DNA of 64,000 bases, from the NCBI GenBank assembly GCA_024195265.1, contig JAJLRJ010000005.1, forward strand, positions 46,183,515 to 46,247,514, given 5' to 3'. A program made the position numbers and the translations under genes. Positions 1-64,000 of the stretch are shown one piece after another. The notes under the pieces were generated by a model. That model searched no databases. It worked only from the letters and a program-made list of their open reading frames with translations, and was not told the DNA's origin. Position 1 is the first letter of the stretch. The number at the start of each line of letters is the position of its first letter. The stretch is from Dendrophyllia cribrosa. Its lineage: Eukaryota > Cnidaria > Anthozoa > Scleractinia > Dendrophylliidae.

Positions 1-37
1 ACAACAAAACAGCTGCATGGTGGTCTTGTAAAAGAAC

Positions 38-310
38 TGAGCACGCTAGCGAAGCACTTTAGGAAACCCATAAAATGGAGAGCTTTGTTCAGAGAGCTTT
101 ATAATTATTATTTTAATAGAATTGTACATGTAATGTGCATGTGATCATTTTATGGAATGTGCGCATTATAGAAATTAATAAATTATAAAATTATTATTAC
201 AGTGTACGCAAGCGAAGCACCTGAAGCACTATAGGATACTCACAAAATGGAGTGCTTTGTACAGTGCACGCTGGAGAAGCACTCATAAAATGAAGTCCTC
301 GTTGTTATGG
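38..310. repeat. Short diverged direct repeats
   Basis: Two stretches, about 42-100 and 202-270, share the order GCGAAGCAC, then a CACAAAATGGAG-like block, then GCTTTGT; a third partial copy follows at about 260-300. This looks like a degenerate tandem repeat cut by the window edge. No gene is seen. Confidence 0.45.
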
Positions 311-2690
311 GTACAGTGCACGGCAAGAACTCGATCAACGTGGTTATCTCGCGCGTGCGCAAGCGGCCGTCGTTTGGCGCCAAAACAACTCGAGCAGAGA
401 AATGATCTTTTCTTTTTTCAACGACAAACTTATGTTTATATATTTTCAATATTCTTCATAAAAAAGACTTTCCCTACTACAGTCAGATAGCCTGTCGGTT
501 GGTGGTTTGGTTTCATTCAGTTGCGTGTTGCCAGTCGGGACATACTGAATCCTATACGTAAAACGGGTTGTCCGTAGTCTGTCCGTATAGTACTAGGCGG
601 CGTCTTTTCAAAGAAAAATAGGAAGGTGTCCGTATTTTAAGAGGTTTAAAGAAGGGATAGAAGAAAGGAAATGATTTTTGGAACACTAGCATACAGTTGA
701 CACCCACGCAAGAGCTCCCCAGGTTGCAAGTGGACTAACTTGGTGTCAATACAATAGAATGTCTTTTTATTTAAACACGATAAAAATTAAAGCTGACGGC
801 TTGTTGGGTCGCGTTACAAAACTTAAATATTCAAAAGTTATTTTACATATACTAAAAAATGCTTAATAATAATATACATACATAATAAATACATAATAAC
901 TCGGTTTCCTACTAATAGAATATAAAAATCATCCCCAATGTGCTTCATGGTCTGTGGGGATTCAATATTAAAATCAAAATTTTTCAGTGTCCTAGAATTT
1001 TTCACTGTCTTCAAATAAGCATGTTTGCTGTTTACATAAAACAGAGCCTCTGTGTGAGATGAAATTTTTCATTATATTACTATTGAATAACTATTATTTT
1101 TGCCATGCACGGTGGAGTAACGTCAGTGACTATGTTAATTATTAACTACAAATTAATTAGCTTGAAACGTGAACGAGATATTTCCATTAAAGCCATGTTA
1201 AGTGGCGGAAAAATGGTGTTGAGGTTAAGCTGGTTTCGAATGTACTTTCGTTTGGTTGTAATAGTATTATTGTGTTGTACAAGGTGATTCCGTAAAGTGG
1301 TCTGTGAAAAAAGAAATAAAAAGAAAAGAGTTAAGGCAGGAAAATCTTTCCAAATTTATAAAGACGATTAGGTATGAATCATTTTAAATTTTTATATATA
1401 ATACTAGCAGTAATCACAGATTATGAAGACGCGTTCGAAGGAATTTCCGGCGGAAATGAGCCCCTGAAAAAAACCAATAGGGGCGGCCATTTGGAAGTCC
1501 GTCTACCAAAAAATCTCAAATTTTAGTGTACATAAACCACAGGACAACCAACACGAAATTAGGATTGCGTTCTTCGAACGCGATTAATCTATTTTAGTAA
1601 TCTAAGATCTTATAATAGTCACTATTTATATTCTTAGCCTTTATTTTTATATTTTATTCAGCACGTACGTATTTTGAACGAGCTCAGATTGGCTCATTAG
1701 ACGTTACGTGGGTAAATGAATGATTGATTGATTGACTGATTGATTGAGAAAACACAATCACTGCAACACACCGTTGACAATGGCCTGATCTGGGTTTCAG
1801 TTCCAGACCTAGATCAGTATTAACACTTTTTAAACAAACGGAAACGGCAAACTGATCCTTACGGCAGAAAAACAGAAGCAGAAGCAAATAATACCCAGTA
1901 TTAAAAAAAACTTCAAAGGCAGTTATAAAATTTCAGTAACGATAATTAATGTTGAGGGCTAATAGCTCTTGGCGATAAACTGGAATCCACAAATAAACTA
2001 AATTCCAAAGTCAAGATAAGTTTTTACATTTCTTCCATATTGTGAATCCTGAGTAGAGGGTTAGGAGGGAATGGGCAAATATTTATAATACCAGATTACT
2101 ACAGCGCCGCCGCTTACCGAATCCTCAATTTGTGCAAGACATTTTGGGAATTGATTTTGGGTTGTATTGCTTTTAAGAAAAAAGTCCTGTATGTTTTGAG
2201 ACATACAGTGTTACAAATGTGGCACACATGTAATAACAGCAGTCCATATTTGACCTTTGTATATTTACTTTGTGGCCGTCTCATTCGTCAACAGGTTAAA
2301 TCATATTTTTTTTTATGCTGAGGCACAAAGCGGGCAGCAACAGTAAGATTTCGTGCACTTAAGCATTTCAAGCTTTACTATGATCCGAACAGTTCTTATA
2401 TTATTCTTTCTTCCCACGCGAAACTGAGTTTTGGACACATTTACTAATTGACGAATTCTTATTTTGTGCCAAACCCGATCAAAACCATTTCTCAAAAAAT
2501 CTTAGTCAAACCTCCAATTGCGACCACCTCTCGTATTAGCGACCACTTTTCCAAAATAACAAATTTCTTCCAGTCATATCACTGTAGTCCAAACCTCTCT
2601 CTGTAAACAAAACAAATATTCGGGTTATAAGCCCCACCCTAATACAAGCCCTCCTCTACTTTTCTTTGTTTACACTCTTTCACAGAACAC
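311..2690. other. Intergenic, no gene recognised
   Basis: AT-rich DNA with only short unconvincing open frames. A small interrupted inverted repeat (GCGTTCGAAG at about 1431 against CTTCGAACGC at about 1572) and a TTGATTGATTGA simple repeat near 1722 are the only structures noted. I see no domain, splice structure or RNA gene here. Confidence 0.5.
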
Positions 2691-3110
2691 TGTGCAACTT
2701 CATATAGAAAGTTAATAGGAAAGTTAGAAAGGTATAAGGCATGTAGAGTACAAAGGAAGGAACGACATATCAATGACACTTTAAATTGTAAATCTAAAAA
2801 CTTAATCTACCTAATTGAATGTAAGAAATGCGCAAAACAGTACATTGGGGAAACCAAACGCCAACTGAATGAACGCTTTGGGGAGCATCGCCGCTCCATA
2901 TCCTCAATATTAATCACCACCATCTTATCAATCCTACTCCTGTTTCAGTACATTTTAACCAACCTGGCCACTTTATCAACGACATCCTCCTCATTTCCTT
3001 GGAACCCATCCACAACAACCGCGACTCAGTGAGAAAGGCATGCGAGGCCCATCTTATAGATAAAGCGATGACCTTGATCCTCATGGTACAAATATACGTG
3101 ATGAACTTAA
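2690..3110 (+). pseudogene. Penelope-like element GIY-YIG endonuclease fragment
   Basis: Translation from about 2782 gives a GIY-YIG nuclease half: a LIYLIECKKC segment (GIY strand with Cys pair), QYIGETKRQLNERFGEH (YIG strand, catalytic Arg and His region), then after a frame change near 2912 a tail containing FNQPGHFINDILL and HNNRDSVRKACEAHLIDK. Penelope-like retroelements carry this domain C-terminal to their reverse transcriptase. No reverse transcriptase is present upstream, so this is a 5'-truncated, frameshifted relic. A related but distinct endonuclease lies at 19520-19897 on the other strand. The family call is fairly secure; the exact clade is not determined. Confidence 0.75.
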
Positions 3111-3788
3111 GCTTTTTCTACCAATCATTTTCTGTTTTTCTGTTATGTCATATTTCAAGATTTTTACTGATCCAGCTCTACGATAGATCCGGCACTCTTC
3201 ATTGGTTTGTCGCTGTGGTTTTGCCGTTATTATAGTTTTAGAGTACAGAACAATGTTGAAATGAATTATATATACTGAGATGTATTGTGACTTTTTTTAG
3301 CTATTGATCACTGTCAATCTATATCTCATCAGTCTTACGTATTTTCGTCATTATAACATAGAGGCTACATAGCGGGAAAAATTACTGAATACTGATTGGC
3401 TGACAAAGAGGGCATTTTTCTTTAATCGAGGCAAAATTATTCGCTCCTGATTGGTCGAGCGCGTCGTTCTCGTTGCATTCAGTTGGCTTGGAGGGATTTT
3501 GAAGAAAATTTACAATCGGAGCGCTCGTGTATGTTTTGCCGGAGATTTTTCTATAAAAAAAGAAAGGAAATCGGATGATACCTGAGAAGGGCATTCTGTA
3601 GTTGAATTACAGCATGTTAAGCCAAACAGGAAGCGATATTTTGTGTTAAGGCTTTGATTAATAGGCGCAAGGCGCCTGCAGGCCAGTTTCCGACGTTGAA
3701 AACCTTGAAGAAATTCATTCATGGCGACAAACGATTTTAAAGTTCCATCACCTCACTGAATACTGATATGCAGATTTCTGCGTCCCTT
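3111..3788. other. Intergenic, no gene recognised
   Basis: Short frames on both strands without recognisable domains. The first 150 bp may be the untranslated tail of the preceding Penelope-like relic. Confidence 0.4.
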
Positions 3789-3972
3789 AAGGCTGGTTTT
3801 CACTAGCGCATAAGCGTAAGGACAAGCCAACATACGCAGACTCAGTAACGTGTTGATCATTAGTGCCTATTGTTCTGTTTTGTTCAAACAATTGGAACTA
3901 ATGATCAACATGTTACTGAATCTGCGTATGTTGGCTTGTGCTTTTGCTTATGCGCTAGTGAAAACCAGCCTT
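3789..3972. mobile_element. Palindromic MITE, 184 bp
   Basis: The two halves are near-perfect inverted copies: AAGGCTGGTTTTCACTAGCG at the left reappears reverse-complemented at the right end. The arms run about 80 bp each, so the whole element can fold into one hairpin. No clear target duplication could be assigned, and there is no coding capacity. The superfamily is unassigned. Confidence 0.8.
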
Positions 3973-4388
3973 TTAAAGAAAACTTTGATTTTGCTGAAAG
4001 GGACAATACAACTCAGTTTGAATTCGCCACTATGATTTGTTGTTGTTATCAAAGCAACAAAAACTTCACAACACAGGTACGCTTAAGTATAAATAAAATT
4101 TGCTCTGTTTTTGTCGCAAAGTGTCTTTTATCGATAAATTAGGTTATGTTCTCTAGATGTACATAACAGCCAAATGTATGCTTGACATTGGAAATTTATT
4201 TAACAACAGATAGTTGAAAAGTTTTTCTTGTCCGTTTGCGAGAGAGTACTTTGACTTCGGGTCGTTTCAAGTCAGAGCTGACTCTTGGAAAGTCTGAAAG
4301 GTTTCTCTATAATTTTGCCCTCTACATTATAAACAAGTAATCGCATGTTCCCCCGTAAAATTAAGGATTAATATCATTTGTGATATTA

Positions 4389-4551
4389 GGGCCTGGTCGC
4401 ACTACGGTCAAAAACAAAAATTAGCCCGTGCAAAATGACATAAAAACAAAAGCATTCCACAAAAAGCGTGTCCCACCGGATCGGTTTCTTTTGTTTTCCT
4501 CGATTTTTACACGGGCGGATTTTTGTTTTTGACCGTAGTGCGACCAGGCCC
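4389..4551. mobile_element. PIF/Harbinger-type MITE, copy 1 (163 bp)
   Basis: Terminal inverted repeats begin GGGCCTGGTCGCACTACGGT and continue through an AAAACAAAAAT block. The element is flanked by TTA on both sides (4386-4388 and 4552-4554), the 3-bp duplication typical of PIF/Harbinger. A second copy in the same orientation sits at 61152-61312, also between TTA repeats, which confirms both borders. Confidence 0.88.
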
Positions 4552-4617
4552 TTAATCCTTAATTTTACTCGGGCCCATGCGATTACATATACTTTAATAC
4601 GCAAGCTATTTCTCTTT

Positions 4618-4998
4618 AGTATAAATCTACTAGCGCGTTCTATCACGAATTCTGTTGTCTTATTGGCTACGCTTCTCACTATTTATTCTGTTGTAGAAAG
4701 TGAGTAGAGTGAGTAGCCAAATGGCGGCTGTTTGAACGTCTAGTAGATTTATACTAAAACAATTAATTATTCGCTCTTGATTTCTATCCCGTGATAGTTG
4801 ATTCTGGCGTCGCCCTCATTGCCCTCATCAACTATCACGCGATAGAAATCTCGAGCTCATGATCTAATTGTAAAGTAGAAAGTGTCGAGTAGAGTGAGTA
4901 GCCAAATGGCGGCCGCTTCTTCGCGTTTTCAAAGTGTCTGTGAAGAGTATTTGCTGTTAAGTTTTGAACGTCAAGTAGAGTTATACTAAAACAATTAG
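4618..4998. repeat. Direct and inverted repeat cluster
   Basis: A block starting GTAGAAAGTG, passing through AGTAGCCAAATGGCGGC and ending TTATACTAAAACAATTA, occurs at 4693-4768 and again, expanded by about 40 bp, at 4875-4998. The first copy is also inverted-paired with TTAGTATAAATCTACTAG at 4617-4634. Between them, 4768-4856 forms a hairpin with arms around TTTCTATC(C/G)CGTGATAGTTGA. These are non-coding, transposon-derived-looking repeats. Confidence 0.6.
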
Positions 4999-5093
4999 AT
5001 TCAGGGCCGTAGCCAGAACAAAATAAGGACTAAGACAATATCCATGGTTATTTGCTGGTAATAGAGACCTTTAGCATCAGGTTTTTCGTGGCC

Positions 5094-5151
5094 AACGGCA
5101 AACGGCAAACGGCAAACGGCAAACGGCAAACGGCAAACGGCAAACGGCAAA
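5094..5151. repeat. 7-bp tandem repeat (AACGGCA)n
   Basis: About eight uninterrupted copies of the heptamer AACGGCA. An imperfect palindrome around CACGTGACCACG follows at about 5162-5190. Confidence 0.9.
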
Positions 5152-5903
5152 CCTGGGGATGTCACGTGACCACGGTCTCGTGGTCACGTTTGCAGTTCGC
5201 AGTTCACGTTTGAACGGCAGGAAGGGCTTCCAGCGGTAAGTGATTTACGGCAAGGCTTTTTGCCATTAAAAATTTTACATTCTCAGGTATAAAGACAAGA
5301 AATAGGTTTTAATACCCGCTTGCAATATTCTAGTTAGATTTTTGAACTAAAATCAATGAATAATTCATATTTTTTGGGCAATGAAAGTATAGCACTTCGA
5401 CTAGACGAAAAACAACATGGCGGCACGAGCATGTTGAACGCCTTGTTAAAATTCGTAACCCTGGCAACCTGAGACTGCAAACGCCTAACCGCAAACTGCT
5501 TCAACAGTATATCTTCATTTGTCGATTAGATCATTAATTTGATCCAACGTACACCACAGGATTGTCGTCCACGATAACCTGCATGAACATTTTATCATTT
5601 TATTTTTCTCCTGCAGAACCGTTATTTGGATTTGGATTGTCATGCAACGCTCCTCCCCACAAAGTAAGTTTGTAGACCTGCAGGTGGATTGTTTTATTCC
5701 GAACAATTACCCCCTCCCCCACATAGACTTCCCCACTATCCCCCCCCCCCCCCCGACATGATTGTGTTGATAGCCAGCGTTACTTTCTGGGGGAATGATT
5801 GTCGTAAGTTTCGCTCGGATATTTTTCTGACATTTATCTGACAAGTAAGAATTGCGTACAAAGCTTTAAAGCAAAGCTGAAAACAAGGTATATTTTGTTT
5901 GGC
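5152..5903. other. Intergenic with poly(C) tract
   Basis: No gene recognised. Contains a 15-base run of C at about 5740-5754. Confidence 0.4.
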
Positions 5904-6050
5904 CAGGGACCGCGGAGAAAGGTGAAAAGTGGGAGGGCTGACAATTGAAAATAATTTTTTCATATTGAAAATCGAAAAAAAGTGGGGGCGGGGGCGCAAA
6001 AAAGTGGTGGGGCCGCGGCCCTACCAGCCCCTCCCGCTCCGCGGTCCCTG
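5904..6050. mobile_element. hAT-like MITE, 147 bp
   Basis: Terminal inverted repeats CAGGGACCGCGGAG at the left and its exact reverse complement at the right bound a GC-rich, non-coding body. CAGGG termini are usual for hAT elements. The expected 8-bp target duplication is not clean (TGTTTGGC against TTGCATTG), so the superfamily is tentative. Confidence 0.65.
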
Positions 6051-6228
6051 TTGCATTGGCACAATATTTCAGCTGGCCAGATCAGCCTTCCTCAGGTATA
6101 AGATGTTTCTAGATTTACAATATGTTATACGATGTTTCGAGATGTTATATACAAGGAGAATTTCACAATACAGAAGAATTGGGTAATACAGGATACGACG
6201 AAATAGGAAATAATAATAAGAATTGCGC

Positions 6229-7132
6229 TAGACTACGAGCAGTCTCTCTTTCCCAGCTTAGTCCGTCGAGCGAGAAACGAAAAAACATTAGCGAGAGGAT
6301 AATGGCCACGCGAAACTGGGGATGAGACAGGCGCGCGGGAAAAGAGAGACTACAGACTAAGCCCAGGCGTTTGAATTATGAGTTGCTCTCACAACTGATT
6401 GGCTCTTGATCGAAGATCTGTCAACAAGCAGTAACGCCGCGGTGACGAGTTGTCAACACTCGAGATCAATTAATGTGAGCGCAAGTCTGCGGTTAGCATA
6501 ACTTGCAATATAGTGTTTCTTTATCGCGACTAAAAGATTCTAAGATCCAAGTCTTATGCGATAGTAACGGTGTATATTGGAATAGTGGCTTCTTGCAATT
6601 GTTTTTAGCTCCTCGGAGTTTATTCTGCGTTTCATGAGTTGATGTGTTTCTCGGAGCTAGGCAGTATCGCCATTGTCAGAAGCATCGCGTCATTGCATCC
6701 GGTTTGAAATATTTGAATCTCCAGCATGATAGCTGTTTAGCAATTCTTACAGATGCAAGTGGTTTCTTTTGTACACTCTTTAAGGTTCCTTTGCTGGTCT
6801 ACCTCTAATGGCTTTTTTCGGAGTATCGTTCGAAGAACTCATCTCTTTAGCGGCATTTTACTCTTTTCGCACGAAAAGGGATTTGGTTTCGTGTTAGATC
6901 TCCCGCATTGCGATAACATGTAGATTGACAGGATGTCAAGAGAAGTAAAATTTGATACCGAAAAATCACTTGACCGTGAAAGTGCATTCGCCTGGGCTTT
7001 ATAGTCTGTTGTCTCTCTTTTCCCGCGCGCCTGCCTCACCCCCAGTTTCGCGTGGTCATTATCCTCACGCTAATGTGTTTTCGTTTCTCGCTCAACGGAC
7101 TAAGCTGGGAAAGAGAGACTGCTCGTAGTCTA
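6229..7132. mobile_element. Mutator-like foldback element with 9-bp TSD
   Basis: A 904-bp element has terminal inverted repeats of about 142 bp (6229-6370 and 6990-7132) that start TAGACTACGAGCAGTCTCTC and are more than 90% alike by eye. The 9-mer GAATTGCGC lies immediately outside both ends (6220-6228 and 7133-7141). Long TIRs with a perfect 9-bp target duplication are the signature of Mutator-like elements. The internal 620 bp has no transposase, so the element is non-autonomous. Confidence 0.85.
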
Positions 7133-7141
7133 GAATTGCGC

Positions 7142-7843
7142 AATCCTATTCATGTTTTCTTTGATACGGTATCAATCCTAAGTGTCGAAGTATTCAAGTA
7201 TAAATCAAGTTCGTATATTTAAGTCTTCAGTCTTTCTTTAGTCAACAACAACGACAACAACTTTATTTGGTCATGCAGGTTAAGAGAAGGCAGCCAAAGG
7301 CTAGTCTTTATTGATTGAAATGATAAAAATACATAAAGAGAAGAGGAGAACATAATGTTGGTTTATTTAATTTTGCATGTGAACCAATATCAGCTAATAA
7401 CCTTCCTGTTTTTCCTAGAAGGCTTTCGGTCGATATAAGATAGTTGATCCTTTTGTAGTTCCCAGAAAAATTCCGATTGTTGATCAATATTGTCATCTTC
7501 GAAACATGACGCGAAATTTGTAAACATTTACAAGAAGGGTCTTTTAAAAAAGGGTTATGGCTTCTCAAACCAAACACAAAGCAATCCTCAGAAACGAAGT
7601 TAATCAGATAATTTCGGCTTTTAGTTTCTGGCTAGTTTTTTTTCTAGTGAAAACAACAGCTAACAGCCCGGCACGTGACGTTTTTTGTTTTGTTTGCGTG
7701 ACAGAAGAAAATAAAGTGTGCGTGTGACGTCACCACAGCCTCTTTCCGATGTCGCAATTTTTCTCAGAAACCAAAACATATCTCCATGCATATGTGATTA
7801 TCAGAAGATCTCAGAACGCAAAAGGGAACGGTTCTTTCAGAAA
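7142..7843. other. 5' flank of the beta-helix membrane gene
   Basis: Non-coding on the gene strand; it should hold the promoter and 5' UTR. Direct inspection shows an E-box-like CACGTGAC near 7673 and a GTGACGTCAC CRE-like palindrome near 7723, but no convincing TATA box. The first in-frame ATG after the nearest stops is 7844. Confidence 0.4.
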
Positions 7844-10800
7844 ATGGGAACGCTCGTCTGTGTTTTCCAAGTTGCTTTGCTCACAATTGTCGCTTTTCAT
7901 CGTTCGGAAGCTTCCATAAAAACCATTTTCGTTTCAACAAACGGCAGCGACAATCAAACTTGTGGAAGTGAAAATCACCCATGCCTGACACTGGATTACG
8001 CTTTCTTACGCGCTAATCAAACAGGAGCAAACTCCACGCAGATATCAGCAGCTCAAGGTAATTACACACTGAAAAATAGCCACAGTTTTAACAATTTAAA
8101 CAACTTTGGACTGATAGGACAAGGATCAAAGTCAGGCGATGTGGAAATAACGTGCGAGAAAAACGCAGGTTTGTCCTTTGTCCTCAGCAATAAGATATTC
8201 TTCAAGAGAGTTAAGTTACTGAAGTGCGGTGGATGGCGTCCAAGCTCAGTCAATGCTAAAAAGCCTTACAGCGGGCTGGACGGAGTCAAATTCAAAGTTG
8301 CTTTGGATTTTCGCTATTGCAGGAATATACAAGTGGTAAATGTCGAAATTTCTTCATCTCCAGGGATTGGCGTGAACGGTTATGATGTTAGCGGCGTGGT
8401 AAATTTTACAAATTGCATCTTTGCCGACAATACAGCGGCCAATGACGAGAATGCAACTTTCGCTTATAGAAGCGGATCCAACGCAGAAGGGTTACGTAGT
8501 AAAGATATAGAGTACGTGTATTCAGGAGGGGGTGTATATTTGGCTTTAGATCCCTACGGTCATAACACTGTCAATGTCACGCCAAGCCAGCACGACTCAT
8601 ATCAGCACAACAGCACATTTGTCTTCCGAAATTGCAGTTTTGTCCGAAATAAAGCGGTGTGGAAAAATGGAAGCAAAACGAGTGACTTTGTTGACACGCC
8701 AGAACTACCATTTAGTCGTGGTGGCGGCTTAGCAATATATTTTCGATCAAATGCCAGTGGATCCACCATCGGGATTGAATCCTGTGTCTTCCGTGGTAAT
8801 CGCGCGGATTGGGGAGGAGGTTTACAAGTCGAGATGAAAGAACAAACGCAAAATAATCATCTTATGATGGAAGACACCAGGTTTGAGAACAATGTGGGCT
8901 CTCTTGCCGGCGGCGGCGCTCGAATGGGTAATTTAATAAAGGGAGTCAAACGCAGTCTCAATACATTTACCGCAAACAACTGTTTATTCGTCAGCAACAT
9001 GGCGATCTGGGGAGGTGGTACGTCGCTTTACGGATCGTCAATACCTGGAAAGTGTGCCGAGCATACAGATGCTGACTTAACTCAATTCTTCTTTAATCAA
9101 TGCCAGTGGACCCATAACAACGGAACCGTAGGTGCCGCCTCTGGAGCTTTCCTCTTAAACCAGAACGAAGATCAAATTGGGCCAGACGCTCCATACCACA
9201 TACGTTTTAATGATTCCGCGTTTTTAAGAAATTACGTTATCCAAAGGGACGTCCTTGTGTCAATTGGGGAAGGTGCACTTTACAGCGTGGAAGTGCCCCT
9301 TGTTTTCCGGGGAAATGTGAGCTTTATTAACAATTCCAGGACAGCCTTAGCCTTAGATGGAGCTACAATGGAAATTCGCGATCGCGTATACTTCATCAAC
9401 AACAAAGGACTCAGAGGAGGTGCGATGGCCATGTATGGACGTTCAAGAATTGTTTTTAACGAAGATTCGTATGTGCTCTTTCAAGGGAATGAGTGCGGTA
9501 GTCAAGGTGGAGCATTGTATATCGACGCCCCCGGACCTCCTCTGGTTGGCTTCAATGCAACTGGCACCAACACTCATACCTGTTTCTTTGCTTACACGGA
9601 TTCGTCTTTGGATTTTGATGATTGGAAAACGAAGGTAGTCTTTCAAGGTAACAAAGCTCCTTATTCCTCTGCTGGAAAGTCGGTGTTTGCCACTACTTTG
9701 AGGAATTGTCGGCGAGCTGGAGAACCTCGGCAAAATAACTCCGTCCTGCGATGGAAATTCATCGAATTCAAAGACCAGAATGGACAAAATAGCTCAATTG
9801 AGGACGAGGTCGCCACCGATCCCGTAGACATACAGTATAATAGTTCAGACTGGGACGTTGCCCCAAGCGAACTTTTCAATGCCACTGTGCGACTACTCGA
9901 TGAGATCAGTAATTCCGTCTTGGGCATTGTCAACATTAAAATCAATCCTCTCCAGCTATCGTATTCTATACGTCTTAACACTCCTTCGACCATGTTCGTT
10001 GCAAACGGCACCATTTCCAATCTCAGGTTAGTTGGAAAATCTGGAGAAACATTTTCAGTTGAGTTGAACTTTATAGGAAGGCAACTGTTAACGGAAACAA
10101 TACCTCAACGTACATTAAAAGCCTGCAATCCGGCTTTTACGCAAAAGGGTGCGATGTGTGTATGCATGGACTCTACGGAGGATGGTATTTCAAGGTGCAA
10201 ATCGGACGGAAAAACTTTTTATCTTAAACATGGCTACTGGGGGGGAACAGTGAAGGGCAAATTTGTCACTCATTTTTGCCCCATCGGTTACTGTCAAACA
10301 AATGCGCATGTAAGTGAAAAAATGTACGATTCTGATCGTATGTGCAATAGTGACAGAGATCAGACGAGCGTGCTTTGCGGAGACTGTAAGGCGAATTCCA
10401 GTATCCTGTTTGGAGGCGAACAGTGTTCCACTACGTGCTCCAATTGGTACTTGCTATTATTACTTTTGTATGGGCTGATCCTTCTTTTTGTGGTCATGGG
10501 AATTATGCTGATAGATCTCGATTTCTTCACGGGCTATTTGAATGCCTGGTTGTATTCATACCAAGTCATGGAGTTTATAACTCCTGATGACTTTAAATTT
10601 GACAGCTTTATCGAGTTTTTAATCGGCCTGGCCAACTTCCAGTTCAAAACAGGCTCAGGTGGAATTTGTTTTGCGGAAAATTTGGACGATACAGACAAGT
10701 TGGCGATAATGTACGCACTCCCAACTTATGTTCTAGTGGTGGTTGTAATATTGGTCAAACGTGTACGTTCCAATCCTGATGGGTGGTTTAGCAAGCGAGT

Positions 10801-11593
10801 CAGAGCTGCACCTTTTCGCGCCTTCTGTACCATCGTTGTCCTCTGCTACACCGACATCACGCGGATTTCACTGCGAATTCTGAATCCCGCTCTTGTTGGA
10901 TCCGAAGTTGTGGTGTATGCAAAAGGCAGCATAGACTTTTTCACAGGAAAACACATTGCCTACGGACTCTTGGCCATCTTTTTCATTGTGGTATTCGTGG
11001 TGCCGTTTCCATTGGTTCTTCTTTTTCGCCCTTTCCTGACGCAGCGCCTCCGCCCACTTTTGAATCTCAATCGCTGGAAGCCGATATTTGATGCTCTCCA
11101 AAACTGCTTCAAGGACCAGTATCGTTGGTGTGCAGCCTTCTATTTTCTTTGCCGACTAGTCCTTATGGCCATTTCCACTTTCGTGCCTTCAGGGCCAGTT
11201 AAGAGAGCACTGCTGGAGAGTTCGTGTGTGTTAATCCTTCTCACCATCGCGTTCTTGAGGCCCTACAAGGAAGCCAGTGATGTTAAAGAAGACGAGGAGA
11301 GTTATGATTGGATCAATAAATCAGACGCCGCTGTCCTAGTTACGCTCACACTGATAGCAGTGTTCAGTTCTCCTATCGACAGTACCCTATCTAAGAGCAC
11401 TTGGACGGGCTTGCACACGTTCGTTGACATTTTGGCTTATATTCCCTTAGTTGTGTTAGGCATCGTTGCCGTCAGAATCGTCAGAAAATGTCGCGAAGCC
11501 AAGAAGAACAGTGAATTAAATGAGCCAGAAATGTCTGTCAGTGACGTGTCAGACATCACTGATGGTGCGGCTGCGACGTATAACCGACAGTAA
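7844..11593 (+). CDS. Pmp-like beta-helix ectodomain fused to multi-pass membrane domain
   Basis: The protein has 1249 aa in a single uninterrupted exon. The start chosen is the first in-frame ATG, directly followed by a signal peptide (residues 1-24, GTLVCVFQVALLTIVAF). Residues about 25-620 carry repeated F-x-N-N and GGG/GGA motifs such as SCVFRGNRADWGGGL, TRFENN...GGGA and VYFINNKGLRGGA. These are right-handed beta-helix coils like those of polymorphic outer-membrane (Pmp) and pectate-lyase-like repeats, with many N-glycosylation sequons. A Cys-rich stretch (about 760-860, with CVC and CGDC) precedes about eight hydrophobic segments, near 868-890, 953-972, 992-1013, 1036-1060, 1095-1115, 1122-1139, 1162-1179 and 1190-1213. 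A short Ser/Glu-rich tail ends the protein. It is probably a plasma-membrane protein with a large extracellular ligand- or matrix-binding region. Channel, receptor and adhesion roles are all open. I know of similar unnamed cnidarian proteins but cannot assign a symbol. Confidence 0.9.
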   Translation: MGTLVCVFQVALLTIVAFHRSEASIKTIFVSTNGSDNQTCGSENHPCLTLDYAFLRANQTGANSTQISAAQGNYTLKNSHSFNNLNNFGLIGQGSKSGDVEITCEKNAGLSFVLSNKIFFKRVKLLKCGGWRPSSVNAKKPYSGLDGVKFKVALDFRYCRNIQVVNVEISSSPGIGVNGYDVSGVVNFTNCIFADNTAANDENATFAYRSGSNAEGLRSKDIEYVYSGGGVYLALDPYGHNTVNVTPSQHDSYQHNSTFVFRNCSFVRNKAVWKNGSKTSDFVDTPELPFSRGGGLAIYFRSNASGSTIGIESCVFRGNRADWGGGLQVEMKEQTQNNHLMMEDTRFENNVGSLAGGGARMGNLIKGVKRSLNTFTANNCLFVSNMAIWGGGTSLYGSSIPGKCAEHTDADLTQFFFNQCQWTHNNGTVGAASGAFLLNQNEDQIGPDAPYHIRFNDSAFLRNYVIQRDVLVSIGEGALYSVEVPLVFRGNVSFINNSRTALALDGATMEIRDRVYFINNKGLRGGAMAMYGRSRIVFNEDSYVLFQGNECGSQGGALYIDAPGPPLVGFNATGTNTHTCFFAYTDSSLDFDDWKTKVVFQGNKAPYSSAGKSVFATTLRNCRRAGEPRQNNSVLRWKFIEFKDQNGQNSSIEDEVATDPVDIQYNSSDWDVAPSELFNATVRLLDEISNSVLGIVNIKINPLQLSYSIRLNTPSTMFVANGTISNLRLVGKSGETFSVELNFIGRQLLTETIPQRTLKACNPAFTQKGAMCVCMDSTEDGISRCKSDGKTFYLKHGYWGGTVKGKFVTHFCPIGYCQTNAHVSEKMYDSDRMCNSDRDQTSVLCGDCKANSSILFGGEQCSTTCSNWYLLLLLLYGLILLFVVMGIMLIDLDFFTGYLNAWLYSYQVMEFITPDDFKFDSFIEFLIGLANFQFKTGSGGICFAENLDDTDKLAIMYALPTYVLVVVVILVKRVRSNPDGWFSKRVRAAPFRAFCTIVVLCYTDITRISLRILNPALVGSEVVVYAKGSIDFFTGKHIAYGLLAIFFIVVFVVPFPLVLLFRPFLTQRLRPLLNLNRWKPIFDALQNCFKDQYRWCAAFYFLCRLVLMAISTFVPSGPVKRALLESSCVLILLTIAFLRPYKEASDVKEDEESYDWINKSDAAVLVTLTLIAVFSSPIDSTLSKSTWTGLHTFVDILAYIPLVVLGIVAVRIVRKCREAKKNSELNEPEMSVSDVSDITDGAAATYNRQ

Positions 11594-12626
11594 AGCAGAG
11601 GTCAAGCGAGGCTTCTTCAGCGGTTTTCGTCAACATTGCAAAGTCAAGTCGTCGTGATATGACGAAAATAAGTTGAACAGACCCTTTTTTTCTCTTTTAC
11701 CAAAACGAGGTCATTTTAGGTTGGCGTAGTCTTAATGGTTGTAGGAGACTAAGCGTGGTAATAAGTTAAGAGTTCTGACACTTGTACCACAACAATAGTT
11801 CCAAGTACAATTTCGAAAATGAGATCATATGACTTTCATGGAGCATTTTTTTAAAAGATGGTCGCTGGGAAAGTCGGTTAAAATGTTTTGTTGACATTAC
11901 CCGCTGTTTTCGATAAGGTAGTGACAAGTAACTCTAGCAACGTGCCATTTGTACCCAAACACGTTAATTATGCTACAGATACTCATTGTTAGGTACCATA
12001 AAAGAAGAATAAGAAATATTATAAGGCGAAAAACATTTTAAGATACTATAGTTTTAGTGTATATTTTTGCAAGATTTTAAAATATATCCACAAGATCAAA
12101 GAGTAATCCAAACGATATCATATGAAATAATACATCAACAACAAAAAAGCAAACAGTTTGTTACCCGTGTTGACATCGACTAATGCTGTGTTCACACTAG
12201 ACGAACATGTTTCAACGAAACACGTTTCCCGTGAACATGTTTGCAATTTCATTATTCACATTAATTGTTAATTTCAAAACACGTTTCACGCCTGGTTCTA
12301 TAATTTATGCTGTTTTATGAAGCAGGCATAAGCTCGCATGAAATCTTTATAATTACACATGAACCGAAGAAAAACAGATCTTGAACTTGCTGTTACATGT
12401 CTTGTGGTTTAATGTCACTTCTTTGTGATTATGATAAAAACTGATAAACACGAAACTGTTTAGGCTAATTTCTGATTATGTATAAGTTTATTTCGTAATA
12501 AATTGCTTTTTTGAACGGACTGGTGACGTAGATAGAGAATCACTATGTCGTAAACCATAATGAATGACACGACCACGCCCATATTTAAAATATTATCGCA
12601 CTGATGACCACTACGTCTACAAGTCA
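11594..12626. other. 3' flank of the beta-helix gene
   Basis: No coding potential seen. The clearest polyadenylation signal on the plus strand is AATAAA at about 12497, roughly 900 nt after the stop. A transposon-like GTGTTCACACTAGACGAAC segment sits near 12189. Confidence 0.4.
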
Positions 12627-12803
12627 AATAGGCCATTTCCGAGTTACGTTATGCCTCGTTGTCAAAGCGAGGCTAGGTGCACAACCTTTCATATGGAAAT
12701 GAGTTTTTATTCAAATGCAAATAAAACTCATTTCCATATGAAAGGTTGTGCACCTAGCCTCGCTTTGACAACGAGGCATAACGTAACTCGGAAATGGCCT
12801 ATT
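12627..12803. mobile_element. Palindromic MITE (AATAGGCC termini), copy 1
   Basis: A near-perfect 177-bp palindrome: the left arm AATAGGCCATTTCCGAGTTA... is repeated in inverse at the right end around a short central loop near 12715. A related palindrome is found at 63606-63783 and a diverged one at 44841-45018. It is non-coding. Confidence 0.85.
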
Positions 12804-13896
12804 GTTCCATGTAAACATTGTAATGGCTATTTCGCTCACACGATTGGTCAATTAATTACTAAATGCCTTTCACACAAACCTAAACAAGCACAGTATCGCA
12901 AACCGAATGTAAACTTTTAAAGAAAGATGTGTAGTTATAAGGAAACGTGTTCGTATGTTACGAAAAATGGTTAGGGTTAGATTATTAGCGAACTTATTTA
13001 CTCCTCGATTACAAAAAAAATTATCGTAACGAAAAAGCCTGTGTAATCGACAACAAACTGTCAAGAATAAAGTGTTGTACAACAAATCAGTAGTTTTTCC
13101 TTTTCAAAACGAAAAATGCTACAAACGCGGCAGTTTTGTTATCGGCAACTCCCTTTTCCCTGTGTTTCGTCCCGACAGACGAGGAACTAATAGTCGACAA
13201 CTGTTTAGTTGTCGACTACAACAAGTTTTTTTTTAAAAAAGGTATCGACAACAAACCGTCAAAAATAAAGTTTTCGACAACAAAGTAGTATCCTTTTCTT
13301 ATCGATTTGGCCTTTAGTGTGTGGAGTATCGGACACTTATAGCGGTGATCAAATACACATAGTTGTCGACAACTATCTCTCTGAGATAGTTAGTTACCAA
13401 GAGTGCACCTGGTTTTCCAGTCGCAGAGCACTTCAGTTCCAATGGACACTCTGCGGATGACGTGCAGGTTTGCGGCGTCAAGCTCTGCGGCGGAAACAAG
13501 CAAAGGAAACGGCAGGAGATGCGTCTTATTTTCCAACTTGGTACCTGTCAACCGCACGGCCTAAATACTAACTTTCGTTTCTTCTGAAGGTCGCGCGCGC
13601 GCATGCAAGAAACAATCATTTAAACTTTAGATGTCGTGGCGTATTTCTCAACGAACATATTTCCACTGAAGAAGGGCAAAGCCCGAAACGTTTGGAACTT
13701 ATTCAAAAACTTTGGCACTTTAAAATAACATTTAAAAACGTTTTTTCATGAAATCCAAGTGCCACGCAGCCACCGAACTTATTTTTGTAGTAACTATCTC
13801 TCTGGTCTGTCGAGGCCCTTAACAAGCGTGACAGCTTTGGTTATCAACAGTGATTTACCAGTATGACCATTTTGGCAAACAGGTTTGTTGTACCCA
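12804..13896. other. Intergenic with GTCGACAAC hairpins
   Basis: Contains a 29-bp hairpin TAGTCGACAACTG...TTGTCGACTA at about 13189-13217. Two related segments (CAACAAACTGTCAAGAATAAAG near 13051, CAACAAACCGTCAAAAATAAAG near 13250, differing by few bases) suggest a diverged local duplication. A CTGAAGAAGGGC...GCCCGAAAC stem at 13665-13690 is discussed in the findings. Confidence 0.5.
13385..13500 (-). pseudogene. Possible Ig-domain exon remnant
   Basis: The minus strand reads AECPLELKCSATGKPG, which resembles the B-strand/C-strand start of an immunoglobulin domain (L-x-C-x-A-x-G-x-P). It is followed by a potential donor (CCAG then GTGCAC at about 13409). No acceptor consistent with the phase of the upstream Sushi/HYR exons was found, nor the downstream W and second Cys. 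It could be a stray exon, a pseudo-exon or chance. Confidence 0.22.
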
Positions 13897-14060
13897 GGGG
13901 CCTTTGACTTTAATACAACACTTTGCTTAGCAACTCACGCCTCAGAGTTTTAAGGGCCCATGACCTTGATACAATACGTTGCTAAGCAACTCACGCCTCA
14001 GAGTTTTAAGGGCCTGTGACCTTGATACAACACGTTTCTAAGCAACTCACGCTTCGAATT
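13897..14060. repeat. About 63-bp tandem repeat, 2.6 copies
   Basis: Units run from GGGCC(T/C) through GACCTTGATACAA, AGCAACTCACGCCTCAGAG and TTTTAA. Three successive blocks start at about 13899, 13953 and 14010 with moderate divergence. Confidence 0.8.
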
Positions 14061-14519
14061 TTAATGGTGGTATTTATTCCCTTATCCCCAAGACAGAATT
14101 ACAACACTGCACAACTGCTTCCATGCAATGTATGTTTATTCTGGTCTACAACAATAAACTATTTCTCAATTGCTTTTAGCCAAATGGTGTTTAAGTTCTT
14201 CTGTATGTTTCCTCTCTAATTAACGTAAACTTGTACTTTTTCACGGTTGCACATATTATACCGACAAAAAAATGGCGCAACATAAGGCCCTGTTACAAAG
14301 CTTATAAAATTACTCTTTAACTCTGAAACAATTTCAGAAGATGTTTGGTTTCCATTGTAAAAAAAATACTCAGTGAGCCCCATTATTTTCTGCCTTGAGG
14401 GTCCAGCTCCACCTTGAAATTAAACAAAGAGGCATTAATAAGAAAGCTCTGTTTTATCAGTTTCTTTCATTCTAGATTTGCTTCTTCAATTTTTACGTCT
14501 GGTGAACGAAAAGAATTGC
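14061..14519. other. Intergenic, no gene recognised
   Basis: No domain, RNA or repeat boundary could be identified in this stretch. Confidence 0.4.
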
Positions 14520-15179
14520 TTGTCATGGGTCTTAGATGTAAATGAGTGACAAGGGGTCCTGCCTACCTACCACAACTTTCTTGGATCTAAAGGTGAAGCA
14601 TCTAACCACAAGTATCTGACATGTCTGAGATCTAAAGTTAATGAGAAGAGGACCTGCATACCTACTACAAATGTTTGATGTAAAGTTAATGGAGGATAAA
14701 AAGGGGATCTGGATGTCTACCACAAGTGTCTTGGATGTAAAGTTAATAGAGAACGACAAGAGGATCTGCAAGTCTAACCAAAAATCCGTAAGTAGGTTGA
14801 AAAGTGCAACTGCCTCTCGTACGCTTCAAAACAAGCTTCCGATTATTCAATTTGCTAAGAAGTTGTTACAGCCATATTTGGAAAATCAAGATAAAAATAT
14901 CAACCAATCAATTCGCTAGAACAACCTGCTTCCACTCTCCCTATACCGAGGGGTTTCCAAATATGGTACTAAGCAAAAAATTAACATTTGGAAGCTGTGA
15001 ATGCGCGTTACACGTTTCAACCCACTTATGGGTTTCTGGTCTAACAGAATGTCTTAGATTTAAAGTCGATGAAGGATGAGAGTTCAAGTGTCCTACATCT
15101 TTAATTAAGGGAGAACGACAAGGGGGCCTGCATATTTACCACAAGTGTCTAAGATCTATAGTTTATGGAAAATAAAAAA
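14520..15179. repeat. Degenerate minisatellite, unit about 60 bp
   Basis: A unit containing TCTTGGATGTAAAGTTAATG, then GACAAG(G/A)GGATC, CTGCAT and CTACCACAAG recurs at about 14527, 14582, 14630, 14680, 14735, 15050 and 15130. A stretch of unrelated sequence (about 14785-15045) interrupts the array, so a later insertion is likely. Short frames inside are by-products of the repeat. Confidence 0.65.
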
Positions 15180-15182
15180 GGG

Positions 15183-16496
15183 ACTGTTACGCCGCAAAAT
15201 GTAATACTAACGCAAAATGTAATAACTTTCTAACGCAAAATGTAATAACACTTCAATTACATCTATTACATGAAAACTAGTGCTAAATCTGTGAACAATT
15301 TCATGCAATCAGTGCAGTGACTTGAAAATTGAGAAAATCACATGAAACATTGTAAAGATGACCGAAGATCACCTAAGGTATTCTGAAAACCATCCCGAGG
15401 CAACAGCAGATTATTCGAAGCCTTCCGAAGTACTTTACAGTAGATTATCCGAAGGTCACCCGAGGTACTCCGCATACTGCCACACTTTGATGCTCAGTAT
15501 GTCGGGAGTTCAAGGAAATATCAACCTTGCCCTCGTACATTGTAATGTTGAGTTATATATGCAGTGTTTGAGAACAGTCGATAAGTGCATGTGTGTTTGT
15601 TACACCATATAAGACTTGCTAGAGATGTGATATTTGATTTTCTTACTCATGGGCCTTTATCACGCCCCGCCATTTTGTATAAAAGCAAAAGATTTACCCC
15701 CCAAGCCTCGCAGTGAAAAAGTTGAGAACGAGGTTAAGCAGGGGAAAACAAAGCATTTTATTCTCCTGGGAATCAACATGGCCGCCGCGTGATAAAGGCC
15801 CATGTATCCGTTCTTTAGATGAAAAGTTTAAAATTCAAATTGAAACTCGATCTTAGAGCGCTTTCCTTTTGAAAGTGTCGCTCCGGTGGGAAATCAAATG
15901 GAACGGTTCTTCCCACTAGAAATTTTCAGTGGGAAGGACCATTTCATTTCATCCCACCGCTATTTAACGGTCAATCATTAATAAATTAGCAGCCACCACC
16001 CCATTGAAGCTCATTAAGATCCTCTTAAACGTACCATGTTTGCGCGAAGTGACAGTCACCGAAGGGTTTGTGTATGCGGCCTTTTATTGATTCAGAAGCG
16101 TTCAACTTGCGTCCATAGATGAATTAATTTTCGTACAATGTATAAGTCTCGCTTTTTAGCTCAATCATGTTCCTCCACATTTACTTATTATAGCTGTATT
16201 ATTTACTGATGAAAAAGATATCTTAGTTAATTTTAAATCCTTGTTTCTATCCACCTGTGCCGGACAGGAATGCATCAGTAAGTCACAGTAAAACACTTTC
16301 GTACTTTGACTTCGTCTGATAGCATCAAATAATATGCAATTGAAGTGTTATTACAATTTGCATTATTACATTTTGCGCTAGAGAAGTTATTACATTTTGC
16401 GTTAAAATGTTATTGCATTTTGCGTCAATTTTATTACATTTTGCGCTGATTGTTATTACATTTTGCGGCGATTATTACATTTTGCGGCGTGACAGT
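15183..16496. mobile_element. 1.3-kb DNA element with subterminal motif arrays
   Basis: The ends are inverted repeats ACTGT(T/C)ACGCCGCAAAAT (24 bp including the following GTAATA, one mismatch). Each end continues into several inverted copies of a CGCAAAATGTAATAA motif: three at the left (15190-15250) and about six at the right (16340-16490). GGG flanks both ends and may be a 3-bp target duplication. The interior is non-coding and contains a nested palindromic MITE. Arrays of a transposase-binding-type motif near both termini suggest a non-autonomous cut-and-paste element; the superfamily is not recognised. Confidence 0.75.
15651..15801. mobile_element. Nested MITE, about 151 bp
   Basis: Terminal inverted repeats GGGCCTTTATCACGC at the left and the reverse complement GCGTGATAAAGGCCC at the right, bounded by CAT and ATG. 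It lies wholly inside the 15183-16496 element and is therefore younger. Confidence 0.7.
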
Positions 16497-16981
16497 GGGA
16501 CATGTATGCACACAAGAGCGAAATACATTTCGAGTGTCAGTAGGATACAGATAACAAACTTAAAGGGAGCTTATATCTTGATCTAATTATACCCTTACCG
16601 TCATCAGACTAAAAGTTACATACAAACTTAAACCAGGAGTAAATTTTAAGAAGCATCGGTTAAAGTTAAAGAGTTTACAGGTGAAAAACAACTAAAAAGA
16701 ATAATACTCAGGGGAAAACACATAATTCTGTGCTGGATTTAACTCCATTTTTTAGCAGTGGTCTGGTAGGGAACTTAATTTTTCAAATGTTATGTTATTT
16801 TCAATGAAGCCAACCGAAACTAATCTATTTGTATTTTGGGTTGGATTATATTTAGGTAATAAGACCTAAGATTTTTATAGATTAGATTTGGACAATTCTT
16901 GTATATGTGACGAATTTAATCATACTTTATATTTTAATTTGCGCAATATAAGCAACAGATATCATAATTATTATAATTATA

Positions 16982-17015
16982 ATTCTTCTTCTTCTTCTTC
17001 TTCTTCTTCTTCTAC

Positions 17016-17058
<43 letters not shown>
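16982..17058. repeat. Microsatellite (TTC)n-(TAT)n
   Basis: Ten or so TTC units followed by an uninterrupted ATT/TAT run, about 60 bp from the last recognised exon of the minus-strand Sushi/HYR gene and so probably in its intron. Confidence 0.95.
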
Positions 17059-17059
<1 letters not shown>

Positions 17060-17116
17060 AATTCACAGCAAGATCGACAGAGGGGGAAGGGGGAATAATT
17101 TAGTATAGGAACATAC

Positions 17117-17329
17117 TTGAACAATTCGGCCAGGGAAGCTGGATTGGCCAAGAGGACATGCTGTGCCACTGACCACTGTATGGACAAACGTACAGCAAGG
17201 GTGGATTGAAAACAAAATCAGTGCCAATTTTACAAGCCACTTGGCAAAATGAAGGAGAGCCATCAGCGTCACGGTTCAGGCATACCAGAGCACCATTCTT
17301 GGGAGGGTCGTACATTGGACATTTAGTCA
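17117..17329 (-). CDS. Exon 5: second Sushi-like domain
   Basis: 213 nt. Opens [16 protein letters not shown] and ends WPNCS; six cysteines in the same order as exon 2. Acceptor TGATTTTCAG and donor GTATGT at 17116; phase 1 at both ends. The next exon was not found downstream on this strand. Confidence 0.78.
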
Positions 17330-19062
17330 CTGAAAATCACAAGTTAAAATCTACTGATTTTAAGATTTTTAGATCGTTTAAGATTAACTTTCTTTAATAA
17401 TTAGATTTAAAGAGAAGTTTGACTGTGATACCGAAATAATACGACACTATAATGTAATGTGCAGTTAAAGGAACACTGTCCCGGCTAATTTACCGTCGTT
17501 TTTATGATCATGTCCAGGTGCTTGCTTAAAGGTTGCTTAATTATCTTAGAATAAGAAGAAAAAATCGCTAAAAATGATGAACGCAAACAAAAATGAACTA
17601 AAAAGACAAAAAAAAAAACGACTAACAAAACTCAAAATTCCACCAGAATGGAAACTTTGATTTCTTGACCGCCTGCTGTCACTAAATCGAAATTGATGAA
17701 CTGTAATCCTGCACTTTTTCTCCAAACTACTGCTTCTCTCAATATAATCTTTTTTTTCGATTTAGGTCTATATTTGGAGGCATTTACCGATATAACATAG
17801 AAATTTCGTTTTTCGCCAGGACAGCGTCCTTTTAAAGACAATTTTTTTTCTAAAATCTCTACCAATGTGTTGCGACCTTACTCCACTTTGTTCCTATCCA
17901 CCGGCCCGAAGGCGTAAAAGGTGTCCTTGTACAAGACTTCAACTTCACATTCAATCAGGTGAATTTTAAATACACCTATGTGGAGCGATACAATGTCAAC
18001 CAAAGACTCCAATCACCAACCCTCCACTCTTAAGCCCGAAGCTATCCTCTTAACCCCGGGGGTACTCAGCCCAAATCAGGGAAGGGGTGTGCCGCCCAGG
18101 CTGTCAAACCCTCACTCTGTTATGCAGAAGAGTGTTCGCACTTCTGCCACGCTGTTTATGACTTAAATTGAACTGAAAATGACGCGCTGGTTTGATTCCT
18201 GACAATGATATCGTTTTTGTCGGATGCAAGGTTGGCCTACAGGAAATGTCGGGGAAATATGTCTTGTTAACTGAAGGGCATCTATCTACCCTGTCTATAA
18301 CAGTGTCAACCCACCCCACCCTACTGAATTTAGTTCAAATTGGAGTACCCCTGGCTCTCATAAGAACAAAATGTTAACTGATCATTACCATGTTGTCTCG
18401 CTATTGATTTTAGCAAATAAAACAACTTACGTTTGAGCGTGATTGTAAACGAGCATCCACGGTAAATGTTTGGTTTTGGGAAGGCGAAGTCCTTCACGGT
18501 ATACTCAACCGTATATTTTCCAGGAACTTGGAAGGTCTGACCGTTTCGATAGTTGGCACTAATTTGAGGAGGCAAATGAGAATTGTCCGAACAAATCGGC
18601 CTGCCCCAGGAAACCCTTACGGATGCACTGCGAGGCTCTTTGACAATATCGCTTGGACAGAAACTACAAGATGGTAGCTCTTCATCTGTACACAAGAAAC
18701 AATAGCTTGAGTTTAGCAAATATAACAAAAAACGTCTAAACAACGTAACTATTTAGCTGATTTTTTTGTAGCTCATATACCATGGTCCTAGTTCTGAATT
18801 TTAAAGTAGCTGAGTAGGATTCTTCGTTATGGTCCCGGCTGCTTTCACTAATTCCTTGGTTGTTTTAATAGTCCGCGCACCTGCAGTGCGCAGGACAATA
18901 ACAAGGCGCGTGGTTTAATGAAGTTGTTATAGATGGGTAGCATTCAAATACTCCTAGAATTGCGGCAGGTGGTATGTTCCCTCGCGGCGTCGCCGCTCAA
19001 AATGGCGGCTCCCCTGCCAAAACTCTGTCCTCGCTCGTAATTGCGGCTTCATTGCCAAAACG

Positions 19063-19096
<34 letters not shown>

Positions 19097-19097
19097 C

Positions 19098-19134
<37 letters not shown>

Positions 19135-22100
19135 AAATAATGAATTGAAGACTTCATCAGCTATAAAAGTGCTCAATAGATAAACTAGAGCGATATGTAG
19201 ATTTGTAGAGATGGATTACTTGGTCGAAGACATTTATTCACTGCTACTCAGAGTTTCATGCTTCTTACGAAGCAATCATCAGGCAACTGCCTACAATAAC
19301 GGATACATAGAATACATACAAAATTTGAAATTACAGAACAATACCTAATGGCGTGACGTGCGGAGATATGATTGGTTAACTAAACGAATACAGTTTTCAA
19401 CAGGAATTTCTTAGAATGTCTACAAGTAGATAGGAGTTCGCTTCTATTGTTCAGTGTTGACATTTCGGGTCTGCATATGATGAAATATTTTTCCCATAAA
19501 CATAAATTACAACGCTTGTTTACATTTGAATACGATCTTGCTTGTTTAATCTTACGCCATCTGATGTTGTAAATGACGTCTCTTCTTTTAAGCTCCGGAT
19601 GTATTTGCTTAATTCTGTTGCATGCTTGTATTTTTCATTTCTAAATGAGCATACATGATTTCTGTATCTTAATTTAAACGCTGTGTCACAAAGTCCGACG
19701 TATGTCTCTTTGGAGGATGATGTTGTGACTTCAGCTTGGTAAATGATGTTTGTGTCGTTGCATTTTCCGTTCATGGGGCACGTGCTTGGGTTCCGGCAGT
19801 TACAATTACTATCTTGGGTGAGATCAGACTTATTAATTTGTGATTTGTTGTGGTTGGATATAATCGATTTTATATTATTCATGCAGCTGTAGCTCACATT
19901 AACAATACCGCAAGCTACGTTGGCTAAGAAGGACTATCTTTTTCCTGTGCTGCAAAATTTTAACTAGATGTGTTACTTAGAATTCCAAGGATTAAGTTTT
20001 TTTATTTTTTTTTATTTTTTTACATTATAATAAAATTCATTATGTTGGGATTAGAATGTCTTCTCAGATCACATTAAAGTTTGTCATATGATTACCTCTT
20101 ATTGTAACAAAAAACTGACAGCTCCTATGATTTCCAGCTTTATCTGTCGCGGTAACATGAACTAAATGCCGACCAATGGTAAAGTTATAAGGAGACACGT
20201 GACTGGACTGCACTGTGACCTTAGCATTTGGATCAACGGAAAGTGAAGTGTCATTAGCACGCACTTTCCAGGACACCACTTCGGCGGGACTTCCTTTTTT
20301 GGCGACTATTGTTATGTCATCCGGACAATAAACATCTGGTGGCCATGTGTCTAAATCAAAGCATACATCCACATTTGTCAGCTTTTGTTTCTAAATTCAA
20401 GGGTGCTCAATACTGGGTCAAACGCATGAAAAATGGCTTGCGTCACCTTCGTCAATTCAAGACCCCCGCCCTTCCGCCAATTTCGCGCGTTCGCACTCGC
20501 GCTCCATAAAAAAAGAGCGCTTGACCGCAGGTTTCTTGCGTCACAATAATGCGAGAATTTTCAAACAACCTACCAAGATAGTTAGATCGCCACCTTCACT
20601 TGACAAACGGAAAATTTAAGGTACTTTTTGAAAACTATTGAGTTCGTATTTCGTTGTTCAGTATTATAATTATTCTAACAGCGATATGAACGAAGCGACC
20701 AAGCGAACGATCAAAGTGGACCAAGCGGATACCAACTCGTGTCAGAAAGGCCGCTGTGCGTTGTTATACTGAAATAACACTGGAGATACACGAAAGCAAT
20801 CGCCACTTGCTTAAAACTCGTTTCCTCTTCATAGTTTATTTTCATGTAGTGCGGATTATCTCAGTAAAACATTGTGCTCTAGTAGAACAGTAGGACGGCG
20901 CTTCTTTCTTAAATTTCTAAAATGCTTCAGAGAGGAGGCAACTACCCGATTGTGAGGAGGGCGGAAGACCCGTACGTGGCATTTCATACGAATAACTTAC
21001 CTACACATTTGTGAATATCTCCGCTCCATGTTCCATTAGGCTGACATACAAATTGAAAATAAACTCTATCGTGGTCATCTTCCAGAGCATACCCAACTGG
21101 ACAAGAAAACCCGCACGTTTTGTGGACTGATGAAGAGCCAGTGATACACCGGCTATCAAGGGAATTTGTCCATTGCATAGGTGGCAATTTAGGACAGTCA
21201 GCGTTCACTGAAAACGGAAGAAAACAGTTAATTTTACAAACGTACTTAGAAGTAATATAAACTGCATACGATTCCTCAAAAAAGCAGGATGAAACTCACT
21301 GGATACAAATTTCGAGAGTACATTGTTTTTGACAAAAGAAACAATAGTCCGAATGTACCTACTCGTCGGCTGTTTATATCTTTCTTATCAAGAAGGTCAA
21401 ATCTGTGAGTTATTAGTAACCTTTTAAGTAAATTGGGCCTCGTCAACAGAATCAAAGTTATATATGTGTGCATTTCTTAGAATAAACGCGTTTATTTTAA
21501 ACTCTGTTGCTTTAAGGACGCGTTTATTCAAGAATTTTAGGCTATAAGAAAGGTCAGGCACACACAAAGTGCCATATTCTTAAAATAGAATGGTTTGTAC
21601 AAACAAGGGAAAAACAAGAAAACAAGAGAGGTTTTTTTAGAATGATATGGTAAAACCCATCTTAGATTTAGCAGATGTTGCGTGGGGGCAATAAAATAGT
21701 TCCACGTAAACCCTTATGGCACAAATTCAAGTTCTTCAGAACAAAGATGCCGGCATTGTTAACAGACCAAGCTACTGGCGGACTCACCTTCAAACGCTGG
21801 GATGGGTGAACATTGCCACAAGACGAAGATTCCATCGTTAGATTTTAATTTATAAAAGTTGAAATAGTCTTACTGAAAACAGTCTACTGGATGAAATTAT
21901 TACTTATTTTTTAATTTTTAAATACAAAAGTTGTAAATTCAAAATTTAGAGCAATTCATAACAATTTTTTGTTGTAACTTAGTTCAAACCAAAGTATAGA
22001 GCAAGGCTGATACTACGTAGAACATTTAACGCGACAACGACATGATAGAACTCAAACTGAAAGCCAAAATGCAACCGTGGACAGCTGTTTCGATCTGGTT

Positions 22101-22665
22101 GGGTCTCGTCAGCACGGTGTGTAGCAGAAAAAAGATAGAAAAACTAACGCCAATTCTCTACCAAATCGCACGTGGTGATGACTACAGATGAGCTCGAAAA
22201 ACTGGCCTTCATAAAAGCAATTTTTAATGACTACTGATCTCAGTGGGTACCTTTCAAAAAAATTGTTTATACTCGCGTTATTTTAAATTTTCCAACAAAA
22301 TGCAGAATGTTTCATTTTATTGTAATACGTTATTATTCTGTAGGCCCCTGAGAAAGCGTTCCATATCAGAACTGGTAAGGTTTGTTTTAACATTTCGGCA
22401 TTCAAAAGAGCGTGCAGCCATGTACACCATATCAATCAGAAGAATATTGGCTAAAAATTTGTGTCCAGCTTTTTGAAAATTCCAAACCATTTTTTGAGAC
22501 GTGAAGGGTGTGGTGTGAAAATATAAGTTTTCTATTGGCCAACTTGAAGGCGGAAAACAGCAATGAGGATCGATATTATTATTTTCAACTTGTATGTACT
22601 TTACCTGCTGAAATTCCTAGTTGAAAAATGATAACAAATACTTGAAACGCGATCATCGTTTTCAT
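17117..22665 (-). CDS. SVEP1/polydom-like secreted protein: signal, Sushi, HYR, HYR, Sushi
   Basis: Five exons are read on the minus strand: 22665-22605, 21207-21001, 20350-20096, 18685-18431 and 17329-17117. All introns are GT...AG and every internal junction is phase 1, so the modules can be skipped or shuffled without frame change. The encoded order is signal peptide, six-Cys Sushi/CCP, two HYR (hyalin repeat) domains and a second six-Cys Sushi. This equals the Sushi-HYR-HYR-Sushi core of SVEP1 (polydom), an extracellular adhesion protein. No VWA domain precedes it, so it is shorter at the N-terminus than SVEP1. No stop codon was found in frame after exon 5, so at least one 3' exon is missed or lies elsewhere. 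Introns contain a Penelope-like insertion and a MITE. The role is probably extracellular matrix or cell-surface recognition (inference). Confidence 0.75.
18054..18354. mobile_element. MITE in intron of Sushi/HYR gene
   Basis: The left end CCCCGGGGGTACTC is answered by GAGTACCCCTGG at the right. The body is non-coding. The GGGGGTACTC start recalls a MITE type I believe is common in cnidarian genomes; that link is from memory only. It lies between exons 4 and 5. Confidence 0.5.
18431..18685 (-). CDS. Exon 4: second HYR domain
   Basis: 255 nt, identical in length to exon 3. Contains [31 protein letters not shown] and CSFTITL. The usual TATDxxGN is altered to [11 protein letters not shown]. Acceptor TTGTGTACAG and donor GTAAGT; phase 1 at both ends. 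Confidence 0.82.
19064..19133. repeat. (TA)n microsatellite with AACGTT centre
   Basis: Two long TA runs separated by AACGTTTTA; the left run is itself bounded by AACGTT, so the block is strongly self-complementary. It lies at the 3' side of the minus-strand Penelope-like fragment. Confidence 0.95.
19240..19289 (-). ncRNA. Hammerhead ribozyme-like fold (Penelope-associated)
   Basis: On the minus strand the core is in order: CTGATGA (19282-19276), stem II TGCTTC-GTAA-GAAGCA, then GAA, then a very short stem III (ACT...AGT around 19254-19246) ending in TA at 19246-19245, the usual U-H cleavage site. Stem I pairs GTTGC before the core with GCAGT after it (five pairs, two of them G-U). Short-stem-III hammerheads are known from Penelope-like elements, and this one lies about 230 nt downstream of a Penelope-like endonuclease on the same strand. 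One T-T opposition at the base of stem II may lower activity. Confidence 0.6.
19520..19897 (-). pseudogene. Penelope-like GIY-YIG endonuclease fragment (intronic)
   Basis: A 125-aa open segment carries a Cys-rich [15 protein letters not shown] knuckle, NIIYQAEV (GIY strand), [18 protein letters not shown] (YIG strand with catalytic Arg/His region) and a HATELSKYI helix. It lacks the upstream reverse transcriptase and so is a 3' fragment of a Penelope-like element inserted in the intron between HYR exons 3 and 4, in the same orientation as the host gene. It differs clearly from the 2690-3110 relic, so two lineages are present. Confidence 0.78.
20096..20350 (-). CDS. Exon 3: first HYR domain
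   Basis: 255 nt. It begins [12 protein letters not shown] and ends [12 protein letters not shown], with the conserved HYR features: early CP, central VSW, GxHxVxxTATDxAGN and C-x-F near the end. Acceptor TTGATTTAG and donor GTAATC; phase 1 at both ends. Confidence 0.85.
21001..21207 (-). CDS. Exon 2: first Sushi/CCP domain
   Basis: 207 nt, acceptor TTTTCAG at 21214-21208 and donor GTAAGT at 21000. Six cysteines are spaced as DCPKLPP, SRC, KTCGFSC, QFVC and IHKC, with GTWSG before the last Cys, as in Sushi modules of SVEP1-type proteins. Phase 1 at both ends. Confidence 0.82.
22605..22665 (-). CDS. Exon 1 of Sushi/HYR gene: signal peptide
   Basis: ATG at 22665 opens [20 protein letters not shown], a textbook signal sequence ending in a small-residue cleavage site. 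The donor CAG|GTAA follows at 22604, leaving one base over (phase 1), which fits exon 2. The 61-nt exon is too short to be noticed as an open frame. Confidence 0.72.
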
Positions 22666-23236
22666 TATGCCTCTGAGCTCCGCTACTTCATCCAAGTTTT
22701 CAAATCAAATGTTGTAATTTAATGACTAATGTCCCTTGCTTTATACTTTATAGCCGTGCAACTAATTATGCAAACTTGTCAGCTAGAGACATTTAATTCT
22801 TTTGAAAATTTACTTCAGTATTTGATCATCTGCTGAGCAATAATCTTTGAAGATGATTGCTTTTTTATTTTATTTACCGTGCTGTCTCTAGATAATTTAA
22901 ATGTATAATTTTATAATAATTATAATTTTCCCACTTCACGTTAGAGAAGACAAGTTATTGTCCTGTTTTTTTTTTAGTTTAACTTTTAATTCTAAAAAGG
23001 CATCGTTTATTCTTTGTAGCCGATCGAAAAACTTCGATATCAAAATGACAGTTGAATCCAAAGGACTTGAACCACCACTGGGAACATTGGATTAAACTGT
23101 TGTCAGTAATATACTGAATAACGCAAAGCGGGTGGCCTGCAGTGCAGCCGTCCTTTTTGATCACAAGTGCTGAAATTGGTCAGTGTGTGGTCGTCATTTT
23201 GGTTTGCAAAACGTCGGGGTTTGGGAGGTATGAAAA

Positions 23237-23341
23237 GGGGGGGGGGGGGGGGGGGGGGGGGGGTGGGGGGAGAGAAAGAAATAAAACCGCTGTATTTTTC
23301 CTTCCTCTCCCCTCTCCCCTCTCCCCTCTCCCCTCTCCCCT
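23237..23341. repeat. Poly(G) tract and CCCCTCT repeat
   Basis: A 27-base G run (23237-23263) is followed by about five copies of CCCCTCT (23305-23341). The poly(G) is a possible quadruplex former and a likely assembly-length uncertainty. Confidence 0.9.
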
Positions 23342-23629
23342 CACTCCACACCTTTGGTCGCGTCTTTTGACTCGTCTCAGTTCGCGGTTTAACCCAGCGC
23401 TTGTTCGCCCCCAAATATGCTTGTTTTGCAGGCTAGAAAGCGGGATAAAGTGCTTTGAATTGTAACTTTTTAATGGAGAATCTGGAGTTTATCAAAACAA
23501 CTTCGTCCGTTAATGAGTTGTTTTACTCTCGTTACACGTTACTTTGACAATGGCTGCGGCCGCACTAGAGTAGTTAGCCCGGTTATTTCCAATAGGCAAC
23601 TATCAATATATTAAAATTCAACTTGATAG

Positions 23630-23669
<40 letters not shown>

Positions 23670-24362
23670 AGCTGTACCAATGAAGAGTATTTATCAAAGA
23701 ACAATAGATTCTTTTTAAACCGAGTTAGGTTTTTTTAAAGCACCTCGCTAGGCACTGGCTAGGTAGTTTAGTGTAGGTTAATTTTCCCGATCTGTCAATC
23801 ATTTCCGCTTACGCGGTAAATTTTGGCGGCAAAAAATATACCAAAATTTAAAGCACACGTTCAGAGGCATTGTTTTCGCTTATTGAACCTATTGTCTTGT
23901 GCCTTTGCCGTCGTGGTTGCTGCCCAGCGGCTGCTTTTGCAGGCTAATTTTATTTCTCGTTCCCATCAATGTTACAAAAAGAATGAAGTGACAGAGCAAA
24001 CGATAACATGATGCCTCACGTTCAAAGTTCAACCGCTCAGAAAAATAAACTCGGTTATTTTACAGAAATTTGCAGTTTCTTTGTTCCTAAGTAATAAGTT
24101 AAACAAAGAAGCCAAAAAAAAACAAGCACATGTTTTTTAAGCCGCAATTTTTTCGATTTGTTCACACAAAGCAGCAATTAGCAGCGTGAACTTGTAAACT
24201 TGTTAATTAGACACAGTTGATTATAAAGAAAATTTGCTTCAGTATTTGATCATCTGTTTACCAACAAACTTTGTAGGTGATTGTTTTTTTTTTAATGTCC
24301 GTGCTGTTTCTAAATAAAGATATCGTCAATTTTGAAACTTTTGAAGACTGAAAATTAATGAA

Positions 24363-24865
24363 ATGTATTTTATTCTCGGTGTCACTGGTTTCCTATCGAC
24401 CGCGGTTACCATATATAGCAACATCAGCTTATTGCCCTTTGTTTTCAACGTCGTTTTTTTCTCAAAATCTAGTCAGACACTTCATAATGAAACTTTCAAA
24501 TTCTGTATTACTCACGTATCAGTTTTTGTAAGAATTGTAAAAGAATGGAACGACTTACCCGAGTGGGTTGTCGGGGCTGGAAATCTTGCATGTTTTTAAC
24601 GTTCTTTAGGATCATTTTTAAATATCTCATAGTATTTTTCTTTTATTTCTTATTAGTTTTATTCTTATCTGCCCTTTTGTATGTAAATTTCTAACATTAG
24701 ATTTTTAGATTTTTTAATATTTATAGAATATTTTTGAGATTTTTCTTTAGGGAGTTTTTTTACATAGGGCCAACCGCTTAAACTCCCTTTTCCAAAGCAT
24801 TCTTTGTATTTATCTTTGTTTAAATGCTTTGAATAAATGTATGTATATGTATGTGTGTATCACAA
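24363..24865 (+). mobile_element. LINE 3'-end fragment
   Basis: The plus-strand frame ends VRIVKEWNDLPEWVVGAG, the W-N-x-L-P signature found at the C-terminus of many non-LTR reverse transcriptases. About 240 bp of AT-rich 3' UTR and an AATAAATGTATGTATATG tail follow. Only the extreme 3' end remains. Confidence 0.65.
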
Positions 24866-25690
24866 GTAGCAGGCAAAGTTTCAAGAAAATTTATAAGACG
24901 GTGAGTTCGAGTAAATCAAAAATCATTTTTTAAGAAAAAAAACTGAGTCGAGCCTCCTTAATGGCGTGCAGTGGACACATGCTCCGCACAGAAAGCCTAT
25001 TTTGATCGTAATTCTTAGATACTGTTTTGTTACAGTTTATAACCCTCACGCCCTACTTTTAAAATAAAAGGAATTATGAATGGATACTGATACGATAGGC
25101 TCAGTGTGTACCTTCCAAAAATTCGTTTTTACTCGTTATCTGGATTAAATTATTGTCAGTAATATCGTAAAGCGGGATAACTTTTGACTTGAGAACCTTG
25201 AGTTTTTCCAAACAATTTCGCCAGTTTATAATGAGTTGTTTTAGGCTCGTTACATGTTGCTTTGACAATTTTGGAAAACTACTGCGGCTCACTTTGTTAA
25301 CGGCGTATTGTTAAGGTGTGAAAATTTGTCTTTTTATCGGGGAGTTATTTTCAGTTTCTTTGTTTCTTAGTTATAAGTTAAACAAAAAAAAAGTAGCAAG
25401 CACTTGTTTTGTTCAGAATGCAAATGTTCGATTTATTCAGAATGCAAATGTACATTTTCTTCACTTTGTGTTTTGATAGTCAGGATCCGTTGTTAACTTA
25501 ACAGCTGCACTGAGCACAAACAGCAATTAGCAGCGTGAACTTGTGAACTTGTTAACTAGACACAGTTAATTATTATGAAAATCTGCTGCAGTATTTGATC
25601 ATCTGTCAGACCAAGAAACTTTGTAGATGAATTTTTGTTTATGTTAATGACCGTGCCGTTTCTATATTTCTGTTAATTACCCGTATTATT

Positions 25691-26886
25691 AAGGCGCCCA
25701 GTTTGTGAGCTGGCATCACGACCAAAGAAACCCTAACTGATTATCACAAAGACCGTTTTACTTGAGTATCCATGACAACAACGGTCTTGCCTTTTTGTCA
25801 CCATGTATTTTCCTTTAGCTTCGCTGAGTATTGTGATGCGGTTGAGCTATAAATTAAAGTTGTACGCAGCAAATGAAAGCTTCGGAGCAGCACTTTCATT
25901 TGACATCGTTTCTTAAAATCGCTTTTTTTCCTTAATCTTGGTTCGATCTTGGGTTCTTTTGGAACTGAAAGAGATAATTTTAACAATATATTTGTTACCA
26001 ACTATAAAGGAAAATCACGATTTTAGTCATCTTGTTTAATTCATTTCGTTGCCTACCATAACGAGGGTTTCTTCCAGGCGGTGTTCATACCGAGTATTTT
26101 GCAAAGCTTGTTTGTAACATTTTTGTTCGAAATTTTTTCATCTGCAGGTTCATAACGAATTCAAGTAATATATCAAATACGAGGAGGAGTCATCAGGATT
26201 TCCAAACACCGAAAAGTGGGTTGAAACTGAACGAGCTGGAGCCGATTTTTTTAGCCGACTTCGAGGTGTTCGTATACCTGATGAAACACTCTTTCGAGTG
26301 TTTGATATAAAGTGTTTCGATAAAGGTTTGGGGCGACTATGTGGGAAGAGGGAAAGGACGCCTGCAATTGAGACCCCCATTTGTTTATTTCAAAGAGCTG
26401 CGTGGTATCGCGTGGTATCTGGCGGCCGCAAAATTCGCGCAGGGCGGTTAACATAGTAAATTCCCGGATGAAGTTATCCATGCGTAAACAGTACGAGCCA
26501 GTTTCTGATTGGTGAACGTATCGACAATTGACGTAATTCGAATAGAAAGAAATCGGTAGGCGTAATGCGAATAGCCCGGTTCTTAGAATAGGCGTTCCTT
26601 CCCTTCTTTCCCTCTCGTTTTTCGCGCCCTCCTCCCCCCCCCCCCCCCCCCCCCCCCACCCCCCCCCCCCCCCCCCCCCCACCCCCCCCCCCCTCCCCCT
26701 CGCCGTTTACGCCTGCCACGCAGGCTAGCTCCACGGCAAAAAATCAGCCCATTGACGTAAGCCAGCTTTGCCTTCAGTGACGTCTGGCTCGAGCATTTTA
26801 TCTCTACATATAGATGCGGCAAAACCGAACCAGTAATTTTTACTTATCACGCGTTGTGTGTATCTCTGCATTCAAATGTTTCTACT
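25691..26886. other. Intergenic with long poly(C)
   Basis: No gene recognised. 26633-26698 is almost pure C with two A interruptions and a T, preceded by a CT-rich stretch. Open frames here are G/C-run artefacts. Confidence 0.5.
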
Positions 26887-27019
26887 TGATCTGCATTTCA
26901 CGCGCCTTTCGGAATGTGTATTCAGTTGACTACTTCTTCAATAGTGCAAATAAACAGTCAAGTGTTAAAGTCCGGGCTGGTCTTCCCTTATTGCCGTTTC
27001 GATCGCTAACGGCGTAACA
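26887..27019 (+). repeat. 5' LTR of BEL/Pao element, internally deleted
   Basis: 133 bp. Compared with the 369-bp 3' LTR it lacks about 265 bp (the equivalent of 32065-32329), with the junction at a TTCA microhomology. It gains about 26 bp (TCCGGGCTGG...) near its end. It keeps AATAAA but not the TATA box. Confidence 0.85.
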
Positions 27020-27116
27020 GTCAAATTTTGTTATCGAAGATTGGCCGAGTCGCGTGGTATTGACAACCGTCCAACCGTCAAACTTCGCATCGCAAGTGGA
27101 GTCGTTCCCTCAACAT

Positions 27117-27185
27117 ACGCCGAAATCTACATCAAGATTACGTCGAAATCTTCATCACGATTACGCCGAAATCTTCACCAGGATT
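27117..27185 (+). repeat. 23-bp tandem triplication in retroelement leader
   Basis: Three consecutive units of the type ACG(C/T)CGAAATCTNCATCA(A/C)GATT between the 5' LTR and the gag start. Confidence 0.85.
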
Positions 27186-27215
27186 ACGTCAAGCGATGAA
27201 CTGAATTCCGTGCAA

Positions 27216-30200
27216 ATGCCGCCTAAAGAAAACGTCAAAAGGCGAAAATTGATGGTTCAATTGCTGTCTGACATAAACAATCTCAAGTCAGTCAAACGAG
27301 ATTCCAAGTCCTTCACACAATTTGCCACAACAATATCTTGCTATGTAAACGATATGGAAGCTAATGGGTTCCCTGTGCTAGAGTCCTCTGAAGCACCATT
27401 CTTCATGTCTCAGCTTCTGTCTAAGCTTGATCCAAACGACAACTCAGACTTTGGTAGAGAGATGAATCGGGAGGGAAAAGAAGAAACCGTTAGCAACCTC
27501 ATCACCTGGTTACATCAGGAAGCCAGCATTCGTTCTCGAGGCAAAAGTAGTACCAACCTTGAGGAAAGACAGAATGAACTAAGTCGCCGAGACAAGGGAT
27601 CCAAAAAGTCAGACAATAACGCCGCGAGTGGTGAAGAAGCTGATGATGACACATGTCCACTTGGCTGCAAAACCAAACATCATCTCGCTGCCTGTCCAAC
27701 GTACCATAATGCATCTGTCAACCAAAGGTGGGAGATCGTTAAGCAACATTGGCGATGTCGCAAGTGTCTTAGAACGCATCACACAAGCGATTGCAAGAAG
27801 CCAGACGGTTCAACCTGCGACAAATGCAGAAAAAATCACCATCGGTCTTTACACAATGAAAAGACTACTGGCGAAACAAACACAAGCTTAAATCCTAAAG
27901 CAGCTCCGTTCCAAAGTCAAGTCCAAGGCCCCTCAACTATGGCTCCGGCTAGTGGCAACGTCCAAGGTAACGCTGTGAGTCAAGAAAGGAAGTTAAAACC
28001 CGTCACTGGACTGTGCCCAGTTCAAAAGGTTAAAGCAATGGACAGACATTGGAACTTTGTCGGGATTCTTGCAATGTTAGACTCTGGGTCTAACACCAGC
28101 CTGCTCTCCAAACCTGCAGCTAAACGACTTGGCTCAAATGGATCAGCAACTGAACTTACTATGAATCTGGCTGGAGGAAGGAAGAAGAGTGAATCTTCCC
28201 AAATAATCGATATCACGATTGCCTCGCCTACAGATGAAGATATTACGAAGACCATTCAAGTGTACACTGTAGCAAAGCCTTGCAGCAACGCAAAAATGAT
28301 TTCTAAAGATTCAGTTGGACAATACACTCATCTGAAGAACATTTCTGATAAATTGCATCTTTCGGGCGGAGCCATTGATCTCCTCATTGGCACAGACCTC
28401 GTAGAAGCCTTCCTTGATATCCACACAATGTCCGGAGAACCAGGAGAACCCATTGCAAAACGAAACTGCTTTGGATGGTATGTCCTGGGACAGTTCGAGT
28501 CAAACAACTCAAGCATATCAGAAATTCAGTCAGTAGAAGTCGGAACAGTAAGCGTTGTGGAGGATATTAAGCTCCTTCAGCAAGACCTCCTTGGTGTCAA
28601 ACCAACTGAACTGTGTGCATGCAGCGATAACTTGATCCGTGAAAGCAAGTTTGTGAAGTCTTTAGCAGCCTCGACTGCGTTAGTTGACGGTAGAATCCAA
28701 GTCAAGATGCCCTGGAAGGAAAGTGGACCTCCCAAACAAAGCAATTACGACATTGCTCTGAAGCAGCTGCTGTCTGCTGAAACATCGTTCGCGAAAAAAG
28801 GTTGTTTCAAAGTCGTTGACGAGGAAGTCCAAAAGCTATTGGATGAAGACTTTGTGACTAAAGTTCCACCTGAACAAGTTGACCATGAAAAGCCTGAATG
28901 GTACCTTCCTTTGCAAGCCGTGTTTACACCAGAGAGAACTACGCAAGTTCGACTCGTCTTTGACTCGTCATCCAAAGGTCACGATGGTTTGTCCCTCAAA
29001 GACTGTCTCGAGAAAGGACCTAACTTCATCAATAGTCTTCTTGATGTATTGGCAGCATGGCGATGGGAGGAGGTGGCTTACACTGGGGACGTGCGCAAAA
29101 TGTTCAACCAAATCTTGGTGCACCCAGACGATCAAGTCTATCACAGGTTCCTGTGGAGGAGTAAGCCAAGCGATCCACCAACTGTGTACCAATGGCTTAG
29201 GCTGAACTTTGGCGATAAACCTGCCCCTGACATTGCAACTAACGCCATCAACACGCTCGCAAAGTTATCTCAAGCAGAGTTCCCGGAAGCGGCGAAAGAA
29301 CTTCAAGACCATGTGTACGTGGACGATGTCGGCGGATCTAGAGCAAGTGCAACAACAGCAAAACAACTCACCAAAGACATTGACACTATTCTCGGAAAAG
29401 GACACTTCCAGATCAAAACCTGGCATTCAAATGAAGCAGAAATCGACCAATCTAACGATCACAAGTTCACAGATCTACTTGGCCTGAGATGGGATAAACA
29501 GACAGACAAGTTTACCCTGAAAAAGAACGACCTCGACCAGCTTGGTGTCCTGACAAAGAGACGTTGCCTAGGTCTTGTTGGCCAATTATGGGACCCTATC
29601 GGTCTCGTGTTGCCCGTAGCGATCAAGTTCAGAATTGATCTACAAGAATTGTGGACTTCAGGCTACAACTGGGACGAGATCCTACCAGTGAGCATCCAGA
29701 ACCAGTGGGTGGAGAATGCACTAACCATGAATCACCTCTTGGCATTTGAATTCGATCGAAAACTGAAACCATGTCATGCAGTTGGTGTACCACAAGTGCA
29801 TGGATTCTGTGACGGAGGCGAAAAAGCCTATGGTGCAGTCATTTTCCTCCGATGGGAGCTAACGAATGGTAGTTTCAAGTGCGTCCCTATCCTTATCAAG
29901 TCCTTCGTTGCTCCGTTAAAGAAGAAGACGATCCCAAGATTGGAGCTCATGGGTTGTTTAACACTCGCAAGAATGTACGATACTTGCAGAACATCATTGC
30001 AGTTTGTGAACATCCAAGAGTGCAAGAAAGTCTTCTGGGTGGATTCTTCAACAGTACTGTCTTGGATAAGAATCCCACCGCGAAAATTTAAACCCTTTGT
30101 TTCAGCAAGAGTAGCCGAGATACAAGAAACTGTCGGTGTGGAAGACTTCCGCTACATAAGATCAAAGAGTAATCCAGCTGACACTCTTACCAGAGGAACC

Positions 30201-31034
30201 GAGCCATCGCAACTTACAGGTTGGCTAGATGGACCCACGTTCCTGCAATTGCCCGAAACCAAATGGCCCAGTTTTCAACTCGATGACCAAAGCATTCAAA
30301 GTGAAGTCTTAAAGGAAATGAAGACAACTGAGAAAGCTAACGTGTCCGTGGAACACAAAGCAGCCACATGTACATCAGCAGTCAACGCCATGCCAGAACA
30401 AATCAAGAAAGAAGACACATGTAACCCTATTCTTCAACAGTTGCTGAAGACCTGTTCAACATTTCCAAAATTAAGGAGAACTCTTGCTTACGTACGCCGT
30501 TTCCCTGAGAACGCAAGAAAGAAGAATAGAAATACAGGCCCTATCACCGTCGAAGAATTGAAAGAATCTGAGAATTTTCTCTTCAAGTGGTGTCAACGTG
30601 ACTTAGATCCTTCCGTTATCGACAAGAAGTTGATTCCGAAGATGGACGAAAACGGTCTACTCCGAGCTCACGGAAGACTGGAAGATGCCACGACACTACC
30701 ACAAGAATTGAGAAACCCAGTAATCCTGCCACGTGATCATCCTCTTGTCAAGTTACTACTGCGTCACCTACACAACAAGCGTAGTCACTGTGGATACAAA
30801 AGCTTAATACATGAGGCCAGAAGAAAGTATTGGATCGTAGGAGTCCGAAGCATGGCCAAAGCTCTCACCGCAAAGTGTATCACTTGCAGAAAACTTCGCA
30901 AGAAACCTCTTGACCAGCTTATGGGACAGATCCCGTCTCGTCTCTACGAGTGGCAGCAGGTTTCCCCCCTTTCTCCAACACCGCCATTGACATGTTTGGA
31001 CCCGTGCATATTAAACTCAATCGGAAGACACTGA
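27216..31034 (+). CDS. BEL/Pao Gag-Pol polyprotein, ends early by frameshift
   Basis: About 1272 aa from the first good in-frame ATG (27216); upstream frame extensions have no ATG. Visible domains: a short Gag region resembling DUF1759 (1-115; shorter than usual at the N-terminus), Cys/His knuckles (about 147-163 and 181-214), an aspartic protease with LDSGSNT (about 288), reverse transcriptase with the YVDD active site (about 701), RNase H with FCDGG (about 864) and DSSTVLSW (about 943), and the integrase H2C2 zinc-binding module HLHNKRSH...CITC (about 1184-1224). The frame is then lost near 30944 and runs 30 more codons of unrelated residues to a stop. The product would make RNA-to-DNA synthesis proteins but lack the integrase core. 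Confidence 0.92.
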   Translation: MPPKENVKRRKLMVQLLSDINNLKSVKRDSKSFTQFATTISCYVNDMEANGFPVLESSEAPFFMSQLLSKLDPNDNSDFGREMNREGKEETVSNLITWLHQEASIRSRGKSSTNLEERQNELSRRDKGSKKSDNNAASGEEADDDTCPLGCKTKHHLAACPTYHNASVNQRWEIVKQHWRCRKCLRTHHTSDCKKPDGSTCDKCRKNHHRSLHNEKTTGETNTSLNPKAAPFQSQVQGPSTMAPASGNVQGNAVSQERKLKPVTGLCPVQKVKAMDRHWNFVGILAMLDSGSNTSLLSKPAAKRLGSNGSATELTMNLAGGRKKSESSQIIDITIASPTDEDITKTIQVYTVAKPCSNAKMISKDSVGQYTHLKNISDKLHLSGGAIDLLIGTDLVEAFLDIHTMSGEPGEPIAKRNCFGWYVLGQFESNNSSISEIQSVEVGTVSVVEDIKLLQQDLLGVKPTELCACSDNLIRESKFVKSLAASTALVDGRIQVKMPWKESGPPKQSNYDIALKQLLSAETSFAKKGCFKVVDEEVQKLLDEDFVTKVPPEQVDHEKPEWYLPLQAVFTPERTTQVRLVFDSSSKGHDGLSLKDCLEKGPNFINSLLDVLAAWRWEEVAYTGDVRKMFNQILVHPDDQVYHRFLWRSKPSDPPTVYQWLRLNFGDKPAPDIATNAINTLAKLSQAEFPEAAKELQDHVYVDDVGGSRASATTAKQLTKDIDTILGKGHFQIKTWHSNEAEIDQSNDHKFTDLLGLRWDKQTDKFTLKKNDLDQLGVLTKRRCLGLVGQLWDPIGLVLPVAIKFRIDLQELWTSGYNWDEILPVSIQNQWVENALTMNHLLAFEFDRKLKPCHAVGVPQVHGFCDGGEKAYGAVIFLRWELTNGSFKCVPILIKSFVAPLKKKTIPRLELMGCLTLARMYDTCRTSLQFVNIQECKKVFWVDSSTVLSWIRIPPRKFKPFVSARVAEIQETVGVEDFRYIRSKSNPADTLTRGTEPSQLTGWLDGPTFLQLPETKWPSFQLDDQSIQSEVLKEMKTTEKANVSVEHKAATCTSAVNAMPEQIKKEDTCNPILQQLLKTCSTFPKLRRTLAYVRRFPENARKKNRNTGPITVEELKESENFLFKWCQRDLDPSVIDKKLIPKMDENGLLRAHGRLEDATTLPQELRNPVILPRDHPLVKLLLRHLHNKRSHCGYKSLIHEARRKYWIVGVRSMAKALTAKCITCRKLRKKPLDQLMGQIPSRLYEWQQVSPLSPTPPLTCLDPCILNSIGRH
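30935..30944 (+). other. 5-bp tandem duplication at the pol frameshift
   Basis: GTCTC occurs twice back to back exactly where the gag-pol frame and the integrase frame part company. A one-unit gain is the simplest explanation for the break. Confidence 0.7.
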
Positions 31035-31891
31035 AAGAAGCTCAAGTAGTTATTTTCACCTGCATGACAACAAGGGCAGTTCACCTGGAGCTGGTCACCG
31101 ACAAAACGTCCGATGCCTTCTTGATGGCTTTTCGCCGTTTCGCGAGCCTGCGCGGCCACCCCAACGTTCGTTGGTCCGACTGTGGAACGAACTTTGTTGG
31201 TGCGCAAAGTTACCTAAACGAAATTATGCTAAACTGGAACATGCCCAAAATTCAAAGTGTTTTTTCTGAAGACTTCTCATGTGACTTCAAATGGCAACGG
31301 AACATCCCTCACGCAAGTCATCAGAACGGAGTCGTGGAAACCCTCATCAAGTCTGTTAGACAGAGCCTCAATGCTACGTGCAAGGATCGACCTTTCACCG
31401 AAGAGCAATGGAGAACATTTCTCGCGGAAACAACCTATGTAATCAACGGCCGTCCGCTTTATCCAAGTTCCAACAACATCTGGGAAAGCCCGCCTATCTC
31501 ACCCAACGATATTCTCATTGGTCATCATCTTCCACCTCCTCAACCAGAACCTGAAGAAAGGATCAACCCGAGGCATCTTCTGAGAAGCACGCAAGACCGA
31601 GTCAATGAATTCTGGAAGTGCTGGATGCGATACTTTGCACCAAATCTGTTACCCAGAAACAAGTGGTTACGCACAAGAGAAAATGTTCAAGTTGATGATC
31701 TAGTTTTGGAGTTAGACCCGAATCACAAAAGGTCAAAGTGGAAGCTGGCGCGTGTCATTGTCACCTATCCAGGAAATGATGGACTAGTGAGGAAAGCAAG
31801 GATAAAGACTCAAGATGGAGAATACGACAGACCAATCCACAAATTGTGTCTTGTTGCAACAAAACAGGAACTGAATGCAGAACTTTCCTAA
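30950..31891 (+). CDS. BEL/Pao integrase core and C-terminal domain (displaced frame)
   Basis: About 313 aa, open from near 30920 but without an ATG at its start, so it is a continuation of pol and not an independent gene. Catalytic Asp in AIDMFGP and second Asp in SDCGTNF, with the Glu in QNGVVETLIK, form the D,D-E triad. The C-terminus (NKWLRTRENVQVDDLVLE...KWKLARV) is the DUF5641-type domain of BEL/Pao integrases. It is needed for insertion of the DNA copy. As it stands it would only be made if the ribosome changed frame. Confidence 0.88.
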   Translation: MAAGFPPFSNTAIDMFGPVHIKLNRKTLKEAQVVIFTCMTTRAVHLELVTDKTSDAFLMAFRRFASLRGHPNVRWSDCGTNFVGAQSYLNEIMLNWNMPKIQSVFSEDFSCDFKWQRNIPHASHQNGVVETLIKSVRQSLNATCKDRPFTEEQWRTFLAETTYVINGRPLYPSSNNIWESPPISPNDILIGHHLPPPQPEPEERINPRHLLRSTQDRVNEFWKCWMRYFAPNLLPRNKWLRTRENVQVDDLVLELDPNHKRSKWKLARVIVTYPGNDGLVRKARIKTQDGEYDRPIHKLCLVATKQELNAELS

Positions 31892-32026
31892 ATCTTGCTA
31901 GAACACAGAAGTGATAGACATTGTGCTATTTTCTGACATTTCTTACAACTGAACGCTGTAACATTTATTATAGTCGTTACTCAATTAGAAATAGTTAAAC
32001 ATATCTAATTTCCGTACTGGGCGGAG

Positions 32027-32395
32027 TGATCTGCATTTCACGCGCCTTTCGGAATGTGTATTCAAACTATCGCCTCACTTCCGCGGAGCGGGAGAAAAGG
32101 TGTCATTTAATATATTCATAAATATATAAAGCATGCAACTCAAGTAACGGAAAGTTATAATTTAACCAAGCCGCGAAGTACATTTCGACGAAAGTTACAG
32201 AAGTTAAGACCGCAACTCAACGGACTAAAGACACGGAAAAAGAAACACAAAATGTAAGTGTGTTTAATCACTGCGTGGCCGAAATGTATAGAGAAATTTA
32301 TAGTAATTTGTAAGCGTTTCTATTTTTCAGTTGACTACTTCAATAGTGCAAATAAACAGTCAAGTGTTAAAGTTTCGATCGCTAACGGCGTAACA
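32027..32395 (+). repeat. 3' LTR of BEL/Pao element, full length
   Basis: 369 bp, with a TATATAAA box at 32123-32130 and AATAAA at 32351-32356. Between them are a strong donor (AAAAT|GTAAGTG, intron start 32254) and an acceptor (TTTTTCAG ending 32330), i.e. a possible 77-bp intron inside the LTR. It is preceded by a purine-rich GGGCGGAG. Confidence 0.85.
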
Positions 32396-33743
32396 ATACT
32401 ATAAACTGTTTCACGATCTGAGCAAAATCTCTATTTTGTCACGTGACACACAATGAAATGGAATTTTAGGAGATTATTTTCGGGGATTGGTAGCCGTGTT
32501 TGTTTTCTTGTTTTACGCGACAAAATCATCCAGGATTTTTGGAGCATTTTGTCCAGGGGATTCTACGCCCAGCCCACCAGTTTGAAAGCGAAGCAGCAAG
32601 GCCCACAGGACAAGGTTACCCTTTCCAGGCTGGGGTAGCAAAAAATAAAACAAATCGAAACACCACAAACAACTCTGCCAACATGTTATTTTATTACACA
32701 AAACTAAATATTTCACTAACCTTGCACTATTAAGTTATGAAGATGTAACCTGTTGTAGAAGTTGTAAAATAGTAGACTTAAAGGCAGTATGTCAGGATTT
32801 AATTTTGTGTGGCAAAATTTCAATTTTAATTCACAATATACACAATACTGTTATTTCCTCTATTTTATTTATAATTAACCCTGATACAGTAATGTACAAT
32901 GAACTTCTTTTTTGTAATTTTTTTATCTGGTAATACCATGTATAGAAATGGGAATACCTGAATAAATTGTTGTTTTGTTGTTGTAATTCAGCTTTGACAT
33001 TTTCTGTCGAAGGTCACTTTTCCGGTTAGTTACTCAACAGCGCCAAAGGCTTAATTTCTTTTTGTTATTTCAATCAGGTGCAAGACTCAGTGCAAGACAA
33101 TTATGCAGACTACAGACTTCTAAATCTAAAACCTGACTGGTGAATAATCCTAATCTCCTAACTGTAGCTCTGAATCCTAACTATGACCTTTACTGTAAAC
33201 CTAACCTTAATATTCTTACTTCTTTACGGTAACACTCACTATAAATCCTGTTCCTATCCTTAACAATGCTGCAACCTAATTCATCTCAGTCAGCAGTCTG
33301 CATTTGTCTGGCACCAAGTCCCACGTGAATTTGATTATTGCCAATCAGTGAGGAAAATCCGATTTCTTAGCATTTTGAGTTGACTTGGAACAGCTAGAAA
33401 TCTTCCAGCATTAGCAGGTAATCACTTTGTTAGATTTCTTAGTGTTAGAATTAGCTTAGATTACAAGCAATTTGATCAGGAAGAAAACCAATGTTCCAAG
33501 TCTAGCCAAAAATCGGTAGGTTACTAAGTTTAAATATTGTGTCATTTTCCTTCACAAAGTTCGAAAACAATTTGCAGCTCGGATAACAATTTTTGAAGGT
33601 GAAGCAACTGTACATTTTCCTATTTTTTTGTTCAGTTCTGTGTATCTTTAGCCAGTCAGCGAAACAAAATTCAAAAGAAATCAACCATGGTATACAAAAT
33701 AAAAAACTGACATTGCCATTCAAAATTATTTGTGAAGTTATTA

Positions 33744-33776
<33 letters not shown>

Positions 33777-35198
33777 CTTAAAGATAATGCCAAATACATA
33801 AAGCGATACAAGTGATTCATTGAAGCCGCCTTCAGACGGCAACTTAAGTTTGCAACGTGTTAGAAAACTTCAAAATTTTCACACGACAAATTTACAGAAA
33901 CCTTAACTTAATTTTCAGTCCGGAATGCTTTGACGGGGACACCTTAATGATGCCTTGAAACCTTAAAAAGATACTTTTTCGTCCTCACTGAATTGTTAGC
34001 TGCATCTTCGGAATCTTAGGTACAAATATCTGACGCGAGTGGAGTTTAGCACATTAAAACACGCAAGTCAAGTCAGCGTCAGCGATAAAACTAAGAACCA
34101 AAGTTGTGTCAATTCTTTTTGAGGTTTCTAAGGCATCTCCATAACATTCAGCTTCTTCAGTAGAAAGGGCAAAGCCTTTTTTTAAGTACCTTGTTGAAAT
34201 ACAGGTTTATAGAAAATAAAATAGTTTTGTGAAGTTATTCCCAACATCAATAATGACCCAAAAACACTGTAGTGACTCTTGAACTATAAAAATAATAATG
34301 ATATTTTTTAACTGAAACCAACATCACAAAATACAACGAAAAACTTACTAGAATCTAAAATTAAATGAACTAAACCTAACTAAGCTTAACAAATTTATTC
34401 TGTAAAAGTCCTTTCTTAAAATACGACAGAGTTGGGGCTTCATGCAGAGGCATGCTTAAATTGTTTCAGTCATCTGCGGAAAAATTGATGGTTGTCCAGT
34501 GCCCCCATTTTTTGGCCGCAGCTGTTTTACGTACATTGTTCTTCAAGTCTAGTATTATAAATGTGAAAATCTAAGCTGTTTTGGATAATTTGTTTATATC
34601 ATGTGCGCATGATGCCAAACAAGTTACACTATACAGCTTTCGAAAGTTAAATAGTTGTATAAAAATATGTCCGCAACGAAAACTTAATTTGAAATCGTGA
34701 ATCTAAACGATGGGAGAAAAATGAGCTGCATTCTTAAAAATTAGGGCAATCATATCTCTCCTTGCTCTTTTCTTTCTATAATTGTAAATTGAGTAAATAC
34801 CAAACTAATTATTCATTGGAAACCCTTTTTAAGTGACCACTGCCTTATCAACCGACAGACCGCGGAAATTATCCAATTAGATCATTATTATGTTGCTTAT
34901 AATTTATTTTGTGTATAATTAATGTTTGCAAAATTTACAGTTTATGCATGCAAGTTCAGCCAATGCAAATAATAAATTATAACCAGAAAAGTTGAAATTT
35001 GTTGATTTGTTGATCACCACGACTGTGCATGACGTATGCCAAATTAATGTACGTACGCCTACCGCAAAAGTGTACTGAGTACTACTCAAGGAGTTGTCAG
35101 GAGGCGTAGAAATTATATCACGCAAGATTATCTGCAAGGGATGATACTAGCTCAATTATAGCTATATTTTGGTAGATAGTCCACAAATGTCAATGAAG
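32396..35198. other. Intergenic, no gene recognised
   Basis: Contains a LINE-tail-like AATAAATTGTTGTTTTGTTG at 32962 and an (ATT)n microsatellite at about 33746-33776. There are no conserved domains or convincing exons. Confidence 0.45.
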
Positions 35199-35709
35199 TC
35201 ATTGAAAAGCTACCAGTGCAAAATGTTCCTACCTACTAAGATTATATTACAGGATACATGAACAGAGTACAGCGAGCAACAACTTGCACATAGTGGAGAT
35301 CTCCCAAGAGCAGTATCATCCCTTTACTTTATTATGATCTCATGAGCAACAAAGAATGCAGTAAGGGTGTCGTTAGGTCATTGAAAAGCTACCAGTGCAA
35401 AATGTTCCTACCTACTAAGATTATATTACAGGATACATGAACAGAGTACAGCGAGCAACAACTTGCACATAGTGGAGATCTCCCAAGAGCAGTATCATCC
35501 CTTTACTTTATTATGATCTCATGAGCAACAAAGAATGCAGTAAGGGTGTCGTTAGGTCATTGAAAAGCTACCAGTGCAAAATGTCCCTACCAACTAAGAT
35601 TACATTATAGGATACATGAACAGAGTACAGCTAGGAACAACTTGCACATAGTGGAGATCTCCCATGAGCTATGCCATCCCTTTACTTTATTATGATCTCA
35701 TGAGCAATA
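35199..35709. repeat. 179-bp tandem repeat, 2.85 copies
   Basis: Units start at 35199, 35377 and 35556 with GTCATTGAAAAGCTACCAGT. Units 1 and 2 are virtually identical; unit 3 has several substitutions and is cut short at a 16-base G run (35721-35736). Non-coding. Confidence 0.93.
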
Positions 35710-36299
35710 GTTGAGGTGGCGGGGGGGGGGGGGGGGTGTTGACGTCTGCAAATAAGGGTTGGGTTTGGGGTGGTGGTAGTTAAGGGAAGCAGGGTGGGGC
35801 TTGGAAAACACCTCCTTGACATTTCCATGAGAGAGAAATCAATACACTCTTATTCCAATATTGCAATTTGTTTTGGAAATAATAATGTCGTAAATATATA
35901 TTCAGGCTGAATTGTGCGCGCAAAAGGTTTGCGTACAATAAGAAATCGTTTAATTGAACTTATCGTATATGACTCCGAGGACGTGTACAAGACAAAAATT
36001 AGGTGGTCTGTAATAGTTTTAGACAATCGTGACCACTCACAAAGGTTGTTGTGAACAAAACAATGCCATTGGAGTCAAGCTAAAATTCTACAAAAAAAAC
36101 CCTCAAAGCTAAATCTTCGTGTTGAATTTGAAATGTTAATTTGAAGAAAACAGAATAACTGGTAAAAGATTGAACATTCTTTCAACTTACTTCAAAAACA
36201 GGTGACGTCTACCTCATTTTTGTGAGAAAATACATATCAAATAACCCTAATCTGAGATTTCAAGATGATTTATAGTTAGCCCTAAGCATTACCTTTTTA

Positions 36300-36530
36300 C
36301 TAAGTTTTTTACAACTTACATGTTTTTATAGCTTTTAGTGTATTATATATAATTCTTGGCGCAATTTTGTAGTTTAATCTTTTTAACTTAGTTGGCTTTA
36401 AACCATTATTTTTATTTTTTATTTTTTTTTATTTACACAGGGCCTCACAGAATACCACTATAATAGTGAAGTGAGCTCTCTGTATAAAGATTGTTGTTAT
36501 TATTATTATTTTTATTTTTATTATTATTAA
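36300..36530 (+). mobile_element. LINE 3'-tail fragment
   Basis: The segment reading TTTACACAGGGCCTCACAGA...CTCTCTGTATAAAGATTG followed by TTGTTATTATTATT resembles the 3' UTR end of L2/CR1-type LINEs (a GTATAAA-to-TTGTTG tail). No reverse transcriptase sequence precedes it. Confidence 0.45.
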
Positions 36531-36534
36531 GATG

Positions 36535-36612
36535 ATTTATGAAGATGATTTATGAAGATGATTTAAGATGATTTATTAAGATGATTTATATTATTGATTT
36601 ATATTATTGATA
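36535..36612. repeat. Short AGATGATTTAT tandem repeats
   Basis: Several copies of AGATGATTTATGA / ATTATTGATTTAT in a row, AT-rich and imperfect. Confidence 0.8.
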
Positions 36613-36629
36613 TATATTTTCACGATTCT

Positions 36630-36819
36630 AATTGGCCATTTGCACGATGACGTCATATGACTACCACTACCAGAATCCTTCAGTTTTTTGTTTTGTAATG
36701 CAAATTAGGGCTATTGTTATTTTAACCGCACTGGGATTACAAAATTGAAATAAGAAAGGAAAAACGAAATAAATTCTGGTAGTTGTAGTCAAATAACGCC
36801 ATCGTGCAAATGGCCTATT
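36630..36819. mobile_element. MITE with ATTGGCCATTT termini
   Basis: 190 bp. The left end AATTGGCCATTTGCACGATG is answered by CATCGTGCAAATGGCCTATT. The arms continue through TGACTACNACTACCAGAAT. It shares its outermost (A)AT(A/T)GGCCATTT with the palindromic MITEs at 12627, 44841, 60217 and 63606, although its interior is unrelated. Confidence 0.82.
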
Positions 36820-37766
36820 CTGAGACTTGTCATATATACAGCTTTGGTCCATTGAGTGTACCATCATTAGTCCAAGAAGGTCCTTAAAGGGGCTATGGCA
36901 CCATTTTAAATGTTGCTTTAAACAGAAAAAAATCATACTTATATCAGTGTAAATGCAAAAATAATGGCCCATGCAGTTTTGTTTACAATTATTCTACTAG
37001 TGATCTAAGAGTAACAATCAGTGTCTTGAGCTGCAGATGGCCAGGATGGAAATGGATTACATCTTGAAAAAATATGGGCCACTTGTCAAGTTTGCCGCAT
37101 TTTGTCTTTGGAAACTTGTTAAACCAATGGTTATGATTTCTCTTCACTGAAGAATTCATTTGATATCTTCCTGTTAGTGTTCTATGAGCATTAAAGAAGG
37201 GTACTTCATTTCAATTTGGGGCAGTTATGACCCAAACACGTCAAAATCCCTCTGACATAGAAGCTTGAGTGAATGTCTTGTCATTTTGAAATCCAAAGGC
37301 TTGGTTCTCTGATACCACTCTTGATGCACAGCAAGTTAAATTACAGTGGCGATGTTGAACATGGGTTTGTCCTTTACAATCTGAAAGGAATTATTTTGGG
37401 GCGGAGTGATTCTAAAGGAAAACAAATCAAATACTAATAACGTAAAATTAGCATACGATCGTTGGAATTACCATCAATGATTGATTTGATTTGTTAAAAA
37501 TTACAGCTCCTGGCAGCTAGCCCTTTTTGGTTTATGGCAAACGTTATTCTGATCTTTTTTTTTGCTGTTAAGTGTGAAAAACGTTTTACTTGATGTAATT
37601 TGAAGTGACAGTTTTTGAGATATGGAAAACTAGTGTTGCCTTTTGTGCGACGGCCTGCAGAGAGTGGGTCTGTCATCTGTGGTCTTTTGTCGTTTTCGTG
37701 AAGTTTTTTTTCTGGCAACTCTTAAGGTGGCTAACAACAGTTTCTAGTAATTTTCAGTAGTTACAG
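36820..37766. other. Intergenic, no gene recognised
   Basis: Nothing identifiable on either strand. Confidence 0.4.
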
Positions 37767-38222
37767 TTTGATGGATCAATACTACTACCTTTTATCATTA
37801 TGGTATCAAACAAATGTCCAGTCAAGTTATAGTCATTGTCATGACGAAACAGGTTACCATAGTAACTGTATAACATGTGAAAGACACCCTTAATTTTCGC
37901 TTTAAGTGCTTATAACTAAAAACGAGCTCAGTGAATTAAATCTTTGAAAATTTAAGGTTGTTCTGAACCCCTGCCCAATAATTTTTTTAACATTTGCAAA
38001 AGGTTGTATCTTAACATGCTGATTACAATTCGATAATAAAAATGGGGGTCACTGGACTGGTTTTTTTCGTTAGAAACACTTAAAGCTTAAAGTAAGGGTG
38101 ACTTTTACAGGTTATACTGTTACTATGATAACCTCTATCATTATCAAGGAGACGATGGGGGTTCAGTTGTTACCATTATTGTAGCATTAACTTGTGAAAA
38201 ATTGTAATATTGATCCATCAAA
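37767..38222. mobile_element. Foldback element, about 456 bp
   Basis: TTTGATGGATCAATA at the left and its reverse complement at the right. The inner arms also pair imperfectly (GGTTACCATAGTAACTGTATAAC against GTTATACTGTTACTATGATAACC, a few mismatches). Non-coding. Confidence 0.7.
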
Positions 38223-40244
38223 GTACAAGTGATTGCATACCTTCCGTTCTGGTAGTTTTTTTTCAGAATTAAATTTGGCGCCATGTGATCCATGTAATGA
38301 TTGTCCTTGCATGCTCATAGCTGGTCTCATCAACACTTAAGTAATCGTTAGTAAGGAAAATTGGATGCGTGGAATCAAAAAGAGAGAAGTGTTTGCTTAC
38401 CTCTTGAAGTGGACACTTGTAGCAAAGGGTTTCTGTACTTGGGGACTTGTTGGATGCTGTTATGGAGGTAGATCTTGAAGAAATACAGAATCATGTGGTA
38501 ACAGCTTCTCCTGCAAGAGAGGAAAAGTGAAGTAAATCAGCTTATGTGCTTACGTATTCACAATACTGACTTATAGTGGTAACCAGCTGCTGTAACTGAC
38601 GCATGACTAGACCAGGAGAATAACTACTCCCCCCCACACCCCCCCCCCCCCCCCCCCTCCCCCCTCCTTGGTGTGGTGTATCGAGTCCATCAGATGCCCT
38701 CCAGTATTTTGTAAGCAATTCCTATAAATGAACCACTTTCCTTTTTCTACACCTTAGTAGAGAGAGGTATTGAGTAATCAAGCGTCTTTTAGACCTTTTA
38801 ACAACAAGGACACTAAGAATTACTGACATTCACGTACAAAATTTCAACTGAAGTGGCACTGTGTGCAAGTGACAGTAGGTCGTCAGCAGGATTAGCACTG
38901 ATGTGAAATGTGTCCGGAACATCTTTGGATTCGTAACCTGAACACCGCAGAAAAGATAAAAAATAGAATTAAAAGGATGTCAGTTAATACCCAAACAATG
39001 TCTCTAGTCAAGAATCTACGGTATGTGCCCAGAGTATCCGGAGGGCGTCCCCATTATCTTGCAAAATGAGACCCTCAGTCTGCAATATTTTCACCCGCCC
39101 ATCAACAAGCCTCCCCCACCCCTACCCCATCCCGTTGTTCACTCCACACCCCTCCACTTACAACATGGCTGGTTCCAATCGTAGCCTATTGTGGTATCAC
39201 GAGCGGAATGACGTAAGGATCTCCCTGGCTTCTTGATTTATCGTGGGTCACATTCTAAATTCAAACGTTAGTTTTCTCGAACTGGCGTCCTTAGTTTACC
39301 TGCATAGATGGAGAAAGCAAATGTAGGGCACAAAACGAATCAGACTGGCTCTCTTTATGCGGCCCCTTATGTATTAAACACATCATCTCTCAGTTAGCAT
39401 AGAGAACGTATTGCAACAGAAGCAAAATCATTGGGTTTGAATCCCATTAAAGCCACATTTATTTGTCGTAGCTTCAGCTTTTACTCCTGTCAGTGGCTGC
39501 TGAGTGTATTGAATCAGCACCATAGTCTGGTATTGGGTTTGTATCCCATTGTAGCCACCACCGAGTTGTTAACCTACAGTTAGGCGAGTGTGGTAATTTT
39601 GTCACTAAAAGGATGCTAATTACAGTCCAGTCTGTGTTCCAATGTAATATTTGCATTGAGAGTCAGGTGGTTATTAATAGCTTTTCCTACAAGAGAGGAA
39701 CAGTGAAGTAAATTAGCTCACGTGCTGAAAGATCCACAATACTGACTTTTACTGATACACAGCTGCTATAAGTGAAGTATGACAAGACCAGGAGTATAAC
39801 AACTGTCCTCCTCCCCCTGGAAGTGGCGCATCGAGTCCATCAGATGCCCTACAGTATTTTGTCAACAATTGCTATAAATATTCACTAAAATGCTTTTTCT
39901 ACAATCCTTCTTCTACACCCTAAGAGGGAGAGGCATTATGTAATCAAGGATCTTTTAATAGGAGACAATAAGATCTTCACGTACACAATCTCAACTGAAG
40001 TAACACTCAAAAGTGATAGTCGGTCGTCAACAGGATTAGCACTATGATGTGAAGTATGTCCAGAACATCTTTGTATTTGGAACCTGAACACCGCCGAAGA
40101 AAATAAAAGTCAGTAAATACCGGGAGGTACCCAGAGCACCCGGTAGGCTGGGTGGGGGGGGGGGTTAGGGTTACATTTTGTCCCTGCGACATGTCTCACG
40201 GAGTTCAACTTGTTGAACTTCATGGGACTCGTCGCGGGGACAAA

Positions 40245-40606
40245 ATGGCTCCGAGCCGTTTGAAACGAAACCGCTGACCTCATTAGCATTCATTTCTCTC
40301 TTTTTTTTTGTTTGTGCCTGGATTAGAACGAAAGTAGGCTTTTATTATCAGATACAAATTAGGCCAAGGCAAAGCGATTATTAGATCTAAGCTAGATTCG
40401 CGATTAGGTTAGATTTAGGGATAGGGTCACCTTTTATAATTAAATTTTTGTTGGGTTTGCCGGATCAACCCAGTGGTCTAGTGGTGAAGGAGGGATGTTA
40501 GCACGCAGGAGGTTCCGGGTTCGATTCTAGGTGATTTATTGCATTTTTCTTTTTCTGATTGGAAAAAATTCTATAATTGGTGAAAAGTGTCGCTCGGAGC
40601 CATTCC
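40245..40606. mobile_element. tRNA-like element with inverted ends (copy C)
   Basis: ATGGCTCCGAGC at 40245 and its reverse complement GCTCGGAGCCAT at about 40595 enclose a tRNA-like block at 40470-40532 with an A-box-like TAGTGGTGAAGG and a B box GGTTCGATTCT. Outside it is a larger repeat built from ACATGTCCC and GTCGC(G)GGGAC motifs. The tRNA part does not form a clean cloverleaf, so it is a SINE-like derivative. Confidence 0.55.
40470..40532 (+). ncRNA. tRNA-like (SINE-type) sequence
   Basis: A-box-like TAGTGGTGAAGG and B-box GGTTCGATTCT lie 34 nt apart, close to normal tRNA spacing; the acceptor stem is not recognisable. Most like the Asp/Glu/Gly group in its TAGTGGT start. Confidence 0.45.
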
Positions 40607-41294
40607 TGCAATTAACGCCATGTTCAGTTCACTCGAGGGGACGTGTCGCTGCAACATGTCCCTGAGACAAGTCCCCGCGACATTTTCATGTGGTGTGCAA
40701 CCGTTATGATTTTTTCCCTGCTACATGTCCACGCTACATGTCCCTCAGTGTGTACTACACAAATGTACGAATGTACAAATGTACAAATGTACGACATGTC
40801 CCTGGTAAATGACCCCTCGTGTCTGACCACCTTCATGGTACCTGGTTTGAAAACACATCGAAATACTGACAGCTGACAAAAGGTCCGACACTAACAAGGT
40901 AGGTATTGTAATATCACGTGAATCTGGACCTGATGAAATAATGGTTAGTATAGAAAACATTGTAGCCCCCTTATATAACATGCCACCTGATCTGAGTTAG
41001 TATGGAGAACTTTGCGCAGAAACAACGAGGTCTTTGGGTTTGAATCCCGTTGAAGCCACAGATTTTAGTACCAGCTTTTATCTCTCTTCTGGTGGCCCTT
41101 ATATAACGGTACACATCACCTCAGTTAGTATAGAGAACATATTGCATCAGTAACAAAGAGGTCGTTGGGTTTGAATTCCCATTGAAGCAACATATTTGTA
41201 GGTTTTTTTCACCCTTTGTCAGTGGCTGCTGAGTATATTGAATCAGCACCATAGTGGATTGGGTTTGAATCCCATTGAAGCCAGTAGTTGTTAA

Positions 41295-41708
41295 AGGGAG
41301 GGTTTCACGGTTCGGCGCATGTGCAAGCTATGACGTAACTCCATTTAATTTCATTGTTTAGACCAATCGGAAGCGAGTGGATAACTATGGCGGGAAATTT
41401 GCCCGTGAAAATGTCGCGGTCAGTCAGTTCATTGAATGGATGATTATACATACCCAGGTACGCCATGAAAGCCACCAGAGCGTAGAATAAATCTTTCGGT
41501 TTGAAGGTTTTAATTATTCAGTGTTGACTTTGTCGGTGAAATCCGTTGAAATTTTCTGTGAATTTTAGTCATCCTTCGCTATGTTTGGACTAATTATAGT
41601 ATTGATTATTGAAGTAAATGCGAGTGGTTTTTTAACCGATAAAACTGGTAAGAAAGCGAATAAAGCATTTTAATCTGTGCACATGCGCCGAACCGTGAAA
41701 CCATCACT
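41295..41708. mobile_element. TTAA-flanked MITE, 414 bp
   Basis: Terminal inverted repeats AG(G/T)GA(G/T)GGTTTCACGGTTCG extending to GGCGCATGTGCA, directly bordered by TTAA on both sides (41291-41294 and 41709-41712). TTAA duplication is the piggyBac habit, but the first bases are not the usual CCC. Non-coding body. Confidence 0.75.
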
Positions 41709-41954
41709 TTAACCTAGGGTTAAGGCGAGTGTGGTGATTTTGTTACTAAAAGGATACATCTTACAGTCCAGTCTGTGTTCCAATGTTATATTTGCCTTGT
41801 TAGTCTGGATTTTGCCTCTGATCGGCCGTAGCTGGGAAGCATTGGTCCCTCTCACTTAACTAAAAGAAGCACATTAATATTTAACCTAAAGCATGTGGCC
41901 CACCATCGTAATTGAAATTATGGTTGTTCTAAAGGCTTTCTCTTCACACGATCA

Positions 41955-42320
41955 TCACTGCACTTCCCTCTCTGCTATCGTTCAATGATTCGTTTAATGA
42001 TCTTGCAATTTCCGTCGGAAGGCTTCATGCGTCTTGATTTCGCACACCAAAAAAGGGATAACCATTTTAAACAAGTAGCACTTCCCCCTCTGCTTTCGTT
42101 GGATGGTGATTCGTTTAATGACCTTGTAATTACCGTCTGAAGGCTTCATGCGTCTTGATTTCGCACACCACAAAACGGGATAAAACCATTTAAAAAAAGT
42201 AGCACTTCCCTCTCTGCTATCGTTCAATGACCTTGTAGTTACCGTCAGAAGGCTTCATGCGTCTTGATTTTGCACACCAAAAAAAGAAGATAACACCATT
42301 TAAAAAAAGTAGTTCAGTAG
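41955..42320. repeat. About 120-bp tandem repeat, three copies
   Basis: Units begin CACTTCCC(T/C)CTCTGCT at 41961, 42079 and 42203 and contain GGCTTCATGCGTCTTGATTT. Related single segments occur at 46830 and 48713. Confidence 0.88.
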
Positions 42321-43123
42321 CGATGTCTGACTAACCAAAATATCCCTGAAGGTGATTAGACTTTGCTGTGATTTGATACTGCCAGATGTTCCTGAAATTA
42401 AAATATTGGTTGTCCAGAAAAACACACATGACACAAAAAAGCACACCGGCTAACATTTATTTCCAATTGCGTTTTATGATGAACATCATTATAACTAATA
42501 TAATGTTCCTAAAATTAAAACAATTTGAAGCACAGTAAACATACTTTTATTTTCTATGTTTTTTTCACAGTCACATTTGTTATCACATGGTTTGCACACT
42601 CTTATGTCATGTATTCTTTTGAGAATGCCTAATAAGTACAAGTCGAGCCGGATTCGTCGATTGTTGCTCAAAGATCAGAAAGTTAGTTGTAAAGCAAGCC
42701 TCAAATGACGCAAATAAAACACACTGAAAGACGTTTTTCAAATTTTATTCCCAACAGAAAAGCCGCACGTAAGATGGTTTACACACTCATGTCATTTTGT
42801 TACACCACTATGCGCTAGCGATCGCAAGTTGAAGTACGTGGAATTTTGTCGAATGCGTACATTAGCTGCGTCGAAGAAAGAAGAAATCGGACGGTTTCGC
42901 ACGTAGCTGAGGGTTTCGCCGAAAAAATGTTGATTCATTTGAAGAAAAAAAGGACGTTTCTTTCCTGAAATGTAATCATTAGGTTAGTATTGTCTTTGAA
43001 TTAAAACCATTCTTTAGTATTGTTGCTTACATAAGTATATGTTTTGGAATAAAGACAAATTATTTCACATGTATTTTTAATAACAAAGCTTTTACACGTA
43101 TCTTCAACTATGACACAGGCCTA

Positions 43124-43708
43124 TTAACTATGCATGAGGGATGCGCTCCTACGTGAAACATTTAGCGTCCAACAAAACCGAGGAGTATTTCCTAACGGAA
43201 TACCCCAGGATCCTCTAGACGGTACGCAAGTGTGATCTTGCAGCTTGCTATCGAGACTTTCTCGATACCAAGCCTTCAGATGTCCACAGTTAAATTGTGA
43301 ACTATTTTGTTTTCGAATTCGGGCCGAATTTGAAAACAAAGTAGAAGAGCCAAAGGTATAAAGGGATCGAATGATTGTCAACTGGTGTTATCTCCTGCAG
43401 TGATACAACTTCGTAGCTGTATCACGTAAAAAATAAACACTGCCAGACTTTTATTTCCAACTTTATTCATCACGCAGTTATTTAGCCCCACGTACCTCAA
43501 GCCAGTGGTTGTCACTGACTGCTCATCCATATCCGTTGTGGGCGTACGTCGCTGGTACTCGGACGCCGTCTGTGGCCATCTTGATGAGGCAACAATGTCT
43601 TGCTTGGAACTGTCCTACTAGTGCCAAAAGCTGGCGCTCAGTCTCCTCGCAGTTTCTGGAGTGATGAATTTGGAAACGATCTACACTATGGTGTGTGCAT
43701 TGTCCCAT
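43124..43708. other. Unassigned stretch with weak coding potential
   Basis: GC content rises and two open frames on the minus strand (43124-43381 and 43523-43708) are of mixed composition rather than low complexity. I recognise no domain, and splice sites joining them are not obvious. They may be decayed transposon exons or chance. Confidence 0.2.
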
Positions 43709-44459
43709 GATACCCCGCGAGCTAAAAAGTCACGATTAACCTGTAATCCAATCTACGCTGGCAAATTTAACAGTACGCTACTACCTCTATTTATAACTTC
43801 CTATCAAGCCTTTGTTTTTTGGTTTGTTTTTGGACTTAAAGTCATTAAATCTTGCGAATTGTTTAGTCAATTTTGTTGTATAGCCAATTTCATAGAGGTA
43901 ATAGCCCGTCATAAATGCCAGCCTGCCTAACTATCTGCCTGTCACCAGAGAGGCCACTAAACCGACAAGGAGTGGCCAAATAAGGTCTCCTTCCAACAGC
44001 TGAATAGCCTGCAGCCTCCAGTGTCCTAAGCCTTGTCATAATTAACATATCTGGATGAACCTTACGGAAGAAAGATAAGACAAAGAGAAGAGAAAGAGAA
44101 AGTTTCACTTAATGCAGCGCTTGGACTGTCAAGTGAAACGTAAATGATCAACTTAATTTCGCGCAACTAAGCGGGAAAACGAAATAATAACGACGACGAA
44201 TAAGTATTTCCGAAAAAAGCCGAAGTGACGCCGAATCGGAGTCGCAGAAGAAAATGAGCCGATCGAACACAGTACTCGAATAACGTGTTACGAAACCCAA
44301 GGCCCAAATGAAAGGAAAAGGGGGGAAAAGATACCAGCCCAGGGGTCCCACTAGTTAATTAAAGTACAACTAAGTTAAGCCGAATAAGAAGTCCGTTGAC
44401 TTCTGACCGAACGTGTGTGCATCAGTGAGGTATGTGTTGTAAGGTTCATCCAGAGCTCT

Positions 44460-44705
44460 ATTTACCCACCATTCCCAACCCACAAGGAAATGACTGACCA
44501 AATTACTGAGATGACCATTGGGTGTGCTGTGGTACCGGCGATAACCATTGGGCATGCTGTTATTATGGGGTGAACCATTGCTATGCTGTGGATGACCATT
44601 TGGCATGCTGTGATATTGGGTTGACCATTGGGCGTGCTGTAATACTGAGGATGACAGTCATTGGTTGATCTGTATCTGTATTTGGTGGTTGAAACAGTGT
44701 GAGCC
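44460..44705. repeat. 30-bp minisatellite, copy 1
   Basis: Units of the type GACCATTGGGCATGCTGTGA followed by TACTGGGTT, five or six diverged copies, then a conserved flank with CATTGGTTGATCTGTA. On the minus strand a unit reads QYHSMPNGQP. A second block with the same flank is at 51070-51235. Confidence 0.8.
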
Positions 44706-44840
44706 AAGTAAAAATGACGCTCAGGAAGTGGAAGTTAACTAAAAATCAAGGAAAGAAATTTATTCACGAATCATAGTTTACTCCAGTTGGTATATGTTCC
44801 ATTTAAGATAAAAATAAATGTTCCTGTGGACCAAATCGGA

Positions 44841-45018
44841 AATTGTCTATTTCCGAGTAAGCCTTAGCCTCCTTTTTCAAACCGAGGCCAAGTGCAAAAC
44901 TTTTCATATGGATATAGGTTTTATTTGCACGTGAAAGAAACCTTATTTTCATATAAATGATTTTGTACTTGGCCTCGGTTTGAAAAGGCGGCTAACAGCA
45001 ACTAGGAAATGGGTTATT
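44841..45018. mobile_element. Palindromic MITE, diverged member
   Basis: The arms correspond to the 12627 and 63606 elements (TTTCCGAGT start, CCGAGGCCAAGTGCAAAACT, TTTTCATATG) but carry many substitutions, so it is an older copy. Confidence 0.65.
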
Positions 45019-46286
45019 CCAACTCTCTCCAATCCTATAATCTTCGGAAAATGATAGGAAACGTTCATACAATCTTCGGAGAAAATTGCTCAAAACTTCA
45101 TAATTAGTGTCGTTTATATAATAAACAAAAAACAAATGGCTGCTTAGTTAAGGTTAAGGTCTCGAAAGTTTTCATTCCGACCGGCCCGGCCTTATTCACC
45201 CCCCCCACCCCCCCCCCCCCCCCCCCCAACCCTTGCCCCACATAATTCACTCCGCATACCTTTTTCCAATAACTTCTGTAAAACTGCAAGGACCACTTGA
45301 ACAAACAGTAGCAAAATGTAGCTGGATCTTTTTTACCTTTTTCCACCCCAACTTCTCACGATGGGGCTGGGATCCACTGTGACTAGTTCTAATCGTAGCC
45401 AATCGTAGCCTATTTGGGCCTCAGGGTGGAATGAATCTATATTTTCTGTCACGTGAAGTGTGGAGGATCTCCCTGGCTACTTGATTAATCGTGGGTTATA
45501 TTCTAAATTCAGACTTTAATTTTCGCGGACTGGCGTCCTTGATTTACACGCATAGATGGAGATAGCAAATGTAGGGCACAAAACGAGCCAGAAATTATCG
45601 TACCTGGTTTGAAAACACATCGAAACGCTGACCTCTGACTGAGCTGACAGCTAACGAAGGCCGGACAGTAACAGGAAAGGTAATGCATTATCACGTGAAT
45701 CTAGACCTACAAAAATAAGAGAACATATTGCAGAAGTTACTAAGAAGTGTTGGGTTTAAATCCCATTAATGCTACGTATATTTGTCGTGGCTTCTGTTTT
45801 TACTCCTCTGTCAGTGACTGCTGAGTCTATTGAATCAGCACCATAGTCTGGCATTATGTTTGAATCCCATTGTCGCCACAACCATGCTGCGAGTTGTTAA
45901 CCAACAGTTAGGCGAGTGTGATGATTTTGTCACTAAAAAGATACTACTTACAGTCCAGTCTGTGTTCCAATGTAATATTTGCATTGAAAGTTAGGTGGTA
46001 AGTATTAGCTTCTCCTGCAAGAGAGGGAAAAGTGAAGTAAATCAGCTCACGTGCTTAAAGATCCACAATACTGACTTATACTGATAAACAGCTGCTATAA
46101 CTGAAGAATGACAAGATTAGGAGTATTTGATGAACTACTGTCCTCCTCCACAACAACAACAAAGCTTTATTGTATGTTTAAATAAATAAATTACAAAGGG
46201 TTACAAGGATTGGCCCCTAGAAGTGGTGCTTGGAGGCCAGCAGATGCCTTCCAGTATATTCGCTACAATATTTTTTTCTTCTACAT

Positions 46287-46392
46287 GCTAAGAGGGAGAG
46301 GTATTATATAATCAAGGATCTTTTTAAAAAAATCCTTGATTACATCATACCTCTTCCTCTTAGGGTTAAAGGGTTAAAATACCCTTTAACAA
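46287..46392. repeat. Long hairpin, copy 1
   Basis: AAGAGGGAGAGGTATTATAT...AATCAAGGAT is followed, after a short T/A loop, by its inverse ATCCTTGATTAC...CCTCTTCCTCTT. A second hairpin GGGTTAAAGGGTTAAAATACCC adjoins it. Repeated with compensating and non-compensating changes at 48168-48272. Confidence 0.85.
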
Positions 46393-48167
46393 AAAGGAAA
46401 CAATAAGAATCACTGATCTTCACGTACAAAATCTCAACTGAAGTAAAGTGGTAGTCGGTCGTCAACAGGATTAGCATTACGATGTGAAATATGTCCAGAA
46501 CATCCTTGGATTCGGAACCTGAATACCTCAGTAAACATAAAAGAAAGAAAAGGATGTCACTTAATACCCAAACACTGTTCCCATTCGCGGATCTACGGGA
46601 GGTACCCAGAGCATACTGATCCTGTCAGTGACTGCTGAGTATATTGAGTCAGCACCATGGTCCATTGGGTTTGAATCCCACTGAAACCATCACCGTGCTG
46701 CGAGATGTTAACCTACAGTTAAAGCAAGTGTGGTGATTTTGTTACTAAAACGATACTACTTACACAGTCCAGTGTGTGTTCCGATGTCATATTTACATTG
46801 TTAGTCTGGGTTTTACCGTCAAAATGTTTCATGCGTCTGGATTTCGCACACCAAGTAGACATCTGTGGCAAGGGGATTTAGGCACTTGGGGACTTGTTGG
46901 ACGCTGTTATGGAGACAGATCTTGAAGATATACAGAGCTGAGTGTTATAATAACTTTTCCTGTAAGAAAGATAAGGTAAAGTAAATCGGTTCACGTGCTG
47001 ATACATCCACAGTACTAATTATACTGGTACACAGCTGCTATCTGTAACATATGACAAGACTAAGATTATAACTACCCCTTCCTCCTGGGTGTGGTGTATC
47101 GAGTCCATCAGATGCCCTCCAGTACTGTCAGCATTTCCTATAAACATGCACTGCTCTCGCTTTTCCTTCCTAGTAGAGAGAGGTATTACGTAATCAAGGA
47201 CCTTTTAAGACCCTTTTAACAAATAGGACACGTTCTAAATTCAGACGTTAATTTTCGCGAACTGGCGTCCTTAATTTACATGCATTGATGGAGAAAGCAA
47301 ATGTAGGGCACAAAAATTAAACGAGCCAGAAAGTATCGTACCTGGTTTGAAAACACATCGAAACACTGACTTTTGACAGAGCTGACAGCCAACGAAGGCC
47401 GGACAGTAACAGGAAAGGTAACGTAATCACGTGAATCTGGACCTGATGAAATAATAGTTGCAACCCTCTTAGATAACATGTCAACCGAGTTAGTATGGAA
47501 AACATCGTGGAGTAACAGAAGTCTTAAGCTTTGAATCAAGTTGAAGGCACAGATTTTAGTCCGGTCTTCTACCTCACTTCCTCCGGTCCCTTATATATCA
47601 TCCCCACTCAGTTAGCATAGAGAACATATTGCAGTACTTTCAAAGAGGTCGTTGGGTTTGAATTCCAATAAAGCCACATATTTGTCGTGGCTTCTGTTTT
47701 TACTCCTCTGTCAGTGACTGCTGAGTGTATTGAATTAGCACCATGGTGTGGTATTGGGTTTGAACCTCATTGTAGCCACCACCATGCTAGTTAGGTGAAT
47801 GTGGTGATTTTTGTCACTAAAAGGATACTACTTACAGTGCAGTCTGTGTTCCAATGTAATATTTGCATTGAGAGTCAGGTGGTAATTAATTCGCTTCTCC
47901 TGCAAGAGAGGAAAAGTGAAGTAAATTAGCTCACGTGTTGAAAGATCCACCATACTGAATATACTGAAAAACAGCTGCTATAACTGAAGCATGACAAGAT
48001 TAGGAGTATTGAATGAACTACTGTCCTCCTCCCCAACAACAACAAAGCTTTATTGTATGTTGAAATAAATAAATTACAAAGAATTACAAGGATTAGCCCC
48101 TGAAAGTGGTGCATGGAGGCCAGCAGATGCCTTCCAGTATATTCGCTACAATACCTTTTTTCTACAC

Positions 48168-48272
48168 CCTAAGAGGGAGAGGTATTATATAATCAAGGAT
48201 TTTTTAAAAAAGATCCTTTATTATATAATACCTCTCCCTCTTAGGGTTAAAGGGTTAAAACACCCTTTAACA
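48168..48272. repeat. Long hairpin, copy 2
   Basis: The same structure as at 46287. The arms differ at several positions from copy 1, and the right arm is a better match to its left arm (ATTATATAATACCTCTCCCT), which suggests arm-to-arm correction. Confidence 0.85.
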
Positions 48273-49724
48273 AAAAGGACACAGAATAAGAATCACTGAT
48301 CTTCACGTACAAAATCTCAACTGAAGTAAAGTGGTAGTCGGTCGTCAACAGGATTAGCATTACGATGTGAAATATGTCCAGAACATCCTTGGATTCGGAA
48401 CCTGAATACCTCAGTAAAAATAAAAGAAAGAAAAGGATGTCACTTAATACCCAAACACTGTTCCCATTCGCGGATCTACGGGAGGTACCCAGAGCATACT
48501 GATCCTGTCAGTGGCTGCTGAGTCAGTATATTGAGTCAGCACCATGGTCCATTGGGTTTGAACCCCACTGAAACCATCACCGTGCTGCGAGATGTTAACC
48601 TACAGTTAAAGCAGGTGTGGTGATTTTGTTACTAAAACGATACTACTTACACAGTCCAGTCTGTGTTCCGATGTCATATTTACATTGTTAGTCTGGGTTT
48701 TACCGTCAAAATGTTTCATGCGTCTGGATTTCGCACACCAAGTAGACATCTTTTTCAAGGGGATTTAAGCACTTGGAGACTTGTTGGACGCTTTTATGGA
48801 GGCAGATCTTGAAGATATACAGAGCTGAGTGTTAATAACTTTTCCTGTAAGAAAGATAAGGTAAAGTAAATCGGTTCACGTGCTGATAGATCCACAGTAC
48901 TGACTTATACTGGTACACAGCTGCTATCTGTAACATATGACAAGACTAAGATTATAACTACCCCTTCCTCCTGGGTGTGGTGTATCGAGTCCATCAGATG
49001 CCCTCCAGTACTGTCAGCATTTCCTATAAACATGCACTGCTCTCGCTTTTTCTACACCCTAGTAGAGAAATGTATTACGTAATCAAGGATCTTTTAAGAC
49101 CCTTTTAACAACTAGGACACAATGAGAATCACTAATCTTCACGTACAAAATCTCAACTGAAGAAGCACTGCGAGCAAATGATGGTCGGTTGTCAACAGGA
49201 TTAGCACTATGATGTGAAATATGTCCAGAAACCTGAATACCACAGTAGAAATAAAAACATGGAAGAAAAGGATATCAGTTAAAACCCTAACACTGTTCCC
49301 AGTCGCGGAACTACCGAGGTGCTTAGAGCGCATTGCGCCTTGGGCGGCGTGGTTGTTTGTTGGGGGCCGTCCCCACTAATCTTGAAAAGGGGCCCTCAGT
49401 CTGTCACATCTTCACTCCTATCCCCCTTACCTCCTTAGTCACTCTGCCTACTATGTCCCACCCCCTCTTATCCCCTGATTCACCTCCTCCTTATACACTC
49501 AGCCTCTCTTATCTGCTTATTCACTGCCCCATGTTATTCTTTCCTCACCCCCACCCTTTACAAACTATTCTGGATCCACCGTGTGGCTGGCTCAAATCGT
49601 GGCCTATTGGGGCATCAGAGTGGAATGATCTAGAATTCAACTTCGATTTCTGTAACGTGAAGTGTGTAGGATCTCCCTGGTACAAAACGAGGCAAAGATT
49701 ATGTTACCTGGCTTGAATACACAT

Positions 49725-50037
49725 TTGGAGATCGAGCCTTTGCCATGGCGGCGCCAACGCTATGGAATGCTCTCCCTTTGGAACTTAGAAGCCTGAACAC
49801 TATTGACTGTTTTAAGACATTTTTACTTTTTACTTTTATGATTAACTCTTATTTTTATGGATTATTTAATCTAGTGTTTTAAAATATTTAAAAATGTTTA
49901 TATAGCTTTTAATAGTTATCTCTTAATATATTATGTAAATTTATTATGTAATTTAGTCAGCGATTTAGAATATTTTAATAGTTTTTAGCACTATAAAAAT
50001 GTATTTATTATTATTATTATTATTACTATTTATTATT
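49725..50037 (+). mobile_element. LINE 3'-end fragment inserted in the repeat field
   Basis: Reads GDRAFAMAAPTLWNALPLEL, the (F)xxAAPxLWNxLPxxLR motif at the C-terminus of CR1/Jockey/RTE-type reverse transcriptases, then an AT-rich 3' UTR ending in (ATT)n. The insertion point is visible because paralogous units at 40855 and 47345 read ACACATCGAAA without it. Confidence 0.78.
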
Positions 50038-51069
50038 ATCGAAACACTGGCTTCTGGCAGAACTGACAGCTAACAAAGGTCGGCCACTAACAGGATTGGT
50101 ATTGTAATATCACGTAGATCTGGACCTGATGAAATAATAGTTAGTACAGAGAACATTGCTCAGAAACAAGTCTTTTTGTTTGAATCCCATTGAAACGACA
50201 GGTTTTAGTCCGGGCCTGCGGTCCCTTATATAACATCACCCGAGTTAGCATGAAGAACACATTGAATCAGCACCATAGTTTGGTATTGGGTGTGAATCCC
50301 ATTGTTGCGAGTCACCATGTTGCGAGTTGTTAACCAACAGTTAGGCGAGTGTGGTGATTCATTGTTCCAATGTAATATTTGCATTGAGAGTCAGGTGGTA
50401 ATTAATGGCTTCTTCTGCAAGAGAGGAAAAGTGAAGTAAATCAACTCACGTGCTGAAAGATCCACAATACTAACTTTTACTTAAGAACAGCTGCTTGAAC
50501 CGACGTATGACAAGACCAGGAGTATAACTAGTGTCCCCCTCCACCTGGAAGTGGTGCATCGAGTCCATCAGATGCCCTCCAGTATTTTGTCAACATTTCC
50601 TATAAATATTCACTGCTATCCTTTTTCTACACCCTGAGAGGGAGAGGTATTATGGAATCAAGGATCTTCTAACACCCTTCAACAAAAAGGACACAGAATA
50701 AGAATAGCTGCTCTTCACGTACAAAATCTTAACTGAAGTAGCACTCAAAAGTGACAGTCGGTCGTCAACAGGATTAACACTGTGAAGGGAAGTATGTCCG
50801 GAACCTTTTTGGATTCGAAACCTGAATACCGCCGAAAAGACAAAAGTCAGTTAATACCCTAACACTGTTCCCAGTCGCGGGTCTACGGGAGGTACCCAGA
50901 GCAGACGGGAGGCGGTTGTTTTTGTGGGGGCTTATCTTACAAATAGAGGGCCCTCAGTCAGTCTAACATTTTCAATCCGATCTCCCCACCCTCTTACTCA
51001 CTCCGCCTGCCTTACCCCCTTTTTTAGTCCTCCTTATTCACCCCCCTCCCCCCCCCCCACATAATTCAC

Positions 51070-51235
51070 TCTGGGTTGACCATTGGGCATGCTGTGATAC
51101 TGGGTTAACCATTGGGCATGCTGTGATACTGGGTTAACCATTGACATGCTGTGATACTGGGTTGACCATTAGGTGTGCTGTAGTACTGAGGATGACAGTC
51201 ATTGGTTGATCTGTACTTGGTGGTTGAAACAGTGT
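51070..51235. repeat. 30-bp minisatellite, copy 2
   Basis: Four units of GACCATTGGGCATGCTGTGA-TACTGGGTT, with the same flank as 44460-44705. On the minus strand the frame carries a hydrophobic run then CHPQYYSTPNGQP, but the frame breaks after two units, so it is not a functional exon as it stands. Confidence 0.82.
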
Positions 51236-51450
51236 GATCCAAGTACAAATGGCACTCAGGAAGTAGAAGTAAACTAAAAATCGAGAAAAAAAAAAGATTT
51301 ACTTCACTAATCACAGTGCACTCCAGTTGATATCTATTCCATTTTGAAAATAAAAATCAAAAGTCTCCGCGAGCCATATCGTAAATTCAGACCCTCCCCT
51401 CTCCTGGGTGTTTAGCTTCACCAACCAACTACCACTTCCCTTATAGAACG

Positions 51451-52335
51451 GATAGATGAGAGGGCCCAACAGGAAATCAGACACCTCATTGAGAATTATA
51501 ACGTAAATAATGGATCAGTTGATTAGCTTACAGTTAAAGTGTATGACAGTGATTTTTTTATTTGCTCGATCGAATCTACATGATGTTCTGATAAGAAAAT
51601 GGCAAAAAAATTTTCGATATCGATTTTCCTTCTCCCCGTTTTGGCCGTCTAAAAACGTGAAATTTCACTTCCTGTGTGTTACAAAACCGCGCAAGAAGAA
51701 AGACTGGAAATAGTCCGCTGTGACGTCAATACAAGAATGCCAGTGTCGCGATTTCTCTGTTCCTCCGTTTTTTGGTGCGTGTTGCTACAACCATAGACAA
51801 CACACCTTAATAGAACCATGTTTCTTCCTCAGGGCGCATCAAGAAATGTGAGGAACTGTTAAACCTCGACACCGGCATCCCTGTATTGACGTCACAGCGG
51901 ACTATTTCCAGTCTTTCTTTTTGCGCGGTTTTGTAACACACCGGAAGTGAAATTTCGCGTTTTTTGACGGCTACAACGCAGAGAAGAAAAATCGATATGG
52001 AATTTTTTTTTCCATTTTCTTATCAGAACATCATGTAGATTCAATCAAGCAAATAAAAAAAAATAGAGTCATATACACTTTAAGGTAAGGGTTAGCAGTT
52101 CATATAGTTAAATGTAGGCCTAAATAACTCAAGAAGCTAGGTAATATTCTGGTAGTGAAGGCTCTGTAAGACGAAGCCTAGCTGAGGTCACAGGTTCAAT
52201 CTTGAGGGAGGAGATTTTTGACTTTCTTTTTTCACAATTAAAAATTTATTGACAATAAAATTCTAAGTGTCGACATTACGTTAAACAAGTCTCAATAAGG
52301 TGTGTGGGCACCTGTAGTGTCCTCTCATCTATCCC
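51451..52335 (+). mobile_element. tRNA-like element with inverted arms (copy A)
   Basis: The outer arms GATAGATGAGAGG... (51451-51503) and ...CCTCTCATCTATC (52278-52335) are inverted relatives ending inward at CCT(T/C)ATTGAGA. The body shared with copy B includes AGCAGTT(C/T)ATATAGTTAAA and a tRNA-like block with B box GGTTCAATCT (52192-52201). A TA-flanked MITE splits the body at 51537-52080. Confidence 0.6.
51537..52080. mobile_element. Tc1/mariner-type MITE, 544 bp
   Basis: Long inverted repeats beginning AAGTGTATGACAGTGATTT (right end GAGTC-ATATACACTT) are flanked by TA at 51535-51536 and 52081-52082. Comparison with uninterrupted copy B (CAGTTGAGGTCAGGG) shows the exact empty site. Confidence 0.82.
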
Positions 52336-53110
52336 ATCACGTGCTTTGTGGTGTCTTTTCTGTCGAGATTACCAGTGAGTATTATGTCACCTCCATATCT
52401 TTTAAGTTCTAAGTCAAAGAAAATTTTCCATTTCCCATGGTTTTCTGAATCCAGGTATTTGCTTATCCACGTGACCTTCAACGACTTATTGAAAGCTTCC
52501 ATATCGACCATTTTTAGCCCCCCCCCCCCCCCCATTTGTATAGTCGTTTATTATTATGTTACGTTTGATCTTATCCCATTTAGAGTTCCATAAAAACGAA
52601 TGAAAAAGTTTGTTAACCTCTTTGATGACCTTCTCGTTCGTATGCAGAGAGGATAAAACGTAAACCAATTTAGAAGCCTCTAGGCTGTTTAGAACTGTGA
52701 TTTTCCCTAGAAGAGTAACCCTACGGTATTTCCAGGAGCTCAAAATATTACGGACTTTTTCCAATTTTTCATCATAGTTTAAGGTTGCTGTCTTTTCGGG
52801 ATGCACAGAAAACCGCATCGCCAGGGCTTTTACTTTATCGTTTGGCCATTTAAAATTTCTTTACGGAAAGGGTGTAACCTCCTTCTCAATGTTCGCTCCG
52901 ATCTAAATGGCAACTGTTTTTTTACCATTGAGTCTGAAACCGGAAAAATCCCCCAACATGTCCAGTGTCACAAGAGAAGCAGCTAAAGATTCTCTTGATC
53001 CGTCTAAAATTAGAGTTGTATCGTCTGCGTATTGGCTTAACTTTATTTCCATTTCATTTGCAACGATTCCTTTAATAATAATAGTACACCAAAGTAACAG
53101 ATACTTTCAT
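52333..53110 (-). pseudogene. LINE reverse transcriptase, inverted 5' part
   Basis: Carries the palm YADD (near 53020) and thumb segments. An in-frame TAG occurs after NGKKTVAI, further frame changes follow near 52850, and a poly-C run lies at 52519-52533. The upstream endonuclease domain is absent. Confidence 0.8.
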
Positions 53111-53111
53111 T

Positions 53112-54313
53112 AGAGAGATTTTAGAAATTTGGTCAGAAGTTACTTCGATGGACCTATTGCTTCCGATGCACAGTTTTCAACGCAAACTTTATGGTACAAC
53201 TCGCTTATCAGGATGGACAATTCTCCTATCTTCTACAAAGAATGGTTTTCTAAAGGAATATCCAAAATAAACCACTTGAGAAGGGCAGATAAAACTTACC
53301 TCACATTAAATGAATTTCAGGACAAATACAACATAAAAGTTAACCCTTTCATATACTATGGAGTAATATCGGCACTGAAATCTGCCTGGCAAAAGTGCAA
53401 GGACAGCTCGTTACAAATTAGCTTTAACCACGAAAGTTTCTCAACAAAAATATCCAAAACTCGGAAAGTAACTGAACTAGCATATAAAAAAGCTCATTAG
53501 TCTAAAAAGCAGCGCACCGACACATAGCCAGCAAAAATGGCTGAACGACTGTACTGATGAAAATGATGAGAATGTTAACTGGAAACAGGCCTACCAGCTA
53601 GCCTTCAAATACTCTTAAAGTGTAAGACTAAGAGAGTTTCAATTTAAACTATTCCACAAGCGACTACCAACAAATGATTTCTTAACTGAGATAGGTGTAA
53701 AAGATAACTCAATGTGTTCCTTTTGCCGTGAAGAATCAGATAGTCTGTACCATCTTTTCTGGACATGTAAAAAGACACCCTCCTTTTGGGCTAACCTTGA
53801 GAGATGGATGCTGTACCATAGAATAATTGAGAGAAATTTTCCTTAAAAAGCGCCGTAGCGCTTGGTCTGAGACCGGACTCCTCAAAGTGTCACCACCAAA
53901 TTAATTTCTTGCTTCTTCTAGGAAGACATTATATTTGGTTATGTAATTACAAAGAAACTAGACCTGAGTTGGAAGCCTTCTTGTGTCACCTTAAATTTAA
54001 TTATGAACTGGAATCTAAAGCTGAAAACTCCTTAATGCGAAAATGGAGCCTTCCTGATATTCACACCGTGTGATATCTTAATTTGAACAAGTCTTTTTTT
54101 CTCCTCTTTCTCCATATACACATACGCCTTGGTGGCACTAATCGTCGTACCTTTTAGCTGCGGCCACATAAGTCTTAGTATGTGAAAATAGTTACCATAT
54201 TGTAATTAGTGAATTGATTGTCACATTAGTTCATTCTTTTTCCTTCTTTTCCTTTTTTTATTTTATTGTAAGTTTTGTTATTGGTGTTCATTATAATAAA
54301 AAATATATATATA
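53112..54313 (+). pseudogene. LINE C-terminal region, forward 3' part
   Basis: Open to 53500 (MDNSPIFYKEWFSKGISKI, LTLNEFQDKYNIKVNPF), then frames continue with shifts to a zinc-knuckle-like MCSFCREESDSLYHLFWTC and the 3' UTR. This domain follows the thumb in L1/Tx1-type ORF2 proteins. Confidence 0.78.
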
Positions 54314-54442
54314 TCCCTTCAAGTGCTTTCCTTTCTCCAACGCCATCCTTATTGGTGAGGTAAGGCGGATGCCTAGGACATATCACTGTCAACACTGGCT
54401 CAATATTTACAGCCGATCGACAGATTGAAAATTTGCATACTT

Positions 54443-54790
54443 CCCCATATGGTTAGCATGAGATTCCATCCACCAACACCACCTCGGACGCCTTATTGAG
54501 ACTTATATAACGGAGCAACTGGTTAGCTTTCAGTTGAGGTCAGGGTTAGCAGTTTATATAGTTAAATTTAGGCCTAAACAACCCGAGAAGCTAGGTGGTA
54601 CTCTGGTACGGTAGGCTATGTAAGCCTATGCCTAGCTGAGGTCACAGGTTCAATCCTGAGTGGGGATTTTAGATTTTCTTTTTTTACACTTAAACATCTA
54701 TTAAAGTGTCGACATTACGTTATATAATTGTCAGTAAGTGTCCGAGGTGGTGTTGGTGGATGGAATCAAATGCTGACCTCCCCATATGGT
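54443..54790 (+). mobile_element. tRNA-like element with inverted arms (copy B)
   Basis: The left arm 54443-54522 (CCATATGG, GATTCCATCCACCAACACCA, CCTCGGAC, CCTTATTGAGACTTATATAA) is answered by an inverse right arm at 54717-54790. Between them is a body homologous to copy A with a tRNA-like block and B box GGTTCAATCC (54648-54657). It ends in a T-rich run typical of Pol III termination (CTTTTTTTAC near 54678). Confidence 0.6.
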
Positions 54791-57523
54791 ATCACTCCTT
54801 CAACGCTTCGCGTGTTCACGAGTTAATAATGGTGGTTTGAAGAACAAAACAACCACATATTGAAGTCAGTTCAGAAAAAACTATGAAAAAATCTTAAATT
54901 TGTCCGTCAAAGCCACATTTCAGGAAAACGTGCTTAGACAATTTATGCCACCCAGTTTTAATTTCTACCAACGAGTTAGGAAGGTCAAATATTTTCCCAG
55001 CGGCTTTATCCCATTGCTTTGTGAAGGAATATTTTCCTTGTATTTGACTTCAGGTCCTCTCCGCGGCATGCTTAAATTTGCATTTACCTTGGTAAAGTTG
55101 TTTCTTGGTGTAACCGATTTTACCTAGGTAAATTTTAGTGGTCACGCCATGGGAAACAATAGAATTTTTCTTTGGTAAAAGCCTACCTGGATAGAAGGGT
55201 AGATTGGTTTTCCCAGGTAGACCAACCAATGAAATGTCGAGTTTTGACAGAGTTGCCAACGGCACGCTCTTCACGCTCTACACGCTCTACACGCTCTCGC
55301 TGTCGTTTTCATGCCAATGAAAATGCAATCAAGCTTTAAATAATTCAAAAAGGGACCATTAAAAGGCAACCACGAGGGCAACAACAGGGAAAAAACGTCA
55401 GTTTAAAAGTGAACTCGCGTATTTTAAACTACCGCCCAATTATTCCAAATGTCTTACGACTTTCATGCAATTCGTCTAATATTTGGGAGGTGATTCGCAA
55501 GAAAGGAGTTCAAGTTCAGGCAGAGAAAGGAAACCTCGAATTTGGTCTTTTTACGTTGTTGTTTTGCAAAGAACAGCAAAGAAATGTATCAAAGTGTGTA
55601 ACGCACGTGCAGAGCTGTTATTTTGCTAATTAATCCTATTGTTTTTTTTTCACGTTCTCGTTCCGTCGCCGAAAAGCTTAGGAAAATTTATTTTTATCGC
55701 AAATTACATTTTTATTGATTTCTATCGATATATAGTTGTCATATTACTCTTAAAACTGCCGCGTGGACGACTTTTTTCCGCGAAGGACACCCGCGAAGTC
55801 AAATGTTTCAATACAGTAAATTATAAATGTCCGGTAAAACTAATGTCACCTTCACAAATGTTTTTATAAACCTGCTGAAAGAGTAATGGAAACTTCGTAC
55901 CAGCGAAGGACATTTGTCAATCGTCACAAAAATTCAAATTTCGCGGTCAAACATAAACAATGTGTTGCTCCACAACAAAAATGAAAGCTGAACTTTAATA
56001 AAGGCGCTTGTTCAGTATCTGTCTTTGCTGTACCAATTCTTAAATTCCAGTGGATCGCCAGAGTTTGGAGAAATTAATGTATTCGTTGATTTGAAGTGTA
56101 GGAGATGAACAATTATAAGCTTACCTCTGAAAATGTCCGTGGCTCTGAATTGAAAAGCAACGCGTATCCAAGTTGTTTCCAACGGACCACGTGCAAACGG
56201 TTTTCCACACTTCAGCTCAGTGAAAACGTAAGAATTCTTCCACTGGACATTTCTGCAAACAAACATTTGTCTTTAATTTAACGGAGAGACACATTCTCAC
56301 AACGTCCTGTTCAAACAAACATGGTCATTATTGAATTTTCAAATTAAAGAAATGACGAAACTCATGCAGTACCTTAGCTTATGTTTTCTCACTGTTTCCT
56401 CAAATTTGCTGCTGAATTTATTGTCCTTCCTGCTGTGTTGTTTCTACTTTCATTACCCTGGCGAAAGAGGTTGAAAATTTTGTTGTTCACTTGGCAAGTT
56501 GTTGGTTAAATATTCAGCTGAAAAGTGCGCGCCAGATCACCTTATTGCACGTGCTCGATACTCTTCTCTGATTGGCTCGTAGATACTAAACCTATGCATA
56601 AGGCCGGTTCTCACTGGGGCTCTTAAATGTACTTGAAGTGAGCTTGGTACGTAATTGTAGTGTGAACTCCTTTCTGAGAGCAAGCACGAATAATTTCCCC
56701 AAAATTAACAAAACGTGAGCATAGTGTTACACCAGGCTCAAAGACGATTTTTAGCTGAATTAAGTTGAAATATAACTTGACTTGATAAGAAAAATTGTTT
56801 TTACTATCGACTTAGCGTTTTATGCTTATCGTATACTTCAGTCCTGCAACTTTAATTTGAGGCAGTTTCTTGGTGTTGCGATCACCAAATGACGTAAAAC
56901 AAAAGATTTAAAAGAAAGTAAGCAATACCCACACCACAACACAATAGAGCTGCGTGATATACAGGTCCAATGAAATTAGAGGTTGTTAAGAGCTGCGTGG
57001 TATCTGGAATAAAAAATATTCCCTTTTTTAAGTTCGTTTTGGTGATGGTCTGGGAAAGCCTGATTAAATTTTTATCGTTAAATTCTATGTTAAAAGGAAT
57101 AATCTTGATTCTAACGTAGCATACAAGCATCTTTGCTGTTTCAAGAGCTTTTTAAACCGCAGATTCATGTCCTGGCGTTTCTCAAAACTCCCGAAGGTTT
57201 TTCGGGCCCAAAAGCTATTTTGAAAATTCAATTTCTTACGAGTGGCGGTGAGGTTTTTATTTCGCAAACCAGCACAGAGTTTTTAGTCAACTTTGGATTT
57301 TTTTGCTTAGCTTGGATCTCACAGATAAAGGAGTCAAATTGCATTCAAATGACTGGCCGAGTGTAAATAGGTCTAAAATGGGGCCAAGAAAAATCCAAGA
57401 GAACATTTTAAGGTGTTTCGATACACTTTTCTGAAGGTGGTACTTACACTTGTCAATCGACTTTTACGCGGTCTTCTCCAAGTCAGATCAACATGTAATT
57501 TTCACCACTAACTGGTTTTGAAT
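54791..57523. other. Intergenic, no gene recognised
   Basis: Contains four copies of the 9-mer CACGCTCT(A/T/C) at 55263-55299 and several short palindromes around ACCTAGGT/ACCTGG at 55120-55220. No domains or exons are recognised. Confidence 0.45.
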
Positions 57524-57829
57524 TGAAGTTTAGCAAGATGTATTTTCCATATGATGCCCGATTTAGGGTGTCAGCTCCATTGTACATTGTACACCTCCTT
57601 TGTATTAGGTAAAATTATGTATTCTAATATATTCTATGGTATTGTATTCTATTGTATTGTCGTTCTTTTGTGTTCTGGTTTTGAATTGAAGTTTAGCAAG
57701 ATGTATTTTCCATATGATGCCCGATTTAGGGTGTCAGCTCCATTGTACATTGTACACCTCCTTTGTATTAGGTAAAATTATGTATTCTAATATATTCTAT
57801 GGTATTGTATTCTATTGTATTGTCGTTCT
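57524..57829. repeat. Perfect 153-bp tandem duplication
   Basis: The unit from GGTTTTGAATTGAAGTTTAG to TTTTGTGTTCT occurs twice with no difference that I can see. It is either very recent or an assembly artefact. Confidence 0.92.
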
Positions 57830-57887
57830 TTTGTGTTCTAATATTTTACTGTTTTAACAAAAGAATAAGTGTTACCCCTAAATAGCG

Positions 57888-58041
57888 TATGATATAGGGA
57901 AGATATCAATGACGTCACCAATTGTTATTAATGTGCCAACCAGAGCCTTATTGGCTGCCGAAACAAAGGGTTCTTTTGTTCCAGTGGCTGGCACATTTGA
58001 ATAACAAAAAGAATGTTTGTAAACAGATATCATCCCTATAG
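57888..58041. mobile_element. Small foldback repeat
   Basis: ATATAGGGAAGATATCA at the left and GATATCATCCCTATA at the right are inverted; the interior AATGTGCCAACCAGAGCC / GGCTGGCACATT also pairs. Non-coding. Confidence 0.6.
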
Positions 58042-59317
58042 TATTTTCTGGTAAAATCGACATTACCATGACGACGACAAACAAGAAACTTTGAAATCAG
58101 TAAAAGCGAAATTTTACGCGTAGACATCTTAAAATATGGTATATGGCATATATATTTTGCAAGAATAAAAAACGTTCTGTATGTTTGATTTCAAATAAAT
58201 CGCAATAACATTTCAAACCTTACAATCTGCATACTGGTAAGAGATTAACACTGGTTTTGTGAAATTACTTCAAGATAGCGTCAAAGTAGTTTGGTGTTAC
58301 GTTTGTACACCATCAAAGTTTTGTTTACTTTTTCTTTTGCGATCTTGCGAACTACCAATCATCTCTCCATGTGCAACTTTTGGGTAAGTTTTGCTTTCAA
58401 TATTTGTTTGCAAAAATCCGAGGAACGGCTCGACGGATTTTTTAAAGACGTTTACTACGCATGCTTATCGATATGAAAAATATTATCTCAAAGTTTCATT
58501 GACATTGATTTACTGGAACGCCTTTAAATTTAAAGATGAAGACAATGTACCAACCGGGAAAAAAGTTTGCGTTACAAATTCCCCTTTTTTAAGTTATGCT
58601 TAGAAATGATTTCAAATCAATGCGCACTTTATTCCTCCGTGAGTAATACATTTCGTTTCGTAATCTGTATTTGAGCATGATTGTTCCTTCTTACTACTTT
58701 CTAGATTCCCTTACATCTCTGTTTAGGATTCTTGTGGGTAATAAATGCCCTTTTGCGTTTTAATAACGTTTTTACAGCAAGCATTTTGAACGAAAAAGAA
58801 AACAGATGCAAATAAATTTGCATCAACGAGCATATAATTTTGAAATAAATTGTTTGCAGAGGCTATAAACACTGAAATAAACTGTTTGCAAGCAAAAAAT
58901 AAAGAAAATATTGTTTGCTGGAAGTATGGCAGTTGGACGGAGACAAGATAAATTGTTTGCAGCAGGTGCCGCATATCAAAAAATGTTTGCATGTGAAAAT
59001 TGCGTAATGGACGGGTTATCGGTAAGGAAGACAGATATGCAAATGAGCACTCGCTCACTCACTCCTTCCATCAGCTGTAGACTTGTGATGACGTAATGCT
59101 TTGTAGTGCGTTTCGTAACAAGAGCAACGGGAATCCAGCGATAACAATAACAAATTTGTTGTAAAAGAATATAAACAACAATAAACTAAAAGGTGTTTCG
59201 CATTTGGAGTCTACATGCAACATTTAAATCGTCAGTAAAAGGATTTTTCAACCGAGACACGCGTTTTGATCTGTATCTACATTGAAATAATAAAATTTTA
59301 CAATTACAATGACGTAG

Positions 59318-59388
59318 TCTGATGTAGCTCAGTCGTGTAACCATTTCCCTCCCAGCCGGGACGATGCTGGTTCGAATCCTGATGGTGT
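59318..59388 (+). ncRNA. tRNA-like sequence
   Basis: GATGTAGCTCAGTCG (A-box region as in many tRNAs) and GGTTCGAATCC (perfect B box) are 38 nt apart. The D stem and acceptor stem do not pair well, so this is more likely a tRNA pseudogene or SINE head than a working tRNA. Confidence 0.5.
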
Positions 59389-60216
59389 GTTTACATACTG
59401 GTAATGGAAAATGAACGTCTGAAAAATTGAAGTGTGGAGTACAGAAGCGGTCATATTTGCTTGACCTCTCCGAGTGACAAACCGGTTCTCTCTGGTTCTC
59501 CCCTAAAACCCAAACATGTGCGCAGTAGACGGATTCTGATTGGTTTAACCTTCTTGAAGCCTTTTATAACAATAGGGGACAAAAATTACTTTCTAGGGGA
59601 GGCACGGGCGAGTTCGCGGACACTAAAATATGCGTACATAAATTTACATGCACAAATGTGACACCAAAAACATGAAGAAACGGAGCCCATTTTATACTTC
59701 ATGCGCTTACTGCGCATAAGTAATTAGCTTCAGAAGTGAAACGTATATGCAAATTAGCTTCCTAATCAGTACTTCGGTTTGCCGACGAACGTCGGTATAC
59801 TTCAAAACATTTTCTCTAAAAATAATTTACAAGACGCGCGCAAGGAAGAGTGCCCACAAATTTTATTCCTTAAGTTGGTTTTAGTACTTGATTTATGATA
59901 GACTTGACTCTAGGTCAGGTTCCACTTTTGAAAAAACAGTCTTCAACTAAAGGTATGCTAATGTACTCGCGCAGCCGGAGGTTTTAAGGGTATTTTAGGA
60001 AAATTCATAACTCAGTCAAACTTTTATAAAATACAATTGTTAAACCTTTAACCTATTGAAGAAAGATGGAACTTCCATATGTAAAATATTCAGTTAATTC
60101 AGATAAGAAATAAATTTTTGTTAGCGCCCTAAATTTACAGCTTAATCGCCGAGTTATGCAAATTTGTTAGTTTCTAGGTGACCTCGTAAACCGCCTCGCA
60201 AAATAGGAAAAAAAGG

Positions 60217-60457
60217 AATAGACCATTTTACAGTTGTGTGCTTGGTGACCTGGCCTTTGAATGGAAGTGAGGCTGGAGGTGACCTTGTTGTGATACAGAA
60301 CTTAATGCTTTTTGTATGTAAATTCAGCTAGTTAGCATGAGAAAAACATTATTAACATATGAAAAGCACTAAGGTCTGTATCAAAACAAGGTCACCTCCA
60401 GCCTCGCTTCCATTCAAAGGCCAGGTCACCAAACACACAACTGTAAAATGGTCTATT
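60217..60457. mobile_element. Foldback MITE with AATAGACCATTTT termini
   Basis: Arms of about 85 bp: AATAGACCATTTTACAGTTG at the left and its inverse at the right, continuing through GGTGACCTGGCCTTTGAATG and GGCTGGAGGTGACCTTG. Non-coding. The ends resemble the AATAGGCCATTT family. Confidence 0.82.
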
Positions 60458-60991
60458 GACCCAAATAAATGTGATATTTGTTTACCGTTCATGTCATATA
60501 ATGGTTGTATTTCACTGAGAAAATTAGGGAAATCGGCGAGGGTCCGAAATTTGCCTTATCCGTTCTTACGCGGACAGCCTCTTAATATTTTTGCTCAGTA
60601 CTGTTTTGCTCAGTACTAGTCTTTTGCCATTCTATTTGGAATCTTCTCAATTATATTAAAACTAAACAACCAACATTTGACAAGTTAACCGTTATTTGAA
60701 TGCACCAGCGCCCTCGTGTAAATTGCCAGGCAAGCGAGTGGTTTGCAGATGCAAGCTGCTTATTTCCACTCGTTCTCTACCACTGAAAAAAAAAGTTGTC
60801 AGACGTTTTATCTACCGTACCTGTTATCTTTGGTATAGCATTTTTCTGTAGATTATTTTTTTCTCAGAACCGTAAAATCCCAAATCTGAGCCGGGAAGCA
60901 ATGGTCACTTCGTGGAAGACGTGGCACATGTGTTGTATGCTAATCAGCCTACTTGTTTTTCTTGTATGGTAATTTTTTTTTTGCACAAAAG

Positions 60992-61341
60992 CGCAATTCC
61001 CTATTTTCGAATTGGTCTTAAAACACTTTGTTTGCCACCCAAATTTTGCATAAACTATTGTTTTGAAATGCTCTTGGGAATATGCAGTCCTCCCAAGAGC
61101 ATTTACAAACAATAGTTTATGCAAAATTTGGGGGGCAAACAAAGTGTATTAGGGCCTGGTCCCACTACAGTCAAAAACAAAAATTAGCCCTTGCAAAATG
61201 ACATTAAAAAAAACATTCCACAAAAAGCGTGACCCACCGGAGCGGTTTCTTTTGTTTTCCTCGATTTTTGCACGGGCTAATGTTTGTTTTTGACTGTAGT
61301 GTGACCAGGCCCTTATGGGCAATTCGAAAATAGAGAATTGT
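60992..61341. mobile_element. Foldback element split by a Harbinger MITE
   Basis: Left arm CGCAATTCCCTATTTTCGAA...GCAAACTATTG-type sequence (60992-61076) pairs with the right arm (61091-61151 and 61316-61341), which is interrupted by the 161-bp MITE. Confidence 0.8.
61152..61312. mobile_element. PIF/Harbinger-type MITE, copy 2 (161 bp)
   Basis: The same element as 4389-4551, with TIR GGGCCTGGTC(C/G)CACTAC and TTA at both sides (61149-61151, 61313-61315). It sits inside one arm of the surrounding foldback, so it is younger than that element. Confidence 0.88.
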
Positions 61342-61522
61342 TTTAATTAACTCGCAGTACGTATATTATCAGGTGTAAAAACTCGCCTCGAGATTTTAAA
61401 CCCGATAATACACTACTGCTCGTTTTTTAAACAGTACATCATTCTTAGCATAACTTAAAAAATGAATTTATAACGCAAAAACCTTTCGGCCGGTTCGTAC
61501 GTCGTCTTTATGTTTAAATTTA

Positions 61523-61973
61523 AGTATTAAATGATCCGCATAAGAAGGATAGTGCTGAACGGCAATGCACGATGGAATGTCAACTTTTTTCATTGTTACA
61601 AATAGTGATCTCATTAGCCAAAACTCAACAACTGCTAAAAAGTTAAGGTTCAAGGGGCATTTAGTCTAACTTTTTTAAGGTTCAAGTAATTCGAGACCCA
61701 ATCGCACAATATGCAAGTTTTAAAAGATATTGTATTTTGGAGAACTTCATCAAAGAAGCAAAATTATTAGCTATTGTCTTTTGCTATTCTGATTGGTTAA
61801 GCACGAACATTTTCTAAAAGTTATTTGACGCAAATGGATTTTCGTTGTTTTTATAATGAAGTATAATTATGAACCATCAGCTCTTCCCCTATTCTTGAAA
61901 TCAAAGATATTCTATGTGGGAAAGAGCCAATGCCGCAGAACAATAAAGTTTACTATAGTTCTGGAGCATTACT
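61523..61973. mobile_element. 451-bp insertion in foldback arm
   Basis: Defined by comparison with the intact left arm. TA flanks both ends, and the termini AGTATTAAATGATCC and GGAGCATTACT are weakly inverted. No coding region recognised. Confidence 0.55.
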
Positions 61974-62102
61974 TAAAGGCGTTCCATTGAATCAATGTCA
62001 ATGAAACTGTGAATAAATATCTTTTACATCGATAAGCATGCGTGGTGAACGTTTTAAAAATAACCATTGAGCCGTTCCTCAGATTTTTGCAAAAGCGATT
62101 AA

Positions 62103-63113
62103 CCCATTGACACCTGAACCGCCCGTAACCGCCCGTACAAGACTCCACTGCTTTAAAAAATTGTAACTTTCTCAATCGTGCGAACATTGCCTTAACTAGC
62201 AGTTGTGAGCATTGACTAGAAAGTCTTTCAAATTGAGATACCCAATAAACACAAAAAAGTCAGCGATTTTTGCAGAATATCAGCGTTTGAATTTGGACAA
62301 TAACAAAAATTACCGTTTTTAACGTCATAGAAAAACAACAAAAATCACGTTTTTGCCTTTAGTTTTTTTTATTCAAATCATCGTGGCAAACCCAAAAGTC
62401 AACATTTACAGCAAAATTCAGTCCTAGTCCTAGCTTAGCAGTGAATTTTTTTGCTCTTATTCGTTGCTCGGGCCTAGCTACAGCTTCTTATACTAGTGCA
62501 TACTCACCTTGCCTCGATTTTCAACATCACTACCGCACTGCATGCTGGGAAAAAGCCAAAAATTTTGACAGCGTTCCATTCTTTCCCCACACATTTCATA
62601 TTTATACTAAGTCCACAGCCACTCCGACCCACCGCCGAAATTTCGCGCTTGTTGTATTCTCCTGTGGTCGCAACTTCCAAAATATGCCGCGGTAGGTCGA
62701 GAAATTCATCCAGAGTCGAGTCCCAAAGCCACTTCGTTTCCAGGCGGCCATTTTTCCAGTTCAACGAGCAACGAGCCAAATTCGTAAACGAAGTACAACA
62801 CCTAACTCGCTTCATTGAGAAGTGGACTCAGAACTACCTCCAAGCTTAATGATGCTCACCAGGCAGCTACTAAAGATGAAAAATGGCTGTGAACTTACCA
62901 AAAATCGTAGATAATTCATATTGGACCCTTTATTGCAAATCAACCAAGCAAAATGAGATCGTCACAATGACGTTTCCAGTAAACTCGAGCCTTCAGTGTT
63001 TTAGAACAGCAACACTTTCAATGGTAACTCCAAATATGAAGTCACGAAATCCTATGGGGCGTGTGTATGCAGAAAATCACTCAAAAACGTAAAAATCCTC
63101 AGGTGTGAATGGG
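62103..63113. mobile_element. piggyBac-type non-autonomous element, 1011 bp
   Basis: Termini CCCATT(G/C)ACACCTGA are inverted at the two ends and flanked by TTAA (62099-62102 and 63114-63117). CCC starts with TTAA duplication are the piggyBac signature. Exact borders are confirmed because the surrounding foldback arm is intact elsewhere. Internal open frames of about 100 aa show no transposase motif. Confidence 0.87.
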
Positions 63114-63317
63114 TTAAAATCGAAAATTACCCAAAAATTGCACATGGAGCGGTGTTAGGAAAAATGGTAGTTCTCAAGGTCACAAATGAGAAAGTAAATG
63201 GAAATTGTATGGTGCGTAAACATAACATCAAGCTACTTTTTGGCACTATCTTGAAGTAATTTCACAAAACCAGTGTTAACCTCTCAATCAGTTAATTATT
63301 AGACAATATTCGTATTC

Positions 63318-63490
63318 ACGGTATTGAACTGGAACTAGCGTGCAGTCGAGGCTCATGCGGGGGAATCTTTTCACATACAAATATTTTATACTTACAGTCG
63401 AGGCATTAGACTTGACTGTAAGCTAGTTCCAGTTCAATACCGAATATTTGTTTACAATGGCGAGCCGAAGGCGAGCCATTGTAAACGCCC
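63318..63490. repeat. Paired hairpins
   Basis: CGGTATTGAACTGGAACTAG at 63319 is inverted at about 63424-63443, with CAGTCGAGGC repeated inside. Next to it GTTTACAATGGC and GCCATTGTAAAC (63448-63486) form a second hairpin with loop GAGCCGAAGGCGA. Confidence 0.75.
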
Positions 63491-63494
63491 ATAC

Positions 63495-63528
<34 letters not shown>

Positions 63529-63605
63529 CATGAAACAATGAGTAGAGATCTGTATGAAAAGTTAATGAATACTAATTAGCTGAGCAGGTGTTTGTATCAA
63601 AAGTT

Positions 63606-63783
63606 AATAGGCCATTTCCGAGTTGCCTTTAGCCTCTCTATCAAAGCGAGGCTAGGTGCGAAACCTTTTATATGAAAATGAGTTTTTATTTGCATGTGAA
63701 TGAAAACTCATTTTCATATGAAAGGTTTCGCACCTAGCCTCGCTTTGATAGAGAGGCTAAAGGCAACTCGGAAATGGCCTATT
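63606..63783. mobile_element. Palindromic MITE (AATAGGCC termini), copy 2
   Basis: 178 bp, near-perfect palindrome with the same plan as 12627-12803 (AATAGGCCATTTCCGAGTT...GCGAGGCTAGGTGC...TTTCATATGAAAATGAG). Arm identity is very high, suggesting recent movement or arm correction. Confidence 0.88.
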
Positions 63784-64000
63784 CTACTGTTTAATTAATA
63801 ATTCATCAACGCAGTTGATTTGTATTGGGGATTACAAATTTTAAGGTATACATGTCACTCAAATACTGCCTATTTATTGGTCATAACTGTTATGAATTAT
63901 TAATGAATTTTACAATTGTCCATATTTCCGAATTACTAAAACTCCGGTCTTGTTCTTAATGTCTCGACCGTTATTTCCATTTTTCTAAAATGTCTCAGCG
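63784..64000. other. Intergenic, no gene recognised
   Basis: AT-rich end of the window without recognisable features. Confidence 0.4.

Follow-up and report, generated by a model that had tools for sequence, protein, structure and literature searches.

In canonical hammerhead ribozymes, the first pair of stem II, G10.1-C11.1, is conserved. Minimal type I hammerheads of Penelope-like elements (PLEs) were described by Cervera and De la Pena (2014) and Lunse et al. (2017), as related in sections of PMC7761336, PMC7229834 and PMC6155905. They are reported in the relevant passages of PMC7761336 without loop I-loop II tertiary contacts, and their role is termed unknown or a mystery in that review. 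For the Poseidon element PAc of Anolis carolinensis, the portions of PMC11167929 dealing with the ribozyme state that protein must be added for it to cleave in vitro, that ribozyme cleavage is dispensable for insertion, that the cut coincides with neither the start nor the end of any read, and that reverse transcription starts internally, at two adjacent sites.

PLE hammerheads are already known, and the site described here is very likely another one, a variant at positions 10.1-11.1. It resembles the minimal PLE hammerheads, as outlined in the sections cited above, in the placement of its core in a PLE pseudo-LTR (pLTR), its weak stem III and its tandem occurrence, and differs from them in a stem III that retains 3 pairs with a 3-nt loop and in a U.U opposition at 10.1-11.1 common to its lineage. 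As in PAc (portions of PMC11167929), the ribozyme lies at the pLTR-ORF junction, copy ends appear to be set by an internal start of reverse transcription, targets are AT-rich and the reverse transcriptase carries a C-terminal GIY-YIG domain. The PAc ORF begins at stem II and is cut 26 bp inside, whereas here the likely start codon falls 88 nt after the predicted cut and copies terminate against (TA)n or other AT-rich DNA, either ~36 nt ahead of the ORF or ~33 nt into it. Animal non-LTR retrozymes also carry a type I hammerhead, a canonical one, in a mobile element; as portrayed in parts of PMC7229834, however, they are short repeats with RNAs of ~170-400 nt, whereas this site belongs to a coding PLE and is undetected by Rfam. 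A likely relative of these retrozymes occurs elsewhere in the window, at 22074-22118. Assignment of the site itself to the retrozymes was considered and rejected because it adjoins an endonuclease-coding stretch and escapes Rfam. Amniote intronic hammerheads (RECK and others) are likewise intronic and thought to be retroelement-derived; according to the account in part of PMC6155905, they have long been conserved in introns, whereas the motif here is one of many near-identical young copies.

Within the window, by which the whole 64-kb stretch of analysed DNA is meant, the parts of the motif are as follows.

19236-19291, minus strand: type I hammerhead-type ribozyme motif in the PLE pseudo-LTR (models R1 and R2; descriptor scan)
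19287-19283 (5' strand) and 19244-19240 (3' strand), minus strand: stem I (sequence)
19276-19282, minus strand: core strand CUGAUGA (sequence; CTGANGA...GAAA in 17/20 diverged relatives)
19258-19275, minus strand: stem II hairpin with GUAA loop, U10.1 facing U11.1 (sequence)
19245-19257, minus strand: core GAA, short stem III and H17 (sequence; columns 45-58 of alignment A1)

The minus strand reads, from 19291 to 19236, GGCAGUUGC-CUGAUGA-U-UGCUUC-GUAA-GAAGCA-U-GAA-ACU-CUG-AGU-A-GCAGUGAAU. Stem I has five pairs, two of them wobble. Stem II joins 19274-19269 to 19264-19259 in six pairs closed by the GUAA loop (19268-19265), with U10.1 at 19275 and U11.1 at 19258. The core GAA (19257-19255) is followed by stem III, in which ACU (19254-19252) and AGU (19248-19246) form three pairs around a CUG loop, and by H17 (A19245), which places the predicted cut between 19245 and 19244. 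The hammerhead core C3U4G5A6N7G8A9...G12A13A14, the A15.1-U16.1 pair and H17 could all be found by inspection and by the scan, and compensating changes back the three-helix junction that surrounds this core and opens at stem I. The original prediction was therefore accurate in placing CTGATGA, a six-pair stem II with GTAA, GAA, a tiny stem III, a TA position and stem I in order on this strand. The segment at the start of the core (19282-19291), GGCAGUUGCC, is nearly self-complementary and, as seen in folds, could form a hairpin competing with stem I. This segment is exact in 6 of 9 lineage loci (L061, L062, L063, L065, L069 and L070), and the ribozyme might be held off by it.

The descriptor used to scan for such sites was drawn up with knowledge of this one and demanded the core, H17, a stem II of at least 4 pairs (with a 10.1-11.1 mismatch allowed), a stem I of at least 4 pairs and a stem III of at least 3 pairs, A15.1-U16.1 among them. 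The only match in the 64-kb window was 19236-19291, and among 6800 dinucleotide-shuffled versions of the full window, 3 contained any match. The Rfam hammerhead families gave no match up to E 10 within 18800-19800; their gathering thresholds (RF00163 and others) were not reached at the site and in the window were reached only at 22074-22118. The Infernal search with hammerhead models that had been proposed as a check on the original prediction consequently failed to detect the site. Because the Rfam models miss the PLE form seen here, the annotation of motifs like it in animal introns may be incomplete.

To find diverged relatives, the endonuclease fragment was used as a search term; 150 matches were scored, of 812 candidates, and 20 relatives spanning 46-71% identity were chosen, with 751 nt examined after each match. 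CTGANGA...GAAA was present on the element's strand in 17 of the 20, the first core motif sitting 65-351 nt past the end of the open frame. No core was found on the element's strand in the 751 nt examined for each of the other three: other sequence begins soon after the endonuclease match in L066 and L071, and L072 has the motif on the other strand only. Shuffled versions of the same 20 sequences yielded a mean of 0.64 and a maximum of 3 with the core, and the opposite strand had it in 5 of 20, inverted pLTR copies being common there. A core not conserved among sibling copies had been named as grounds for abandoning the original prediction, which withstood this comparison.

Alignment A1 was assembled from 13 motifs, window excluded, namely 12 of these 17 and one from L060; the remaining 5 had the same motif as another row. 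Seven of the 13 belong to the lineage of the window copy and 6 to other lineages. Rows were picked by the CTGANGA...GAAA core, so that core invariance is partly a product of selection, whereas pairing was not selected. In A1, 91.2% of cells are paired, and both-side changes occur in 10 of 15 pairs (4 in stem I, 5 in stem II and 1 in stem III). The covariation score is 0.539, compared with 0.221 (sd 0.028) for shuffled alignments, 0 of 500 of which reach it, and at most 0.173 for slid ones; RNAalifold, with no structure supplied, returned the same three-way junction. In L063, of the same lineage, stem II is wholly rebuilt with pairing, core and U.U kept. Coding cannot account for the conservation because there are stops in all three frames. 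Model R1, built from the 13 A1 motifs without the window, found the site at 65.0 bits (E 1.3e-14) as its sole window match up to E 10, so that the proposed covariance check against PLE copies came out in favour of the motif. With model R2, built from the six other-lineage motifs, the site was again the sole window match, a weak one (17.1 bits, E 0.07). Core conservation among siblings and compensating changes in three helices bear out the earlier description of a hammerhead-type motif in a PLE pseudo-LTR, 3' of the endonuclease and on the same strand. A chance resemblance to a hammerhead, with which the position of the site under every Rfam hammerhead threshold would agree, is exceedingly improbable in view of the rarity of descriptor matches in shuffled windows, the changes in all three helices and the matches to both R1 and R2.

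The canonical G10.1-C11.1 pair is lacking: U.U is found in the window and in 7 of 7 lineage motifs of A1, and G-C in 6 of 6 motifs of other lineages. The T-T opposition mentioned in the original prediction does exist in stem II, but it is not decay of the window copy, since all seven lineage motifs have it. On sequence grounds, the site counts as a hammerhead variant, not as the canonical form, and its distinctive feature is that the lineage keeps U.U beside the predicted catalytic core though stem II was rebuilt in one motif. Non-G-C forms may already be on record, as the search described in a section of PMC11014351 relaxed this pair, citing Lunse 2017 for an 11-nt core that lacks it. In the hammerheads covered by the pertinent parts of PMC7151607 and PMC6257768, the G10.1 guanine and the A9 phosphate bind a metal ion. 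It is conceivable, though rather unlikely, that the whole PLE lineage uses an active U.U hammerhead lacking G10.1, for which the PLE protein or a second ribozyme copy compensates; if true, this would be a natural hammerhead working without the A9/G10.1 metal site.

The element around the motif comprises the following features.

19380-19896, minus strand: 3' part of the PLE ORF, linker and GIY-YIG-like endonuclease (ORFs 19520-19933 and 19380-19634; sibling homology)
19125-19157, minus strand: PLE tail, a start codon and ~11 ORF codons (MKSSIHYFIIL) joined to (TA)n (ORF starts of L023, L081 and L082; sibling 3' ends)
19060-19131, no strand assigned: (TA)n at the insertion point, broken by a short ACGTTTT stretch (sequence; like flank in 29/30 sibling loci)

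Relative to its siblings, the window ORF is 5'-truncated and frameshifted, with sibling homology beginning at ~19896-19900, and the exact end of the tail is blurred by (TA)n. With the window copy truncated, the reverse transcriptase was examined on a relative, L088 (68% in the endonuclease match). The model of its ORF has a pLDDT of 87.9, and reverse transcriptases head its results in both Foldseek and VIA-align 2, with telomerase in the first Foldseek row. A C-terminal GIY-YIG endonuclease is indicated by the fold of a homologue, for which I-TevI was first in VIA-align 2. The same sequence is found on both sides of the ORF, as in a pseudo-LTR, in L023/L089, which is of the same family, and in 2 of 7 relatives. 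In L023 the ribozyme precedes the ORF start by 88 nt, and in L089 it follows the endonuclease on the same strand, ~2.4 kb from L023; by position the two are the same copy, with a broken reading frame. In the two relatives, the motif occurs before the ORF (L081, L082) and after it (L069, L070), giving the pairs L081/L069 and L082/L070. No upstream ribozyme was found on the element's strand in 5 of the 7 chosen 5' regions of relatives. In L070, the 3' pLTR extends past the start codon and meets (TA)n ~34 nt into the ORF, which fits internal initiation of reverse transcription as documented for PAc (portions of PMC11167929). The element is very likely Penelope-like and the site its hammerhead, located in the pLTR between the endonuclease stop and the next ORF start of a pLTR-ORF-pLTR layout. 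This confidence covers identity and layout, which a conserved structure that does not cleave would share, so the two assessments are not exclusive. In L067, L026, L034, L036 and L043, pLTR motifs of different PLE lineages are neighbours, some facing the same way and some opposite ways, and partial pLTR copies in inverted orientation are seen repeatedly, a pattern suggestive of PLEs inserting into the AT-rich ends of one another.

Near-identical copies were sought in the same genome with 281 bp around the site (window 19420-19140) as query. At least 47 matching places were found (40 of 314 candidates scored), and at least 18 places, window included, had the full-identity score over 281 bp. The window itself is among the 30 loci fetched, some of which overlap: the 56-nt motif is identical in 26, 3 have differences in loop II only, and L045 is the sole locus with a core change. 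AT-rich, mostly (TA)n DNA begins ~33 nt past an ATG in 29 of the 30, and the 30th, L023, continues into an ORF starting MKSSIHYFIIL. A second 3' end is evident from 10 of the 47 listed matches, which stop at query position 228, ~36 nt before the ATG, and L089 likewise stops near this point, against a TA-rich stretch. Judged by this near identity and by ends lying against AT-rich or (TA)n DNA, the family is a very young one whose predicted insertion target is (TA)n or similar DNA, with two preferred 3' ends. These ends (~36 nt before and ~33 nt after the ORF start) recall the two adjacent initiation sites of PAc. With near-identical recent copies, copies in which ribozymes flank the ORF, and related lineages that differ at 10.1-11.1 in one genome, the family allows direct tests of what the metal-site pair, dimer formation and the PLE protein each contribute.

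The motif, its conservation and covariation, the pLTR-ORF-pLTR layout in three copies and the ends against (TA)n were observed directly, whereas cleavage, ribozyme pairing, help from the protein, the order of steps and any effect on the host are inferred. In the fuller element, where ribozymes on one strand flank the ORF, both would most likely cut the element transcript at a point 88 nt short of the ORF start, giving unit-length RNA; they might act as a pair joined through the short stem III, and the element's protein might assist. Tandem transcripts would in this way be cleaved by paired ribozymes into unit RNAs. Reverse transcription would then begin close to where pLTR and ORF meet, with priming on AT-rich or (TA)n DNA, and the two places at which copies end there would be accounted for. 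The window copy is a 5'-truncated insertion of this very young family, sense-oriented within a predicted intron.

The site is probably a self-cutting RNA motif. Weighing against activity are U.U in place of G10.1-C11.1 and the folding of the isolated 56 nt, for which the hammerhead fold is at -6.0 kcal/mol and the minimum-free-energy fold at -13.1 kcal/mol, a gap of 7.1. Both would suit a conserved, hammerhead-shaped PLE RNA that no longer cleaves in the U.U lineage, its fold being kept as a protein-binding or reverse-transcription-start site, as would the seven U10.1.U11.1 motifs of A1 and the finding, given in part of PMC11167929, that the Anolis PLE continues to insert when its ribozyme is mutated. 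Against this, the unpaired core survives in 29 of 30 young copies and in L063, where stem II was rebuilt, which would be superfluous in a simple hairpin site; this argument is weaker than it looks, as the core was the selection criterion for the diverged rows. Overall, a non-cleaving structure is a minority possibility, and a self-cutting motif is preferred.

The insertion lies in a predicted host gene, the adjoining parts of which are listed here.

20096-20350, minus strand: predicted host exon with HYR domain (Pfam PF02494, E 1.9e-12; boundaries from sequence)
18686-20095, minus strand: predicted host intron, phase 1, holding the PLE copy sense (GT donor at 20095, AG acceptor at 18686; HYR on both sides)
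18431-18685, minus strand: predicted host exon with HYR domain (Pfam PF02494, E 7e-09; boundaries from sequence)

The phase matches across the predicted 1.41-kb intron, and the flanking HYR exons with splice-like ends support the sense placement in a host intron that had been proposed. An active regulator of host pre-mRNA, cutting before splicing and lowering or re-routing the mRNA, would be in keeping with this orientation and has an intronic ribozyme precedent in Cpeb3 (PMC10919898). This role is nonetheless improbable. The window copy has a lone PLE motif, its stem III is short and the monomer fold is unfavourable, so any cutting of the host pre-mRNA may be weak or absent. The same 281 bp exist at 17 or more other places, so that conservation of the motif needs no role in this gene, and the insertion, probably a young one, may be polymorphic.

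The host gene (22700-18431, minus strand) has a signal-peptide-like first exon near 22665-22605, followed by Sushi and HYR exons, and its product appears to be a secreted or membrane protein. The Rfam Hammerhead_1 match at 22074-22118 (minus strand, 47.2 bits), the only Rfam match in the window, sits sense in predicted intron 1 (22604-21208) of the same gene and is a diverged member of a short repeat family, of which 20 fetched loci are alike over ~230 bp. It seems that one gene carries two unrelated sense hammerheads. Elsewhere in the window, 13666-13690 (plus strand) forms a hammerhead-like hairpin, CTGAAGA-AGGGC-AAA-GCCC-GAAACG, which is unmatched by R1 or R2 and has the shape seen in repeats L022 and L067. 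At 35198-35734 a 179-nt unit is present three times in tandem, with two of the copies identical, and 38499-50909 is dense in diverged repeats of several families, many ~1-2 kb apart.
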